64,000 bases of DNA from Cupriavidus sp. MP-37. GTDB lineage: Bacteria > Pseudomonadota > Gammaproteobacteria > Burkholderiales > Burkholderiaceae. The position numbers and the translations under genes are program-made. Numbering within the stretch: the first letter of the stretch is position 1; the number at the start of each line of letters is the position of its first letter. The stretch is from assembly GCF_020618415.1 (NCBI RefSeq), contig NZ_CP085344.1, positions 1,573,001 through 1,637,000 of the forward strand, in the 5' to 3' direction. Below the pieces are notes generated by a model that worked only from the letters and a program-made list of their open reading frames with translations, did not search any database and was not told the origin of the DNA. Positions 1 to 64,000 of the stretch are shown here, piece after piece.

Positions 1-201
1 CCCTAGCGCCTACCGCTTTCCACCTTCCGCCGCCCCCATCCGCGCCGCCATTGCCGTCTGCATCAGATGTGACGCAATGAGCATGTCGCGACCGGACCCG
101 ACCGCATCGGCGCAATGCCGCTGCCGCCGTCGCGGATCCAGCCTGGGAGGCACGAGGCGTCGATTGGTCGGTCACGGGGTGAGTCCAGCAGGAGCCTACC
201 C
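1..201. other. carA upstream region, no gene seen
   Basis: This stretch lies before carA. Open frames run through it but none has a convincing start or protein-like composition. It probably holds the carA promoter and leader. I see no clear sigma-70 hexamer pair and no arginine- or pyrimidine-responsive motif that I can defend. The only firm element is a GGAG Shine-Dalgarno at 191-194 serving the GTG at 202. Confidence 0.5.
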
Positions 202-1338
<1,137 letters not shown>

Positions 1339-1387
1339 GCGTGCAAGCGAGCGCGCGGGCACAGCGAGAGAGATACAGGGACACCCC

Positions 1388-2062
1388 ATGAACGCCTTCA
1401 TGCATACCGCTTTCGGCATCACCGATTTCTGGACCTATGTGCTGGGCACGATCTTTATCGTGCTGCTGCCGGGCCCGAATTCGATGTACGTGCTGTCGGT
1501 GGCGGCGCAGCGCGGCGTGCGCGCCGGCTACAAGGGCGCGTGCGGGGTGTTCCTGGGCGACGCGGTGCTGATGGTGCTGTCGGCGGCGGGCGTGGCCTCG
1601 CTGCTCAAGGCCAGCCCGGCGCTGTTCTACGTGGTGAAGTACGTCGGCGCGGCCTACCTGGCGTGGATCGGCTTCAACATGCTGCGCGGCGCGCTGCGCA
1701 GCTGGGCCGCGCGCGGCGATGCCGCCGGCGCGGCGGTGCCTGCGGCCACGCCGGACCAGTCCGACCCGTTCCGCAAGGCGTTGCTGATCAGCCTGCTGAA
1801 CCCCAAGGCGATCCTGTTCTTCATCTCGTTCTTCATCCAGTTCGTCGACCCGGCCTTCGCCTACCCGGTGCTGTCGTTCGGCGTGCTGGGGCTGGTGTGC
1901 CAGATCTGCAGCTTTGCCTACCTGACCACGATCATCTTCGTGGGCGCGAAGCTGGCCGAGGCGTTCCGGCGCCGCCGCCGGCTGTCGGCCGGCATGGCCA
2001 GCGGGGTAGGGGCGATGTTCATCGGCTTCGGCGCCAAGCTGGCCACGGCCACGATGAACTGA
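1388..2062 (+). CDS. LysE/RhtB family amino-acid exporter
   Basis: A 224-residue polytopic inner-membrane protein with about six hydrophobic segments. The N-terminal region with LPGPNSMYVLSVAAQRG is the LysE/RhtB signature, and a second conserved stretch, LLISLLNPKAILFFISFF, lies near residue 135. Members export amino acids such as threonine, homoserine, leucine or lysine. The substrate here cannot be read from sequence. It starts 49 bases after carA, with weak purine-rich sequence (GAGAGAGATACAGGGA) before the ATG, and carB follows 89 bases downstream, so all three are probably cotranscribed. The position between the carbamoyl-phosphate synthase subunits makes a link to arginine-pathway export attractive but unproven. 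Confidence 0.85.
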   Translation: MNAFMHTAFGITDFWTYVLGTIFIVLLPGPNSMYVLSVAAQRGVRAGYKGACGVFLGDAVLMVLSAAGVASLLKASPALFYVVKYVGAAYLAWIGFNMLRGALRSWAARGDAAGAAVPAATPDQSDPFRKALLISLLNPKAILFFISFFIQFVDPAFAYPVLSFGVLGLVCQICSFAYLTTIIFVGAKLAEAFRRRRRLSAGMASGVGAMFIGFGAKLATATMN

Positions 2063-2151
2063 GCCAGACCACATTTTCGAATCCGGACGGATTCCCTGAT
2101 TACCGGCGCGGTCCGCAGGCAAGGCGGGCCGGCCCATAAAGAGAGCGTGCA

Positions 2152-5400
<3,249 letters not shown>

Positions 5401-5433
5401 TGCCGTCAAGGTAAGCAGGCAACACATCGCCAA

Positions 5434-5498
5434 GGGGCCGGCCGCATTGCGGCGGCCCCGCCCGGGAAGCCCGCCGGAGTTGCTGCCGGCGGGCTTCC
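5434..5498 (+). terminator. Tandem hairpins after carB
   Basis: Two consecutive stem-loops: a bulged GC stem at 5434-5459, and a perfect 13-bp stem (5465-5477 with 5486-5498, 8-base loop). Neither has a T-tract, so they may be mRNA-stabilising structures or a weak or Rho-assisted terminator between carB and greA. Confidence 0.55.
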
Positions 5499-5646
5499 TG
5501 ACCTAAACTACGTCAAATTCGTCGATCGAACCGGCGTGCCCGCGTTCGATCCTGTCTGAAAGCCGCGGTTGAGCGGAAGTGCCCTGGCGGGTTTGCCGGG
5601 GATGGCTCCAGCTCCGCTGCGGCTCATTTTTTTGTTGAACGAAGAC

Positions 5647-6123
5647 ATGAGCACCATTCCGATTACCAAGCGTGGCGCAGAGCTCCTGAAGGAGGAGCTG
5701 CAGCGCCTGAAGGCTGTCGAGCGTCCGGCGGTGATCAATGCCATCTCGGAAGCGCGCGCCCAGGGCGACCTGTCTGAAAACGCCGAGTACGACGCCGCCA
5801 AGGAAAAGCAGGCCTTTATCGAAGGCCGCATCCTGGAAGTCGAGGCCAAGCTGTCGGCCGCGCAGATCATCGACCCGACCCAGCTGGACACCGACGGCCG
5901 CATCGTCTTTGGCGCCACCGTCGACCTGGAGGACCTGGAGTCCGGCAACCCGGTCAGCTACCAGATCGTCGGCGATGACGAGGCCGACCTCGACGCCGGC
6001 AAGATCTCGGTCAGCTCGCCCATTGCGCGCGCGCTGATCGGCAAGTTCGAAGGCGACGTCGCCACCGTGCTGGCCCCGGGCGGCGAGCGCGAGTACGAAG
6101 TCATTACGGTTCGCTACATCTGA
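5647..6123 (+). CDS. greA: Transcription elongation factor GreA
   Basis: GreA enters the RNA polymerase secondary channel and stimulates cleavage of backtracked RNA. The 158-residue product has the N-terminal coiled-coil hairpin (residues 1-75, with the [20 protein letters not shown] tip region carrying the acidic residues) and the C-terminal FKBP-like domain ([17 protein letters not shown] to the end). The ATG at 5647 gives the standard [18 protein letters not shown] start. An upstream frame to 5569 is rejected because it adds 26 residues absent from the family. The carB-greA gap of about 245 bp with hairpins suggests an own promoter. Confidence 0.96.
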
Positions 6124-6177
6124 TGCCGGCCCGGCCGGCGGGCTTAGGCCTGCGCCGGCCACCGGAAAGGCCGGCTT

Positions 6178-6681
6178 GTGTTCTCCAGTTCCTATAACAA
6201 CCTGCCGCCGCTGCCGCACCGCATCTTCCTGCTGCTGACGGTGGTGTGGGCGGGCAGCCTGTGGACCGTCGGCTACATGGTGGCACCGACGCTGTTTTCG
6301 GTGCTGCCCAGCCGCGAGATGGCGGGCATGATCGCCGGTCACCTGTTCCATACCGAAGCCATCGTCGGCGTGACCAGCGGCGTGCTGCAGCTGGTGCTGT
6401 GCAACGTGATGATCCGGCGCGGCGCCCACCGCTACCGCGGGCTGCGCTGGCTGGTGCTGGGCATGCTGTGCTGCGTGCTGGTGGGCTATTTCGGCACCCA
6501 GCCCTTCATGGGCAGCCTGAAGGAAAAGGCGCTGGCGCTGGGCGTGGGGGTGTCGGAGTCGCCGTACAAGGCGCAATTCGGCATGCTGCACGGCGTGTCC
6601 AGCGCCTTCTACCTGCTGCAAAGCCTGCTGGCGCTGGCACTGGTGTGGCGCGCTTCGGCGCCGCGTTCGGCCGGGGAGTGA
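6178..6681 (+). CDS. Small integral membrane protein, DUF4149-like
   Basis: A 167-residue hydrophobic protein with about four membrane segments (around residues 17-37, 60-78, 88-108 and 140-158). The FLLLTVVWAGSLWTVGYMVAPTLF opening fits the DUF4149/TMEM205-like family of unknown role. The GTG start at 6178 is supported by GGAAAGG at 6163-6169. It lies 54 bases after greA and may be cotranscribed, and converges with the yhbY-type gene across a hairpin. Family assignment is from memory of its pattern; no function can be given. Confidence 0.7.
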   Translation: MFSSSYNNLPPLPHRIFLLLTVVWAGSLWTVGYMVAPTLFSVLPSREMAGMIAGHLFHTEAIVGVTSGVLQLVLCNVMIRRGAHRYRGLRWLVLGMLCCVLVGYFGTQPFMGSLKEKALALGVGVSESPYKAQFGMLHGVSSAFYLLQSLLALALVWRASAPRSAGE

Positions 6682-6689
6682 GTCCGGCA

Positions 6690-6720
6690 GCGGGCGCCTG
6701 GCGGCGCCCGCCTGGGTTTT
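6690..6720. terminator. Hairpin between convergent genes
   Basis: A perfect 9-bp GC stem (6690-6698 with 6703-6711, TGGC loop) followed on the plus strand by CTGGGTTTT. It sits between the rightward DUF4149-like gene and the leftward yhbY-type gene and probably ends the rightward transcript. Confidence 0.65.
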
Positions 6721-6732
6721 GCCCGGGCTGCC

Positions 6733-7236
6733 TTAGCCCAGGGACTTCTTCTTCTGGCTGGTGGGACGCGCGCGCGCGCGCTTCACATTGCCGCCGGCGG
6801 TGACGCGCTCGTTGCCGAGCACCGTGACTTCCTTGCGGGTCGGACGGCGGTTCGGCGCGGCGCTGGGCTTCTTCACCGTCACCGTGCGCGGGGCGGCGCC
6901 GCCGCGGCGGGCGGGCGTGTGCCGGCCGAGGTCTTCGGGCTGGTTTTCCTTCAGGCGCGCTTCGCCCGGACGCCAGACCACCAGCAGCTTGCCGATATGC
7001 TGGATCGGCGCGGCGCTGAGCTGGTCGCAGATTTCTTCGTAAATGGCGATGCGCGCTTCGCGGTCGTCGCCGAACACGCGGATCTTGATCAGGTCATGGG
7101 CAGCCAGGCTGCGGTCGATCTCGGCCAGCACGGCGCGGGTCAGGCCCTCGGCGCCGACCATCACGACCGGGTTCAGGGCATGGGCGCGGGAGCGCAGGTC
7201 GGAGCGCTGGGCAGGGACTAGTTGTAGAGCAGGCAT
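6733..7236 (-). CDS. yhbY: YhbY/CRS1-type RNA-binding protein
   Basis: A 167-residue protein whose first roughly 97 residues form a CRS1-YhbY (KH-like) domain: RSRAHALNPVVMVGAEGLT, then EIDRSLAAHDLIKIRV and KLLVVWRPG. E. coli YhbY binds pre-50S particles, and the domain generally binds structured RNA. The remaining roughly 70 residues are a basic, Ala/Pro/Lys/Arg-rich tail ending QKKKSLG, longer than in E. coli. I chose the ATG at 7236; the frame extends to 7365 but the added 43 residues are Arg/Pro-rich and unlike the family. It is divergent from rlmE, another 50S-maturation gene, as is common in proteobacteria. Confidence 0.85.
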   Translation of the reverse strand: MPALQLVPAQRSDLRSRAHALNPVVMVGAEGLTRAVLAEIDRSLAAHDLIKIRVFGDDREARIAIYEEICDQLSAAPIQHIGKLLVVWRPGEARLKENQPEDLGRHTPARRGGAAPRTVTVKKPSAAPNRRPTRKEVTVLGNERVTAGGNVKRARARPTSQKKKSLG

Positions 7237-7497
7237 AGTTTGGCGCTGAATAAGGCGCTTGAAATAGGGATAGAGCGCTTGGCGCTGGTAATCGGGCGCT
7301 GCAGCCCGCGCCGGTCGTGACACGGCGCGCGGAACAGGCTGCCGGCGGCCACCGGTTGGCGGCAAGCCGGGGTGCGGATTGGCGCGTATTATCCGTCAAT
7401 CCGGCACTGTCGGGCAGCAAAATCATCAAAACAGTAGGAAAACCTGCGCCGCCGGTTCAACCGGCGCGCGCGGGCAGGGAACAGGCTGGTATCTGGC

Positions 7498-8163
7498 ATG
7501 GCAAAGAACAAGTTCAACCATTCGTGGCTGCACGACCACATCAACGATCCGTACGTAAAGATGGCGCAGCGCGAGGGCTACCGCGCGCGCGCGGCCTACA
7601 AGCTCAAGGAAATCGACGAGCAGGACAAGCTGATCCGCCCGGGCCAGGTCATTGTCGACCTGGGCGCGGCGCCCGGCAGCTGGAGCCAGTACGCCCGCAA
7701 CAAGCTGGCCGACTCACCCCGCGCCAGGGATGGCAGGATCGACGGCGCGGTCGTGGCGATCGACCTGCTGCCGATGGAGCCTGTCGCCGACGTCACTTTC
7801 ATCCAGGGTGACTTCCGTGAGGAATCGGTCTTCCGCGAACTGGAAAGTGTGGTTCTGGACGCCTCCGGCGGCAACAAGATTGACCTTGTTTTGTCGGACA
7901 TGGCCCCCAATTTGTCCGGTGTGGCCTCCGCCGATGCCGCCCGGATCGAGTACCTGTGCGACCTGGCGCTTGAATTCGCGCAGGCCCACCTTAAGCCGGA
8001 GGGAGCATTGCTGGTAAAGTGTTTCCACGGGAGCGGCTACAGCCAGATCGTGGAAAAGTTCAAACGGCAGTTCAAAGTGGTCGCAAAGCGCAAGCCCAAG
8101 GCGTCGCGCGACAAGTCTTCCGAAACCTTTATCCTTGGGCGCTACCTCAAGGCAGTGGATTGA
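7498..8163 (+). CDS. rlmE: 23S rRNA (uridine-2'-O)-methyltransferase RlmE
   Basis: RlmE (FtsJ/RrmJ) methylates the ribose of U2552 in 23S rRNA of the 50S subunit using S-adenosylmethionine. The 221-residue product has the Rossmann SAM site [12 protein letters not shown] near residue 50 and the conserved catalytic Lys-Asp-Lys-Glu pattern: Lys in the [12 protein letters not shown] region, Asp in [10 protein letters not shown], Lys in VKCFHGSG and Glu in [12 protein letters not shown] start gives [17 protein letters not shown], typical of beta-proteobacteria. ftsH follows 157 bases downstream, the classical rlmE-ftsH pair. Confidence 0.96.
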
Positions 8164-8320
8164 CCGATCTCGATACAAGCCAGGGCGGAATAAGAAATGT
8201 AGAGGGAAATACCCTCACCCGGTGCTATCGGCATCATAGTTTCTCTGTTTCCCCTCGAGGGCGGGGGCTGCATTACAATGCAGCTATCCGTTGGCAAGGC
8301 AATTGCAAAGGAGTTCGGCC

Positions 8321-10204
<1,884 letters not shown>

Positions 10205-10261
10205 TCCAGCGCTGGTCCCACTGACGGCGCTGTAGCGATGGCTGTGTAGTGCCTCTCCCTG

Positions 10262-10294
10262 AAGCCGGTGCCTGGTGCACCGGCTTTTCCTTTT
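10262..10294 (+). terminator. Rho-independent terminator of ftsH
   Basis: A 10-bp perfect stem (10262-10271 with 10277-10286) and 5-base loop followed by TTCCTTTT. It ends the ftsH transcript and overlaps the upstream extension of the folP frame, which argues against a folP start at 10275. Confidence 0.85.
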
Positions 10295-10331
10295 AGCGCG
10301 GCCAGGCCGCGCGCATCGCCGAAGCCCTACC

Positions 10332-11198
10332 TTGCAGCAGACCACTCAAACCCGGCACTTCCAGTGCGGCCGTTTCCGCTTTGCCCTGGACCAGCGCCCG
10401 CTGGTGATGGGCATCCTCAATGTCACGCCCGACTCGTTTTCCGACGGCGGCCAGCATGCCAGCCGCGACGCGGCGCTGCGCCATGCCGAGCAGATGATTG
10501 CCGAGGGCGTCGACATCATCGACATCGGCGGCGAATCGAGCCGGCCCGGTTCCGCCGCGCTGCCGCTGGCGGACGAGCTGGCGCGCGTGATTCCGGTAGT
10601 GAAAGCGCTGCGCGACTGCGGCAAGCCGCTGTCGATCGATACCTACAAGCCGGAGGTCATGCGCGCCGCGCTTGCGGCCGGAGCCGATCTCATCAACGAT
10701 ATCTGGGGCCTGCGCATGCCCGGCGCGATCGAGGCGGTGGCGGGCGGACAGGCGGGCCTGTGCGTGATGCATATGCAGCGCGATCCGCAGACCATGCAGG
10801 AGGATCCGCACTACGACGATGTGGTCGCCGAAGTCGCGCAGTTCCTGGCCGAGCGCGTCGCCGTGCTGCGCGCGGCTGGGATCGACGATGCCCGCATCTG
10901 CCTCGATCCGGGATTTGGCTTCGGCAAGACGCCGGATCATAATCTGCGCCTGCTCGGGCAGTTGCCGAGGCTGGCGCTGGACGGCCTGCCGGTGCTGGCG
11001 GGCATCTCGCGCAAATCCACGCTGGGCGCCATCCTGGGGGGCCGGCCGCCGCAGCAGCGCATTGCCGCCAGCATCGCCGCGGCGGTCTGTGCGGTGGAGC
11101 GCGGTGCGTTGATCGTGCGCGTGCATGATGTGCAGCAGACCGTCGATGCCGTGAAGACCTGGTGGGCCGTGCGCAACGAATCCGTCAGCGCGGGCTGA
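10332..11198 (+). CDS. folP: Dihydropteroate synthase
   Basis: Condenses 6-hydroxymethyl-dihydropterin pyrophosphate with p-aminobenzoate in folate synthesis and is the sulfonamide target. The product is a TIM barrel of 288 residues with the signatures [15 protein letters not shown] (near residue 24), [29 protein letters not shown] and ISRKST. The start is uncertain: TTG at 10332 gives [15 protein letters not shown], whereas a GTG at 10275 would lie in the ftsH terminator. No strong Shine-Dalgarno is visible. glmM follows after 62 bases, the common folP-glmM pair. Confidence 0.93.
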
Positions 11199-11260
11199 GC
11201 CGGGCGCCGACGCCGGTCGGCGCCACCAAGACAGAACACAGAAGAGAAAGGGAACAAGGA

Positions 11261-12604
11261 ATGACACGCAAGTATTTCGGGACCGATGGCGTGCGGGGCA
11301 AGGTCGGCGATGCGCCGATCACGCCGGATTTCGTGATGCGGCTGGGCCATGCCGCTGGCAAGGTGCTGGCGCACGGCGCCAGGACCGGGCAGGGCAAGCC
11401 GACCGTGCTGATCGGCAAGGACACGCGCATTTCGGGCTACATGCTCGAAGCCGCGCTGGAAGCCGGCTTTACCTCGGCGGGCGTGCACGTGCTGCTGACC
11501 GGGCCGCTGCCGACCCCAGGCATCGCCTACCTGACGCGGGCGCTGCGGCTGTCCGCGGGCGTGGTGATCTCGGCCAGCCACAACCCCTACTACGACAACG
11601 GCATCAAGTTCTTCTCGGCCAGCGGCGACAAGCTGCCTGACACGGTCGAGGCGGCGATCGAGGCGGCCCTGGACGAGCCCATGGTGTGCGCCCCCTCCGA
11701 CGACCTGGGGCGCGCCCGCCGCATCGACGATGCCGCCGGCCGCTATATCGAATTCTGCAAGAGCACCTTCCCGTACGAGCAGGACCTGCACGGCCTGAAG
11801 CTGGTGGTCGACTGCGCCCATGGCGCGGCGTATCACATCGCGCCGCCGGTGTTCCATGAGCTGGGCGCCGACGTGGTCGCCATCGGCAACCAGCCGAACG
11901 GCCGCAATATCAACGCCGGCTACGGCGCCACCGCGCCGGAGAAGCTGATCGAGGCGGTCAAGGCCAACGGCGCCGACCTGGGCCTGGCCTTCGATGGCGA
12001 CGCGGACCGGCTGCAGGTGGTGGACGCGGATGGCCGGCTCTACAACGGCGACGAACTGCTGTATCTGATCGTGCGCGACCGCCAGGCGGCGGGGCAGGCG
12101 GTACCCGGCGCGGTCGGCACGCTGATGACCAATATGGCGGTGGAGCTGGCGCTCAAGCGCGAGGGCGTCGACTTCGTGCGCGCCAAGGTGGGCGACCGCT
12201 ATGTGCTGGAGGAGCTGAACAAGCGCAAGTGGACGCTGGGCGGCGAAGGCTCCGGCCACCTGCTGTGCCTGGATCGCCACAGCACCGGCGACGGCATCGT
12301 GTCGGCGCTGCAGGTGCTGGGCGCACTGCGCCGCAGCGGCAAGACCCTGGCGCAACTGCTCGACGGCGTGAAGCTGTTCCCGCAGACGCTGATCAATGTG
12401 CGCGTGCAGAAGGGGTTCGACTGGCAGACCCACGCCGGCCTGCAGGCGGCGCGTGCGGCGGTGGAGCCGGAACTGGAAGGCCGCGGCCGGGTGCTGATCC
12501 GCGCCTCGGGCACCGAGCCCGTGGTGCGCGTGATGGTCGAGGCCGAGCAGGCCGAGATGGCCGAGCGCGCGGCGAGGAAGCTGGCGGACGCGCTGGGTGC
12601 GTGA
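11261..12604 (+). CDS. glmM: Phosphoglucosamine mutase
   Basis: Interconverts glucosamine-6-phosphate and glucosamine-1-phosphate for UDP-GlcNAc, peptidoglycan and LPS synthesis. The 447-residue length is standard. It has the catalytic phosphoserine loop [14 protein letters not shown] near residue 100, the metal loop [10 protein letters not shown] near 245, and the phosphate-binding [14 protein letters not shown] near the C terminus. The ATG at 11261 gives the family start [23 protein letters not shown] lies about 8 bases upstream. An in-frame extension to 11162 overlaps folP and is rejected. A strong terminator follows at once. Confidence 0.97.
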
Positions 12605-12620
12605 TAGCGCCCATCCCAGA

Positions 12621-12652
12621 AAAGAACGCCGGGCTCGCCCGGCGTTCTTTTT
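12621..12652 (+). terminator. Rho-independent terminator of glmM
   Basis: A perfect 13-bp stem (12621-12633 with 12638-12650), CTCG loop, running into a T-rich tail (CTTTTTGTCT). It separates the folP-glmM unit from the pst operon. Confidence 0.92.
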
Positions 12653-12751
12653 GTCTAACTGCGCAATTAACCGCCGTCATATTTGCCACCCGGCAGGGCG
12701 GCACCCTCCCGTCATTACCTTGCTGCAGGCCAGTTTCAAGAAGATTTAAAG

Positions 12752-12807
12752 ATGTCACGGAATTGTCATACAGGCAGCATAAAGTTCGTCTTGTCAAAAA
12801 TTTGTCA
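12752..12807 (+). promoter_or_regulatory. Two Pho boxes and promoter of the pst operon
   Basis: PhoB binds direct repeats of TGTCA with 11-bp periodicity. Here TGTCA occurs at 12753 and 12764, and again at 12792 and 12803, each pair exactly 11 bp apart. A -10-like TAAAGT at 12780-12785 sits 16 bases after the second half-site of the first box, the spacing of the E. coli phoA promoter, so the first box probably replaces the -35. The second box lies at or just after the predicted start of transcription. Confidence 0.85.
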
Positions 12808-12835
12808 TTCCCAACCAATGTTCTCTGGAGGACAT

Positions 12836-13867
12836 ATGAAGCTGGTCAAGACTGCCGTGGCAGGCATCGTTTCGATGGTGGTGGCGGGTACTGCGTTCGC
12901 GGCGGAAATTACCGGTGCAGGCGCTTCCTTCCCGGCGCCCGTGTATTCCAAGTGGGCCGACGCATATAACAAGGCAACGGGCAACAAGGTCAACTATCAA
13001 TCCATCGGCTCGTCGGGCGGCATCAAGCAGATCGGCGCCAAGACGGTCGATTTCGGTGCCTCGGACGCGCCGCTGAAGGACGAGGACCTGAACAAGCAGG
13101 GCCTGGTCCAGTTCCCGACCGTGATCGGCGGCGTGGTGCCGGTGATCAACCTGCAAGGCGTGAAGCCGGGCGAGCTGACCATCACCGGCGAGGTGCTGGC
13201 CAACATCTACCTGGGCAAGATCAAGAAGTGGGACGATCCCGCGATCAAGGCGCTGAACCCGCAAGCCAAGCTGCCGAGCCAGGACATCCTGCCGGTGCGC
13301 CGCGCCGACGGTTCGGGCACCACCTTCATCTTCACCAACTACCTGTCCAAGGTCAGCGCTGACTGGAAGGGCACGGTGGGCGAGGGCACCACGGTCAACT
13401 GGCCGGGCGGCGGCACCGGCGGCAAGGGCAACGAGGGCGTGGCCGCCTTCGTGCAGCGCCTGAACGGCGCCATCGGCTATGTCGAGTACGCCTACGCCAA
13501 GCAGAACAAGATGACTCACGTGAACATGAAGAACGCGTCGGGTGCCGTGGTCAAGCCGGGTGACGACGCCTTCAAGGCCGCCGCCGCCGGCGCGGACTGG
13601 AGCAAGAGCTACTACCAGATCCTGACCAACCAGCCGGGCAAGGACGCCTGGCCGATCGCCGGCGCCACCTTCATCCTGGTGCACAAGAACCAGGACAAGC
13701 CGGCGCAGGGCGCGGAAGTGCTGAAGTTCTTCGACTGGGCGTACAAGAACGGCACCGGCATGGCCGCCGACCTGGACTACGTGCCGCTGCCGGAAAACGT
13801 CGTCAACCAGATCCGCACGACCTGGAAGTCGGTCGTCAAGGACTCGGCAGGCAAGGCGCTGTACTGA
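12836..13867 (+). CDS. pstS: Periplasmic phosphate-binding protein PstS
   Basis: Captures Pi in the periplasm and delivers it to PstCAB. The 343-residue product has a signal peptide ([22 protein letters not shown], cut before [10 protein letters not shown]), the PstS opening [14 protein letters not shown], the phosphate loops [11 protein letters not shown] and [16 protein letters not shown], and the C-terminal [11 protein letters not shown]. The ATG at 12836 follows CTGGAGGAC. The frame runs back to 12683 through the Pho boxes, so longer starts are rejected. It heads the operon and is probably its most abundant product, helped by the hairpin behind it. Confidence 0.97.
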
Positions 13868-13877
13868 TCTGACGGTA

Positions 13878-13909
13878 TCGCCGGCCCGCGTGCAAGCGCG
13901 GGCCGGCGA
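13878..13909 (+). terminator. Intercistronic hairpin between pstS and pstC
   Basis: A perfect 13-bp GC-rich stem (13878-13890 with 13897-13909) with a 6-base loop and no immediate T-tract. Such structures inside transporter operons usually protect the binding-protein message from 3' decay or partly end transcription, giving more PstS than membrane subunits. Confidence 0.7.
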
Positions 13910-13929
13910 ACCCTCCCGAATTTTCCGAC

Positions 13930-14898
13930 ATGGCGACTACCCCCTCCGACACCCGCAACGTCCAGCCCCCGAGCCGCATGGGCGACATCCTGTTCGGCGG
14001 CCTGACGCGCGGCGCCGCGATCGTGACGCTGCTGCTGCTGGGCGGCATCATCGTCTCGCTCGCGATCAGCGCCTGGCCCTCGATCGAGGCCTTCGGCGCG
14101 CGCTTCCTGTGGTCCGCGGAGTGGGATCCTCCCGCCGATGTCTACGGTGCGCTGGTGCCCATCTACGGCACCATCGTGACCTCGCTGATCGCATTGATCA
14201 TCGCGGTGCCGGTCAGCTTCGGCATCGCCCTGTTCCTGACCGAGCTGTCGCCCGCCTGGCTGCGCCGCCCGCTCGGCACGGCCATCGAGCTGCTGGCCGC
14301 GGTGCCGTCGATCGTCTACGGCATGTGGGGCCTGCTCGTGTTCGCGCCGATCTTCGGCGAATATTTCCAGAAGCCGCTGGCCGCCACGGTGGGCCAGCTG
14401 CCGGTGGTCGGCAAGCTGTTCCAGGGCGCGCCGCTGGGCATCGGCCTGCTGTGCGCGGGCGTGATCCTGGCGATCATGATCATCCCGTACATCGCCTCGG
14501 TGATGCGCGACGTGTTCGAAGTCACCCCGGTGCTGCTCAAGGAATCCGCCTACGGCGTGGGCTGCACCACCTGGGAAGTGATGTGGAACGTGGTGCTGCC
14601 CTACACCCGCGCCGGCGTCATCGGCGGCGTGATGCTGGGCCTGGGCCGCGCGCTGGGCGAGACCATGGCCGTCACTTTCGTGATCGGCAATACCAACCTG
14701 CTGGACAGCGCCTCGCTGTTCTCGCCGGGCAACAGCATTACCTCGGCGCTCGCCAACGAGTTCGCCGAGGCCGGCGCCGGCCTGCATACGGCCGCGCTGA
14801 TGGAGCTGGGCCTGATCCTGTTCTTCATTACCTTCGTGGTGCTGGCGCTATCCAAACTGCTGTTGCTGAAGCTCGCCAAGAACGAGGGCGCCAAATGA
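13930..14898 (+). CDS. pstC: Phosphate ABC transporter permease PstC
   Basis: One of the two membrane subunits of the high-affinity Pi importer. The 322-residue protein has about six transmembrane segments and the permease EAA-type loop around [20 protein letters not shown] near residue 205. Its first roughly 25 residues are cytoplasmic and polar. It begins 62 bases after pstS, beyond the intercistronic hairpin. Its stop codon overlaps the pstA start (ATGA at 14895-14898), indicating translational coupling of the two permeases. Confidence 0.96.
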
Positions 14899-15806
14899 GC
14901 CAAATGACCCAAGCGAGCCAGGCCGTGTCTTCCGTCTCGATTCCCGCCGTCCGTCCCGATGCCGATGCCGTGCGCGCGCGCCTGCAGGGCCGCCGCCGCC
15001 GCGTCAACCTGTACGCGCTGACCGCTTCGCTGGTGGCGATGGGATTCGGCCTGTTCTGGCTGGCGTGGATCCTGTGGACCACCGTCACGCTGGGCGTGGG
15101 CGGGCTCTCGCTGGACCTGTTCACGCAGATGACGCCGGCTCCCAATACCGCCGGCGGCGGCCTGGCCAACGCCATCTTCGGCAGCTTCGTGATGGTCGGC
15201 ATGGCCACGCTGTTCGGCACGCCGCTGGGCATCCTGGCCGGCATTTACCTGGCCGAGTATGGAAAGAGCTCGCCGCTGGCCAGCTTTATCCGCTTTATCA
15301 ACGATATCCTGCTGTCGGCGCCGTCGATCGTGATCGGCCTGTTCGTCTACGCACTGGTGGTGACCCGCATGGGCCACTTCTCGGGCTGGGCCGGCATCTG
15401 CGCGCTGGCGCTGCTGCAGGTGCCGATCGTGGTGCGCACCACCGAGAACATGCTGAACCTGGTGCCCAACGCGCTGCGCGAGGCCGCCTTCGCCCTGGGC
15501 ACGCCCAAGTGGAAGATGGTGCTGTCGATCACGGTGAAGTCATCCTACGCGGGAATTGTGACCGGCGTATTGCTGGCGGTCGCCCGTATCGCCGGCGAAA
15601 CCGCGCCGCTGCTGTTCACCGCGCTGTCCAACCAGTTCTGGACCAGCGACCTGAACAAGCCCATGGCCAACCTGCCGGTGACGATCTTCCGCTTTGCCAT
15701 GAGCCCGTTCACCGAATGGCAGCAACTGGCCTGGGCGGGCGTGTTCCTGATTACGATTGGCGTGCTGGCCCTGAATATCCTGGCGCGCATCCTGTTCAAG
15801 AAATAA
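14895..15806 (+). CDS. pstA: Phosphate ABC transporter permease PstA
   Basis: Second membrane subunit of the Pi importer, 303 residues with six predicted membrane helices and the permease loop [22 protein letters not shown] near residue 195. The real start is the ATG at 14895, overlapping the pstC stop by four bases; the frame stays open for about 1 kb upstream, inside pstC, and that part is not coding. The N terminus is extended and Arg-rich ([10 protein letters not shown]) before the first helix. pstB follows after 52 bases. Confidence 0.96.
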
Positions 15807-15858
15807 GCGGCGCGCCCGTGCTCCGGACCCGCCCCAAGACTGCAAGCGAGAAAACGCA

Positions 15859-16647
15859 ATGACCTCCACCGTCATCGACATTCCCGATTCGGTTCGCGCC
15901 AAGATCGACGTGCGCAACCTGAACTTCTACTACGGCCAGTTCCATGCCCTGAAGGACATCAACATGTCGATCCCGGACCGCAAGGTCACGGCCTTCATCG
16001 GGCCGTCGGGATGCGGCAAGTCGACGCTGCTGCGCACCTTCAACAAGATGTACGCGCTCTATCCCGAGCAGCGCGCCGAGGGCGAGATCAACATGGACGG
16101 CGACAACCTGCTGACCGCCAGGCAGGACATCGCGCTGCTGCGCGCCAAGGTCGGCATGGTGTTCCAGAAGCCGACGCCGTTCCCGATGTCGATCTACGAC
16201 AACATCGCCTTCGGCGTGCGCCTGTTCGAGAAGCTGTCGCGCTCGGAAATGGATGACCGCGTGGAATGGGCGCTGACCAAGGCGGCGCTGTGGAACGAGG
16301 CCAAGGACAAGCTGCACCAGTCGGGCTACGGCCTGTCCGGCGGCCAGCAGCAGCGCCTGTGCATCGCGCGCGGCATCGCCATCCGCCCCGAGGTGCTGCT
16401 GCTGGACGAGCCGTGCTCGGCGCTCGACCCGATTTCCACCGGCCGCATCGAAGAGCTGATCGCGGAACTGAAGGACGAGTACACCGTGGTGATCGTCACG
16501 CACAACATGCAGCAGGCGGCGCGCTGTTCCGACTACACCGCCTACATGTACCTGGGCGAACTGATCGAGTTCGGCGAGACCGAGAAGATCTTCATCAAGC
16601 CGCACCGCAAGGAAACGGAAGACTACATCACCGGCCGGTTCGGCTGA
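15859..16647 (+). CDS. pstB: Phosphate ABC transporter ATP-binding protein PstB
   Basis: The ATPase that powers Pi import. The 262-residue protein shows Walker A GPSGCGKS at 48-55, the Q-loop [18 protein letters not shown], the ABC signature [16 protein letters not shown], Walker [14 protein letters not shown] and the switch His in IVTHNMQQA. These are the PstB-type variants. The ATG at 15859 follows a weak GCGAG. phoU starts 47 bases downstream in the same transcript. Confidence 0.97.
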
Positions 16648-16694
16648 CGGGCACGGCAGGGACTAGCATATCCATAAGCGGCCAGGAGAATCCC

Positions 16695-17399
16695 ATGACT
16701 GACAAGCACCTGTCGACCCAGTTCGACGCAGACCTCAACGCCATCAACACCAAGCTGCTGCAGATGGGCGGGCTGGTGGAGTCGCAGATCGAGCTGGCCA
16801 TGCGCGCGCTGACCGACTTCGACGCCGAGATCGCCGACCAGGTCATCGCGCGCGAGCTGCAGCTCAATGCGCTGGAAGTCGAGATCGATGCCGATTGCGG
16901 CAATATCATCGCCCGCCGCCAGCCGACCGCGCGCGACCTGCGCCTGGTGATGGCCATCTCCAAGACCATCACCAACCTGGAGCGCGCCGGCGACGAGGCC
17001 GAGAAGATCGCCAAGCGCACCAAGCACATCATGGAAGACGCGTCGGCGCACAGCATCAACTACGCCGAGGTCAAGCTCTCGGGCGAGATGGCGATCGCGC
17101 TGCTGCGCCAGGCGCTCGACGCCTTTGCCCGGCTGGATACGGTCGCGGCCGCGCGCATCGTCAAGGACGACAAGGCCATCGACGAGGAATTCCGCGGCTT
17201 CGTGCGCAAGCTGATCACGTACATGATGGAAGACCCGCGCACGATTTCGGTGGCGCTGGATTTCCTGTTCATCGCCAAGGCCGTGGAGCGCATCGGCGAT
17301 CACGCCAAGAACATCGCGGAATTTATCATTTACATTGTCAAGGGGACGGACGTCCGCCATGTCTCGCGCGAGGACATGGAGCGCGAAGCGCTGAGCTGA
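16695..17399 (+). CDS. phoU: Phosphate signalling regulator PhoU
   Basis: Links Pi transport by PstSCAB to PhoR, holding the Pho regulon off when Pi is plentiful. The 234-residue all-helical product carries the two PhoU repeats, each with the metal-binding E/D-x3-D pattern (NLERAGDEAEKIAK near 100 and AKAVERIGDHAKNIAE near 200). The ATG at 16695 has AGGAGA at 16684-16689. A frame open from 16266 overlaps pstB and is noise. phoB follows after 28 bases. Confidence 0.97.
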   Translation: MTDKHLSTQFDADLNAINTKLLQMGGLVESQIELAMRALTDFDAEIADQVIARELQLNALEVEIDADCGNIIARRQPTARDLRLVMAISKTITNLERAGDEAEKIAKRTKHIMEDASAHSINYAEVKLSGEMAIALLRQALDAFARLDTVAAARIVKDDKAIDEEFRGFVRKLITYMMEDPRTISVALDFLFIAKAVERIGDHAKNIAEFIIYIVKGTDVRHVSREDMEREALS

Positions 17400-17427
17400 G
17401 ATCAGCCGCCCACGGAGAACCATACAC

Positions 17428-18135
17428 ATGCCAAGCAGTATTCTCGTTGTCGAAGACGAACCGGCGATCGCCGAACTGATCGCCGTGAACCTGCAGCACG
17501 CGGGGCATTATCCGATCCGGGCCTATAACGCCGAGCAGGCGCTGTCGCTGATGAGCGATGTGCTGCCCGACCTGGTGCTGCTCGACTGGATGCTCCCGGG
17601 CAAGTCAGGCGCGAACTTCGCCAAGGAGTTGCGCGCCAATGACCGTACCCGCCAGATCCCCATCATCATGCTGACCGCGCGCGGCGAAGAGCAGGACAAG
17701 GTGATGGGGCTTGAAGCCGGTGCCGACGACTATGTCACCAAGCCGTTCTCGCCCAAGGAACTGCTGGCGCGGATCAAGGCGGTGCTACGCCGCCGCGCGC
17801 CGCAGCTGACCGACGACGTGGTGGCGATCAACGGCCTGCGGCTGGACCCGGCCACGCACCGTGTCACCGGCCAGGACGAGAGCGGCCCGATCAAGCTGGA
17901 GCTGGGGCCGACCGAGTTCCGCCTGCTGCACTTCCTGATGACGCACCCAGAGCGCGTGCACAGCCGGTCGCAATTGCTCGACCAGGTCTGGGGCGACCAT
18001 GTCTTCGTCGAGGAACGCACCGTCGATGTCCATATCAAGCGCCTGCGCGCCGCGCTGACCCCGGGCGGCTACAGCAACATGATCGAAACTGTGCGCGGCA
18101 GCGGCTACCGGCTGGCGCGCACTCCTGGCGCCTGA
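17428..18135 (+). CDS. phoB: Phosphate regulon response regulator PhoB
   Basis: DNA-binding regulator of the Pho regulon, activated by PhoR. The 235-residue protein has a receiver domain with phospho-acceptor Asp53 in VLLDWMLPG, the acidic pair in VVEDEPAI, the Thr in MLTARG and the Lys in YVTKPFSPKE, then an OmpR-type winged helix with LGPTEFRLLHFLM and RTVDVHIKRLR. It should bind the TGTCA repeats described before pstS and the acyltransferase gene, and so control its own operon. Confidence 0.97.
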   Translation: MPSSILVVEDEPAIAELIAVNLQHAGHYPIRAYNAEQALSLMSDVLPDLVLLDWMLPGKSGANFAKELRANDRTRQIPIIMLTARGEEQDKVMGLEAGADDYVTKPFSPKELLARIKAVLRRRAPQLTDDVVAINGLRLDPATHRVTGQDESGPIKLELGPTEFRLLHFLMTHPERVHSRSQLLDQVWGDHVFVEERTVDVHIKRLRAALTPGGYSNMIETVRGSGYRLARTPGA

Positions 18136-18256
18136 GCCGACGCACGGGTTTCAAGCCGCTGGCAGGGCGCGGCGAAATCGTGGCACACTCCGTCGCAACC
18201 CTGCAGCCAGCCGGTTTTCCCAATGCCATGGCTGGCCGCGAGCCTGAACCCTGCGC

Positions 18257-19639
18257 ATGAATGTCATCTGGGCCCGTTCCGCGGCCATCCTGATCAGCCT
18301 GCTGGTGCTGTCCGCCGGCGTCTACCTGGTCGCCGGCCCGGTGCCGGCGCTGGCGCTGGCCTGCGTTTCGCTGCTGGGGCTGCTGTTCTACTACCTGTAC
18401 CAGATCAACCGCCTGTGGAAGGTGCTCGACGCTCCCGTCTACGGCGAGATCCCGAGCGCGCTCGGCCTGTGGGGCGAGGTGTATTACCGCCTGCACCGGC
18501 TGGTCAAGCGCTGGCGCACCCAGGTGCTGCAGGTGGAGCAGCAGCACACGCGCTTTATCCAGGCCATCCAGGCCTCGCCCAACGGCGTGCTGATGCTCGA
18601 TGACGCCGACCAGATCGAGTGGTGCAACGACGTCGCCGAGCAGCATTTCGGCCTGAACGCGCGGCGCGACGTGCGCCAGCGCATTACCCACCTGATCCGC
18701 CGGCCGGAGTTTGTCCATTACCTGACGCGGCAGCAGTTCGACGAGCCGCTGGTGATGCGCGACATGGGCGAGCACAAGCACAGCGTGATCGCGGTGCAGA
18801 TCCTGCCGTATGGCGACAACCGCAAGCTGGTGATCACGCAGGACATCACCAAGCTGGAAAACACCGAGGCGATGCGGCGCGACTTCGTCGCCAATGTCTC
18901 GCATGAATTGAAGACCCCGCTGACCGTGATGACCGGCTTCCTCGAGACCGTGCGCGACCTGCCGGTGTCAGAAGAGGACCGGCGCCGCTACATCGACATG
19001 ATGCTGGCGCAGTCGGTGCGGATGCAGAGCATCGTCGAAGACCTGCTGGCACTGGCCAAGCTGGAAAGCGATGCCCAGCCGCCGGGCCATGACGTGGTGC
19101 CGATCCGCGCCATGGTGGCGCACCTGATGCACGACGCCGAGGCGCTGTCGCAGGGCCGGCACCACGTCGCGGCCGAGATCGATCCGACCGTCGGCATGCG
19201 CGGTGCGGAGACCGAGCTGATGTCGGCGCTGGGCAACCTGGTGTCGAACGCGGTGCGCTACACGCCGGAGGGCGGGCGCATCACCATGCGGCTGGCCTGG
19301 GAAGACGGCCACGCGGTGTTCGCGGTGGCCGATACCGGCCTGGGCATCGCGCCCGAGCATATTCCCCGGCTGACCGAGCGCTTCTACCGCGTCGACCGCA
19401 GCCGCTCGCGCGACACCGGCGGCACCGGACTGGGCCTGGCCATCGTCAAGCACGTGCTGTCGCGCCACCATGCGGAACTGCGCGTGACCAGCGAGGAGGG
19501 TCGGGGCAGCGTGTTCCGCGTGGTGTTCCCGCTGGAGCGCAGCCTGCGCTCCGCCGCCGAAAGCGCCGGCAGCCCGGTGCCGGGGGCGGGTCCGACGGTA
19601 ACGCCGCAGGCACCGGACAGTTCCCGGCGCGCAGCCTGA
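18257..19639 (+). CDS. phoR: Phosphate regulon sensor kinase PhoR
   Basis: Membrane histidine kinase that phosphorylates PhoB when Pi is low. The 460-residue protein has two N-terminal membrane helices (about 5-25 and 28-48), a short charged linker, a PAS domain (about 95-200), the H-box with His216 in NVSHELKTPLTV, the N-box NLVSNAVRYTPEGG, and the DTGLGIAPEHI and GGTGLGLAIVKHV ATP-lid motifs. It has no large periplasmic domain, as usual for PhoR, which senses through PstSCAB-PhoU. A 121-bp gap separates it from phoB. The C terminus has a disordered tail of about 35 residues. Confidence 0.96.
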   Translation: MNVIWARSAAILISLLVLSAGVYLVAGPVPALALACVSLLGLLFYYLYQINRLWKVLDAPVYGEIPSALGLWGEVYYRLHRLVKRWRTQVLQVEQQHTRFIQAIQASPNGVLMLDDADQIEWCNDVAEQHFGLNARRDVRQRITHLIRRPEFVHYLTRQQFDEPLVMRDMGEHKHSVIAVQILPYGDNRKLVITQDITKLENTEAMRRDFVANVSHELKTPLTVMTGFLETVRDLPVSEEDRRRYIDMMLAQSVRMQSIVEDLLALAKLESDAQPPGHDVVPIRAMVAHLMHDAEALSQGRHHVAAEIDPTVGMRGAETELMSALGNLVSNAVRYTPEGGRITMRLAWEDGHAVFAVADTGLGIAPEHIPRLTERFYRVDRSRSRDTGGTGLGLAIVKHVLSRHHAELRVTSEEGRGSVFRVVFPLERSLRSAAESAGSPVPGAGPTVTPQAPDSSRRAA

Positions 19640-19643
19640 TCGC

Positions 19644-19677
19644 AAAGAGAAACCCCGCCGCGGCGGGGTTTCTCTTT
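19644..19677. terminator. Bidirectional terminator between phoR and ppk
   Basis: A perfect 34-bp palindrome (17 bp per arm) with A-rich and T-rich flanks on both sides, placed between the convergent phoR and ppk genes. It can work as a Rho-independent terminator for both. Confidence 0.9.
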
Positions 19678-19693
19678 GGCTGCGAGGCGCGGT

Positions 19694-21781
19694 TCAGGGC
19701 GTGCCGCCGAACATCACCAGCAGATCGTTCTGGCTGACATGCGGATGCTTGGAGCGCGTCTGCTTGCGCACGTAGTTGCCATCCGATTGCATGATCCACG
19801 CCGACGCATTGTCGCGCAGGTGCACCTGCAGGCTTTCCTTGATGACGCGCGCCTTGAGCGCCTTGTCCAGTACCGGGAACGCGACCTCCACGCGGCGGAA
19901 CAGGTTGCGGTCCATCCAGTCGGCGCTGGAGAGGTAGAGCACCTCTTCGCCGGCGGCGTGGAAGTAGTAGACGCGGTGGTGTTCCAGGAAACGCCCGATG
20001 ATCGAGCGCACCGAAATGTTCTCGGACATGCCCGGCACGCCCGGCATCAGCGCGCACACGCCGCGCACGATCAGGTCGATCTTCACGCCGGCGCGCGAGG
20101 CCTTGTACAGCTCGTCGATGATCGACGGTTCCAGCAGCGCGTTCATCTTGGCGATGATGCGCGCCGGCTTGCCTGCGCGCGCGTGGCGAGCCTCGGCGCG
20201 GATATGGTCGACCAGGTTGCTCTGCATGGTGAACGGCGACTGCCACAGGTGGTTCAGCCGGATCGTGCCGGCCGTGCCGGTCAGCAGCTGGAACACATGG
20301 TGCACGTCTTCGCAGATGGCCTCGTCGGCGGTCAGCAGCCCGAAGTCGGTATAGAGCCGGGCCGTGCGCGGGTGGTAGTTGCCGGTGCCCAGGTGGGCAT
20401 AGCGGCGCAGCTTGACCTGCTTGGCCTTCGGCCCGGTGGGTTCGCGCCGCACGATCAGCAGCATCTTGGCGTGGCACTTGTGCCCGACCACGCCGTAGAT
20501 CACATGCGCGCCGGCCGACTCCAGCCGCTCGGCCCAGTTGATATTGGTTTCCTCGTCGAAGCGCGCCAGCAGTTCCACCACCACCGTCACTTCCTTGCCG
20601 TTGCGCGCGGCGGTCATCAGCGCTTCCATCACCAGCGATTCGTTGCCGGTGCGGTAGACCGTCTGCTTGATCGCGACCACGTTGGGATCGGCCGCGGCCA
20701 GCTGCAGCAAGTCCAGCACGGAGCTGAAACTCTCGTAGGGATGGTGCAGCAGCACGTCCTGCTGGCGCATCACGTCGAACATCGATACGCCGCCGGAAAA
20801 TACCTTGACCGGCGCCGGCACATAGGGCGGGAACTTGAGCGCCGGCCGGTCGACCATGTCCGGGATCTGCATCAGCCGCACCAGGTTCACCGGGCCGGAA
20901 ACTCGGTACAGGTCGTGTTCGGCGAGGCCCGATTCCAGCAGCAGCCGGCGCGCCAGCGGGGCGGGCGTATCGGAAGAGATTTCCAGCCGCACCGTGTCGC
21001 CGAAATGGCGCGCGGGCAGTTCGCCTTGCAGCGCTTCGCGCAGGTCGGTGATGTCGTCCTCCGACACGAACAGGTCGGAGTTGCGCGTGACGCGGAACTG
21101 GTAACAGCCATGCACGGCGATGGCCGGAAACAGTTCGTGCACGAACCCCTGCATGAACGACGACAGCATGACAAAGCCGTACGGATAGCCCGACAGCTTC
21201 TCCGGCATCTTCACCACCCGCGGCAGCGCGCGCGGCGCCTGCACGATGGCCAGGTCGGCATCGCGCCCGAAAGCATCCTTGCCGGACAGCTCCACCACGA
21301 AGTTCAGGCTCTTGTTGAGCACGCGCGGGAAGGGGTGGGCCGGATCCAGGGCAATGGGGGTCAGCACCGGCGCCAGCTCGCGCTGGAAGAACTGGCGCGC
21401 CCATTCACGCTGGGCGTCGGTCCAGGTGGTGGTCAGGTGGAAAAAGACCCCTTCTTTTTCAAGTAATGGAAAAATGGTGTTCTGCAGCATGTCATACTGC
21501 GAAGCCACAAGCCGTTGCGTGCGCTCGGTGACAAGCTGGTAGGTCTGCTGGAACGAGAGGCCATCCGGCGTCAGGCCCGAGGCGTTGTCGCGCATCTGTT
21601 CCTTCAGGCCCGCCATGCGGATTTCAAAGAACTCGTCCAGGTTGCTGGATACGATGCAGATGAACTTCAGCCGCTCGAGCAGCGGGACTTTCGGGTCCGC
21701 GGCTTGCGCCAGCACGCGGGCATTGAATTCCAGGATGCCCAGTTCGCGATTGAGCAGCGTACTGGACGGAGTCGTCGACAT
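19694..21781 (-). CDS. ppk: Polyphosphate kinase 1
   Basis: Reversibly polymerises the ATP gamma-phosphate into inorganic polyphosphate. The 695-residue protein has the N domain (LLNRELGILEFNARVLAQA), the helical domain with SNLDEFFEIR, and two PLD-like catalytic domains. The phospho-acceptor His is in the YGVVGHKCHAKMLLI segment, and the second catalytic region holds GNYHPRTARLYTDFGL. I chose the ATG at 21781 because AGAAGG lies 8 bases upstream; in-frame ATGs at 21787 and 21820 lack a better site. It converges with phoR and diverges from ppx across a region with phased TGTCA-like half-sites, so Pho control is plausible. Confidence 0.95.
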   Translation of the reverse strand: MSTTPSSTLLNRELGILEFNARVLAQAADPKVPLLERLKFICIVSSNLDEFFEIRMAGLKEQMRDNASGLTPDGLSFQQTYQLVTERTQRLVASQYDMLQNTIFPLLEKEGVFFHLTTTWTDAQREWARQFFQRELAPVLTPIALDPAHPFPRVLNKSLNFVVELSGKDAFGRDADLAIVQAPRALPRVVKMPEKLSGYPYGFVMLSSFMQGFVHELFPAIAVHGCYQFRVTRNSDLFVSEDDITDLREALQGELPARHFGDTVRLEISSDTPAPLARRLLLESGLAEHDLYRVSGPVNLVRLMQIPDMVDRPALKFPPYVPAPVKVFSGGVSMFDVMRQQDVLLHHPYESFSSVLDLLQLAAADPNVVAIKQTVYRTGNESLVMEALMTAARNGKEVTVVVELLARFDEETNINWAERLESAGAHVIYGVVGHKCHAKMLLIVRREPTGPKAKQVKLRRYAHLGTGNYHPRTARLYTDFGLLTADEAICEDVHHVFQLLTGTAGTIRLNHLWQSPFTMQSNLVDHIRAEARHARAGKPARIIAKMNALLEPSIIDELYKASRAGVKIDLIVRGVCALMPGVPGMSENISVRSIIGRFLEHHRVYYFHAAGEEVLYLSSADWMDRNLFRRVEVAFPVLDKALKARVIKESLQVHLRDNASAWIMQSDGNYVRKQTRSKHPHVSQNDLLVMFGGTP

Positions 21782-21826
21782 GGTCATGACCTTCTTTTGG
21801 TAATGTGGCGACTTTTTCATAGAATC

Positions 21827-21879
21827 GTGTCACTTTCATGACAGTTTGATTTTGTCATGATGCCGACATGACCACGACA
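21827..21879. promoter_or_regulatory. Cluster of Pho-box-like half-sites between ppk and ppx
   Basis: On the strand reading into ppk, TGTCA and TGACA begin 11 bases apart (21843 and 21832), and TGTCG, TGTCG and TGACA begin at 21879, 21868 and 21857, again 11 apart. Read the other way similar phasing appears because the half-sites are partly palindromic. The first pair agrees with the E. coli Pho consensus at about 14 of 18 positions. No convincing -10 fixes the orientation, so this is a candidate only. Confidence 0.45.
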
Positions 21880-21974
21880 TATTTTTCCCGGGCCCGAATC
21901 GCGGCAGGCCAAGGCTCCAGCGTGTTCCTGCCGTGCTTCGCAACGCCAACGCGAACTTGCCCTCCAAGCACACG

Positions 21975-23507
21975 ATGAACAACACTCCACGCCTGCTGGC
22001 CGCCGTCGACATGGGCTCGAACAGCTTCCGCCTGATGATCGGGCGGGTGGACGAGACCCCCACGGCCAATGGCCCGGCCAGCCAGATCTTCCAGGTCGAC
22101 GCGCTGCGCGAGCCGGTGCGGCTGGCGGCCGGGCTGACGCCCGACAAATACCTGGACCAGCCCGCCCGGCGGCGCGGCATCGATGCGCTGCGGCGCTTCG
22201 GCGACCGCCTGCGCGAGTTCGCGCCGGGACAGGTGCGCGCGGTTGCCACCAATACGCTGCGCGTGGCCAGGAACGCCTCTGAATTCCTGATCGAGGCCGA
22301 GGGCGCGCTGGGCTTCCCGATCGAAGTGATCGCCGGGCGCGAAGAGGCGCGGCTGATCTACCTGGGCGCCTCGCACGATGCACCCGCCTGCCAGGGTAAC
22401 CGCCTGGTGGTCGATATCGGTGGCGGCTCGACCGAGTTCATCATCGGCAACGGCTACCAGTCCAAGCTGATGGAAAGCCTGTATATCGGCTGCGTCTCGC
22501 ACAGCCGCCAGTTTTTCCCCAGCGGCAATGTCGACGAATACGCGATGAAGCAGGCCGAGCTGGCGGCGCGCCGCGAGATCCAGGTGCTGGTGCGCCAGTA
22601 CCGTGCCGCGGGCTGGGAACAGGCGGTGGGCTCGTCGGGGACCGCGCGCGCGCTGGCCGAGCTGATCGAGCTCAACGGCATGAACGACAGCAATGCCGAG
22701 CACGGCATCACGCGCGAAGGCCTGGAGCGACTCAAGCGCGCGCTGATCAAGGCCGAGAACACCAACCGCGTCAAGCTGACCGGCCTCAAGCCGGACCGCA
22801 TCCCGGTGCTGCCCGGCGGGCTGTCGATCATGCTGGGCGTGTTCGCCGAACTCGATATCGAGCGCATGGACGTGACCGACGGCGCGTTGCGGCTGGGCGT
22901 GCTGTACGACCTGCTCGGCCGCAGCCACCATGAGGACATGCGCACGGTCACGGTGGACCAGTTCATGCGCCGCTACGGCGTCGACCGCGCGCAGGCCAGC
23001 CGCGTGCGGCGCACCGCGCAGACGCTGCTGTCACAGTTCCCGGATCCGGCCAATGAACGGCGCGAGGACAACCTGGCTCTGCTGGGCTGGGCGGCCAGCC
23101 TGCATGAGATCGGCATGTCGATCTCGCACAGCGGCTACCACAAGCATTCCGCCTACATCGCCACGCATGCCGACATGCCGGGCTTCTCCAAGACCGACCA
23201 GGCGCGGCTGGCGACGCTGCTGCTGGGCCATGCGGGCAAGCTGGGCAAGCTGTCGGGCAGCGGCAAGTTCGTCGACTGGCGCATGCTGTTCAGCCTGCGC
23301 CTGGCCTTTGTGCTGTGCCGGCGCCGCTCGGATGTGGCGCTGCCGGACATCCGTGTCGCGCAGCTGGCCGAGGCGCTGGACGAAGGCTTTACCGTGCGGC
23401 TGCCGAAGGCGTGGATCGACGCCAATCCGCTGATCGAATACAGCCTGGCCCAGGAAGCCGACGAGTGGCAGCGCATCGGCAAGCGCTACAAGGTGGTCTA
23501 CGACTGA
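21975..23507 (+). CDS. ppx: Exopolyphosphatase, Ppx/GppA family
   Basis: Releases Pi from the ends of polyphosphate; Ppx/GppA proteins may also hydrolyse pppGpp. The 510-residue product opens with the ASKHA signature AAVDMGSNSFRLMIGR, has the second phosphate loop VVDIGGGSTEFIIGNG and the glycine loop VGSSGTARAL, and then an HD-like C-terminal helical domain from about 315. The ATG at 21975 gives MNNTPRLLAAVDMGSNS; a GTG at 21933 would add 14 residues. No strong ribosome site is visible for either. It is divergent from ppk, a common arrangement in beta-proteobacteria. Confidence 0.94.
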   Translation: MNNTPRLLAAVDMGSNSFRLMIGRVDETPTANGPASQIFQVDALREPVRLAAGLTPDKYLDQPARRRGIDALRRFGDRLREFAPGQVRAVATNTLRVARNASEFLIEAEGALGFPIEVIAGREEARLIYLGASHDAPACQGNRLVVDIGGGSTEFIIGNGYQSKLMESLYIGCVSHSRQFFPSGNVDEYAMKQAELAARREIQVLVRQYRAAGWEQAVGSSGTARALAELIELNGMNDSNAEHGITREGLERLKRALIKAENTNRVKLTGLKPDRIPVLPGGLSIMLGVFAELDIERMDVTDGALRLGVLYDLLGRSHHEDMRTVTVDQFMRRYGVDRAQASRVRRTAQTLLSQFPDPANERREDNLALLGWAASLHEIGMSISHSGYHKHSAYIATHADMPGFSKTDQARLATLLLGHAGKLGKLSGSGKFVDWRMLFSLRLAFVLCRRRSDVALPDIRVAQLAEALDEGFTVRLPKAWIDANPLIEYSLAQEADEWQRIGKRYKVVYD

Positions 23508-23574
23508 GGGTGGGTGGGTCGAGCGGCCGCCGATGGGGCGGCCGTGACCGGATTTGCCTTTTGGCAGGCGCCGC

Positions 23575-24417
23575 TCAGGCGGCGTTGTTCAGGCCCAGGA
23601 AGTGGCGGGCGTAGCGCGGGTTCATGTCGTTCACGCGCAGCAGCGTGAGGAAGTCGGCCACGTTGAAGTCCGGGTCCCAGGCCGGCTGGCCGCAGATCTT
23701 CGCACCCAGGCGCAGGTAGCCCTTGATCAGCGCGGGCGGCTCGACCGCCAACTGCTGGTTCAGGTCTTCCACCGGCAGCGGCAGGCGCGGGAACGCGTGG
23801 TACTCGATCGGTGCCAGCGAGCGCTCGGTGAACAGCCGGTGCAGGCTGGCCGCGTAGTGGCCGCCGTCGCTCATCGGCACGCTGGCGCAGCCCAGCATCG
23901 ATTCGATGCCCCAGCGCTGCAGGTACTCGCCCAGCCCGCCCCACAGCGCCATGATGACGCTGCCGGAGCGGTAGTCGCGGTGCACGCATGAGCGGCCCAG
24001 TTCCAGCATCTTGGGGCGCAGGTGCGACAGGCGCACCAGGTCGAATTCCGACTCGGCGTACAGGCAGCCCAGGCGCTTGGCCTGGTGCGGCGGCAGCACG
24101 CGGTAGGTGCCGACCACGCGCAGCGTGGCCATGTCGCGCACGATCAGGTGGTCGCAGTAGGCATCGAACATGTCGATGTCCAGTTCGGGCACCGAAGACG
24201 TCAGGCGCGCGCCCATTTCCTCGGCAAAGACCTTGTAGCGCAGGCGCTGGGCCTCGACTACTTCATCCTGGTGGCGCGCCCACGCCACGCTGAGAACAGG
24301 CGACTCATGTGCCGGTGTATCCGATGGGCGATGAAGACGCCTCCGCGCCGTCTGGCCGCCGAGGCCATTGGGCAGGGAGTCGAAGAGCGGCTGGGTAGGC
24401 GTCGGCAGATCTCGCAT
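23575..24417 (-). CDS. OlsB-like GNAT N-acyltransferase (ornithine lipid type)
   Basis: A 280-residue member of the COG3176/GNAT-like acyltransferase group that includes OlsB, which joins a 3-hydroxyacyl chain from acyl carrier protein to the alpha-amine of ornithine, the first step to phosphorus-free ornithine lipid. The acyltransferase core starts about residue 43 (AWARHQDEVVEAQRLRYKVFAEEMGA), with FDAYCDHLIVRD and GTYRVLPP next and LELGRSCVHRDYRSGSVIMALWGG later, all typical. The ATG at 24417 has AAAAGGAC 8 bases upstream; a longer frame crosses the Pho sites and is rejected. olsA is not in the window, so an OlsB role is inferred. Confidence 0.75.
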   Translation of the reverse strand: MRDLPTPTQPLFDSLPNGLGGQTARRRLHRPSDTPAHESPVLSVAWARHQDEVVEAQRLRYKVFAEEMGARLTSSVPELDIDMFDAYCDHLIVRDMATLRVVGTYRVLPPHQAKRLGCLYAESEFDLVRLSHLRPKMLELGRSCVHRDYRSGSVIMALWGGLGEYLQRWGIESMLGCASVPMSDGGHYAASLHRLFTERSLAPIEYHAFPRLPLPVEDLNQQLAVEPPALIKGYLRLGAKICGQPAWDPDFNVADFLTLLRVNDMNPRYARHFLGLNNAA

Positions 24418-24453
24418 CAGTATGTCCTTTTGGTGACGAAACTGTTGCGATGC

Positions 24454-24508
24454 AATGTAGTGAGGGCCGGTGACAGTGCCGTGACCTCGCGATGACGGTT
24501 GCGTGACT
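24454..24508 (-). promoter_or_regulatory. Four phased Pho half-sites and promoter of the acyltransferase gene
   Basis: Reading left (minus strand), four GTCA-containing half-sites (AGTCA, CGTCA, GGTCA, TGTCA) lie exactly 11 bp apart; on the plus strand TGAC starts at 24504, 24493, 24482 and 24471. A -10-like TACATT at 24459-24454 stands 16 bases after the start of the last half-site, the same geometry as E. coli phoA and the pst promoter here. The gene start at 24417 is then about 30 bases after the expected transcription start. This reads as a PhoB-activated promoter. Confidence 0.8.
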
Positions 24509-24573
24509 TCGGCAGCCGGGCCTGTTCGGGAGGGCTTGAGGGGCACACAGGTCGGTGCCGCACCCCCGCAGGC

Positions 24574-25050
24574 TCAGAGGAATTCGGGATTGATGACCGC
24601 GCGCAGCACGGTCTGCGCCTCGCTTTCGCGGGTACGGCCGGTGAGCCACCAGATGCCGCCTTTGCGCACGCTCCAGTTCATTTCGGCGCCCGCCAGCAGC
24701 AGGCTGGCGACGCGGCCGATCCAGGGCTGGTGGCCGACCACCACCACGTGCTCGGCGCGCTCGGGCCATTCGACCGCGGCGAGCACGGCGCTGACATCGG
24801 CGCCCGGGGCCAGGGCATCGAGGATTTCCGCCTCGCCGGTCAGCGCCGCCGCGGTTTCGCGGGCGCGCACGGCGGGACTGCACAGGATGCGGGTATCGGC
24901 GGGCAGGTGGGCACGCAGCCATTTGGCCGAAGCCTCGGCCTGCTTGCGGCCGCGGCGCGTCAGCGGCCGCTGCAGATCGGCATGCCGGCTAAGGCTGAGG
25001 GCGTCGGGAAGGTCTTCGGCTTCGGCATGGCGCCACAGGATCAGGTTCAT
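24574..25050 (-). CDS. SixA-like phosphohistidine phosphatase
   Basis: A 158-residue histidine-phosphatase-superfamily protein. The catalytic RHAEAED motif lies at residues 7-13 (the phospho-accepting His is the second residue), an Arg in TRRGRKQAEASA follows, CSPAVRARETA fits the substrate pocket, and the second catalytic His is in VVVGHQPWIG. Size and pattern match SixA, which dephosphorylates phosphohistidine on phosphotransfer proteins; a small-molecule phosphatase cannot be excluded. The ATG at 25050 gives MNLILWRHAEAEDL; no clear Shine-Dalgarno is seen. The Pho-type promoter of the next leftward gene lies just beyond its stop. Confidence 0.8.
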   Translation of the reverse strand: MNLILWRHAEAEDLPDALSLSRHADLQRPLTRRGRKQAEASAKWLRAHLPADTRILCSPAVRARETAAALTGEAEILDALAPGADVSAVLAAVEWPERAEHVVVVGHQPWIGRVASLLLAGAEMNWSVRKGGIWWLTGRTRESEAQTVLRAVINPEFL

Positions 25051-25206
25051 GTCGGACGGGGCAATGAGCGTGCTTCGAGTATGGTGAAGCGGCCCGACCG
25101 GCGCAAGCGCAGCGCAAACAAAAGCGGGCTGCCGGTCAGGGCAGCCCGCAAGTGTCTCCGGGCGCGGTGTCAGCGGCGTGACAGCGCGTCGGCGCAACAC
25201 TGCAGC

Positions 25207-25244
25207 GGGGCCGAGGGCAACGCGTTCGCGCTGCCCTCGGCCCC
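25207..25244 (-). terminator. Hairpin after infA
   Basis: A perfect 13-bp GC-rich stem (25207-25219 with 25232-25244) and 12-base loop directly behind the infA stop codon. It lacks a T-tract on the minus strand, so termination may be partial. Confidence 0.6.
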
Positions 25245-25254
25245 GTCAGGAAAC

Positions 25255-25476
25255 TCAGGACTTGTGGCGGAAGTTGATGCGTCCCTTGGTCAGGTCGTAC
25301 GGCGACATTTCCAGGGTCACGCGATCGCCGGCCAGGATGCGGATGCGGTGCTTTTGCATCTTGCCCGAAGCGTATGCCCAGATTTCGACGCCGTTTTCCA
25401 GCGTGACACGATAGCGGTTGTCAGGCAGGGCTTCCGACACCACGCCGCCAAATTCAATGAGTTCTTCCTTAGCCAA
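25255..25476 (-). CDS. infA: Translation initiation factor IF-1
   Basis: IF-1 binds the 30S A site during initiation. The 73-residue product is a single OB fold with the family sequence [20 protein letters not shown] and [20 protein letters not shown]. The start is TTG at 25476, with AAAGGAAGA about 8 bases upstream; the open frame continues to 25590 but the added residues do not belong to IF-1. This copy stands alone rather than in a ribosomal-protein operon. Many beta-proteobacteria carry two infA genes, and this may be the isolated one. It ends in [10 protein letters not shown], unlike the shorter IF-1 ends. Confidence 0.93.
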
Positions 25477-26069
25477 TCTGTCTTCCTTTTCGGCAGCCCG
25501 CGAAGGCTGCATGGTTACGTTTCCAAAAATTCCTGTTCGGTTCGCCCGCCATGGCGCCGAACCGCGGCGTCTTGCGCCGATGCGGCCCACCGCGCCTGAG
25601 TTGGTTCGGGGCAGGGCGCGCAGGCTTCGGCGGCTGGCGCCGGCATGGCCGGTTCAGTCGGCGGTCGTCAGCGGTGTCGCCTTGCGGGCGCGGATGGCTT
25701 GGGCGAAAACCTGGTCGCTGACAGCCGGAGAGGCCGTGTGCTTCGCGGAGCAGGCGGGCAGGTGTACCCGGTGGTTCGCCAGTTCGGTGTCGTCGCGGAT
25801 GGCCCGCGCCGGCGGCTGCTGTTCGCTCGCAGGAGCGCGCTGGTGAGAACGCCCGGTTACAGGGCTCGGACACCCCGGGGGCTACTGCGACATTGTATCA
25901 CGTACGCGGATGCAGCATTGCCGGCGCGTCGGTTGCACCCGGCCCGCGCCCGGCGCAACAAAATGGCGATAGAGTCGCAAATCGGATCGCGCGCCGCTTG
26001 GTATTTGGGCCCTATGAGCTAGAACTAACGCGTACGGCCGTACCGGGCCGGATTCGCGAGGAGACTGCC
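25477..26069. other. infA leader and divergent intergenic region
   Basis: About 590 bases without a convincing gene. On the minus strand an extended -10 (TG-A-TACAAT, 25900-25892) could start the infA transcript, leaving a GC-rich leader of about 400 bases. Frames inside it are Arg/Pro-rich and look like noise. The right end holds the Shine-Dalgarno GAGGAGA of the gene at 26070. No IF-1-binding or riboswitch structure is recognisable by eye. Confidence 0.45.
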
Positions 26070-26591
26070 ATGGAACTCCATCTGGAATCGCACCGCTATG
26101 TCCGCTGCCGTCCCGACTGGCGCGCCGCGGTGCTGGCGGGGCTGATTGCGGGCGCGGTCTACATGGTGCTGGAGCTGCTGACCGCGCGCTTTCTGCTGTA
26201 CCAGGGCGCCTGGGGCACCGTGAAGATGGTCGCCGCGATCATCCTGGGTCGCGAGGCGCTGTCGGCGGATGCCTTCAACTGGACCATCGTACTGGCCGCG
26301 GGCACGGTGCATTTCGCCTTGTCGATCATCCTGGCGGCGGCGCTGGCGGTGATCCTGTCGTCGTTCCGCTTCGACACCAGCCTGGGGCTGGCCTCGGTGG
26401 TCGGCATCGTGTTCGGCGTGGTGGTGTACCTGGTCAACTTCTATGTGTTCGGGCGCTATATGAACTGGTTCGACGAGGCGCGCGGCTGGGAGATCCTGTT
26501 CGCGCACGCGCTGTTCGGGCTGGTCGCGGCCGACGTGTACTGCAACCTGGCACGGCGGCGCGGCGGGGCGGAGGACCAACCGCCCGCCTGA
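26070..26591 (+). CDS. Conserved-looking integral membrane protein, unknown function
   Basis: A 173-residue protein with a short polar N terminus (MELHLESHRYVRCRPDW) and four strong hydrophobic segments, about residues 21-42, 70-95, 108-130 and 145-163. The segments hold few charges, and there is an aromatic loop FGRYMNWFDEARGWE between the last two. GAGGAGA sits 5 bases before the ATG; the frame continues upstream without a ribosome site and with unrelated composition. I do not recognise a named family. Nothing in the neighbourhood (infA, an ExoX-like gene) suggests a role. Confidence 0.7.
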   Translation: MELHLESHRYVRCRPDWRAAVLAGLIAGAVYMVLELLTARFLLYQGAWGTVKMVAAIILGREALSADAFNWTIVLAAGTVHFALSIILAAALAVILSSFRFDTSLGLASVVGIVFGVVVYLVNFYVFGRYMNWFDEARGWEILFAHALFGLVAADVYCNLARRRGGAEDQPPA

Positions 26592-26705
26592 ACCGTTTAG
26601 CCCATCTGGTTGATATGACGATTAACGCGCTCGCACTACGCTAGAGGCAAACAACCATAGCGGCTGGCGTCTGGCACGTCCGCGCACAGCCACACCGGAG
26701 TGCCC

Positions 26706-27449
26706 ATGCGGGTCGCAATCGTCAGTACCGAAACCACCGGGCTCACGCCAGCCGATGAGCCCGTCAGCATCGGCTTGCTGCTGGTCGAGGTATCGCCGCG
26801 TGCCGGCGGCCTGTTGCGCGAGGTGGCGGAGTACTACGGTTCGCAGGAGCCCACCGTGCCGATCAGCGCGGCGGCCACCGATACCCACGGGCTGACCGCC
26901 GACATGCTGCGCGGGCGCCGCTTCGATATCGGCGCCATCCGCGCCATTGTCGACGATGCCGACGTGCTGGTCGCCCACGGCGCCGCCTTCAATGCCAGGA
27001 TGCTGGAGAAAGTGCTGCCCGGCATCCGGGACAAGCGCTGGCGCTGCTCGGTGCGGCAGGTGCGCTGGTCGCAGTATTTCCACGCCGCCAACCACAAGCT
27101 CGATACGCTGTGCGAGCACCTGCATATCTTCCGTCCCCGGCCGCAGGTTGCCCTGGACGATTGCCTGGCGCTGTCCAAGCTGCTGTTCCGGCCGCTAGGC
27201 GCCACCCAGCAGGCGACGCCGATGGGCTTCCTGCTGGCCGAAGCCGATTTCGCCATGAGCGCTGCGCCGCATCCCGGCAGCGCGCCGGCGCCACCGCCCG
27301 CGGCGGCGCCGCTCCCGGCGGCTGCGTCGGCATGGATGCCGCAGGTCGACGCCAACCATCACGGCCCCGGGCGGGGACTGGTCATGGCAGCCGTGGTGCT
27401 GATGCTGCTCGCCGGCGCGGTGATCTGGCCGGATTTGTTCCCGTGGTGA
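26706..27449 (+). CDS. ExoX-like DEDD-fold protein with degenerate active site and C-terminal membrane helix
   Basis: A 247-residue protein whose first roughly 165 residues follow the DnaQ/ExoX 3'-5' exonuclease fold: TETTGL at the N terminus, THGLT, VLVAHGAAFNARML and VALDDCLALSKLL. Of the five DEDDh catalytic residues only Glu9 and Asp152 remain: the first Asp is Ser7, the motif II Asp is Asn96 and the general-base His is Gln147. A Pro/Ala linker (about 185-210) leads to one membrane helix (about 225-241) close to the C terminus. GGAG lies 5 bases before the ATG at 26706. It is probably a membrane-anchored, catalytically weak or inactive nucleic-acid-binding protein. Confidence 0.7.
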   Translation: MRVAIVSTETTGLTPADEPVSIGLLLVEVSPRAGGLLREVAEYYGSQEPTVPISAAATDTHGLTADMLRGRRFDIGAIRAIVDDADVLVAHGAAFNARMLEKVLPGIRDKRWRCSVRQVRWSQYFHAANHKLDTLCEHLHIFRPRPQVALDDCLALSKLLFRPLGATQQATPMGFLLAEADFAMSAAPHPGSAPAPPPAAAPLPAAASAWMPQVDANHHGPGRGLVMAAVVLMLLAGAVIWPDLFPW

Positions 27450-27590
27450 TCGGCGGCGTCTTCGCTGCCATCGGCCTGCCCATCAGGAGGTCCCTGCAAT
27501 ATAAATTTGTGCAGCGCAAAAAACGTGGTCCGGGGGCCTATACTGGAACCAGCGGCTGGGGGAATAACCACCTAATAGGAGGTGGAAACC

Positions 27591-27806
27591 ATGCTTAAGA
27601 AACTATTATTGTTTGCTGTACTGAGTACCGTTGGGTCCGCCGCAGTCTATGCCGGAACGATGGGGCCGCGTGACCCCTATACCGATGGAGGCAAAACTGC
27701 ACAGTTTGACGTCTACACGGATGGTGCTTCGGTCACCGACACGCGGGATGTCTTTTCCGAAGGGGCGCGGATCACGAACCGCGACGGCTACACCGATGGT
27801 GCATAA
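27591..27806 (+). CDS. Small secreted protein with YTDG repeats
   Basis: A 71-residue protein. Residues 1-24 form a signal peptide (MLKKLLLFAVLSTVGSAAVYA then GTMG). The mature part has four copies of D-x-[YF]-[ST]-[DE]-G-[GA] (DPYTDGG, DVYTDGA, DVFSEGA, DGYTDGA) about 12-13 residues apart, making it acidic and Cys-free. The Shine-Dalgarno AGGAGGTGG at 27577-27585 is close to perfect, implying strong translation. TATACT at 27539-27544 is a likely -10. Base composition is lower in GC than its neighbours. I know of no function; Burkholderiales small exported proteins with similar repeats come to mind, unverified. Confidence 0.75.
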   Translation: MLKKLLLFAVLSTVGSAAVYAGTMGPRDPYTDGGKTAQFDVYTDGASVTDTRDVFSEGARITNRDGYTDGA

Positions 27807-27815
27807 CTAGATGGC

Positions 27816-27847
27816 TGTCCGGGAGCTCTGAGAACGCTGCTCTCGGA
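27816..27847 (+). terminator. Hairpin after the YTDG-repeat gene
   Basis: A 10-bp stem with one G-T pair (27816-27825 with 27838-27847) and 12-base loop, ten bases beyond the stop codon and followed by CATTAG. It is a plausible weak terminator. Confidence 0.5.
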
Positions 27848-28036
27848 CCATTAGCCCACTGTGGTCACCTCGCGTCAGAAGGCATCACGGCTTGACGTCT
27901 CGCATTCGATCTCAAAGCTGTGTGGTTCCGTAACATCCCCATCGAGGCCCTGAATCAGCAGATCGACGTGTTCGCGCTTGACCGGCGGGGTGCCGCATCG
28001 ACTATGAGGCACTGTGTCCATGTGAACTCGAGCGGA

Positions 28037-28072
28037 CAAAAAAACGGCCTGGATCTTGCGATCCAGGCCGTT
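28037..28072 (-). terminator. Rho-independent terminator of tRNA-Pro
   Basis: A perfect 13-bp stem (28043-28055 with 28060-28072), TTGC loop on the plus strand, followed on the minus strand by seven T. It lies about 20 bases after the 3' end of tRNA-Pro. Confidence 0.93.
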
Positions 28073-28090
28073 GTTTCCGTTACATATTTC

Positions 28091-28167
28091 TGGTCGGAGC
28101 GATAGGATTCGAACCTACGACCCTCTGATCCCAAATCAGATGCGCTACCAGGCTGCGCTACGCTCCG
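28091..28167 (-). tRNA. tRNA-Pro (anticodon TGG)
   Basis: A 77-nt cloverleaf with acceptor CGGAGCG/CGCTCCG, discriminator A and encoded CCA, GTTCGAATC T-arm, and anticodon loop TTTGGGA giving TGG. It has its own promoter and terminator. Confidence 0.97.
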
Positions 28168-28176
28168 AAGCCGGCC

Positions 28177-28206
28177 ATTGTAGCCGCGTCGGCGAGCCAC
28201 GGTCAA
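28177..28206 (-). promoter_or_regulatory. tRNA-Pro promoter
   Basis: On the minus strand TTGACC (28206-28201), an 18-base spacer, and TACAAT (28182-28177), placing the transcription start a few bases before the tRNA 5' end. A good sigma-70 promoter. Confidence 0.85.
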
Positions 28207-28281
28207 TGTGCATCGACGCAGGCGGGTTCGTGCCCGGCGGGTGTGCCGCGCTGCTCCCCCTTCTGGCGGGGGCGCTTTGTC

Positions 28282-28309
28282 TTGACTTGGGTTTGCGCGC
28301 TGCGATAAT
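28282..28309 (+). promoter_or_regulatory. Promoter of the diguanylate cyclase gene
   Basis: TTGACT at 28282-28287, a 16-base spacer, and GATAAT at 28304-28309. The predicted transcript begins near 28316, giving a leader of about 265 bases if translation starts at 28583. Confidence 0.7.
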
Positions 28310-28582
28310 CCGCACACCGCTCCAGTCCGACCGGCGTGCTGTTGGGAACGCCCGGTTTTGCGTATTTCCTTCCGGACTGACCTGATCACCAGAACAAGAA
28401 CGGCGCTCCCGCCCATGGCGAGCGAGCGGCTCGGTTTGCCCGCGCTTGCCGGATGGCTGCACGGGCGGCCTGAAACAGGAAGTGCGGCATTCGATAACAA
28501 CGGTCCGGCACAGGATCGGCAAAGAAGCAGGGAAGAGCGGCGGCATGCGGAGCGCCGCGGCTTGCCTTGGACGGGAATAAAG

Positions 28583-29851
28583 ATGTTTCAGTCGCACGTG
28601 GTTGTGCTCATCGCAGGGCTGTTTGCCTTGCAGATGGCGGTGGTTTGCGTGGTGTTGCGCCGGTCGTCGGGCATGGAGCGCAGCGGCCTGACATCGTGGG
28701 CGCTGGGCAGCGTGCTGGCGGCGTTTGCCGCGGCGCTGGCCGCGGTGCAGGCATTGCGGCCGATGTGGCTGGTGCCGGAGTCGACCGATCTGGCGCTGCT
28801 GGCCGCGCTGTCGGTGATGGCGGTGGGCGCGCGGCACTTCGCGCAACGGCCGGGCCGTGCCGCGGGCTGGCTGGGGCTGAATCTGGCGGCAGCGGCGGCG
28901 GTGGCCTGGGGCGACCTGGCGCCGCGATATCTGGAAAGCGCCGTGGCATTGCCTGATCTGGCGCCAATCCTCAGCGCCTGCCATATCGTGCTGCTGCTGG
29001 ATCTTGCCCGCAGCGTGGTGCCGGCGGTGCCGGCCACGCGCGGCACCGGACGGCTGGCGGCATGGTCGCTGGCGGCGATCGTGATTGCCGCCGCGGCCAT
29101 CAATGCCTGGACCGTACTGCGGCCGCTGGCGGCGATGACGCAGGGCGGCGCCTGGCCGCGGCCGATGCCGTGGGATGGCGAGCTGGCCATGTTCAATGTC
29201 TTTGCCCTGGTCGGGGTGTCGGTCAGCTTTGCGCTGATGGCACACGACCGGCTGCGCCGGATGCTGGAGCGGCGCGCGCGGCACGACGACCTGACCGATG
29301 TGCTGCTGCGCGGCGCCTTCTGGGAGGAACTGGAGGCCGCCTGCCTGCAGGCCGAGCGGCAACGCAAGCCGATGACGGTCGCGTTCGTCGACCTCGATCA
29401 CTTCAAGGCCATCAACGATGTCTACGGCCACCTCGCGGGAGACAGCGTGTTGCGGCATTTCGCCGGCCTGCTGCGCAAGACGGTCGGCTACGGCGACCTG
29501 GTGGGGCGCCTGGGCGGCGAGGAATTTGCCATCGTGATGCCGGATACCGCGCTCGAGTCGGGGCGGCTTGCCTGCCTGCGGCTCGCCACGGCGGTGCGCG
29601 CCACGCCTTGCCCGTCCGAACCTGATCCGATCGCCTATACCGTCAGCATCGGCGTGGCGGCGCGGCAGCCCGGCGAGGGTGCCGACGCGCTGATGCGCCG
29701 CGCCGATCGCGCCCTGTATGACGCCAAGCTGAAGGGGCGCAACTGCGTGTCGCTGCACCCGGTGGGCGGCGACAGCGCGGCGTCGGCCCCTGATGCCACG
29801 GCCGACGCTGGCCGCTACGTCACGCGCAGCCAGCCGCGCGCCATCTCCTGA
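28583..29851 (+). CDS. Membrane-bound GGDEF diguanylate cyclase
   Basis: Likely makes cyclic di-GMP from two GTP. The 422-residue protein has an N-terminal region of about seven hydrophobic segments (residues 3-235) acting as a membrane sensor, then a GGDEF domain from about 245 (RRARHDDLTDVLLRGAFWEEL) with active site GGEEF at 311-315 and FVDLDHFKAINDVYGH before it. The usual product-inhibition RxxD five residues before the active site is replaced by GYGD, so I-site feedback may be missing. I chose the ATG at 28583 because the first helix follows immediately; ATG 28415 is an alternative. Confidence 0.88.
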   Translation: MFQSHVVVLIAGLFALQMAVVCVVLRRSSGMERSGLTSWALGSVLAAFAAALAAVQALRPMWLVPESTDLALLAALSVMAVGARHFAQRPGRAAGWLGLNLAAAAAVAWGDLAPRYLESAVALPDLAPILSACHIVLLLDLARSVVPAVPATRGTGRLAAWSLAAIVIAAAAINAWTVLRPLAAMTQGGAWPRPMPWDGELAMFNVFALVGVSVSFALMAHDRLRRMLERRARHDDLTDVLLRGAFWEELEAACLQAERQRKPMTVAFVDLDHFKAINDVYGHLAGDSVLRHFAGLLRKTVGYGDLVGRLGGEEFAIVMPDTALESGRLACLRLATAVRATPCPSEPDPIAYTVSIGVAARQPGEGADALMRRADRALYDAKLKGRNCVSLHPVGGDSAASAPDATADAGRYVTRSQPRAIS

Positions 29852-29861
29852 CGCGCACGGC

Positions 29862-29892
29862 TTGTCACCGCGGGCGAGCGCTGCGGTAGAAT
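29862..29892 (+). promoter_or_regulatory. Probable tRNA-Arg promoter
   Basis: TTGTCA at 29862-29867 and TAGAAT at 29887-29892 with a 19-base spacer, about 10 bases before the tRNA. The spacer is long, but position and hexamers fit. Confidence 0.6.
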
Positions 29893-29902
29893 GCACGCCT
29901 TC

Positions 29903-29979
29903 GCGTCCTTAGCTCAGTTGGATAGAGCACTCGCCTTCTAAGCGAGCGGTCAGAGGTTCGAATCCTCTAGGACGCGCCA
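29903..29979 (+). tRNA. tRNA-Arg (anticodon TCT)
   Basis: A 77-nt cloverleaf with acceptor GCGTCCT/AGGACGC, discriminator G and encoded CCA, anticodon stem CTCGC/GCGAG with loop CTTCTAA giving TCT. No clear terminator follows. Confidence 0.97.
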
Positions 29980-30072
29980 GTTCCTTGGGACCCATCCCAT
30001 GGCTGGCTGCGCGTACCACCTCCCGCGAAGGCAAGCATTGCTGGCGGACCGGGGCAGCATTGGTGTCCGATC

Positions 30073-30324
30073 TCAGGAAATCGTGTAGGTGGTACGTTCC
30101 CCGGGGTTGTAGAGGTCCCTGGCCAGTTGCAGGATCTGGTCCCGATGATGATCGAAGATGGCGAGGAGCGCGGTTTCTTCCGCGCTAGCCTGGCGGCTCA
30201 GGCGCAGCAGGATTTCATCAGTGACCTGGAATGCCACTTCACGCGCGTTGTCGTAGCCCCAGAAGCAAACGCAGTGCCGCGCCGCATCGTAGCTGCGGCT
30301 GGGATTGGGAAAGTTCAGTGCCAT
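30073..30324 (-). CDS. DUF1488 family protein
   Basis: An 83-residue soluble protein. The opening NFPNPSRSYDAARHCVCFWGYDNAREVAFQVTDE and the following helical half (ILLRLSRQASAEETALLAIFDHHRDQILQLARDLY) fit the DUF1488 family, of unknown function. CAGGAG lies about 6 bases before the ATG at 30324; the frame is open to 30516 but the extension is Arg-rich noise. It ends about 94 bases from tRNA-Arg and is divergent from the two tiny genes at 30548. Confidence 0.8.
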   Translation of the reverse strand: MALNFPNPSRSYDAARHCVCFWGYDNAREVAFQVTDEILLRLSRQASAEETALLAIFDHHRDQILQLARDLYNPGERTTYTIS

Positions 30325-30547
30325 CGCAGACTCCTGTCCGGTCATATTGCGCCGGGCGTGTCGGGCTTGGTGGCGCCTGCCGGGCTGCCGGCCCCAGTAT
30401 GCACCGGTTTCCGGCAAGCTGGGCGCGGTGCCCGCGGCGCGCTGCGGCGCATGGCCGGTACTTCGAGAAAGATATTTCTTTTGCCGGCGATTTAGCGCGT
30501 ATGCTGGGGTTGCCAATATCTCCGGGCAAGCCCTTCAGGAATCCATC

Positions 30548-30682
30548 ATGGCCAAGAGTCAACTACGCAGCAGCCGCGAGGCCAAAAAGCCCAAGCAGCC
30601 GAAAAAACCATCGGTCCCGGCCTCCCCCTTCAGTCCGGTACAGTCCCGCGGGCATGATCTGGACGCCAAGAAGAAGAAATGA
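30548..30682 (+). CDS. Small basic protein
   Basis: A 44-residue, strongly basic protein (MAKSQLRSSREAKKPKQPKK at the start, DLDAKKKK at the end) with a Pro/Ser middle and no membrane segment. AGGA lies about 9 bases before the ATG. I recall similar short proteins in Burkholderiales, which supports it as real, but that is memory, not a search. Its stop overlaps the next start (ATGA at 30679-30682), so the two are translationally coupled. Function unknown; the charge suggests nucleic acid or ribosome contact. Confidence 0.65.
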   Translation: MAKSQLRSSREAKKPKQPKKPSVPASPFSPVQSRGHDLDAKKKK

Positions 30683-30849
30683 ATGAGACCGACAGCGCAG
30701 GGATGATCTGGTCCCTTGTGTTCCTGGTCGTCCTGGTGGGGCTCTACGGCTACATCATCCGGGTGGGCATCCACCGCAAGCCGGTGTTCGGCATAGCGAG
30801 GCATTCGCTTCGGTACTGGCGGCATCGGCTGGTCCACGTGATCAGGTAA
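30679..30849 (+). CDS. Tiny single-pass membrane protein
   Basis: A 56-residue frame, ATG at 30679 to TAA at 30847. A polar N terminus (MNETDSAGM) is followed by one hydrophobic helix (IWSLVFLVVLVGLYGYII, about residues 10-27) and an Arg/His-rich cytoplasmic tail (RHSLRYWRHRLVHVIR at the end). By the positive-inside rule the N terminus faces the periplasm. The start overlaps the stop of the upstream basic protein by four bases, which is the main argument that both are genes. Function unknown. Confidence 0.6.
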   Translation: MNETDSAGMIWSLVFLVVLVGLYGYIIRVGIHRKPVFGIARHSLRYWRHRLVHVIR

Positions 30850-31014
30850 GCAGATGCAATGCCGGCCGTTCAGGCCGGCGCCGGCAGGATTTGCGTTTTT
30901 GCCGCACAATACGGCCTGCGCGCCGCACAGGAGCACGCTGGATCGATCAGAGGCGAGGACACTACCTCGCCCGTCAGCGGGCGGCATTTCGTTGAACCCC
31001 AGCAAATCCTGTAC

Positions 31015-32256
31015 ATGGCCGCCCCACATGCACACTCCGCCGCGGATCCAGACCGCGGCGCCGACGCTTCCCTGTCTTCCCGCGATCACAAATCAGTCGG
31101 CCGCCTGCCGCTGCTGGCGCTTGGCGTCGGCAGCTTCGGCATCGGCACCGGCGAGTTCGTCATCATGGGCCTGCTGCCCGATGCCGCCACCGACCTCGGC
31201 ATCTCGATCCCGCAAGCTGGCCACCTGATCAGCGCCTATGCGCTCGGCGTGGTCGTCGGCGCGCCGCTGCTGGCGGTGCTGGGCGCACGCTGGCCGCGGC
31301 GCAACCTGCTGATCGCACTGATGGCGGTGTTTGCTGCGGGCAATATCGCCAGCGCGCTGGCGCCGTCGTACCTGTCGATGATGGTGGCGCGCCTGCTCAC
31401 GGGTTTTCCGCACGGCACGTACTTCGGCGTGGCGGCGCTGGTTGCCGCGAGCCTGGTGCCGCGCGAGCGGCGCGCGCAGGCGGTAGGGCTGGTGATGCTG
31501 GGCCTGACCACCGCCACGCTGGTCGGCGTGCCGATCGCCGCCGCGGTCGGCACATGGCTGGGCTGGCGCTCGGCCTTCGTGATCGTCGGCGCGCTCGGCG
31601 CGTTGACCGCGCTGCTGGTATGGCGCTGGGTGCCGTTCGTGCCGGCTGACCGGCGTGCCAGTCCGCTGCGCGAGCTGTCGGCACTCGGGCGCAAGCAGGT
31701 CTGGCTGACGCTGGGGATCGGCGCGATCGGGTTTGGCGGCATGTTTTCCGTGTTCAGCTATATCAAGCCGACCATGCTGGAGCTGGCGCATATGCCGGCG
31801 GCGGGCATCCCGGTGGTGCTGGCGCTGTTCGGCGTCGGCATGGTGGTCGGCAACCTCGCCGGCGCCAGGCTGGCCGACAAGGCGCTGATGCCGACAGTGG
31901 GCGGTGTTCTGGTCTGGACCGCGCTGGTGCTGGGCGCCTTTACCTTGACCGCGCCGCATGCCTGGCTGGCGGCGTTCAACGTGCTGCTGGTGGGCACCGC
32001 GGTGGCGCTGGGCCCGGCGTTGCAGATCCGGCTGATGGACGTGGCGGGCGACGCCCAGACGCTGGCCGCCGCGCTCAACCATTCGGCCTTCAACCTGGCC
32101 AATGCGCTGGGCGCATGGCTGGGCGGGCTGACCATTGCCGCCGGCTTCGGCTGGGAATCGACCGGGTGGGTCGGGCTGCTGCTGGCGCTTGGCGGTCTGG
32201 TGATCTATGCCTGGTCGATGCTGAGCATGGAGCGGCGCGTCCCTGCCGCGGCGTAG
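31015..32256 (+). CDS. MFS transporter, DHA1/AraJ-like
   Basis: A 413-residue major facilitator with about twelve membrane helices starting near residue 28. LPLLALGVGSFGIGTGEFVIMGLLP, then ALGVVVGAPLLAVLGARWPRR (motif A region) and RLLTGFPHGTYFGVAALVAA, resemble the AraJ/YdhP/CmlA-type exporters of arabinose-like sugars or drugs. The substrate cannot be read. The ATG at 31015 has no strong ribosome site; the open frame goes back to 30859 but the extra residues do not look coding. It converges with fabI across a terminator. Confidence 0.85.
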   Translation: MAAPHAHSAADPDRGADASLSSRDHKSVGRLPLLALGVGSFGIGTGEFVIMGLLPDAATDLGISIPQAGHLISAYALGVVVGAPLLAVLGARWPRRNLLIALMAVFAAGNIASALAPSYLSMMVARLLTGFPHGTYFGVAALVAASLVPRERRAQAVGLVMLGLTTATLVGVPIAAAVGTWLGWRSAFVIVGALGALTALLVWRWVPFVPADRRASPLRELSALGRKQVWLTLGIGAIGFGGMFSVFSYIKPTMLELAHMPAAGIPVVLALFGVGMVVGNLAGARLADKALMPTVGGVLVWTALVLGAFTLTAPHAWLAAFNVLLVGTAVALGPALQIRLMDVAGDAQTLAAALNHSAFNLANALGAWLGGLTIAAGFGWESTGWVGLLLALGGLVIYAWSMLSMERRVPAAA

Positions 32257-32293
32257 CACCCTGGCGGGTGCGGCGCAGCAGAATCCCGAAAAC

Positions 32294-32327
32294 AAGAAGG
32301 GGGTGCCATGCCGGCACCCCCTCCTTG
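32294..32327. terminator. Terminator between the MFS gene and fabI
   Basis: A stem of 10 bp, then one mismatch and 4 more bp (32294-32307 with 32313-32327), 5-base loop, between two convergent genes. Tails are only weakly T-rich on either strand. Confidence 0.7.
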
Positions 32328-32352
32328 ATTGCGCGTGTTGCCTGCGCCGGAT

Positions 32353-33141
32353 TTACTCCGCGTCTGCCACGCTCGCGCCGACCACGTTGAAGCCGCCATC
32401 GACATAGGTGATCTCACCCGTCACGCCGCTGGCCAGGTCCGACAGCAGGAAGGCGGCGACGTTGCCGACTTCTTCGATGGTGACATTGCGGCGCAGCGGC
32501 GCGGCTTCTTCGAAGTGGCCGAGCAGCTTGCCGAAGCCCTTGATGCCGGACGCGGCCAGGGTCTTGATCGGACCGGCCGAAATGCCGTTGGCGCGGATGC
32601 CGCGCGGGCCCACCGATGCGGCCAGGTAGCGCACGCTGGCTTCGAGCGAGGCCTTGGCCAGGCCCATGGTGTTGTAGTTGGGGACGACGCGCTCGGCGCC
32701 CAGGTAAGTCAGCGTCAGCAGCGAGGCCTTGTCCGACAGCAGCGGCAGCGCGGCCTTGGCCAGCGCCGGGAAGCTGTATGCGGAAATGTCGTGGGCGATG
32801 CGGAAGCCTTCGCGCGACAGGCCGTCGAGGAAATCGCCGGCAATCGCTTCACGCGGGGCGAAGCCGATCGAATGCACCAGGCCGTCGAACTTTTCCCAGC
32901 GCTGGCCCAGCGCGGCGAAGGTGGCGGCAATCTGCTCGTCGCTGCCGACGTCGCATTCGAATACCAGGTCGCTGCCGAATTCCTTGGCAAAGTCGCTGAT
33001 CCGGTCCTTGAACCGTTCGCCGACGTAGGTGAAGGCCAGTTCGGCGCCTTCGCGCTTGCACGCCGAGGCAATGCCATAGGCGATCGAGCGGTTCGAAAGC
33101 AAGCCGGTGATCAGGATCCGCTTACCTGCCAGAAATCCCAT
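32353..33141 (-). CDS. fabI: Enoyl-ACP reductase FabI
   Basis: NADH-dependent reduction of enoyl-ACP, the last step of each fatty-acid elongation cycle and the triclosan target. The 262-residue SDR-type protein opens with [24 protein letters not shown] (nucleotide site), and has the FabI catalytic pair Tyr-x6-Lys in [16 protein letters not shown], and [12 protein letters not shown] at the end. TTGGAG lies about 6 bases before the ATG at 33141. It is divergent from the yejA-type gene. Confidence 0.96.
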
Positions 33142-33350
33142 AAATTCTCCAAGGTGGTGTATCAGGCACGCTTCGTGCGTCCGCCGTGCGGCGGTGCGGG
33201 TGCCGGGCTGTCTTGCGGCCCTTTTATTGCGCCGCGCAGAGGGAATGTCCGGATGGCTGGGGCCACCCCGGACGCATGTAAAATTGTCTCATACTTGGCC
33301 CGGCCGCAGAACGCCGGGCCCCACAGGTGACAGTGGAGGAATCCAACAGG

Positions 33351-35255
33351 ATGCCTATTCAAGCACGTTGGCCGCTTCAGGCGGCATGGCAGTGCTTCCG
33401 GCGGGATGCAGTACTGCATGGTGGTTGGGCGGCAATGAAGCTGGCGCTGACGCTGGCGGCGGGGGTCTCGCTCTTTTCTGATCCGGCATGGGCGGCGCAT
33501 GGCTTTGCGCTGCATGGGGACCTCAAATACCAGCCGAATTTCTCGCACTTCGAATACGCCAATCCCAACGCACCGGTCGGCGGCACGCTGACGCTCGCCA
33601 ATCCTGACCGGCGCACCAGTTTCGACAAGTTCAATCCGTTCACGCTGAAGGGCACCTCGGCGCCGGGCCTGAACGCGCTGATGTTCGAGTCGCTGCTGAT
33701 CAGCAGTGCCGACGAAAGCGCCAGCGCCTACGGCCTGCTGGCCGAGGACGTCACGGTGGCGCCCGACGAGTTGTCGGTCACCTTCACGATCCGCCCGCAG
33801 GCGCGCTTTTCCAATGGCGACCCGGTGCTCGCGTCGGACGTCAAGTATTCCTACGACATGCTGATGAGCAAGGCCTCGAGCCCCGGCTATCGCAGCATGT
33901 GCACCGACGTCAAGGCGGTGGTCGTGACCGGCGAGCGCACCGTGCGCTTCGATTTCAAGCAGCGCAACCGCGAGCTGCCGCTGATCGTCGGCTCGCTGCC
34001 GGTGTTCTCGCGCAAATGGACCGCCAAGGTGCCGTTCGAGAAGCTGACCTTCGAGCCGCCGGTGACCAGCGGCCCCTACCTGATCGAGCGCTTCGACGCC
34101 GGCCGCGGCATCATCTTCCAGCGCGACCCGAAATACTGGGGCAAGGACCTCGCCGTGCGGCGCGGCACCTTCAACTTCGCGCGCGTGGTCTACCGCCTGT
34201 ACAAGGACGAGACCGCGCGGCTCGAGGCCTTCAAGGCCGGCGAGTTCGACGCCATCGTCGAATACAAGGCCAAGAACTGGGCCAAGAGCTACCAGGGCAC
34301 GCGCTTCCGCAACGGCGAGCTGCTCAAGACCGAGTTCCCGCACCGCAACGGCGCCGGCATGCAGGGCTATGTCATGAACCTGCGCAAGCCGGTGTTCCAG
34401 GACGTGCGCGTACGCCAGGCGCTGATCCTCGCGCTGGATTTCGAATGGCTCAACCGGCAACTGTTCTACGGCGCCTACAAGCGGCTGGACAGCTGGTTCT
34501 CCAACAGCGAGCTGTCGGCCAGCGCCACCTTCGACGGCCGGCCCGGGCCCGGTGAACTGGTGCTGCTCGAACCGCTGCGCGCGCAGCTGCCGCCGGAGGT
34601 GTTCGGCCCCGACGTGGTCCAGCCCAGCACCGCGCCGCCGCGCTCGCTGCGCGACAACCTGCGCCTGGCGCGGCGGCTGCTGGCCCAGGCCGGCTGGACC
34701 TATACCGACGGCGCGCTGCGCAATGCCAAGGGCGAGCCGCTGGTGTTCGAGTTCCTCGACGACGGCGGCGCCATGAGCCGGGTGATCACCACCTACGTGC
34801 GCAACCTCGAGAAGCTCGGCATCCAGGTGCACCAGCGCACCACGGATTTCGCGCTGTACCAGAAGCGCCTCGAAGACTTCGACTTCGACATGGTGTCGAT
34901 TCGCTTCCCCGATTCGCAAAGCCCCGGCAATGAGCTGCGCGACCGCTTCTCCAGCGAGGCCGCGGGCACGCCGGGCTCGGACAACCTGTTCGGGCTGAAG
35001 TCGCCGGTGGTCGACAAGCTGGTGGACAACGTGCTGCGCGCCGATACCCGCGAGGAACTGGTCACCGCCGGCCGCGCGCTGGACCGGGTGCTGATGCACG
35101 GCTATTACATCGTGCCGAACTGGTACAGCGCGTCGCACCGGGTGGCCTACCGCAGGACGCTGGCGTATCCGCAGCGGCTGCCGTATTTCTACACGGCCGA
35201 AGGCTGGATCCTCAGCCACTGGTGGCGCACCGACGTGCAGGCGCAAGCCCGCTGA
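33351..35255 (+). CDS. yejA: Periplasmic peptide-binding protein, YejA-like (SBP family 5)
   Basis: Captures oligopeptides (in E. coli, microcin C-type) for the YejBEF importer. The 634-residue protein contains a signal peptide at residues 29-48 (MKLALTLAAGVSLFSDPAWA, then AHGFALHGDLKY), and a family 5 solute-binding fold with ADESASAYGLLAEDVTVAPD, FTIRPQARFSNGDPVLASDV and RYRRTLAYPQRLPYF-like C-terminal sequence. The ATG at 33351 has GGAGGA 10 bases upstream; the ATG at 33435, exactly at the signal peptide, is a serious alternative. It begins a four-gene operon. Confidence 0.9.
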   Translation: MPIQARWPLQAAWQCFRRDAVLHGGWAAMKLALTLAAGVSLFSDPAWAAHGFALHGDLKYQPNFSHFEYANPNAPVGGTLTLANPDRRTSFDKFNPFTLKGTSAPGLNALMFESLLISSADESASAYGLLAEDVTVAPDELSVTFTIRPQARFSNGDPVLASDVKYSYDMLMSKASSPGYRSMCTDVKAVVVTGERTVRFDFKQRNRELPLIVGSLPVFSRKWTAKVPFEKLTFEPPVTSGPYLIERFDAGRGIIFQRDPKYWGKDLAVRRGTFNFARVVYRLYKDETARLEAFKAGEFDAIVEYKAKNWAKSYQGTRFRNGELLKTEFPHRNGAGMQGYVMNLRKPVFQDVRVRQALILALDFEWLNRQLFYGAYKRLDSWFSNSELSASATFDGRPGPGELVLLEPLRAQLPPEVFGPDVVQPSTAPPRSLRDNLRLARRLLAQAGWTYTDGALRNAKGEPLVFEFLDDGGAMSRVITTYVRNLEKLGIQVHQRTTDFALYQKRLEDFDFDMVSIRFPDSQSPGNELRDRFSSEAAGTPGSDNLFGLKSPVVDKLVDNVLRADTREELVTAGRALDRVLMHGYYIVPNWYSASHRVAYRRTLAYPQRLPYFYTAEGWILSHWWRTDVQAQAR

Positions 35256-35306
35256 GGCGCTCAGGCGCTGGCGGATTCAGCGCGGACAAGGAAAGAGACG
35301 GCCCCC

Positions 35307-36356
35307 ATGCTTGCCTATCTGCTCAAACGCATTTTGCTGATGATTCCGACTTTGGTCGGGGTCATCACGCTGACCTTCGTCGTGATCCAGTTCGTGCCGG
35401 GCGGCCCGGTCGAACAGATGATGATGGAGCTGAAAGGGCGCGGCGGCGCTGGCGAAGCCAGCGGCGGCGGCGCCGAATACCGCGGGCGGCGCGGCGTCGA
35501 CCCCGACAAGATCAAGGAGATCCAGGCCCTCTACGGCTTCGACAAGCCGCCGCTGGAGCGCTACTTCCTGATGCTCAAGCGCTTTGCGCAGTTCGACCTG
35601 GGGCAGAGCTATTTCCAGCACCGCAGCGTGTGGGAGCTGGTCAAGTCCAAGCTGCCGGTTTCGGTCAGCCTCGGCTTGTGGACCTTCTTCCTGACCTACC
35701 TGATATCGGTGCCGCTCGGCATCTCCAAGGCGATCCGGGCGGGCAGCCGCTTCGACGTGGTGACCAGCGTCATCGTGCTGGTGGGCTATGCCATTCCCGG
35801 CTTCGTGCTGGGCGTGCTGCTGCTGGTGCTGTTCGGCGGCGGCACCTTCGTGCAGTGGTTCCCGCTGCGCGGGCTGACTTCCGACAACTGGGAGCAGCTG
35901 TCGCTGATGGGCAAGGTGATGGACTACCTGTGGCACCTGGTGCTGCCGATCACGGCGTCGGTGGTGGGCAGCTTCGCGGTCGTGACCATGCTGACCAAGA
36001 ACGCCTTCCTCGAGGAAATCCGCAAGCAGTACGTGCTGACCGCGCGCGCCAAGGGCCTGGGCGAGCGCCGCGTGCTGTGGAAGCACGTCTTCCGCAATGC
36101 CCTGATCCCGCTGGTGACCGGGTTCCCGGCGGCGTTCATCGGCGCCTTCTTCACCGGCTCGCTGCTGATCGAGACGCTGTTCTCGCTCGACGGCCTGGGG
36201 CTGCTGTCGTATGAGGCGGTGCTGCGGCGCGACTATCCGGTGGTGCTGGGCACGCTCTACCTGTTCACGCTGATCGGGCTGGTCACCCGCCTGATCTCCG
36301 ACGTCTGCTACGTGCTGGTGGATCCGCGCATCCATTTCGAGGGCCTGCACCGATGA
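35307..36356 (+). CDS. yejB: Peptide ABC transporter permease, YejB-like
   Basis: A 349-residue inner-membrane permease of the oligopeptide/nickel (OppB) type with about six helices. MLAYLLKRILLMIPTLVGVI at the start and the EAA loop TARAKGLGERRVLWKHVFRN near residue 245 are typical. The insert after residue 40 (MMELKGRGGAGEASGGGAEY) is characteristic of the YejB branch. Its stop overlaps the yejE start (ATGA at 36353-36356). Confidence 0.93.
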   Translation: MLAYLLKRILLMIPTLVGVITLTFVVIQFVPGGPVEQMMMELKGRGGAGEASGGGAEYRGRRGVDPDKIKEIQALYGFDKPPLERYFLMLKRFAQFDLGQSYFQHRSVWELVKSKLPVSVSLGLWTFFLTYLISVPLGISKAIRAGSRFDVVTSVIVLVGYAIPGFVLGVLLLVLFGGGTFVQWFPLRGLTSDNWEQLSLMGKVMDYLWHLVLPITASVVGSFAVVTMLTKNAFLEEIRKQYVLTARAKGLGERRVLWKHVFRNALIPLVTGFPAAFIGAFFTGSLLIETLFSLDGLGLLSYEAVLRRDYPVVLGTLYLFTLIGLVTRLISDVCYVLVDPRIHFEGLHR

Positions 36357-37489
36357 AACCGTTCTCGCACGCGGCGGCCAACGGCCTGCCGCATTCGCCT
36401 TCGCCGCGCCAGCGCGCCTGGCAGCGTTTTCGCCGCAACCGGCGCGGCTACTGGAGCCTGGTGATCTTCGTCCTTATCTTCGTGCTCAGCCTTGGCGCGG
36501 AACTGCTGTCGAGCAACCGGCCGCTGGTGGTGCACTACAAGGGCGAATGGTATTTCCCCATCGTCAAGGTCTATCCCGAAACCACCTTCGACGGCGATTT
36601 CCCGACGCCGGCCGACTACCTGGACCCGTATATCCGCGACCGCATCACCACCAACGGCAATTTCGCGGTGTTTCCACTCAACCGGTATTCATACGACTCG
36701 CTCAACTACTTCGCCAAGGAACCCAATCCGGCACCGCCCTCGGCGGAGAACTGGCTCGGCACCGACGACCGCGGCCGCGACGTGCTGGCGCGGCTGCTGT
36801 ACGGCTTCCGCGTGTCGGTGCTGTTCGCGCTGGCGCTGACGGTGATCGGGGTGCTGGTCGGCACCCTGACCGGGGCGCTGATGGGCTTCTTCGGCGGGCG
36901 CTTCGACCTGTTCTCGCAGCGCGCCATCGAGATCTGGAGCTCGATGCCCGAGCTCTACCTGCTGATCATCTTCGCCTCGATCTTCGAGCCCAGCCTGGCG
37001 CTGCTGATCATCCTGCTGTCGCTGTTCGGCTGGATGGGGCTGTCCGACTACGTGCGCGCCGAGTTCTACCGCAACCGCTCGCTCGACTACGTCAAGGCCG
37101 CGCGCGCGCTGGGCCTGTCCAACGTGCAGATCATGTGGCGCCATATCCTGCCCAACAGCCTGACTCCGGTGATCACCTTCCTGCCATTCCGCATGAGCGC
37201 GGCCATCCTGGCGCTGACCAGCCTGGACTTCCTCGGCCTGGGCGTGCCGCCCACCACGCCCAGCCTGGGCGAGCTGCTGGCGCAGGGCAAGGCCAACCTC
37301 GACGCGTGGTGGATCTCGCTGTCGACCTTCGCGGTGCTGGTGGTCACGCTGCTGTTGCTGACCTTCATGGGCGATGCGCTGCGCGATGCCTTCGATACCC
37401 GGCTGGGCCTGGCCGCGCTGCGCGGCCGCGTCGAACCCAAGGTTCCCGCCGGCGCGCCCACCGGCGCGGCACCGGAGGCCACGCCATGA
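36353..37489 (+). CDS. yejE: Peptide ABC transporter permease, YejE-like
   Basis: The second permease, OppC type, 378 residues. A Pro/Arg-rich cytoplasmic head (SPSPRQRAWQRFRRNRRGYW) precedes the first helix. A large periplasmic loop of about 100 residues follows, as expected for YejE, with NWLGTDDRGRDVLARLLYGFR next. The EAA loop is KAARALGLSNVQIMWRHILP. It overlaps yejB at its start and the ATPase gene at its end (ATGA at 37486-37489), so translation of the three is coupled. Confidence 0.93.
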   Translation: MKPFSHAAANGLPHSPSPRQRAWQRFRRNRRGYWSLVIFVLIFVLSLGAELLSSNRPLVVHYKGEWYFPIVKVYPETTFDGDFPTPADYLDPYIRDRITTNGNFAVFPLNRYSYDSLNYFAKEPNPAPPSAENWLGTDDRGRDVLARLLYGFRVSVLFALALTVIGVLVGTLTGALMGFFGGRFDLFSQRAIEIWSSMPELYLLIIFASIFEPSLALLIILLSLFGWMGLSDYVRAEFYRNRSLDYVKAARALGLSNVQIMWRHILPNSLTPVITFLPFRMSAAILALTSLDFLGLGVPPTTPSLGELLAQGKANLDAWWISLSTFAVLVVTLLLLTFMGDALRDAFDTRLGLAALRGRVEPKVPAGAPTGAAPEATP

Positions 37490-39147
37490 CCGCGGTGTCG
37501 CCGATGACCTTGCCGGAGGTGGAGCCGGCACCGATGCCCGCGCCGGGATCGACGCTGATGTGTGTCGACAAGCTGTCCGTCACCTTCGGCCATGGCGAGC
37601 ATGCCACCCGCGCCGTGCGCGAAGTCAGCTTCGACCTGCGCGCCGGCGAGCGCTATGCGCTGGTGGGCGAGTCGGGCTCGGGCAAGACCGTGACGGCGCT
37701 GGCCATGCTGCGGCTGGTGGAAGACGCCTACTACGATGGTGCGATCCGCTTCGAGGGCAAGAACCTGCTGGAGGTTTCCGATCGCGAGATGCGTGCGATC
37801 CGCGGCGCCGAGATCGCGATGATCTTCCAGGAGCCGATGACCGCGCTGAACCCGCTGTACACCATCGGCAACCAGATCGTCGAGACCCTGGCGCTGCACG
37901 AGGGACTGGACCGCCGCGCCGCGCGCGAGCGCGCCATCGCGCTGCTGGAGCGCACCGGCATCAGCGATGCCGCGCACCGCTTCGACAGCTTCCCGCACCA
38001 GCTGTCGGGCGGCCAGCGCCAGCGCGCCATGATCGCCATGGCGCTGGCGTGCCGGCCCAAGCTGCTGCTGGCCGACGAGCCGACCACGGCGCTGGACGTC
38101 ACCATCCGCGCGCAGATCCTCGACCTGCTGCGCGACCTGCAGGCCGAGTTCGGCATGGCGGTGATGCTGATCACGCACGACCTCAACCTGGTGCGCGCGT
38201 TCGCGCAACGCGTCGGCGTGATGGAGAAGGGCGTGCTGGTGGAAACCGGCGAGACCGCCAGCGTGTTTGCCGCGCCCCAGCATCCCTATACCCGCAAGCT
38301 GATCGACAGCCGCCCGCGGCGCGAGGTGCTGCCGCTGGTGCCGCTGGCGCCGGTGCTGCTCGAGGCGAACAAGCTCGGCGTCAGCTATGCGCGCAAGCGC
38401 CGCGGCCTGGCAGGGTGGTTCGGCAAGGACCAGTTCGCGGCGGTCAAGGATGTCGACTTCCAGCTGCGCGAGGGCGAGACCCTGGGCATCGTCGGCGAAT
38501 CGGGCTCGGGCAAGACCACGCTGGCGCATACCGTGCTGGCGCTGCAGCGCAAGAGCGCGGGTACCATCCATTTCCTCGGCCGCAGTTTCGACAGCGCCAC
38601 GCGCGACGATCGCCGCAAGCTGCGCGCGCGCATGCAGGTGGTGTTCCAGGATCCGTTCGGATCGCTGGCGCCGCGCATGACCATCGAGCAGATCGTCGGC
38701 GAAGGCCTGGCGCTGCACCAGCCCGGGCTATCGCGCGAGGCCACGCGCCAGCGCGTGATCGAGGCACTGCGCGAGGTCGGCCTCGACCGTACCGCGCTGG
38801 GCCGCTATCCGCATGAATTCTCCGGCGGGCAGCGCCAGCGCATTGCCATCGCCCGCGTGCTGATCCTCAAGCCCCAGATACTGGTGCTGGACGAGCCGAC
38901 CTCGGCGCTGGACGTGTCGATCCAGCAGCAGGTGCTGGCGCTGCTGTCGCAGCTGCAGCACAAGTACAACCTCAGCTACCTGTTTATCAGCCATGACCTA
39001 GCGGTGATCCGCGCCATGGCGCACCGGGTCATCGTGATGAAGGCGGGCGAGGTGGTCGAGGCGGGCGACACCGAGGTGGTGCTCGGCGCACCGCAGCATC
39101 CCTATACGCGCAAGCTGATGGCCGCGGCGCAGGTCGGTGCCGCGTGA
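37486..39147 (+). CDS. yejF: Peptide ABC transporter dual ATPase, YejF-like
   Basis: A 553-residue protein with two fused ABC ATPase domains. The first has Walker A GESGSGKT near residue 62, signature LSGGQRQRAMIAMAL and LLADEPTTALDVT; the second has GESGSGKTT near 338, signature FSGGQRQRIAIARVL and LVLDEPTSALDVS. Each has the switch His (MLITHDLNLV, LFISHDLAVI). Both sites look intact. The real start is the ATG at 37486 overlapping yejE; the frame is open from 36547 within yejE and that part is noise. It closes the operon. Confidence 0.95.
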   Translation: MTAVSPMTLPEVEPAPMPAPGSTLMCVDKLSVTFGHGEHATRAVREVSFDLRAGERYALVGESGSGKTVTALAMLRLVEDAYYDGAIRFEGKNLLEVSDREMRAIRGAEIAMIFQEPMTALNPLYTIGNQIVETLALHEGLDRRAARERAIALLERTGISDAAHRFDSFPHQLSGGQRQRAMIAMALACRPKLLLADEPTTALDVTIRAQILDLLRDLQAEFGMAVMLITHDLNLVRAFAQRVGVMEKGVLVETGETASVFAAPQHPYTRKLIDSRPRREVLPLVPLAPVLLEANKLGVSYARKRRGLAGWFGKDQFAAVKDVDFQLREGETLGIVGESGSGKTTLAHTVLALQRKSAGTIHFLGRSFDSATRDDRRKLRARMQVVFQDPFGSLAPRMTIEQIVGEGLALHQPGLSREATRQRVIEALREVGLDRTALGRYPHEFSGGQRQRIAIARVLILKPQILVLDEPTSALDVSIQQQVLALLSQLQHKYNLSYLFISHDLAVIRAMAHRVIVMKAGEVVEAGDTEVVLGAPQHPYTRKLMAAAQVGAA

Positions 39148-39556
39148 GCGGACCGGTCTTCTGTTGCGCTGCAACGGCATTGGCTTGCGTTGCCGGCTAG
39201 CATCCCACCATGGGATTAATCCGATAAAGAAGATGCGAAAACCGGTCTATATCGTTGATTCGGAAGCCAAATCCGTCGAATTTGTAACGAACTTTGACAT
39301 GTGAATGACAACCCTTTACCATCCCGCCAGAACTAGTTTTGGGGGTGGTCCGTCCGGCGCATTTGCGCATGCCGTGCACGATTGCAGTGCGGCAGCCGGC
39401 GCGACGGGCTGGCGCGAAGGTTGCGTCGGGTTTGCCCTCGTAGTTCACATGATGATCGCCCGACGCCACTGACACGTTCGCGCGACATCCACCCAATACC
39501 CAGCTGCCCCGGACCTTGTGCCGGGGCTTGCTTTGGAACGATCAACAGGAGAACCA
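39148..39556. other. Intergenic region, yejF to NlpC/P60 gene
   Basis: About 400 bases without a gene. A short 6-bp hairpin (39202-39216) may help end the yej transcript. A sigma-70-like promoter lies at 39294-39322, and the TTGACA of that promoter overlaps a TGACA repeat with 11-bp spacing (see findings). The rest is unremarkable; the right end carries AGGAGA for the next gene. Confidence 0.5.
39294..39322 (+). promoter_or_regulatory. Probable promoter of the NlpC/P60 gene
   Basis: TTGACA at 39294-39299, a 17-base spacer, and TACCAT at 39317-39322. A perfect -35 with a 4/6 -10; the predicted leader is about 230 bases. Confidence 0.65.
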
Positions 39557-40237
39557 ATGCAGCGATCGGTGCTTCATTCCCTGGCGCGCGCCGCCGTCGG
39601 ATTTGCCCTTGCCTGCGGTGCGACTGTGTCGAATGGAGTGCTGGCGGATACGGTATTCAAGGATGCCGACACCCGTATCGAGTCCGCGGCCCCGGCCATG
39701 GATCCGCATCCGGAAGGCAAGCGCGGCTTGCTGTCGTCGGTGGTGAATTCCACCAGCAACGTTGCCAGCAAGGCTGGCGACCTGGTCATGAATGCGCTGG
39801 GCCTGATCGGCGTGCGTTACCGCTTCGGCGGCAATACGCCCGAATCGGGCCTGGACTGCAGCGGCTTCGTCCGCTACGTGTTCCATGACACCTTCGGCTT
39901 CATGCTGCCGCGCCGCTCCGTCGAAATCAGCCGCGTCGGCACCACCGTGGCGACCAGCGACCTGCGTCCGGGCGACCTGGTGTTTTTCAACACCATGCGC
40001 CAGACCTTCTCGCACGTCGGCATCTATATCGGCGACAACAAGTTCGTGCATGCGCCGTCCACCGGCAGCAAGATCCGGGTCGACGACATGCGCGCGGCCT
40101 ATTGGGTGACCCGCTACAACGGCGCCCGCCGCATCGACGAAGGCAACGAGCGCAGCGGCGAGAGCCTTGGCGACATGGTCGAGACGCTCAAGCGCTACGA
40201 TCCCAAGGCTGCCCGCGCGTCGATGTACGGCGGCTGA
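39557..40237 (+). CDS. NlpC/P60 family cell-wall peptidase
   Basis: A 226-residue exported protein: signal peptide (about 1-30, ending SNGVLA before DTVF), a linker, and a C-terminal NlpC/P60 domain from about 75. The catalytic Cys101 is in GLDCSGFVRYVF, the His153 in FSHVGIYIGD, and the third polar residue is probably His165 in KFVHAPSTG. Such enzymes cut gamma-D-Glu-diaminopimelate bonds in peptidoglycan. The ATG at 39557 has AGGAGA; the open frame from 39518 is not used. The roughly 40-residue tail is unlike the core domain. Confidence 0.9.
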   Translation: MQRSVLHSLARAAVGFALACGATVSNGVLADTVFKDADTRIESAAPAMDPHPEGKRGLLSSVVNSTSNVASKAGDLVMNALGLIGVRYRFGGNTPESGLDCSGFVRYVFHDTFGFMLPRRSVEISRVGTTVATSDLRPGDLVFFNTMRQTFSHVGIYIGDNKFVHAPSTGSKIRVDDMRAAYWVTRYNGARRIDEGNERSGESLGDMVETLKRYDPKAARASMYGG

Positions 40238-40260
40238 CGGCTGGCGACGCGTTAAACAAG

Positions 40261-40290
40261 AAAGGACTGCTGCGGCAGTCCTTTTTGTTT
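40261..40290. terminator. Terminator between NlpC/P60 and patatin genes
   Basis: A 10-bp stem (40261-40270 with 40275-40284), TGCG loop, followed on the plus strand by TTGTTTT. It lies between convergent genes and ends the NlpC/P60 transcript. Confidence 0.9.
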
Positions 40291-40311
40291 TCCGATGCAG
40301 CGGCGGCGCGG

Positions 40312-41238
40312 CTACTGCGCCGCGACCTTGCCGGCCGGCGCCAGCCGGGCCTGTTCCAGACGCTGCCGCAGCGTTGCCATGACCGCCGCGGTGGCCTGTT
40401 CGCCCGCCAGCACGGCGCGGTTGCGCGCATTGAAGTCGCTGCCGCCCATGTCGGGCAGTTCGGGCCGGATCACCACGTCGGCGCGGGCCAGCGCCATGCG
40501 GTTGATGGACTGGCCCATGATCGCCGTGGTCTGCAGCAGCACGCCGCTCTGGCCGGCGTGCTGCTGCGCCGACGGATCGGCCGAGATATTGACCGCGATG
40601 ACAAAGTCCGCGCCCATGCTGCGCGCGGAATCGACCGGCACCGGCTCGACCAGGCCGCCGTCGACATAGTCATGCCCCTGGATCGAGACCGGCTGGAACA
40701 CGCCGGGGACGCTGCTGGAAGCGCGCACGGCCTGGCCCGTGTTGCCGCGCCGGAACAGGATCTTCTCACCGCTCTTCAGGTCGGTGGCGACGATGCCCAG
40801 CGGCAGCTTCATGGCTTCGATGGGGCGGTTCTGCACCAGGCGGTTGACGTAGTTCTGCAGGGCCTCGCCCTTGAGCCAGCCGCCGAAGCGGGTGCCGAAC
40901 GGCAGGGCCCAGTCGGCGATGGCGGCCTCGTCCATGGTCAGGGCCAGCTTGTTGAGCTGGAAGCCGTTGAGCCCGCTGGCGTACAGCGCCGCCACCACCG
41001 CGCCGGCGCTGGTGCCGGTGACCAGGTCGGCGTGGATGCCCTGGGCCTCGAGCGCCTTGATCACGCCGATATGCGCGAAGCCGCGCGCCGCGCCGCCGCC
41101 CAGCGCCAGGCCGATCTTGACGGGCCGTTGCGCGGGTGGCGCGGGCGTGGCCGCGGCCGGCGGCGCGGGACGCGGGCCGAAGGCGCAGCCGGCCAGCAGG
41201 GCGGCGGCGGGAATGCCGAGAAAATGACGTCGTTGCAT
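40312..41238 (-). CDS. Patatin-like phospholipase lipoprotein, RssA-like
   Basis: A 308-residue lipoprotein: residues 1-17 form the signal with lipobox LLAGC (Cys18), followed by a Pro/Ala linker. The patatin domain has the oxyanion GGGAARG near 48-53, the nucleophile Ser77 in GTSAG and the dyad Asp193 in DGG. It should be a serine lipid hydrolase anchored to a membrane; Asp at +2 of the mature protein is absent, which would favour the outer membrane. The ATG at 41238 has no clear ribosome site. Longer frames are Arg-rich noise. Confidence 0.88.
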   Translation of the reverse strand: MQRRHFLGIPAAALLAGCAFGPRPAPPAAATPAPPAQRPVKIGLALGGGAARGFAHIGVIKALEAQGIHADLVTGTSAGAVVAALYASGLNGFQLNKLALTMDEAAIADWALPFGTRFGGWLKGEALQNYVNRLVQNRPIEAMKLPLGIVATDLKSGEKILFRRGNTGQAVRASSSVPGVFQPVSIQGHDYVDGGLVEPVPVDSARSMGADFVIAVNISADPSAQQHAGQSGVLLQTTAIMGQSINRMALARADVVIRPELPDMGGSDFNARNRAVLAGEQATAAVMATLRQRLEQARLAPAGKVAAQ

Positions 41239-41423
41239 GCAGCGGGATCGGTAACAAGGTGGGGCCGGCGGCGGCGATGTGATGTGGGCGCTTCTCCGTC
41301 CACGTTCGCAGCGCCGGCCTGGTTGGCGGCCACACCTCAGACCGGCGCAAGCATAAATGATTCCGCGCGGCGCCGGTGCGCGCAGCGGGTCGGGGCAGGG
41401 TAGAGAGGCCAGGCAATACGCGT

Positions 41424-41432
41424 TGGTATAAT
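41424..41432 (+). promoter_or_regulatory. Extended -10 promoter of gltX
   Basis: TG-G-TATAAT at 41424-41432, a perfect -10 with the TG extension, and no recognisable -35. Transcription would begin near 41439, giving a leader of about 60 bases. Confidence 0.75.
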
Positions 41433-41452
41433 GCAGGGCCCGCACATACACC

Positions 41453-41485
41453 AGCCTGCGCGCCGCGGCGCGCGGGCTTTCTTGT
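41453..41485 (+). terminator. Terminator-like hairpin in the gltX leader
   Basis: A 12-bp GC-rich stem with one G-T pair (41453-41464 with 41467-41478) followed by TTCTTGTTTTTC. It lies between the gltX promoter and its ATG at 41499, so it would reduce or regulate gltX transcription. The bases at 41438-41443 can pair with 41472-41477, an alternative structure. Confidence 0.65.
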
Positions 41486-41498
41486 TTTTCCCCTGACC

Positions 41499-42899
41499 AT
41501 GACCCAACGCGTCCGCACCCGCTTTGCGCCGAGCCCGACCGGCTTCATCCATCTCGGCAACATCCGCTCCGCGCTCTATCCCTGGGCCTTTGCCCGCCGC
41601 ATGCAAGGCGACTTCATCCTGCGCATCGAGGATACCGACGTCGAGCGTTCGTCGCAGGAAGCGGTCGACGTGATCCTCGAAAGCATGGCATGGCTGGAAC
41701 TGGATATCGACGAGGGTCCGTTCTACCAGATGCAGCGCATGGACCGCTATCGCGAGGTGGTGGCGCAGATGGTCGAGGCCGGCCTGGCCTACCGCTGCTA
41801 CATGAGCACGGCGGAACTGGACGCACTGCGCGAAGCCCAGCGCGAGCGCGGCGAAAAGCCGCGCTACAACGGCTTCTGGCGCCCGGAGCCGGGCAAGGTG
41901 CTGCCCGAACCGCCGGCCGGCGTGGACCCGGTGATCCGCTTCAAGAACCCCATCGGCGGCAGCGTGGTGTGGGACGACGCGGTCAAGGGCCGCATCGAGA
42001 TTGCCAACGACGAGCTTGACGACCTGGTGATCGCGCGCCCCGACGGCACGCCCACCTACAACTTCTGCGTGGTGGTGGATGACCTGGACATGCGCATCAC
42101 GCATGTGATCCGCGGCGACGATCACGTCAACAACACGCCGCGCCAGATCAACATCATCCGCGCGCTGGGCGGCACGCCCCCGGTCTATGCCCATCTGCCG
42201 ACGGTGCTCAACGAGCAGGGCGAGAAGATGAGCAAGCGCCATGGCGCGATGAGCGTGACCGGGTATCGCGACGAGGGCTACCTGCCCGAGGCGGTGCTGA
42301 ACTATCTGGCCCGGCTGGGCTGGGCCCACGGCGATGCCGAGATCTTCTCGCGCGAACAGTTCGTCGAGTGGTTCGACCTGGAACACCTCGGCAAGTCGCC
42401 CGCCCAGTACAACCCCGAGAAGCTGGCCTGGCTCAACAACCACTACATCAAGGTCGGCGACAACCAGCGCCTGGCCACGCTGACGCAGCCGTTCATCGAG
42501 GCGCTGGGCGGCAAGGTGGAAGGGGCGGACCTGGTCGGCGTGATCGCGCTGGTGAAGGACCGCGCCAACACGCTGAAGGAAGTCGCGCAGGCCGCGCTGC
42601 TGTTCTATCGTGGCGAGCCGCAGGCGGATGCCGCGCTCAAGGCGGAACACCTGACCCCTGAGATCCAGCCGGCGCTGGCGGCACTGTCGGCCCGGCTGGC
42701 GGCGTTGCCCGCCTGGACCCGCGAAGAGATCAGCGCTGCTTTCAAGGCCGTGCTGGCCGAGTTCGGGCTGAAGATGCCGAAGCTGGCCATGCCGGTACGG
42801 CTGCTGGTGGCGGGACAGCTGCAGACGCCCAGCATCGACGCGGTACTGGAACTGTTCGGCCGCGACACGGTGCTGCGCCGCCTGGCCGCCGCGGCTTGA
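41499..42899 (+). CDS. gltX: Glutamyl-tRNA synthetase
   Basis: Charges tRNA-Glu with glutamate. The 466-residue class I synthetase has the HIGH-type motif HLGN at residues 18-21, the KMSKR motif at 243-247 ([11 protein letters not shown]), and the C-terminal anticodon-binding helices. The ATG at 41499 gives [20 protein letters not shown], the family start; the open frame from 41376 crosses the promoter. tRNA-Glu genes lie about 430 and 1020 bases downstream on the same strand. The leader carries a terminator-like hairpin. Confidence 0.96.
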
Positions 42900-42923
42900 G
42901 CGCTGCCTGAAAAGCCGCAAAAA

Positions 42924-42959
42924 AAGTCCGCGCCGGGGCTTGCACATCGGCGCGGACTT
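42924..42959. terminator. Hairpin after gltX
   Basis: A perfect 12-bp stem (42924-42935 with 42948-42959) and 12-base loop. The A-tract before it gives a T-tract only on the minus strand, so it is a better leftward terminator, although no leftward gene is near. Confidence 0.6.
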
Positions 42960-43085
42960 GCGCATAATCTCGTTCTCCCTGCAGCGCGATCGATGATCAA
43001 GCGGGCCGGCGGATTCGCAAGGATCCTCGTTTCTCTGGACGGATTATTGAAGTGCAGAGCAAGCGAAAAAAGCTGAAACGGGAAC

Positions 43086-43113
43086 TTGCAAAGATTAATG
43101 ATTGATATATAAT
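43086..43113 (+). promoter_or_regulatory. Promoter of the first tRNA operon
   Basis: TTGCAA at 43086-43091, a 16-base spacer, and a perfect TATAAT at 43108-43113. The region is AT-rich. It serves the tRNA-Ala/Glu/Asp unit starting at 43182. Confidence 0.75.
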
Positions 43114-43181
43114 CTTGGCTTCGCTTGAAACGGTGGTTAATTCCGGCGAAAGCAGCAAGTGGTGGTAAATAGAAGTACCAT

Positions 43182-43257
<76 letters not shown>

Positions 43258-43323
43258 AGATTCAGGCGCCAGCCACGCAGTATCGGTTGATGCCAGACGG
43301 AACGTGTTGAAAGACAAGTTTCT

Positions 43324-43399
43324 GTCCCCTTCGTCTAGAGGCCTAGGACATCACCCTTTCACGGTGAGTACAGGGGTTCGAATCCCCTAGGGGACGCCA
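43324..43399 (+). tRNA. tRNA-Glu (anticodon TTC), copy 1
   Basis: A 76-nt cloverleaf with acceptor GTCCCCT/AGGGGAC, discriminator G, encoded CCA, anticodon loop CTTTCAC giving TTC. Identical to copy 2. Confidence 0.97.
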
Positions 43400-43468
43400 A
43401 AACAGCCGGGCGTAATCAGACGTCCAGCATGTCGCCTCAAGTAAAAGCTTGAGGTGGCAGCCGACTAA

Positions 43469-43545
43469 GGAGTGGTAGTTCAGTCGGTTAGAATACCGGC
43501 CTGTCACGCCGGGGGTCGCGGGTTCGAGTCCCGTCCACTCCGCCA
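43469..43545 (+). tRNA. tRNA-Asp (anticodon GTC), copy 1
   Basis: A 77-nt cloverleaf with acceptor GGAGTGG/CCACTCC, discriminator G, encoded CCA, anticodon loop CTGTCAC giving GTC. Identical to copy 2. Confidence 0.97.
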
Positions 43546-43550
43546 AAACT

Positions 43551-43585
43551 AAACCCGCATGGTGTATCCACCATGCGGGTTTTTC
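43551..43585 (+). terminator. Terminator of the first tRNA operon
   Basis: A perfect 14-bp stem (43551-43564 with 43569-43582), TATC loop, running into TTTTTCTTTT. Confidence 0.95.
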
Positions 43586-43635
43586 TTTTGGGTGAGGGAT
43601 TATGTTGTGATTCGCGGTAAATGCAATAAAATCTG

Positions 43636-43665
43636 TTGCATTCGTTGTGAAAAGCGCTATATAAT
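43636..43665 (+). promoter_or_regulatory. Promoter of the second tRNA operon
   Basis: TTGCAT at 43636-43641, an 18-base spacer and a perfect TATAAT at 43660-43665, in AT-rich DNA. It shows that the second copy is an independent unit. Confidence 0.72.
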
Positions 43666-43741
43666 TCTGTCTTCGCTGCAAACGCTGCGCTAGCGGCAGC
43701 AGTGGAAGAATCCAGCAGTAACCGTCCAGAACACCGGATAC

Positions 43742-43817
<76 letters not shown>

Positions 43818-43922
43818 GAATCTGGGAAGCGTCTGAAAAGAGGCTTCCCAAGCGCGAAAAAGCCTGCTATGATGGCGGACTTTCCAGCGCAAGACAGAAA
43901 ACGCGTTGAACAACAAGTTTCT

Positions 43923-43998
43923 GTCCCCTTCGTCTAGAGGCCTAGGACATCACCCTTTCACGGTGAGTACAGGGGTTCGAATCCCCTAGGGGACGCCA
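43923..43998 (+). tRNA. tRNA-Glu (anticodon TTC), copy 2
   Basis: Identical to the copy at 43324; the bases just before it and the roughly 35 bases after it are also shared between copies. Confidence 0.97.
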
Positions 43999-44067
43999 AA
44001 ACAGCCGGGCGTAATCAGACGTCCAGCATGTCGAATCAGGCGCAAGCTTGAGTCGACAGCCGACTAA

Positions 44068-44144
44068 GGAGTGGTAGTTCAGTCGGTTAGAATACCGGCC
44101 TGTCACGCCGGGGGTCGCGGGTTCGAGTCCCGTCCACTCCGCCA
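44068..44144 (+). tRNA. tRNA-Asp (anticodon GTC), copy 2
   Basis: Identical to the copy at 43469. Its 3' end and terminator recur as a partial repeat about 147 bases downstream. Confidence 0.97.
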
Positions 44145-44150
44145 ACTTTG

Positions 44151-44176
44151 AAAAGCCCGCGCAAGCGGGCTTTTTT
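44151..44176 (+). terminator. Terminator of the second tRNA operon
   Basis: A 10-bp stem (44151-44160 with 44165-44174), GCAA loop, followed by TTCTTTTG. It differs from the terminator of the first operon and is duplicated at 44298-44323. Confidence 0.93.
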
Positions 44177-44185
44177 CTTTTGTAC

Positions 44186-44326
44186 GGAGTGGAGCGAGCC
44201 GCCTGCGCGGCTCGCGGCGGGACGAGAAGGGCTGCGCCTGCAGGCGCAGCAGCGGCCTGCGGCACGTAGGCGAGTCCCGTCCACTCCGCCAATTTTGAAA
44301 AGCCCGCGCAAGCGGGCTTTTTTCTT
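44186..44326 (+). pseudogene. tRNA-Asp-derived remnant with palindromic insert and duplicated terminator
   Basis: Begins with GGAGTGG (44186-44192), the 5' acceptor strand of tRNA-Asp, and from 44271 repeats the tRNA-Asp 3' part, CCA and terminator: 44271-44326 matches 44124-44179 with one mismatch. The middle of the tRNA is replaced by GC-rich DNA holding a 9-bp hairpin (44194-44215) and a perfect 20-bp palindrome (44231-44250). The acceptor strands could still pair, but D-arm and anticodon arm are gone, so it cannot be a normal tRNA. Confidence 0.75.
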
Positions 44327-44371
44327 ATCCTCGTCGCACAGGGCAGCGTCATCGTGACGTGCCCGTACTGA

Positions 44372-45724
44372 TCAATTTTCCGGATCCTTGCTGACCCTGC
44401 TGAAATACCGCACCAGCAGCACGCCTGCCAGCGCCAGGCTGATGCTGTTGGCCAGCCAGAAGCCGCTCGCGCCATGCGTGAAGGCCGGCAAGCCGTCGAT
44501 CAGGCCAAAGCCCAGCACGTAGCCTCCGCCCAAACCGATGCCCCACAGCGAGCCGGCGTAGATCACCGTCGGGATCAGCGCGATCTTGTATGCGCGCAGG
44601 ATAAAGGCCGTCATCACCTGCACCGCGTCGAATGCCTGGTAGAACGCCACGAACAGCACCAGCGGCAGCGCCGCGGCGACCACCGCGGGGTCGCTGGCAT
44701 AGGCGTCCAGCACGGGCTTGCGCATCAGCCACAGCAGCGCGCCGGTCAACATCGCGAGCACCACCGCCATGCGGATGCCGCGCCAGGCGAGGCGGCTGGC
44801 GCCGGCCCGGTCGCGCGCGCCGAGATGCTGGGCCACCAGCGTCGAGGTGGCAATGCCCAGCGACAGCGGCAGCATGTAGGCCACCGCCCCCAGGTTGGCG
44901 ATGATCTGGTGGCCGGCGAGCGTCACCGTGCCCAGTCGCGTGATGAAGATCGACATCAGCGTGAACGACGTGATCTCGATCAGGTAGGTCAGCCCCATCG
45001 GTACGCCCAGGCGCAACAGCGCGCGCAGCGGCGCGGCGGCGGGCCAGCTCCAGGTGTCGAAGATGCGCAGCGCATGATAGGCGCTGCCATGGCGCAGGAT
45101 CAGCACCCCGGCGATGCACCAGCCCCAGCTGATCAGCGTCGACGCCAGGCCGCAGCCAGGCCCGCCCATCGCCGGCAGGCCCAGTCCGCCGTGTATGAAC
45201 CAGGCATTGAGCGGCACCTTCAGCGCCAGCCCGCCGACCTGCAGCACCGTCACCATGATCGGCCGCGACAGCGCATTGTTCAGCGCCGAGTAGATGCGGA
45301 AGGCCAGGGCCGCCGGCAGGCCGAAGGCACCGAAATGCAGGTAGGCGGTGGCCTTTTCGACCAGCTCGGGCGGGGCCTTGGCGAAGGCCAGCAGCGGGCC
45401 CGGAAACGCCAGCAGCAGCACACCGGGCAGCGCCAGCGCGGCGCCCAGCCAGGCGGCCTGCCGCACTTCCGCGCCGATGGCCTCGAGGCGGCCGGCGCCG
45501 TAGAGCTGGCCGGCGATGGGCGAGAGCGCCTGCAGCACGCCCATCAGGCTGATATAGATGGTCACGTAGATCGATCCGCCCAGCCCCACGGCGGCGAGGT
45601 CGGTGGCGGAGGCGCGTCCGGCCATCACGGTGTCGATCACGCCGAAGGCGATCACGGCGAGTTGCCCGGCCAGCACGGGGGCGGCCAGGGCGGCAATGCG
45701 GCGAAGGTCTTGGAACAGTGTCAT
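44372..45724 (-). CDS. MATE family multidrug efflux protein, NorM-like
   Basis: A 450-residue inner-membrane exporter with about twelve helices in two homologous halves. GQLAVIAFGVIDTVMAGRAS at the start and GLTYLIEITSFTLMSIFITRLG opening the second half are NorM-type; GHQIIANLGAVAYMLPLSLGIATSTLVAQ is the conserved MATE region. It couples export of cationic drugs to Na+ or H+. Start ATG at 45724; the gene ends 45 bases from the tRNA-derived element. Confidence 0.93.
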   Translation of the reverse strand: MTLFQDLRRIAALAAPVLAGQLAVIAFGVIDTVMAGRASATDLAAVGLGGSIYVTIYISLMGVLQALSPIAGQLYGAGRLEAIGAEVRQAAWLGAALALPGVLLLAFPGPLLAFAKAPPELVEKATAYLHFGAFGLPAALAFRIYSALNNALSRPIMVTVLQVGGLALKVPLNAWFIHGGLGLPAMGGPGCGLASTLISWGWCIAGVLILRHGSAYHALRIFDTWSWPAAAPLRALLRLGVPMGLTYLIEITSFTLMSIFITRLGTVTLAGHQIIANLGAVAYMLPLSLGIATSTLVAQHLGARDRAGASRLAWRGIRMAVVLAMLTGALLWLMRKPVLDAYASDPAVVAAALPLVLFVAFYQAFDAVQVMTAFILRAYKIALIPTVIYAGSLWGIGLGGGYVLGFGLIDGLPAFTHGASGFWLANSISLALAGVLLVRYFSRVSKDPEN

Positions 45725-45856
45725 TGAGGGCTCGGCAGGGGCGGGCTGGAAGTCCAGCCCCGCAGTTCCTGCGGCCGGAATGGTTCGTGGGCGCGTCAGG
45801 CGCTGCGGTGTATCGGGGTGGCGGCTAGTGGCGTGGCGAGCAACCGGAGACCACGC

Positions 45857-47644
45857 TCACGGCTGGCGCGGCAGGCGGCGTCGCGGCAGGTCGGGGCGCG
45901 GGTGCACCGCGCGGGCGGTATCGACCAGGCGGTACATGCGGAAGCGCTCGTCACGGTCGGCCGGGCGCCGGCCTTCCCAGATCAGCCGCCACTCGAAGTG
46001 CGAGATATTGCCCGGCTCGCCGTAGTCGACCGAATCGTGGCGCAGCAAAACGTCGCAGCCGTCGTTGGGCCCGCCGAAGCGGATATGGCCGAAGTAGGCG
46101 AACGACGCCAGCTGCGCATCGCCCATGCGGATCGGCTGCACGCACTGGTAGGCCGGCGGCAGCGCCATCGACGCCGCCTGGGCCACGTCGCGATAGGTCT
46201 TGCCGTAGTTGATCGACGGCAGCCACAGCGTCATCGCCATCACCCACATCAGCGTGGTGCCGGCCGCGGAAATCACCACCGGGCGCCAGATCTGCTTGGG
46301 CGCACGCGACAGGCGCCAGCGCACGATCAGCACCCATGCCACCGTCGCCGCGAGCGCGAACACCACCGCGGCGATGGTGAATTCATGCTGGTAGCCGGGC
46401 AGCTGGCGGAACACATTGCGCGCGATGCGCGGCGGCCAGCCGGTGGTCTTGGCGATCCACATGAACCAGACCGTGCCGCCGAAGATGGTGAAGAACAGCA
46501 GCGCGAACCAGTCGATGGCGTTGATCACGCCGCGCGCCAGCGTCGGCAGGGCAAAGGCGGCCAGCACCGCCATCGGCGGCAGCAGCAGGATGAACTGCAC
46601 GTCGCCGGCGCTGCGTTGCAGGAACAGCAGGATCAGTACCGGCAGCAGCAGCGCCAGCGGCGCCGCGACATGGGGCGCGCGGCGCATGCCGGCCCACGCG
46701 ATCCAGGCCCAGCCCGCGATCGGCCACACCGGCCACGTGTACAGGAACAGGTTGCGCATGTTGAAGCCGAACGTCGCCATATTGGGCGAGCCGTAGCTGC
46801 GGCGGTCGTAGCGCGACCATTCGCGGATAAAGGTCACGGCCTCGTTGCGGTCGGCCGCGCCGAAATAGGCGGCCGCCAGCCATGCCGCGACGATCAGCAG
46901 CGCCAGCGGAATCGCGACCATGGCAAGCCGCCGCCATGGCAGCGGCTTGCACACCAGCGCGCAGACCGCCGTGCCGAGCAGCAGCGCCAGCGCCAGCAGC
47001 GGCCCGCTGGCCAGCGTCAGGCCACCCAGCGCGGCACCATAGATCAGGCTGCCCTGGGTGGGCTTGTCGAGGCTGCGCACCATGCCGTACAGCGCCAGCG
47101 CGATGAACGCGACCTGGCCGACCTGCGGCGTGGTCTCGTGCCCGCGCATGGCCAGGCCCACGCAGGCCAGGAAGATCAGCAGCGCGCCGTCGGCCAGCGT
47201 GCGGCCGTAGTCGCGCGCATTGGGCTGGCCGCCGAAGGCATAGGCAAAGGGCTGGACCTCGTCGCGCCGGCCCAGCAGGTAGGTGGTGTACCAGATGCAG
47301 GCGCAGGTGGCGAAGAAGAACAGCGCCGTCGCCAGCCGTGCCGCGTCGGTCGCGCCGAGCCAGCCGCCAAAGCTGCGGATCATCAGCGCGCCGATCCAGA
47401 ACACCAGCGGGCCGTCCTCGCTGTAGGGGCGGCCGACGATGTTCGGCATCAGCCAGTCGTGCGTGCTGCCGGTGGCGAGTTGCCACATCACGCCGAAGCC
47501 CGCGGCATCCTCGTTCTTCCACGGGTCGCGCCCGAACAGGCCGACCAGGCCGTAGATGATGCAGATGGCCAGCAGCAGCGCGCGCGGCAGGGCGCCGGTG
47601 GCGGCTGCGGTCAACTGGACGGGTGAGGTGTTGGCTTGACGCAT
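45857..47644 (-). CDS. GT-C membrane glycosyltransferase, ArnT/PMT-like
   Basis: A 595-residue protein with roughly eleven hydrophobic segments in the first 450 residues, then a soluble C-terminal part. After the first helix comes GRDPWKNEDAAGFGVMWQL, where the acidic residues fit the catalytic metal loop of GT-C enzymes (ArnT and protein O-mannosyltransferase type), followed by MPNIVGRPYSEDGPLVFWIGAL. Such enzymes move sugars from undecaprenyl phosphate to lipid A, proteins or glycans in the periplasm. The substrate is unknown. ATG at 47644 lacks a strong ribosome site; it follows the MATE gene direction with a 132-bp gap. Confidence 0.75.
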   Translation of the reverse strand: MRQANTSPVQLTAAATGALPRALLLAICIIYGLVGLFGRDPWKNEDAAGFGVMWQLATGSTHDWLMPNIVGRPYSEDGPLVFWIGALMIRSFGGWLGATDAARLATALFFFATCACIWYTTYLLGRRDEVQPFAYAFGGQPNARDYGRTLADGALLIFLACVGLAMRGHETTPQVGQVAFIALALYGMVRSLDKPTQGSLIYGAALGGLTLASGPLLALALLLGTAVCALVCKPLPWRRLAMVAIPLALLIVAAWLAAAYFGAADRNEAVTFIREWSRYDRRSYGSPNMATFGFNMRNLFLYTWPVWPIAGWAWIAWAGMRRAPHVAAPLALLLPVLILLFLQRSAGDVQFILLLPPMAVLAAFALPTLARGVINAIDWFALLFFTIFGGTVWFMWIAKTTGWPPRIARNVFRQLPGYQHEFTIAAVVFALAATVAWVLIVRWRLSRAPKQIWRPVVISAAGTTLMWVMAMTLWLPSINYGKTYRDVAQAASMALPPAYQCVQPIRMGDAQLASFAYFGHIRFGGPNDGCDVLLRHDSVDYGEPGNISHFEWRLIWEGRRPADRDERFRMYRLVDTARAVHPRPDLPRRRLPRQP

Positions 47645-47807
47645 CGATGCTCAGGTCGGGCCGTGGCGCCATGGCGCGAAGGCCACAGTATCGCGCATGC
47701 GGCGGCCGCGTGGCCGTGGCATGGCGTGGAAGCCTCACGGAACGTGGGGGTAAATCCCGATGACGGGCAGTACCGGCGGGGCCGGCCAGGCGCTCCGGCA
47801 CAAATGC

Positions 47808-47830
47808 AAAGAGGCAGCCGATGCTGCCTC
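47808..47830 (-). terminator. Terminator of the L31 gene
   Basis: An 8-bp stem (47811-47818 with 47823-47830), CGAT loop, followed on the minus strand by TTTGCATTTG. Weak flanking pairing extends it. Confidence 0.75.
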
Positions 47831-47895
47831 CTTGTGGTTCGCGCGCGCCCCGGAACCTGTCCGCGGCGTGCGCAAATCGGGGTCGCTGAAAGCGA

Positions 47896-48156
47896 TTACT
47901 TCGCAGCCTTGCCCAGCTTGTTGCCGAACTTCTGGCGGAACTTTTCCACGCGGCCGGCGGTGTCCATGATCTTCTGGGTGCCGGTGTAGAACGGATGCGA
48001 TTCCGACGAGACTTCGATCTTGGCCAGCGGATATTCCTTGCCGTCCTTCACGATCGTGTCCTTGGTCTGGATGGTCGAGCGGGTGATGAAGCTGAAGTCG
48101 CTGGACATGTCCTGGAACACGACTTCGCGGTAATTCGGGTGAATGCCTTCTTTCAT
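47896..48156 (-). CDS. rpmE2: Ribosomal protein L31 type B
   Basis: An 86-residue 50S protein. [20 protein letters not shown] is typical of the type B (zinc-free) paralogue: there are no Cys residues at all, so the Zn-binding motif of type A is missing. The ATG at 48156 has AAAGGA about 8 bases upstream. In many bacteria type B replaces type A under zinc limitation through Zur; I see no clear Zur palindrome before it, and in beta-proteobacteria it is often the only L31. Confidence 0.95.
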
Positions 48157-48352
48157 GATGAGTCCTTTCTGGTTGGGTAGCCAGTCCGTTGCAATCCGCA
48201 GTTCTCCTTCAGGGGAGAAGGCATGGCGCGGCGACGAACGAACCACTTGCCGATTACGGGCAAACCGGGATTATGGCAGAAAAGCAAATAGTTGGGGAAG
48301 GGTGCAAGCGCATCGGCCCCACAAAGTGTTGTGCCATAAAGCGGCGTATTTT

Positions 48353-49204
48353 TCACATCGAGGCCGGGTCCTGCCGATAGAACGCCGCCAATGACTGGTA
48401 GACCACCGGCCAATGCCGCGCCAGTCCACCGGGCTCGACAAAAAATGCCTCGGACGTCACCGCAAAGAATTCGCTGGGCGCCTCGCTGCCATATGGGTCG
48501 ATGATGCGCAGCGCCGCCGGCAAGCGCTCCGGATGTTCCCAGTCGGCCTCGTCGCGCGCGTCCCAGGCTTCGGCGAAGCGATCGTACTCGGTCAGGAAGG
48601 TCTCGGCCCAGGCCTCGGCGTCGACCTCGGGGTGCAGCACGCGCGAAAACGCCGGCACGCCGTCGGGCTCGCCGTCGAGCATGTCCAGCTTGTGGGCGAA
48701 TTCGTGGATGACCACGTTATACGTATCCGCCGGCAGTTCATGGTCGCTGTCGATGCCCGCCCCCGGGCTGTGCACGTCGGGCCAGGACAGGATCACCGGC
48801 CCGTGCTCCCAGGCTTCGCCGCTGGCTTCTTCGACCACGCCGTGGACCAGGCCGATCTCGTCCTGCACGGTTCGCCGGATGATGAACTCGCCCGGGTAGA
48901 GCACGATGCCATGCCAGCCGCGGTACCACGGCAGCCCCAGTTTCAGGATCGGCACGCAGGCCTGCACCGCAACACTGACTACCATGTCGTCGGCCAGCGG
49001 CAGGTCATGCGCAGTGGAGTATTCCTTCTCGGCGATGAACAGCGTGGCCAGCTCGCGCAGCGCCGCCAGGTCGGCGCTGCCGTAGCGCTGCACGAACGGC
49101 AGCGTGGCCACGGTGCGAGTCCATAGCGCGTCGGGGATGGCGTAATGCTCCAGCTTGCGGGCGCGCGAGCGTGAGCGCAGGAATGTGGTCAGTTTGCCGA
49201 GCAT
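48353..49204 (-). CDS. mtfA: MtfA-like zinc peptidase
   Basis: A 283-residue member of the MtfA (Mlc titration factor) family, a gluzincin-type peptidase that in E. coli binds the glucose repressor Mlc. The zinc motif HEFAH lies at residues 167-171 within VIHEFAHKLDMLDGEPDG, and the downstream Glu ligand is probably in SEFFAVTSEAFF near 245-254. The ATG at 49204 is only about 10 bases beyond the T-tract of the rho terminator; a TTG at 49222 falls inside that tract and is rejected. The start region lacks a good ribosome site. Mlc itself is not in the window. Confidence 0.88.
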   Translation of the reverse strand: MLGKLTTFLRSRSRARKLEHYAIPDALWTRTVATLPFVQRYGSADLAALRELATLFIAEKEYSTAHDLPLADDMVVSVAVQACVPILKLGLPWYRGWHGIVLYPGEFIIRRTVQDEIGLVHGVVEEASGEAWEHGPVILSWPDVHSPGAGIDSDHELPADTYNVVIHEFAHKLDMLDGEPDGVPAFSRVLHPEVDAEAWAETFLTEYDRFAEAWDARDEADWEHPERLPAALRIIDPYGSEAPSEFFAVTSEAFFVEPGGLARHWPVVYQSLAAFYRQDPASM

Positions 49205-49213
49205 GACATCGTC

Positions 49214-49246
49214 GAAAAACAAAAAAGGCGTGCCGCGGCACGCCTT
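49214..49246 (-). terminator. Rho-independent terminator of rho
   Basis: A perfect 22-bp palindrome (49225-49246) followed on the minus strand by TTTTGTTTTTC after the stem's closing T-run. It ends the rho transcript just before the mtfA start. Confidence 0.9.
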
Positions 49247-49279
49247 CCTGTCTGCGTTGCGGCACGGCCGCAGCGAGGC

Positions 49280-50542
49280 TTAGCCGCCTCGGCGCATCAT
49301 ATCGAAAAACTCTGCGTTGTTCTTCGTCGCCTTCATCTTGTCCATGATGAATTCCATCGCCTGCACTTCGTCCATGTCGGAGATGAACTTGCGCAGCACC
49401 CAGATCTTCTGCAGGATGTCCGGCTTGATCAGCAGTTCTTCGCGGCGCGTGCCGGACTTGTTCAGGTTGATCGACGGATAGACGCGCTTTTCGGCCAGGC
49501 GGCGTTCCAGGTGCACTTCCATGTTGCCGGTGCCCTTGAACTCTTCGTAGATCACGTCGTCCATGCGGCTGCCGGTCTCGATCAGCGCGGTGGCGATGAT
49601 GGTCAGCGAACCGCCTTCTTCCAGGTTGCGCGCGGCGCCGAAGAAGCGCTTGGGGCGCTGCAGCGCGTTGGCGTCGACACCGCCGGTCAGCACCTTGCCC
49701 GAGGCCGGCACCACCGTGTTGTAGGCGCGTGCCAGGCGGGTGATGGAGTCCAGCAGGATCACCACGTCGCGCTTCAGCTCGACCAGGCGCTTGGCTTTCT
49801 CGATCACCATTTCGGCGACCTGCACGTGGCGGATGGCCGGTTCGTCGAAGGTGGAGGCGACCACTTCGCCGCGCACCGAGCGCTGCATCTCGGTCACTTC
49901 TTCCGGGCGTTCGTCGATCAGCAGCACGAACAGGTCGGCTTCCGGATGATTGTTGGCGATCGCGTGTGCAATGTGTTGCAGCATCACGGTCTTGCCCGAC
50001 TTGGGCGACGCCACCAGCAGCGCGCGCTGGCCGCGGCCGATCGGCGCGATCATGTCGATGATGCGGCCGGTGATGTTTTCTTCTGCCTTGATGTCGCGTT
50101 CGAGCGTGAGCGGCCGGTTCGGATGCAGCGGCGTCAGGTTCTCGAACATGATGCGGTTCTTGACCGCTTCGGGCGCCTGCCCGTTGACCTTGTCCACCTT
50201 CACCAGCGCGAAATAGCGCTCGCCGTCCTTGGGCGTGCGCACCTCGCCCTCGATCGAATCGCCGGTGTGCAGGTTGAAGCGGCGGATCTGCGACGGGCTG
50301 ATGTAGATGTCGTCGGTGCTGGCCAGGTAGGAGGTCTCGGGCGAGCGCAGGAAACCGAAGCCGTCAGGCAGAACTTCCAGGGTGCCGTCTCCGTAGATGG
50401 TTTCGCCCATCTTGGCGCGCTTCTTCAGGATCGCAAACATCAGTTCTTGTTTGCGCATCCGCTGTGCGTTGTCGATCTCGAGCGTAGCCGCCATTTCGAG
50501 AAGCGCAGACACGTGAAGCGATTTGAGTTCTGTCAGGTGCAT
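49280..50542 (-). CDS. rho: Transcription termination factor Rho
   Basis: Hexameric RNA helicase that ends untranslated transcripts. The 420-residue length is standard. N-terminal RNA-binding domain ([18 protein letters not shown]), Walker A in [11 protein letters not shown] near 178-186, [12 protein letters not shown], the Q-loop and R-loop region ([34 protein letters not shown]), and the conserved C-terminal [15 protein letters not shown]. The start ATG at 50542 gives [19 protein letters not shown] 179-bp leader space separates it from trxA upstream; the trxA-rho order is common in proteobacteria. Confidence 0.97.
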
Positions 50543-50721
50543 AGACGAGGGGTACAGATGGGCCCGGACGGGCGAGACCTAAAGGAAGGGGGGAAAATGA
50601 GCGAACGCTCGGGGAGTTGTTGGTGGCATCTTAGCACAATCCGACCGGCGCGCCAGGGTGTGGCGCACGCACGTCGGATCGTGACGAAACCGGGACCGCG
50701 GGTCGGGTCCCGGCGTGCAGC

Positions 50722-51048
50722 TTACAGGTTGCCGTCGAGGAAGGCAGTCAGTTGCGACTTCGACAGCGCGCCGACCTTCTGGGCCGCGACCGCGCCGTTC
50801 TTGAACAGGATCAGCGTCGGGATGCCGCGGATGCCGAACTTGGCAGGCACCTGCTGGTTTTCATCGACGTTGATCTTGGCGATCTGCAGCTTGTCACCGT
50901 AGTCCTTGGCGACTTCGTCCAGAATCGGCGCGATCATCTTGCAGGGGCCGCACCATTCCGCCCAGAAATCGAGCAGGACGGGCTTGTCGGACTGGAGGAC
51001 GTCAGCGTCGAACGAGGCGTCGCTCACATACTTGATTTGTTCGCTCAT
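50722..51048 (-). CDS. trxA: Thioredoxin 1
   Basis: General cytoplasmic disulfide reductase serving ribonucleotide reductase and other enzymes. The 108-residue protein has the active site WCGPC (Cys33, Cys36) and the cis-Pro in [12 protein letters not shown] at 51048 with AGAGG 9 bases upstream. rho follows on the same strand. Confidence 0.97.
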
Positions 51049-51535
51049 GGCGGAAAACCTCTGGTTTCGCTCTGTTTATGTTGAAGGCTGGACGGCCGAG
51101 CCGTTACCTTACACGAGATTGCGCGGACCCGTCGGGCCGCCTCTTTGCGCCTGAAGCAGGCGGTGGAGGCCGCTACCGCGCCCGGTGCTGCCGATATGTT
51201 ACCAGTTTGCCGATTTTCAAGACCGGCCGCCGGCACATCCGGCAAAGCTGCGGCAACCAGGCATATGGGCCCGCAAACAATGCCGTCATTCTGGTGCAAA
51301 GGTTTAATTCATTGAAATGCTTATTTTCAATGGCGGCGAGAGATTTGCCCAATCGCCGCGGCCGCCCACGGCGGGTGCCATGGAGTGCACTTGTGCGCGC
51401 CGGGGTGCCGGATGCGTACAGCGTGCGCGTAGAATAGAAGCGGACCGCACGGCGCCCGCTGGGCAACTCGCGGCGCACCATCCCGCTCCATCCCGCTCCA
51501 TCCCTGTACCCTGCGCCCCTGACTAGGTCATCGAC
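51049..51535. other. Divergent intergenic region, trxA to small gene
   Basis: About 490 bases without a convincing gene. An AT-rich island around 51300-51335 holds an 8-bp inverted repeat (51310-51317 with 51325-51332, 7-base spacer), a possible protein-binding site. TAGAAT at 51430-51435 could be a -10 for the rightward gene. No clear trxA promoter was found by eye. Confidence 0.45.
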
Positions 51536-51808
51536 ATGAACACCGATCCCCGCAAGCCTTCGCAGCCCGAGCCCGGCCAGGCGCCGGACGTCGACCACCT
51601 GAGCGATGCGCTGGACCATCTCAGCAGCGCCGTGGAGACCAACAGCATCGCCAGCGGCGCCGCCCGCGGCCTGGTCTACAGCATCATCGAAACGCTTGGT
51701 ACTTTGGTGGGCGACCCCGACTTGCCCGAGCATGCGCGTTCAGGCTATGAAGGCCTGCTCGAAACCGCGCGCGAAATCCGCGCCCGCCTGGAAGGCGGCT
51801 CTGACTGA
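51536..51808 (+). CDS. Small acidic protein of unknown function
   Basis: A 90-residue acidic protein: a Pro-rich head (MNTDPRKPSQPEPGQAPDV) and two predicted helices (HLSDALDHLSSAVETNSIAS, then SGYEGLLETAREIRARLEG), with no membrane segment and no Cys. Only a weak AGGTC precedes the ATG. It has gene-like codon choice (third-position GC) and the frame is not extended. I do not recognise the family. It is upstream of the AddB-like gene by 151 bases. Confidence 0.6.
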   Translation: MNTDPRKPSQPEPGQAPDVDHLSDALDHLSSAVETNSIASGAARGLVYSIIETLGTLVGDPDLPEHARSGYEGLLETAREIRARLEGGSD

Positions 51809-51959
51809 AGCGGCGCGGCCTGTCCCGGTATCGCGGTGCCTTCGCCGCCGGACGTGCCGGCTGGCGGCGCCGCGTCATGCTTGCCATGCGTTGCCTCCTG
51901 ATTTGTTCCAACCCGACGCCGTTCCCGCATCCTTGCGGCCAACGCCCCAATGACGGTCC

Positions 51960-54833
51960 ATGACGTCGCTACGCTTTCGCCCCGGTCCTGACTTTCTCGA
52001 GCAGGCAGCCACCGCTGCCTGGTATTTCCTCGACCGCTGCGGCGCGCCCGAGGCGGGTGCGCACGTGGTGGTGCCGACCGCCGCGCAGATTCCGGGCGTG
52101 CGCCAGGCGCTGGACGCCGCGGCGCGTGCGGCCGGGCGGCCGCGGCTGCTGCCGCGCGTGCTGACGCTGGGCCACTGGCTGCTCGACCTGCCGCCCGAGG
52201 GCGCGCCGGTGCGCAGCCCGGCGGCGCGCCTGCTCGCGGTGCAGCAGGCGGTGCGCGGACAGGAATGGCTGCGCCGGGCCTTCGGCGCGCAGAACGAAAC
52301 CGCGGCGTGGGGCTTGTCGCAGACGCTGCTGGCGATCTGCGACGAGCTCAGCGCGCGCTGGCTCGAGGACGCCGCCATCCGCGACGACGACGAGATCGAC
52401 GGCGACGATCGCGCGGGCCTGCTGCAAGGCGCGCTGGCGCGGACCTATTCGCATCTGTCGGAGCGATTCCTGGGCGAGGAGGCGCGCATCGTGCTGGCGT
52501 TCTGGCAGGCGCTGTCCGGGCCCGACGATCCGCTCCCGGCGAAGCGCCGCGCGCTGCGCGAACTGTCGCAGCAGCTGCGCGGTCCGGTGGTCTGGATTGC
52601 GCCGACCCCGCCCACGCCGCTCGAGGCCGCGTTCCTGCGCGATGCCGCCGAGCTGGTGCCGGTGCTGCAGGTGGGCTATGACTGGAGCGGGCAGGATGCA
52701 GATGATGACGGCTGGTACCACGCGCTGCTGGCGTTGTGGCCGGAAGCCAGGATCGCCGGCGGCGACGAGTCCGCGATTCACGCCACCGCGCCCGCGATGC
52801 CGGCGCTGCCGCCGCAGCGCCCGTCGGTCCGCGTGGTCGGCTGCGCCCGCTTCGAGGACGAGGCCGCGGCCGCCGCCGCGCAGCTGGTGCAGTGGCTCAA
52901 CGAGGGCCGACGCCAGGTGGCGCTGGTCGCGCACGACCGCGTGGTGGCACGCCGCGCGCGCGCGCTGCTGGCGCGCGCCGGCGCGCCGGTGCGCGACGAG
53001 ACCGGCTGGAAGCTGTCGACCACGCGTGCCGCCGCCGCGCTGATGCGCTGGTTCGACCTGCTGGTGCGCGATGGCGATACTGCGGCGCTGCTGGACCTGC
53101 TCAAGAGCCCGTTCTGCCTGCCCGATGTGGCCGCGCGCGGCGCGGCCATCGCGCTGCTCGAGCGCCAGGTGCGGCGCGAGGGCATGACCGGCGGCTGGTC
53201 GCGGCTGCGCCAGTTGTTCGCGCACTTTCCGGCAAGCACGCAGCAGGCCGCGGGCGACGACGAGGATGCCGAGCAGGCACCGCGCCGCGCGGCCCATGCC
53301 CTGATCGGCTTGCTCGCCGACGAGGCCGAACGCTGGCCGCGCGGTCTCGCGCAGCATCCGCTGGCGACCTGGCTGGAACGTCTCGACGGCATGCTCGACG
53401 GCCTCGGCATGCGCGCCGCGCTGGCCGCGGACGATGCCGGCAGCCAGCTGCTCGATGCCCTGGCACGGCTGCAGGAGCTGCCGCGCGACGAGACCGGCGG
53501 CCACGCCACGCTGTCGCAGGGCGAGTTCCGCGCGATGCTGTCGGCGCTGCTGGAATCGGTCGCCTACAAGGAGCCCTCGGCCAGCGGGCCCGCGCGCATC
53601 ACCATCCTGCCGCTGAACGGCGCGCGCATGCGGCGCTTCGAGGGCGTGGTGATCGTCGGCTGCGACGACGCCCAGTTGCCGTCCAGCGCCGCCGAGCTGA
53701 TGTTCTTCTCCAACCAGATGCGGCGCGAGCTGGACCTGGAAGACCGCGAGGCGCGCTTTGCGCAGCAGGCGCGCGACCTGGCCGAAGTGCTGCTGAACAA
53801 CGATGACGTGGTGCTGACCTGGCAGCGCTACGGCAGCCGCGGCGAACCGCATCACGTGTCGGGCTGGATCGAACGGCTGGCGGCGTGCTGCGCGCGCGCC
53901 GGGGTCAGCATCGAAGGCGCCGCGGCGCCGCAGGCGCACGAGACCTTCGCCGATGTGCGCGGCATGCCGGCGCCGGCGGCCGAGCCCGCGCTGGTACCGG
54001 TGCGCTGGAGCGCGCAGGCGTACAACATGCTGCGCCGCTGCCCTTACCAGTTCTTCGCCGGCCGCATGCTCGGCCTGGCCGGGCTCGAGACCGTCAGCGA
54101 CGAGCTGGAGAAGCGCGACATCGGCGAGACCCTGCACCGCGTGCTGCTGACCTACCACAAGGAGCTGCAGGCGCGGCGCGAGCGCGGCGAGACGCTGTCC
54201 GAAGACCAGCGCCTGGCGCGCCTGGGCGAAATCTCCGACGAGGTCTTCGGCGCGCTGATGGCCGAGGACGGCAACGCCATTGCCTACTACCGGCGCTGGC
54301 GCGAGGTGTTGCCGTCGTATGTCGCGTGGCAGTCGGCGCGCGAGGCCGAGGGCTGGTTTTGGCGCGGCGGCGAACTCGATGCCGGCATCGACCTGCCGAT
54401 GCCGGACGGCCAGCCGCTGCGCCTGACGGGACGCATCGACCGGCTCGACCAGGGGCCGGGCGGCGCGCATGCCGTGCTCGACTACAAGACCCAGAGCGCC
54501 ACGCGCCTGAAGCGCAAGCTGGCCGAGGTCGAGGAAGACTGCCAGCTGCCGTTCTACGGCCTGCTGCGCGCCGATGCCGCGGCGGGCAGCTGGGTCTCGC
54601 TCGAGGGTGCGCGCGAGGGCGCGCCGGCGGCGCAGCGCGAGGTCGGCCTGCCGGACTTCGAGGCCGCGGTCACCTGGCTGGAAGGCCAGATGCGCGATGA
54701 CGTGATGCGCCTGCGCCAGGGCGCCAGGCTGCCGGCCTTCGGCGATGCTTCGGCATGCGTGTATTGCACCGCCCGCGGCCTGTGCCGCAAGGGCTTCTGG
54801 GACTCCACCGCCGTGCCGGCGCTGACATCATGA
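51960..54833 (+). CDS. AddB-like PD-(D/E)XK nuclease/inactivated helicase
   Basis: A 957-residue protein of the AddB/RexB-like type, the partner of the helicase that follows, for processing double-strand breaks before RecA loading. The N-terminal helicase-like part has no intact Walker A, as in AddB. The C-terminal nuclease has WSAQAYNMLRRCPYQFF, GRIDRLDQGPGG and VLDYKTQ (core Asp and Lys of PD-(D/E)XK), and ends with CVYCTARGLCRKGFW; with the Cys in RRCPYQFF this makes the four-Cys iron-sulfur pattern. The ATG at 51960 has a weak ribosome site. Its stop overlaps the helicase start (ATGA). Confidence 0.85.
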   Translation: MTSLRFRPGPDFLEQAATAAWYFLDRCGAPEAGAHVVVPTAAQIPGVRQALDAAARAAGRPRLLPRVLTLGHWLLDLPPEGAPVRSPAARLLAVQQAVRGQEWLRRAFGAQNETAAWGLSQTLLAICDELSARWLEDAAIRDDDEIDGDDRAGLLQGALARTYSHLSERFLGEEARIVLAFWQALSGPDDPLPAKRRALRELSQQLRGPVVWIAPTPPTPLEAAFLRDAAELVPVLQVGYDWSGQDADDDGWYHALLALWPEARIAGGDESAIHATAPAMPALPPQRPSVRVVGCARFEDEAAAAAAQLVQWLNEGRRQVALVAHDRVVARRARALLARAGAPVRDETGWKLSTTRAAAALMRWFDLLVRDGDTAALLDLLKSPFCLPDVAARGAAIALLERQVRREGMTGGWSRLRQLFAHFPASTQQAAGDDEDAEQAPRRAAHALIGLLADEAERWPRGLAQHPLATWLERLDGMLDGLGMRAALAADDAGSQLLDALARLQELPRDETGGHATLSQGEFRAMLSALLESVAYKEPSASGPARITILPLNGARMRRFEGVVIVGCDDAQLPSSAAELMFFSNQMRRELDLEDREARFAQQARDLAEVLLNNDDVVLTWQRYGSRGEPHHVSGWIERLAACCARAGVSIEGAAAPQAHETFADVRGMPAPAAEPALVPVRWSAQAYNMLRRCPYQFFAGRMLGLAGLETVSDELEKRDIGETLHRVLLTYHKELQARRERGETLSEDQRLARLGEISDEVFGALMAEDGNAIAYYRRWREVLPSYVAWQSAREAEGWFWRGGELDAGIDLPMPDGQPLRLTGRIDRLDQGPGGAHAVLDYKTQSATRLKRKLAEVEEDCQLPFYGLLRADAAAGSWVSLEGAREGAPAAQREVGLPDFEAAVTWLEGQMRDDVMRLRQGARLPAFGDASACVYCTARGLCRKGFWDSTAVPALTS

Positions 54834-57800
54834 CGCCTCACGACCTGCTCGACGTGCAGCCTTACCAGCGCGATGGCGCGCCCGTTTCCGAAGCGGAATT
54901 CACGCGCGCGGCCTGCGATCCGGCGCGTTCGGTGGTGGTCGAAGCCTGCGCCGGCAGCGGCAAGACCTGGCTGCTGGTGGCGCGGCTGGTGCGCCTGCTG
55001 CTGGCCGGCGCGGCGCCGCACGAGATCCTGGCGATCACCTTTACGCGCAAGGCCGCCGAGGAAATGCGCGACCGCCTGCTCGAGGTGCTGGCGCAGCTGT
55101 CGCGCGACAGCGACGACGACGTGATCGCCGCGCTGGTGCAGCGCGGCCTTTCGGCCGAAGCCGCGCGCGAAGCGCTGCCGCGCGCGCGCCGGCTGCATGC
55201 GCAGGTGCTGGCGGCACCGGGGCGCATGGCCATCGACACCTTCCACGGCTGGTTCGGCACGCTGCTGCGCGGCGCGCCGCTGGCGTCGGGCATCGTGCCG
55301 GGCGCGGCGCTGCGCGAGGATGCATTGCGCATGAAGCGCGAGGCCTGGGCGCCGGTGTGGCGCGCGCTGGCCACGCCGCCATATGCCGAGCTGCGCGCCG
55401 CGTGGGAAACGCTGGTCGATACCGTCGGCGACTTCCAGGCGCGCACGCTGCTCGACGCGATGTTCCACGCCCGCAGCGAATGGTGGGCGATGCAGGAGGG
55501 CGGCGACCCGCTGCAGGCGCTGTCCGACTGCCTGGGCGAAGACGCGCAGGGCGACGTGCTGCTGCAGGCGCTGGCCGACGAGGGCTGGCGCGATGCCTGC
55601 GAAGCGATCGCGGCGCGCTTGAGCGCGGCGGGCAAGAGCGAGCAGACCCACGCCGGCCGCATCACCGAGGCGCTGATGGCGATCGCCGCCTGGCGCGAGG
55701 CCGGCGCCGCGCCCGGCAAGCCCGCCGAACGCGTGTTCGCGCAGCTGCGCGCCGCGTTCTTCACCAGCACCGGCGGCCCGCGCTCGCTGCGGCGCACCGC
55801 GGCGCTGGCCAAGGTCGCCGGCGGCGAAGGCATGGTCGATGTGCTGCTGGACCAGCACGCCGCGATCTGTGCGATGCTCGACGACATCAGCGCGCGCTGC
55901 TGCGAGGCCGCCGTGCTGGCGGTCAACCAGGCCCTGTTCCGCATCGGCGATGCGCTGCTGACGCGCTACCAGCAGCACAAGGACGCGCAGCGCGCGATGG
56001 ACTTCGCCGACCTCGAATGGCAGGCCGCGCGGCTGATGTCGGACGAGGAGACTGCCACCTACCTGCAGGTGCGGCTCGATGCGCGCTACCGCCACCTGCT
56101 GCTCGACGAGTTCCAGGACACCAACCCGCTGCAATGGCGCATCCTGCAGGGCTGGCTGGCCGGCTATGCGGGGCTGGGCGAGCGCCCGACGGTGTTCCTG
56201 GTGGGCGATCCCAAGCAATCGATCTACCGTTTCCGCCGCGCCGATGCCAGGCTCTTCGGCGCCGCCGGCGAGATGCTGCGCGACGCGTTCGGCGCCACCG
56301 TGCTGCGCACCAACCGGACCCGGCGCAATCGCGCCGAAGTGCTGGACTGGGTCAACGCGGTGTTCGACAGCGCGCGCGCCGAGGGGCGCTATCCGCTGTA
56401 CTCGACCCAGACCACCGCGCTGGGCGGCTGCGGCGGGCCGGTGTGGCTGTTGCCGCTGGTGGAGCCCGATGACACCGGCGACAGCGCGGCGCAGGATGCG
56501 GACGACGAAACCGCGGCAGCCGCCGCAGCCGCCGCAGGCGCCTCCACGCACCGCGACACGCTGCTGCAGCCGCGCCGGCAGGCCGGCGATTCGCTGCGGC
56601 TGGAAGAAGGGCGGCGCGTGGCGGCGTGGCTGCGGCTGGTGCGCGACACCGTGCCGGTGCACGAAGGCAATACCCAGCGGCCCGCGCGCTGGAGCGACAT
56701 GCACCTGCTGGTGCGCCGCAAGACCCATCTGGCCGACTATGAGCGCGCCCTGCGCGAGGCCGGCATTCCATGCCTGAGCCCGCGTCGCGGCGGCCTGCTG
56801 GCGACGCTCGAGGCGCTGGACCTGTCGGCGCTGCTGGCGTTCCTGATGACGCCCGAGTCGGACCTGGACCTGGCACACGTATTGAAGAGCCCGCTGGTCG
56901 GCGCGACCGACGACGACTTGCTGGCCCTTGCGCAGATGGAAGGCGAGGGCGGCTGGTGGGCGCGCCTCGAGGCCGGCGGCCTGCCGGCGCAGGTCTCCGA
57001 CGCGCTGCGCGAGGGCGTGCCGAGGCTGCGCCAGTGGCTGCGGGTCGCGCCGCACCAGCCGGTGCATGACCTGATCGACCAGATCTTCCACGGCGGCGAG
57101 GTCCGGCGCCGCTACGCCGAAGCCGCGCCGCCGGATATCCGCGAGCAGGTGCTGGCCAACCTCGACGCCTTCCTAAAGCTGTCGCTGGATCTCGACGGCG
57201 GGCGCTATCCGAGCCTGCCGAAGTTTATCGACGAGCTGCAGGAAATCCGCCGGGGCGACGAAGGCGAAAGTCCCGACGAAGGCGGCATGGGCGAACGCGC
57301 CGACGACCTCGAGCCGGCCGAGGACAATCCGGCCTACGCCGGGCTCGACGCGGTGCATATCCTGACCGTGCATGCCGCCAAGGGGCTGGAAGCTCCGTTC
57401 GTGGTGCTGCTCGATGCCAACCACAGCGAGCCGGCCGCGGACCGTGGCGGCATCCTGGTCGACTGGCCGCCGTCGTCGCCGGTGCCGCGGCATTTCTCGG
57501 CGTACGGCAAGCGCAGCGAGCGCGGGCTGGCGCGCGCGCCGCTGTTCGAGGCCGAGGCGGCGCTGGGCGAGCGCGAAAACTGGAACCTGCTGTACGTCGC
57601 CATGACGCGCGCGCAGCAGGGCCTGCTGGTCAGCGGCGTCAAGGGCCGCGCCAGCCGCGGCAATGCTGGCGAAGGCAATGCCGAGATCGCCGGCAGCTGG
57701 TATGTGCGGCTGCAGGCGGCGGGCGTCGGCGAACTGGTGCCGGCCTATCCGGACGCCCAAGGCGATGCGGCCGATGCGCAAACATTGCTTCCCGCCCGAC

Positions 57801-58453
57801 TGAGCGAGCCGGTGCGCTACACCGACTTCCGGCTGCGCTACCGCGATGCCGTCGATGACCCGCGGCAGGCCGTGTTTGCTGACGACGACGCGGAAGCCAC
57901 GGACGAAGCCGACGGCATCGTCTTCAACGCCGCCGCGGCTCGCCATGGCGAGCTGGTGCATGCGCTGCTGGAACGCCTGACGCGCTATCCCGAAGCCTTC
58001 GCCGGCGTGCCGGCGATCGATACGGTATTGCGATGGTTCCCGCTGACCGGCGCGCACACCGCGGCGGCACGGGCAGCCTGGCGGCAACAGGTGGAAGAGG
58101 CGCTGGCGGCGGTGGCCGCGATGCTGCGCGCGCCGGCGCTGGCGCCGCTATTGGCCGCCGGTGATGCCTGCAGCGCGCGCAACGAGGTCGAACTGTATGA
58201 CGCGCGTGGCCGGCTGCTGCGTATCGACCGGCTGGTCGAGTTCGACGACCGCGTCGTCGTCATCGACTACAAGCTGCGACTGCTGCCGCAGGAGCACGCC
58301 GCCTATCGCGCGCAGCTGGGCCGCTACACCGCGGCGATCGCGCCGATGTTTCCGGGCAAGCGCGTCGAGGCGGGCGTGGCCACCGCCGCAGGCGAATGGA
58401 TTCCCGCCGAGCGCCTGGCGCCGCAGCTTCCACAACAGGGTTCGCTGTTCTGA
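54830..58453 (+). CDS. AddA-like UvrD-family helicase/nuclease
   Basis: A 1207-residue SF1A helicase fused to a nuclease. Walker A is ACAGSGKTW near 40-47, motif Ia TFTRKAAEEMRDRL, motif II LLLDEFQDTNPLQW near 425, motif III FLVGDPKQSIYRFRRAD, and motif V/VI HILTVHAAKGLEAPFV and LLYVAMTRAQQGLLVSG. The C terminus has RIDRLVEFDDRVVVIDYKL, a PD-(D/E)XK nuclease core. Together with the overlapping AddB-like gene it forms an end-resection nuclease. The real start is the ATG at 54830; the frame opens earlier in the upstream gene. Confidence 0.9.
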   Translation: MTPHDLLDVQPYQRDGAPVSEAEFTRAACDPARSVVVEACAGSGKTWLLVARLVRLLLAGAAPHEILAITFTRKAAEEMRDRLLEVLAQLSRDSDDDVIAALVQRGLSAEAAREALPRARRLHAQVLAAPGRMAIDTFHGWFGTLLRGAPLASGIVPGAALREDALRMKREAWAPVWRALATPPYAELRAAWETLVDTVGDFQARTLLDAMFHARSEWWAMQEGGDPLQALSDCLGEDAQGDVLLQALADEGWRDACEAIAARLSAAGKSEQTHAGRITEALMAIAAWREAGAAPGKPAERVFAQLRAAFFTSTGGPRSLRRTAALAKVAGGEGMVDVLLDQHAAICAMLDDISARCCEAAVLAVNQALFRIGDALLTRYQQHKDAQRAMDFADLEWQAARLMSDEETATYLQVRLDARYRHLLLDEFQDTNPLQWRILQGWLAGYAGLGERPTVFLVGDPKQSIYRFRRADARLFGAAGEMLRDAFGATVLRTNRTRRNRAEVLDWVNAVFDSARAEGRYPLYSTQTTALGGCGGPVWLLPLVEPDDTGDSAAQDADDETAAAAAAAAGASTHRDTLLQPRRQAGDSLRLEEGRRVAAWLRLVRDTVPVHEGNTQRPARWSDMHLLVRRKTHLADYERALREAGIPCLSPRRGGLLATLEALDLSALLAFLMTPESDLDLAHVLKSPLVGATDDDLLALAQMEGEGGWWARLEAGGLPAQVSDALREGVPRLRQWLRVAPHQPVHDLIDQIFHGGEVRRRYAEAAPPDIREQVLANLDAFLKLSLDLDGGRYPSLPKFIDELQEIRRGDEGESPDEGGMGERADDLEPAEDNPAYAGLDAVHILTVHAAKGLEAPFVVLLDANHSEPAADRGGILVDWPPSSPVPRHFSAYGKRSERGLARAPLFEAEAALGERENWNLLYVAMTRAQQGLLVSGVKGRASRGNAGEGNAEIAGSWYVRLQAAGVGELVPAYPDAQGDAADAQTLLPARLSEPVRYTDFRLRYRDAVDDPRQAVFADDDAEATDEADGIVFNAAAARHGELVHALLERLTRYPEAFAGVPAIDTVLRWFPLTGAHTAAARAAWRQQVEEALAAVAAMLRAPALAPLLAAGDACSARNEVELYDARGRLLRIDRLVEFDDRVVVIDYKLRLLPQEHAAYRAQLGRYTAAIAPMFPGKRVEAGVATAAGEWIPAERLAPQLPQQGSLF

Positions 58454-58902
58454 ACGCCGGCGCGGCGCGTCGGCAAGGGCAGCGGAATCGGCGCAAAATG
58501 GGGCGCATGGCGCGCGCGATGGCGGCCTGGCTGTACTAAAGTGACAGGGACTGCGCTGCGAGCGGCTGGCGCGCGCGATAGGCAGGCTGGAGTAGACAGG
58601 CTGGAGGGAAGGGGGACTACGGACGGGAAGTGTGAGGTGGACGAGCCTGACCCTCGGCACTGGCGGAAAACGGCTGTGGCTGCTTCGTTCCCGACCTGAC
58701 CAGGTTGACCGCGCCACCATGCGAGGAGGCCCGTCCGAGCGGCATTGTACCCCAGAGCGCGGGCGCGCGCAGGATTTGCATCGAATGCCCTTGGCGGGCA
58801 CGGGTCATTGCCCGCGCCATGGCGCCGGGTTGATCTGGCGCAGGCAATGCGTGCCGCGCTGGCCCGACCATTCACCAACCCGCACACGTGGTGAGCCAAT
58901 AC
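58454..58902. other. Intergenic region holding the SRP RNA
   Basis: About 450 bases between the helicase and reductase genes. The 4.5S RNA gene takes up 58638-58737 on the minus strand with its -10 at 58749-58744. I looked for a cobalamin riboswitch before the B12-dependent reductase and saw no B12-box. The rest shows nothing recognisable. Confidence 0.5.
58638..58737 (-). ncRNA. ffs: Signal recognition particle 4.5S RNA
   Basis: On the minus strand the conserved SRP core appears: GGTCAGGTCGGGAACGAAGC, followed by AGCC, the Ffh-binding helix 8 tip (GGTCAGG, then a GGAA-type tetraloop region, then AGCAGCC). The ends pair (GGACGGGCCT with AGGCTCGTCC, one G-U), fixing the borders to within a few bases. 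A TACAAT -10 (58749-58744) sits 6-7 bases before the 5' end. About 100 nt, the normal small bacterial size. Confidence 0.88.
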
Positions 58903-61389
58903 ATGAACGCAAACGACCAGATCATTCGCGGCGCGCTGGCGCCGCAGGAAATCTCCACCGAAGTCCTGCTCGAAAAATACGCCAAGGGCGAAGAGCGCAG
59001 CATTGCCGATGTCAGGCAGCGCGTGGCGCGCGCGCTGGCGCAGGCCGAGCCCGAGGACCAGCGCGAAGCCTGGAGCGCGCGCTTCCTGTGGGCGCAGGAA
59101 AACGGCTTCGTGCCGGCGGGGCGCATCAATTCGGCGGCGGGCACGGGCATCCAGGCCACGCTGATCAACTGCTTCGTGCAGCCGGTGGGCGATTCGGTGT
59201 CGGAGCCGCGCGACGGCCGCCCCAGCATCTACACCGCGGTGGCGCAGGCCGCCGAAACCATGCGCCGCGGCGGCGGCGTGGGCTATGACTTCTCCGCGAT
59301 CCGTCCGGCCGGCGCGCTGGTGCGGGCGACGCATTCGCGCGCGTCGGGGCCGGTGTCGTTCATGAAGGTGTTCGACGCCTCGTGCGCGACGGTGGAATCG
59401 GCCGGCGCGCGCCGGGGCGCGCAGATGGGCGTGCTGCGCTGCGACCATCCCGATATCGAGAGCTTTATCCACGCCAAGGACAAGGGCGAGCTCAGCAACT
59501 TCAATATCTCCATCGGCGTCACCGACGACTTCATGCAGGCGGTGCAGGCCGATGCCGAGGTCGAGCTGGTGCACGAGGCCGAGCCGGGCGCCGACATGAT
59601 CGCCGCCGGCGCGTACCGCCGCGACGACGGCCAGTGGGTGTACCGGCGCGTGCCGGCGCGCAACCTGTGGGACCAGGTCATGCAGGCCACCTACGACCAT
59701 GCCGAGCCGGGCATCCTGTTCCTGTCGCAGATCAACGCCGACAACAACCTCTATTACTGCGAGCGCATCGAGGCCACCAACCCCTGCGCCGAGCAGCCGC
59801 TGCCGTCCTACGGATGCTGCTGCCTGGGCTCGATCAACCTGACGAAATTCGTGCGCCAGCCGTTCACGCCGCAGGCCGCGTTCGACTTCGACGCCTTTGC
59901 CGAGGTGGTGCGCGTGGCGACGCGCATGCTCGACAACGTGCTCGACGTGACCTTCTGGCCGTTGCCCGAACAGCAGGCCGAGGCCCACGCCAAGCGTCGC
60001 GTCGGGCTGGGCTTCCTCGGGCTCGGCAGCGCGCTGGTGATGCTGGGCCTGCGCTACGACACCGAGCCGGCGCGGCAACTGGCGGCGCGGATCTCGGAAC
60101 GGATGCGCGACGACGCCTACCTGGCGTCGACCGAACTGGCGGCGCAGAAGGGCGCCTTCCCCCTGTTCGATGCCGGCGCCTACCTGCAGAGCGGCTTCGC
60201 CAGCCGGCTACCGCAGCGCGTGCGCGAGGCCATCGGCCGCCATGGGCTGCGCAACTCGCACCTGCTGTCGATCGCGCCCACCGGCACCATCACGCTGGCC
60301 TTTGCCGACAATGCCTCCAATGGCATCGAGCCCGCCTTCTCGTGGACCTACAACCGCAGGAAGCGCATGCCGGACAACAGCTATCGCAGCTTCGAGGTGG
60401 CCGACCATGCCTGGCGGCTCTACCGTCACATGGGGTCCGACATGGCGCAGCTGCCGGACGCATTCGTCACCGCGCTGCAGATGTCGGCACTGGACCATAT
60501 GCGGATGCTGGAAGCAGTGCAGCCGTATATCGATACCAGCATCAGCAAGACCGTCAACGTGCCCGAGGACTATCCCTACGAAGCCTTCCGCAACCTGTAT
60601 CTCGAGGCCTGGAAGGCCGGGCTCAAGGGGCTGGCGACGTATCGGCCGAATTCGGTGCTGGGCGCGGTGCTGTCGGTGGAGGCGCCCGCCGCGCCGCCCG
60701 TGCCCGCGGCCGACGACAACCCGCTGGTGCGCCCGTTCGGCAGCCGGCCGGTGGGCGACCTCGAAGGGGTGACGTCCAAGGTCGAATACCTGACGTACGA
60801 GGGCCACAAGACCGTCTACCTGACCGTCAACTTCATGCGCGTCGCCGGCGTGGTCGACGGCAAGCCGGTGGAGATCGAGCGCCCGGTCGAGTTCTTCATG
60901 CCGGCGGGCCAGCGCAGCGAGGGCCAGCAATGGATCACCTCGACCATGCGGCTGTTGTCGATGGTGGCGCGCTCGGGCGGCTCGGTGGCCAAGGCGCTGG
61001 CCGACATGCGCAACGTGGTCTGGGACAAGGGCACGGTGCGCTACGGCACGCTGGTGCGCCAGGACGGCACCGAGGTGCCGCGCTTCCATGATTCCGAGGT
61101 GGCGGCGCTGGGCTATGCGCTGCAGCGCATCCTGATCAAGCGCGGCTTCCTGGATGCCGACGGCGGCCAGGTGCCGGTGGCGGCGCTGGCCGCGCGGCTG
61201 GCGCAGCGCGACGGCGGCGCGCAGGCGCTGGCGGCCGGGGCGGATCTTGCCGGCCAGGCCAGCGCGGCGCCGGGCACGCCCGGCGTGGGCACCGGCAAGC
61301 CTTGCCCCGAGTGTGGCGCGCACGCCTTGCACAAGGTCGATGGCTGCGCCAAATGCGCCAATTGCGGCTACGTCGGCGAGTGCGGCTGA
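58903..61389 (+). CDS. nrdJ: Adenosylcobalamin-dependent ribonucleotide reductase (class II)
   Basis: Reduces ribonucleotides to deoxyribonucleotides with coenzyme B12, independent of oxygen. The 828-residue protein has Cys90 in [10 protein letters not shown], the core N293-x-C295-x-E297 in [20 protein letters not shown], the [12 protein letters not shown] phosphate region, and a C-terminal zinc-ribbon with CPECG and [13 protein letters not shown] carrying the redox Cys. GGTGAG 7 bases before the ATG at 58903 supports that start over the GTG at 58888. The requirement for B12 implies synthesis or uptake elsewhere. A terminator follows. Confidence 0.93.
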
Positions 61390-61457
61390 ACCGCGCCGCG
61401 GGCGGCCGGCGGCCACGGGCGCGGGCCGGCGGCGGCGGGGTCGGATAAAGACGCCGG

Positions 61458-61482
61458 GGCGGCCGGAGCGGGGCCGCCTTTT
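61458..61482 (+). terminator. Terminator of nrdJ
   Basis: A perfect 7-bp GC stem (61458-61464 with 61472-61478), 7-base loop, followed by TTTT. It overlaps the dnaX promoter element. Confidence 0.75.
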
Positions 61483-61490
61483 GCTACAAT
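61482..61490 (+). promoter_or_regulatory. Extended -10 promoter of dnaX
   Basis: TG-C-TACAAT at 61482-61490, with no -35 visible. The expected transcription start is at about 61497, so the dnaX ATG at 61498 would be at or next to the mRNA 5' end. Confidence 0.65.
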
Positions 61491-61497
61491 CGCCGCC

Positions 61498-63837
61498 ATG
61501 AGTTATCAAGTTCTAGCGCGCAAATGGCGCCCCAGGGATTTCACCACGCTGGTCGGCCAGGAGCACGTGGTCCGCGCGCTCACGCACGCGCTGGAACAAC
61601 AGCGGCTGCACCACGCCTACCTGTTCACCGGCACGCGCGGGGTCGGCAAGACCACGCTGTCGCGGATCCTGGCCAAGGCGCTGAACTGCACCGGCCCTGA
61701 CGGCAGCGGCGGCATCACCGCCGAGCCCTGCGGCCAGTGCAAGGCCTGCCAGGAAATCGACAGCGGCCGCTTCGTCGACTACATCGAGATGGATGCCGCA
61801 TCCAACCGCGGCGTCGACGAGATGGCGCAGCTGCTCGACAAGGCCGTCTACGCTCCTACCGCCGGGCGCTTCAAGGTCTACATGATCGACGAAGTGCACA
61901 TGCTGACCAACCACGCCTTCAACGCCATGCTGAAGACGCTGGAAGAGCCGCCCGGGCACGTCAAGTTCATCCTCGCCACCACCGACCCGCAGAAGATCCC
62001 GGTCACGGTGCTGTCGCGCTGCCTGCAGTTCAACCTGAAGCAGATGCCGCCGGGACATATCGTCTCGCACCTGGACCATATCCTGGCGCAGGAAGGCATC
62101 GCCCACGACGGCAACGCGCTGCGGCTGCTGGCGCAGGCCGCGCATGGGTCGATGCGCGATGCGCTGTCGCTGACTGACCAGGCCATCGCCTACAGCGCGG
62201 GCCAGGTGTCCGAGGACGCCGTGCGCGGCATGCTGGGCGCGATCGACCAGGGTTACCTGGTGCAGCTGCTCGACGCGCTGGCGGCCGAGGACGGCGCCGC
62301 CATGCTGGCGATCGCCGATGCCATGGCCGACCGCAGCCTGTCGTTCGCCGGCGCGCTGCAGGACCTGGGTTCGCTGCTGCACAAGGTGGCGCTGGCGCAG
62401 GCGGTGCCGGCTTCGGTGCAGGACGAATGGCCGGAAGCCGACGAGGTGCGGCGCCTGGCCGGCGTGTTCGACGCGCAGGAAGTCCAGCTGTTCTACCAGA
62501 TCGCCAACCTGGGCCGCAGCGAGCTGGCGCTGGCGCCGGACGAGTACGCCGGCTTCACCATGACGCTGCTGCGCATGCTGGCGTTCCGGCCGTCGTCCGA
62601 GCCGGCCGCCACGGCGGGGCAGGGCGGCGGTGCGGCACCGGCGCGCCCGCGCAGTGCCGGCATGCCGGCCGCGGCGCGACCAGCCGAGGCACGCCAGGCG
62701 GCGACTGCCGCCGCTGCCCCGGCTGCCCCGGCTGCATCCCTTGCCGATGCCACGCCGGTGCCAGCCGCGGTGCCGTCCACGGTGGCGCCAGCAGCGCCCG
62801 TGGCCGAGCCGGTCGCCGCGCCGGCGGCCGTGCCTGCCGCTGCCGAGCCCGCGTCGGCGCGCTCGGCTGGCGGCGCCATGTCGCCAGCGGCCGCGGCGCT
62901 GGCTGCCGCACGCCAGGCTTCCGCCGCCCGCGGCGGCGCCCGCAAGGCGCCGGCCCCAGCCGTGCCTGCTGCGCCAACCGCTGCACAGCGACCGCCGGCA
63001 CAACCGCTGCGCGCCCCCGCGGCCGTAGCCGCGAGCCGTCCGGCTGCGGCCCCGGCCCCGGCCCAGGCGCCGGCTGCACGGCCGCTGGCGCCGCAGCCGC
63101 CCGCACCGACGGCAGCGCCCGCGGCGCGGCCCGTGGCAGCCAGGCCGCAAGCGCAACAAGAATCCGTGCCGCCCTGGGAAGCCGCCGGTGGCAGCGATGT
63201 GCCGCCGTGGGAAGAACTGCCGCCCGACCTGCCGGTGATCGGTCCCTATGACAGCGACCCGGGCTACAACGATTACGGTTTCAGCGAACCGGTAGCGCGC
63301 GCCACGGCACCGCGCAACGGCGCCTCCCGCCAGGCCCCGGCCACGGCTCGCGAGGCCGAGCCAGCCCGCGCAGCCGCTGCCGTACCGTCACCGCCAGCGG
63401 AATCCGCCAAATTCGTCGCACCGCGCCCACCTGCCGCGGCCGAGGACGGCACCCCGCCGGCCTTCACCGGCGCATGGCCGGTGCTGGCCGCCAGCCTGCC
63501 GCTGAAGGGCCTGGCGCAGCAGCTGGCATACCAGAGCGAACTGACGCAGGTGGTCGGGCGCACCTTCCACCTGCGCATCCCGGTCGCGGCGCTGGGCGAG
63601 AACGGCGTCGCCGAGCGGCTGCAGCAGGCGCTGTGCGACCACTTCGGCGAGCCGGTGCGCGTGCTCTGCGAAGTCGGCGGGGTCACCGTCACCGCCGCCG
63701 CCGCCGACGCCGAGGCCCGTGCCGAGCGCCAGCGCCAGGCCGAGGCCGCGATCGAGGCGGATCCCTTCGTGCAGGGGCTGCTGCGCGACCTCGGCGGCCA
63801 GATCGTGCCAGGCTCGATCCAGCCGCGCGCCGCCTGA
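61498..63837 (+). CDS. dnaX: DNA polymerase III subunit tau
   Basis: Clamp-loader ATPase and scaffold of the replicative polymerase. The 779-residue protein has an AAA+ domain with Walker A GTRGVGKT at 45-52, the zinc Cys set 64, 78, 81 and 84, Walker B KVYMIDEVHMLT, and SRC box LSRCLQFNLKQ. After about residue 370 comes a very long Ala/Pro-rich linker (to about 640) and then a folded tail (FTGAWPVLAASLPLKGLAQQ to the end), probably the polymerase-binding domain V. No A-rich slippery heptamer for a gamma frameshift is seen. No Shine-Dalgarno precedes the ATG. Confidence 0.94.
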   Translation: MSYQVLARKWRPRDFTTLVGQEHVVRALTHALEQQRLHHAYLFTGTRGVGKTTLSRILAKALNCTGPDGSGGITAEPCGQCKACQEIDSGRFVDYIEMDAASNRGVDEMAQLLDKAVYAPTAGRFKVYMIDEVHMLTNHAFNAMLKTLEEPPGHVKFILATTDPQKIPVTVLSRCLQFNLKQMPPGHIVSHLDHILAQEGIAHDGNALRLLAQAAHGSMRDALSLTDQAIAYSAGQVSEDAVRGMLGAIDQGYLVQLLDALAAEDGAAMLAIADAMADRSLSFAGALQDLGSLLHKVALAQAVPASVQDEWPEADEVRRLAGVFDAQEVQLFYQIANLGRSELALAPDEYAGFTMTLLRMLAFRPSSEPAATAGQGGGAAPARPRSAGMPAAARPAEARQAATAAAAPAAPAASLADATPVPAAVPSTVAPAAPVAEPVAAPAAVPAAAEPASARSAGGAMSPAAAALAAARQASAARGGARKAPAPAVPAAPTAAQRPPAQPLRAPAAVAASRPAAAPAPAQAPAARPLAPQPPAPTAAPAARPVAARPQAQQESVPPWEAAGGSDVPPWEELPPDLPVIGPYDSDPGYNDYGFSEPVARATAPRNGASRQAPATAREAEPARAAAAVPSPPAESAKFVAPRPPAAAEDGTPPAFTGAWPVLAASLPLKGLAQQLAYQSELTQVVGRTFHLRIPVAALGENGVAERLQQALCDHFGEPVRVLCEVGGVTVTAAAADAEARAERQRQAEAAIEADPFVQGLLRDLGGQIVPGSIQPRAA

Positions 63838-63900
63838 GCGGCGGCTGGCGTTACCGAATTTCCGTCACCGAACTCTTACCGAATCCAGGAGCATTCCATC

Positions 63901-64000
63901 ATGATGAAAGGTCAACTCGCCGGGCTGATGAAGCAGGCCCAGCAGATGCAGGAAAACATGAAGAAGATGCAGGAGCAGCTGGCCCAGATCGAGGTCGAGG
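63901..64000 (+). CDS. ybaB: YbaB/EbfC nucleoid-associated protein, start only
   Basis: The first 33 codons are within the window; the gene runs off the right edge. [20 protein letters not shown] and [14 protein letters not shown] match the YbaB/EbfC family of small DNA-binding proteins that follows dnaX (and precedes recR) in many proteobacteria. AGGAG lies about 9 bases before the first ATG; the second Met is also possible. The start is 63 bases after the dnaX stop, so cotranscription is likely. Confidence 0.92.

Follow-up and report, generated by a model that had tools for sequence, protein, structure and literature searches.

The 54 bp in front of a leftward acyltransferase gene of Cupriavidus sp. 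MP-37 raise the question of whether this gene is under phosphate control, and of what four regularly spaced PhoB half-sites would do there. The stretch analyzed (the window) is 64,000 nucleotides long, and its relevant features are collected in the table. Read on the minus strand from 24507 to 24454, the element is GTCA-N7-GTCA-N7-GTCA-N7-GTCA-N11-TACATT. TGAC starts exactly at 24471, 24482, 24493, and 24504, as described in the initial annotation, which gives four minus-strand GTCA half-sites (rungs) with an 11-bp period. The -10-like TACATT, placed by the same annotation at the Pho distance, indeed lies N11 from the last rung, as at pstS; E. coli Pho promoters have the same spacing, and no sigma-70 -35/-10 pair was found at the element by scan. 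The array can also be described as two tandem 22-bp units, 24468-24489 and 24490-24511, that are 77% alike. A full TGTCA is not present in each half-site, as T precedes rung 1 alone. Strong E. coli sites have TGTCA in every half-site, which is not obligatory.

Table. Features of the olsB and Pho regions (window positions) and of the second ladder
Feature	Position	Strand	Remark
pstS two-rung Pho site GTCA-N7-GTCA-N11-TAAAGT	12754..12785	+	kept in 23/23 Cupriavidus loci examined
pstS, from ATG 12836	12836..13867	+	PF12849
phoB	17428..18135	+	PF00072 + PF00486
phoR	18257..19639	+	PF11808 PhoR, HisKA, HATPase_c
ppk1	19694..21820	-	TIGR03705, 943.8 bits, above cut-off
ppx two-rung Pho site GTCA-N7-GACA-N11-TATTTT	21854..21885	+	similar site in 28/48 named Cupriavidus/Ralstonia loci scanned
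ppx	21933..23507	+	PF02541, PF21447
OlsB-type N-acyltransferase gene (ATG at 24417, 280 aa)	23575..24417	-	PF13444
-10-like TACATT	24454..24459	-	11 nt past rung 1; -10 in phase in 37/37 Cupriavidus promoters
Rung 1 (proximal) GTCA, T in front (TGTCA)	24471..24474	-	invariant in 54 distinct rows
Rung 2 GTCA	24482..24485	-	TTCA or GCCA in many relatives
Rung 3 GTCA	24493..24496	-	GTCA in all 54 distinct Cupriavidus rows
Rung 4 (distal) GTCA	24504..24507	-	at least 3/4 letters kept in 35/35 Cupriavidus promoters
sixA-like phosphohistidine phosphatase gene, upstream of olsB	24574..25050	-	PF00300; TIGR00249 69.7 bits, just under cut-off 74.5
Second ladder and cluster	L305:3005-5690 (C1:2833305 onward)		

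With up to three mismatches the four-rung motif matches once in the window, at zero mismatches, against a shuffle expectation of 0.35, and with up to two mismatches it matches six times in the 6,114,217-b genome versus three for a reversed control, the olsB ladder being the sole 16/16 (0-mismatch) one. Genome-wide, the three-rung pattern showed no excess (five matches, two of them the olsB ladder read twice, versus four in the control), and CTGTCA-N6-CTGTCA with one mismatch gave no clear signal (17 versus 12). The strict pattern GTCA-N7-GTCA-N11-TA[ACT]NNT matches twice in the window, at pstS and at olsB. A 15/16 ladder at C1:2131514, which by eye has no phased -10 or convincing gene, was taken as chance. 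A rightward promoter was also discarded; the olsB-type and sixA-like genes share one strand, and no rightward gene could be established.

The 280-aa product of the gene contains a single Pfam domain, PF13444 (Acetyltransf_5 GNAT, 127.6 bits), and its best two NCBIfam models are both OlsB, with 168.7 bits (cut-off 320) and 165.5 bits (cut-off 350). The equivalog cut-offs are not reached; judging by their names, these models seem to be built on other lineages. The proposed ornithine-lipid-type acyltransferase is supported by the domain and the best models and falls short at the curated thresholds; the gene, the genome's one match of its kind, is called OlsB-type here by homology.

Conservation of the ladder in Cupriavidus and Ralstonia had been set as a test beforehand. 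The olsB-type gene is present in all 36 same-genus genomes, and 35 upstream regions were available, one gene (in G032) being cut at a contig end. On a 16-letter ladder score, these Cupriavidus promoters reached 16/16 (n = 14), 15/16 (n = 20), or 14/16 (n = 1). In this 35-genome set the cores of rungs 4 to 1 carry 1.95, 2.0, 1.64, and 2.0 bits, and the next two phased upstream positions 0.34 and 0.35 bits; the constrained stretch starts at rung 4, and sequence further upstream is not conserved. An alignment of 77 rows (partly from the same organisms, 54 distinct) was anchored on TACATT rather than on the ladder, with locus L091 left out as it lacks upstream sequence; T precedes rung 4 in none of the 54 distinct rows. 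Across 23 genomes rung 2 is GTCA in 8, TTCA in 14, and GCCA in 1, and the perfect ladder is thus a lineage variant of a four-rung design. In Ralstonia (genus g48) the expectation is borne out only in the form of a shifted array: GTCA-GCCA-TTCA-GTCA in 11-bp steps is followed 20 nt further by a GTCG and a GTCA that are phased with TAGAAT. This arrangement, with the array 20 nt beyond a phased GTCG-GTCA-N11-TAGAAT, was observed about 115 to 125 nt before the olsB match in loci L093 to L105.

The gene order around the element is pstS, permease, ATPase, phoB, phoR, ppk1 (-), ppx (+), olsB-type (-), sixA-like (-), and infA (-), with the second permease and phoU assigned by position only. The genome encodes a matching PhoB, whose DNA-binding domain aligns with that of E. 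coli PhoB (1gxp) with an E value of 1e-39. The earlier idea of a Pho-controlled neighborhood agrees with the run pst-phoBR-ppk-ppx-olsB and with phased two-rung sites at pstS and ppx; in the direction of ppk the ppk-ppx gap offers half-site pairs but showed no phased -10. Both strands of this gap (window 21820-21933) are densely set with GTCA/GACA half-sites. The regular expression for the ppx two-rung site found no match in 20 of the 48 named Cupriavidus/Ralstonia loci. Elsewhere in the genome, phoX has two rungs, GTCA and GCCA, followed by TAAATT; a two-rung site was found for one of two PF05787 genes and for neither of two PF09423 genes, scanned up to 600 bp from the domain match. The pstS promoter has another pair of half-sites, GTCAAAAATTTGTCA (window 12793-12807), that is highly conserved and lies past its -10, close to where the start site is likely to be; it may serve as an additional Pho box or for autoregulation, as a site in the E. 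coli phoB promoter does (PMC6194859).

The four-rung design extends beyond the genus. In the family set 102 of 120 genomes matched, 10 of them from the same genus; the 92 others supplied 90 upstream regions, after G114 (too close to a contig end) and G149 (broken gene) had been left out. A more distant set matched in 45 of 143 genomes, and besides the genome itself the 20 matches stronger than 1e-40 were used. Counted strictly, as contiguous rungs in phase with the -10, four rungs are present in 80 of 127 same-family promoters, including 37 from Cupriavidus (g1), and in 9 of the 20 more distant ones, whereas single-base shuffles produced four phased rungs in 0/7350 cases and three in 0.07%. 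By genus, four rungs were found in g1 (37/37), g33 (10/10), g35 (10/10), g37 (3/3), g40 (3/3), g41 (1/1), g44 (8/8), g49 (6/9), and g34 (2/9). The same count found no four phased rungs in g28 (n = 1), g31 (4), g36 (9), g39 (2), g42 (3), g45 (6), g46 (2), g47 (1), and g48 (9). Altogether 47 of the 127 family promoters lack them, including all nine of Ralstonia and those of six genera with at least two genomes (g31, g36, g39, g42, g45, and g46); the strict rule rejects GTCG, which lowers the counts for g34 and g48. The 16-letter score is less strict, and 8 of 14 same-order regions and 9 of the 22 distant loci with names (L108-L129) reached at least 13/16 on it, with Thiomonas, Roseateles, Rubrivivax, and Gulbenkiania represented; the remaining 6 and 13, respectively, fell below 13/16. 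The genomes of g36, g42, g45, and g46 are mostly 1.3 to 2.8 Mb and contain the olsB-type gene without a phased four-rung ladder.

A second four-rung ladder, scoring 15/16, is located at C1:2833305. The genes that follow it encode a PF00149 metallophosphoesterase, a glycosyltransferase of family 4, and a diacylglycerol kinase of the prokaryotic type (PF01219). This cluster is likely a second Pho-controlled lipid-remodeling operon, judging by its ladder and gene content. The metallophosphoesterase has no NCBIfam PlcP match, its best model being an LpxH-type diphosphatase (38.1 bits, cut-off 134), and the designation PlcP-type rests on gene layout rather than on a curated model. Of 24 Cupriavidus genomes searched, one had no match, and in all 23 loci found the plcP ladder scores 13 to 15/16. 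Matches were obtained in 37 other genomes of the family, and among the best 26 loci the score is at least 13/16 in 20 and 11 to 12 in 6; the distal rungs of these ladders are often GTAA and TTCT.

The pstS, olsB, and plcP promoters were compared over the 23 Cupriavidus genomes for which all three were available. The pstS promoter presents two rungs upstream of a TANAGT -10, with T before 46/46 rungs and a linker AT content of 0.48 to 0.58. In contrast, olsB presents four rungs, with T before rung 1 in 23/23 but before rungs 2 and 3 in only 1/46, and linker AT of 0.05 to 0.33. The plcP promoter also has four rungs, with T before rungs 1 to 3 in 0/69, a -10 of CTGAAT, CTCAAT, or CCCAAT, and linker AT of 0.19 at the two proximal rungs and 0.59 at the two distal rungs. 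As TGTCA is the full core of the E. coli PhoB half-site (PMC6194859), the lipid promoters seem to combine a larger number of sites with a mostly lower strength of each. The "strong" promoter of the initial annotation finds no support in the sequence: T is missing before three of the four olsB rungs and the linkers are GC rich, both unlike pstS in the same genomes. Four mostly T-less rungs against two TGTCA at pstS suggest a cooperative, perhaps later switch rather than a simply strong one; strength is possible, but a cooperative, sharper, and perhaps later response would fit the sequence at least as well. By eye, pstS of g31, g33, g35, g37, g40, and g44 has about four upstream half-sites, as two pairs set apart by a 10-bp rather than an 11-bp step. 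Given this extra upstream pair and the pstS pair downstream of the -10, the contrast of two versus four is limited to Cupriavidus and three Ralstonia genomes and does not apply to the whole family.

The element is very probably a PhoB promoter of a known kind, and there is high confidence in the more specific prediction that 24454-24507 forms the PhoB-dependent promoter of the olsB-type gene, with two PhoB~P dimers on four half-sites. The analysis establishes the sequence, its phase, the conservation of all four rungs, the missing -35 match, and the nearby phoB and phoR, whereas PhoB binding, the Pi response, the enzyme activity, and the role of the distal pair are inferred. Against this reading count the OlsB scores under the cut-offs, the 47 family promoters without four phased rungs, the distant relatives below 13/16, and the constitutive ornithine lipid of Burkholderia sensu stricto; the sharp Pi regulation suggested in the initial annotation would be a prediction. 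Under Pi starvation PhoR would phosphorylate PhoB, and two PhoB~P dimers would bind head to tail to the four 11-bp half-sites, that is, to two tandem 22-bp boxes. By analogy with E. coli PhoB, the proximal dimer, bound 11 nt ahead of the -10, would replace the -35 and help sigma-70 RNA polymerase, while the distal dimer may stabilize the proximal one. The product would then N-acylate ornithine, the first step to phosphorus-free ornithine lipid.

A chance repeat is refuted by conservation of the ladder across relatives and has a negligible probability. The genome's three-rung patterns, no commoner than in the control, would suit it, but the uniqueness of the ladder in window and genome, its conservation in 35/35 genus promoters, the information content of its rungs, and the shuffles do not. 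It is very improbable that the repeat is read by an OmpR/PhoB-family regulator other than PhoB: PmrA, KdpE, and RstA of the same family are described as binding tandem direct repeats as well, yet the same GTCA period and -10 phase recur before pstS and a PhoX gene, and the PhoB DNA-binding domain is close to that of E. coli. The proximal pair (rungs 1 and 2) might be the only acting Pho box, with rungs 3 and 4 as a redundant second box or the site of another binder, as two half-sites make one Pho box (PMC4415409) and two rungs precede the -10 of pstS in these genomes. This is unlikely, since rungs 3 and 4 are conserved like rung 1 (2.0 and 1.95 bits), conservation ends just past them, and four phased rungs recur in other genera.

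An extension of the PhoB explanation, rather than an alternative to it, is that the timing depends on how many rungs there are and how good they are. With two TGTCA, pstS would be induced early, whereas the four mostly weaker rungs of olsB and plcP would need more PhoB~P and act cooperatively, giving late and sharp membrane remodeling; we consider this doubtful. The T counts given above, the TGTCA core of E. coli (PMC6194859), and the two rungs of phoX speak for it. Against it stand the conserved pair of half-sites past the -10 of pstS, the roughly four upstream half-sites with a 10-bp step seen by eye at pstS in g31, g33, g35, g37, g40, and g44, and the AT-rich distal linkers of plcP. Equally tentative is the proposal that rung number and quality split the Pho regulon of Cupriavidus, with two TGTCA for Pi uptake (pstS) and four mostly T-less rungs for both lipid-replacement arms (olsB and plcP-glycosyltransferase-dgkA). 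The ladder would then be a cooperative threshold gate, and the costly exchange of lipids would not begin before PhoB~P has reached a high level.

These promoters, with the same PhoB and the same -10 spacing but two versus four half-sites, offer a possible test case for one response regulator ordering its targets by promoter build. They also extend the predicted link between Pi and ornithine lipid to Cupriavidus, an industrial genus, and give two lipid-remodeling promoters one design.

Pho control of olsB has already been predicted or shown elsewhere (PMC7814305, PMC11828411). In Burkholderia sensu lato, as in Cupriavidus, a Pho box is predicted before the olsB homologue, in 21/43 genomes with a first matrix and, with a second one whose data PMC7814305 does not show, in every one of the 43. 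Its 18-bp matrix, however, corresponds to two half-sites, and the passages of that paper covered here mention neither Cupriavidus or Ralstonia nor a four-rung array. In Burkholderia sensu stricto ornithine lipid is described as constitutive despite predicted Pho boxes before olsB (PMC7814305). In Acinetobacter, olsB is induced in low Pi and preceded by a Pho box, as predicted for the Cupriavidus ladder, but that box is described as one CTGTCATNNNNCTGTCAT box (PMC11828411). The PlcP-Agt system of lipid renovation pairs a metallophosphoesterase and a glycosyltransferase with a Pho box (PMC8528852, PMC4796936), a layout resembling that of the second cluster, which differs from these descriptions in its four-rung ladder and the dgkA-type gene behind. 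Pho operators with several 11-nt direct repeats per promoter are known from E. coli ugp and from Streptomyces PhoP (PMC4415409); they belong to other genes and lineages, whereas in the olsB ladder all four repeats share one register with the -10. A four-rung build common to two lipid-remodeling promoters was not found among the literature matches listed, which did not include subscription journals and supplements. What is new here is the conserved four-rung olsB promoter and the same build before a plcP-type, probably lipid-remodeling cluster.
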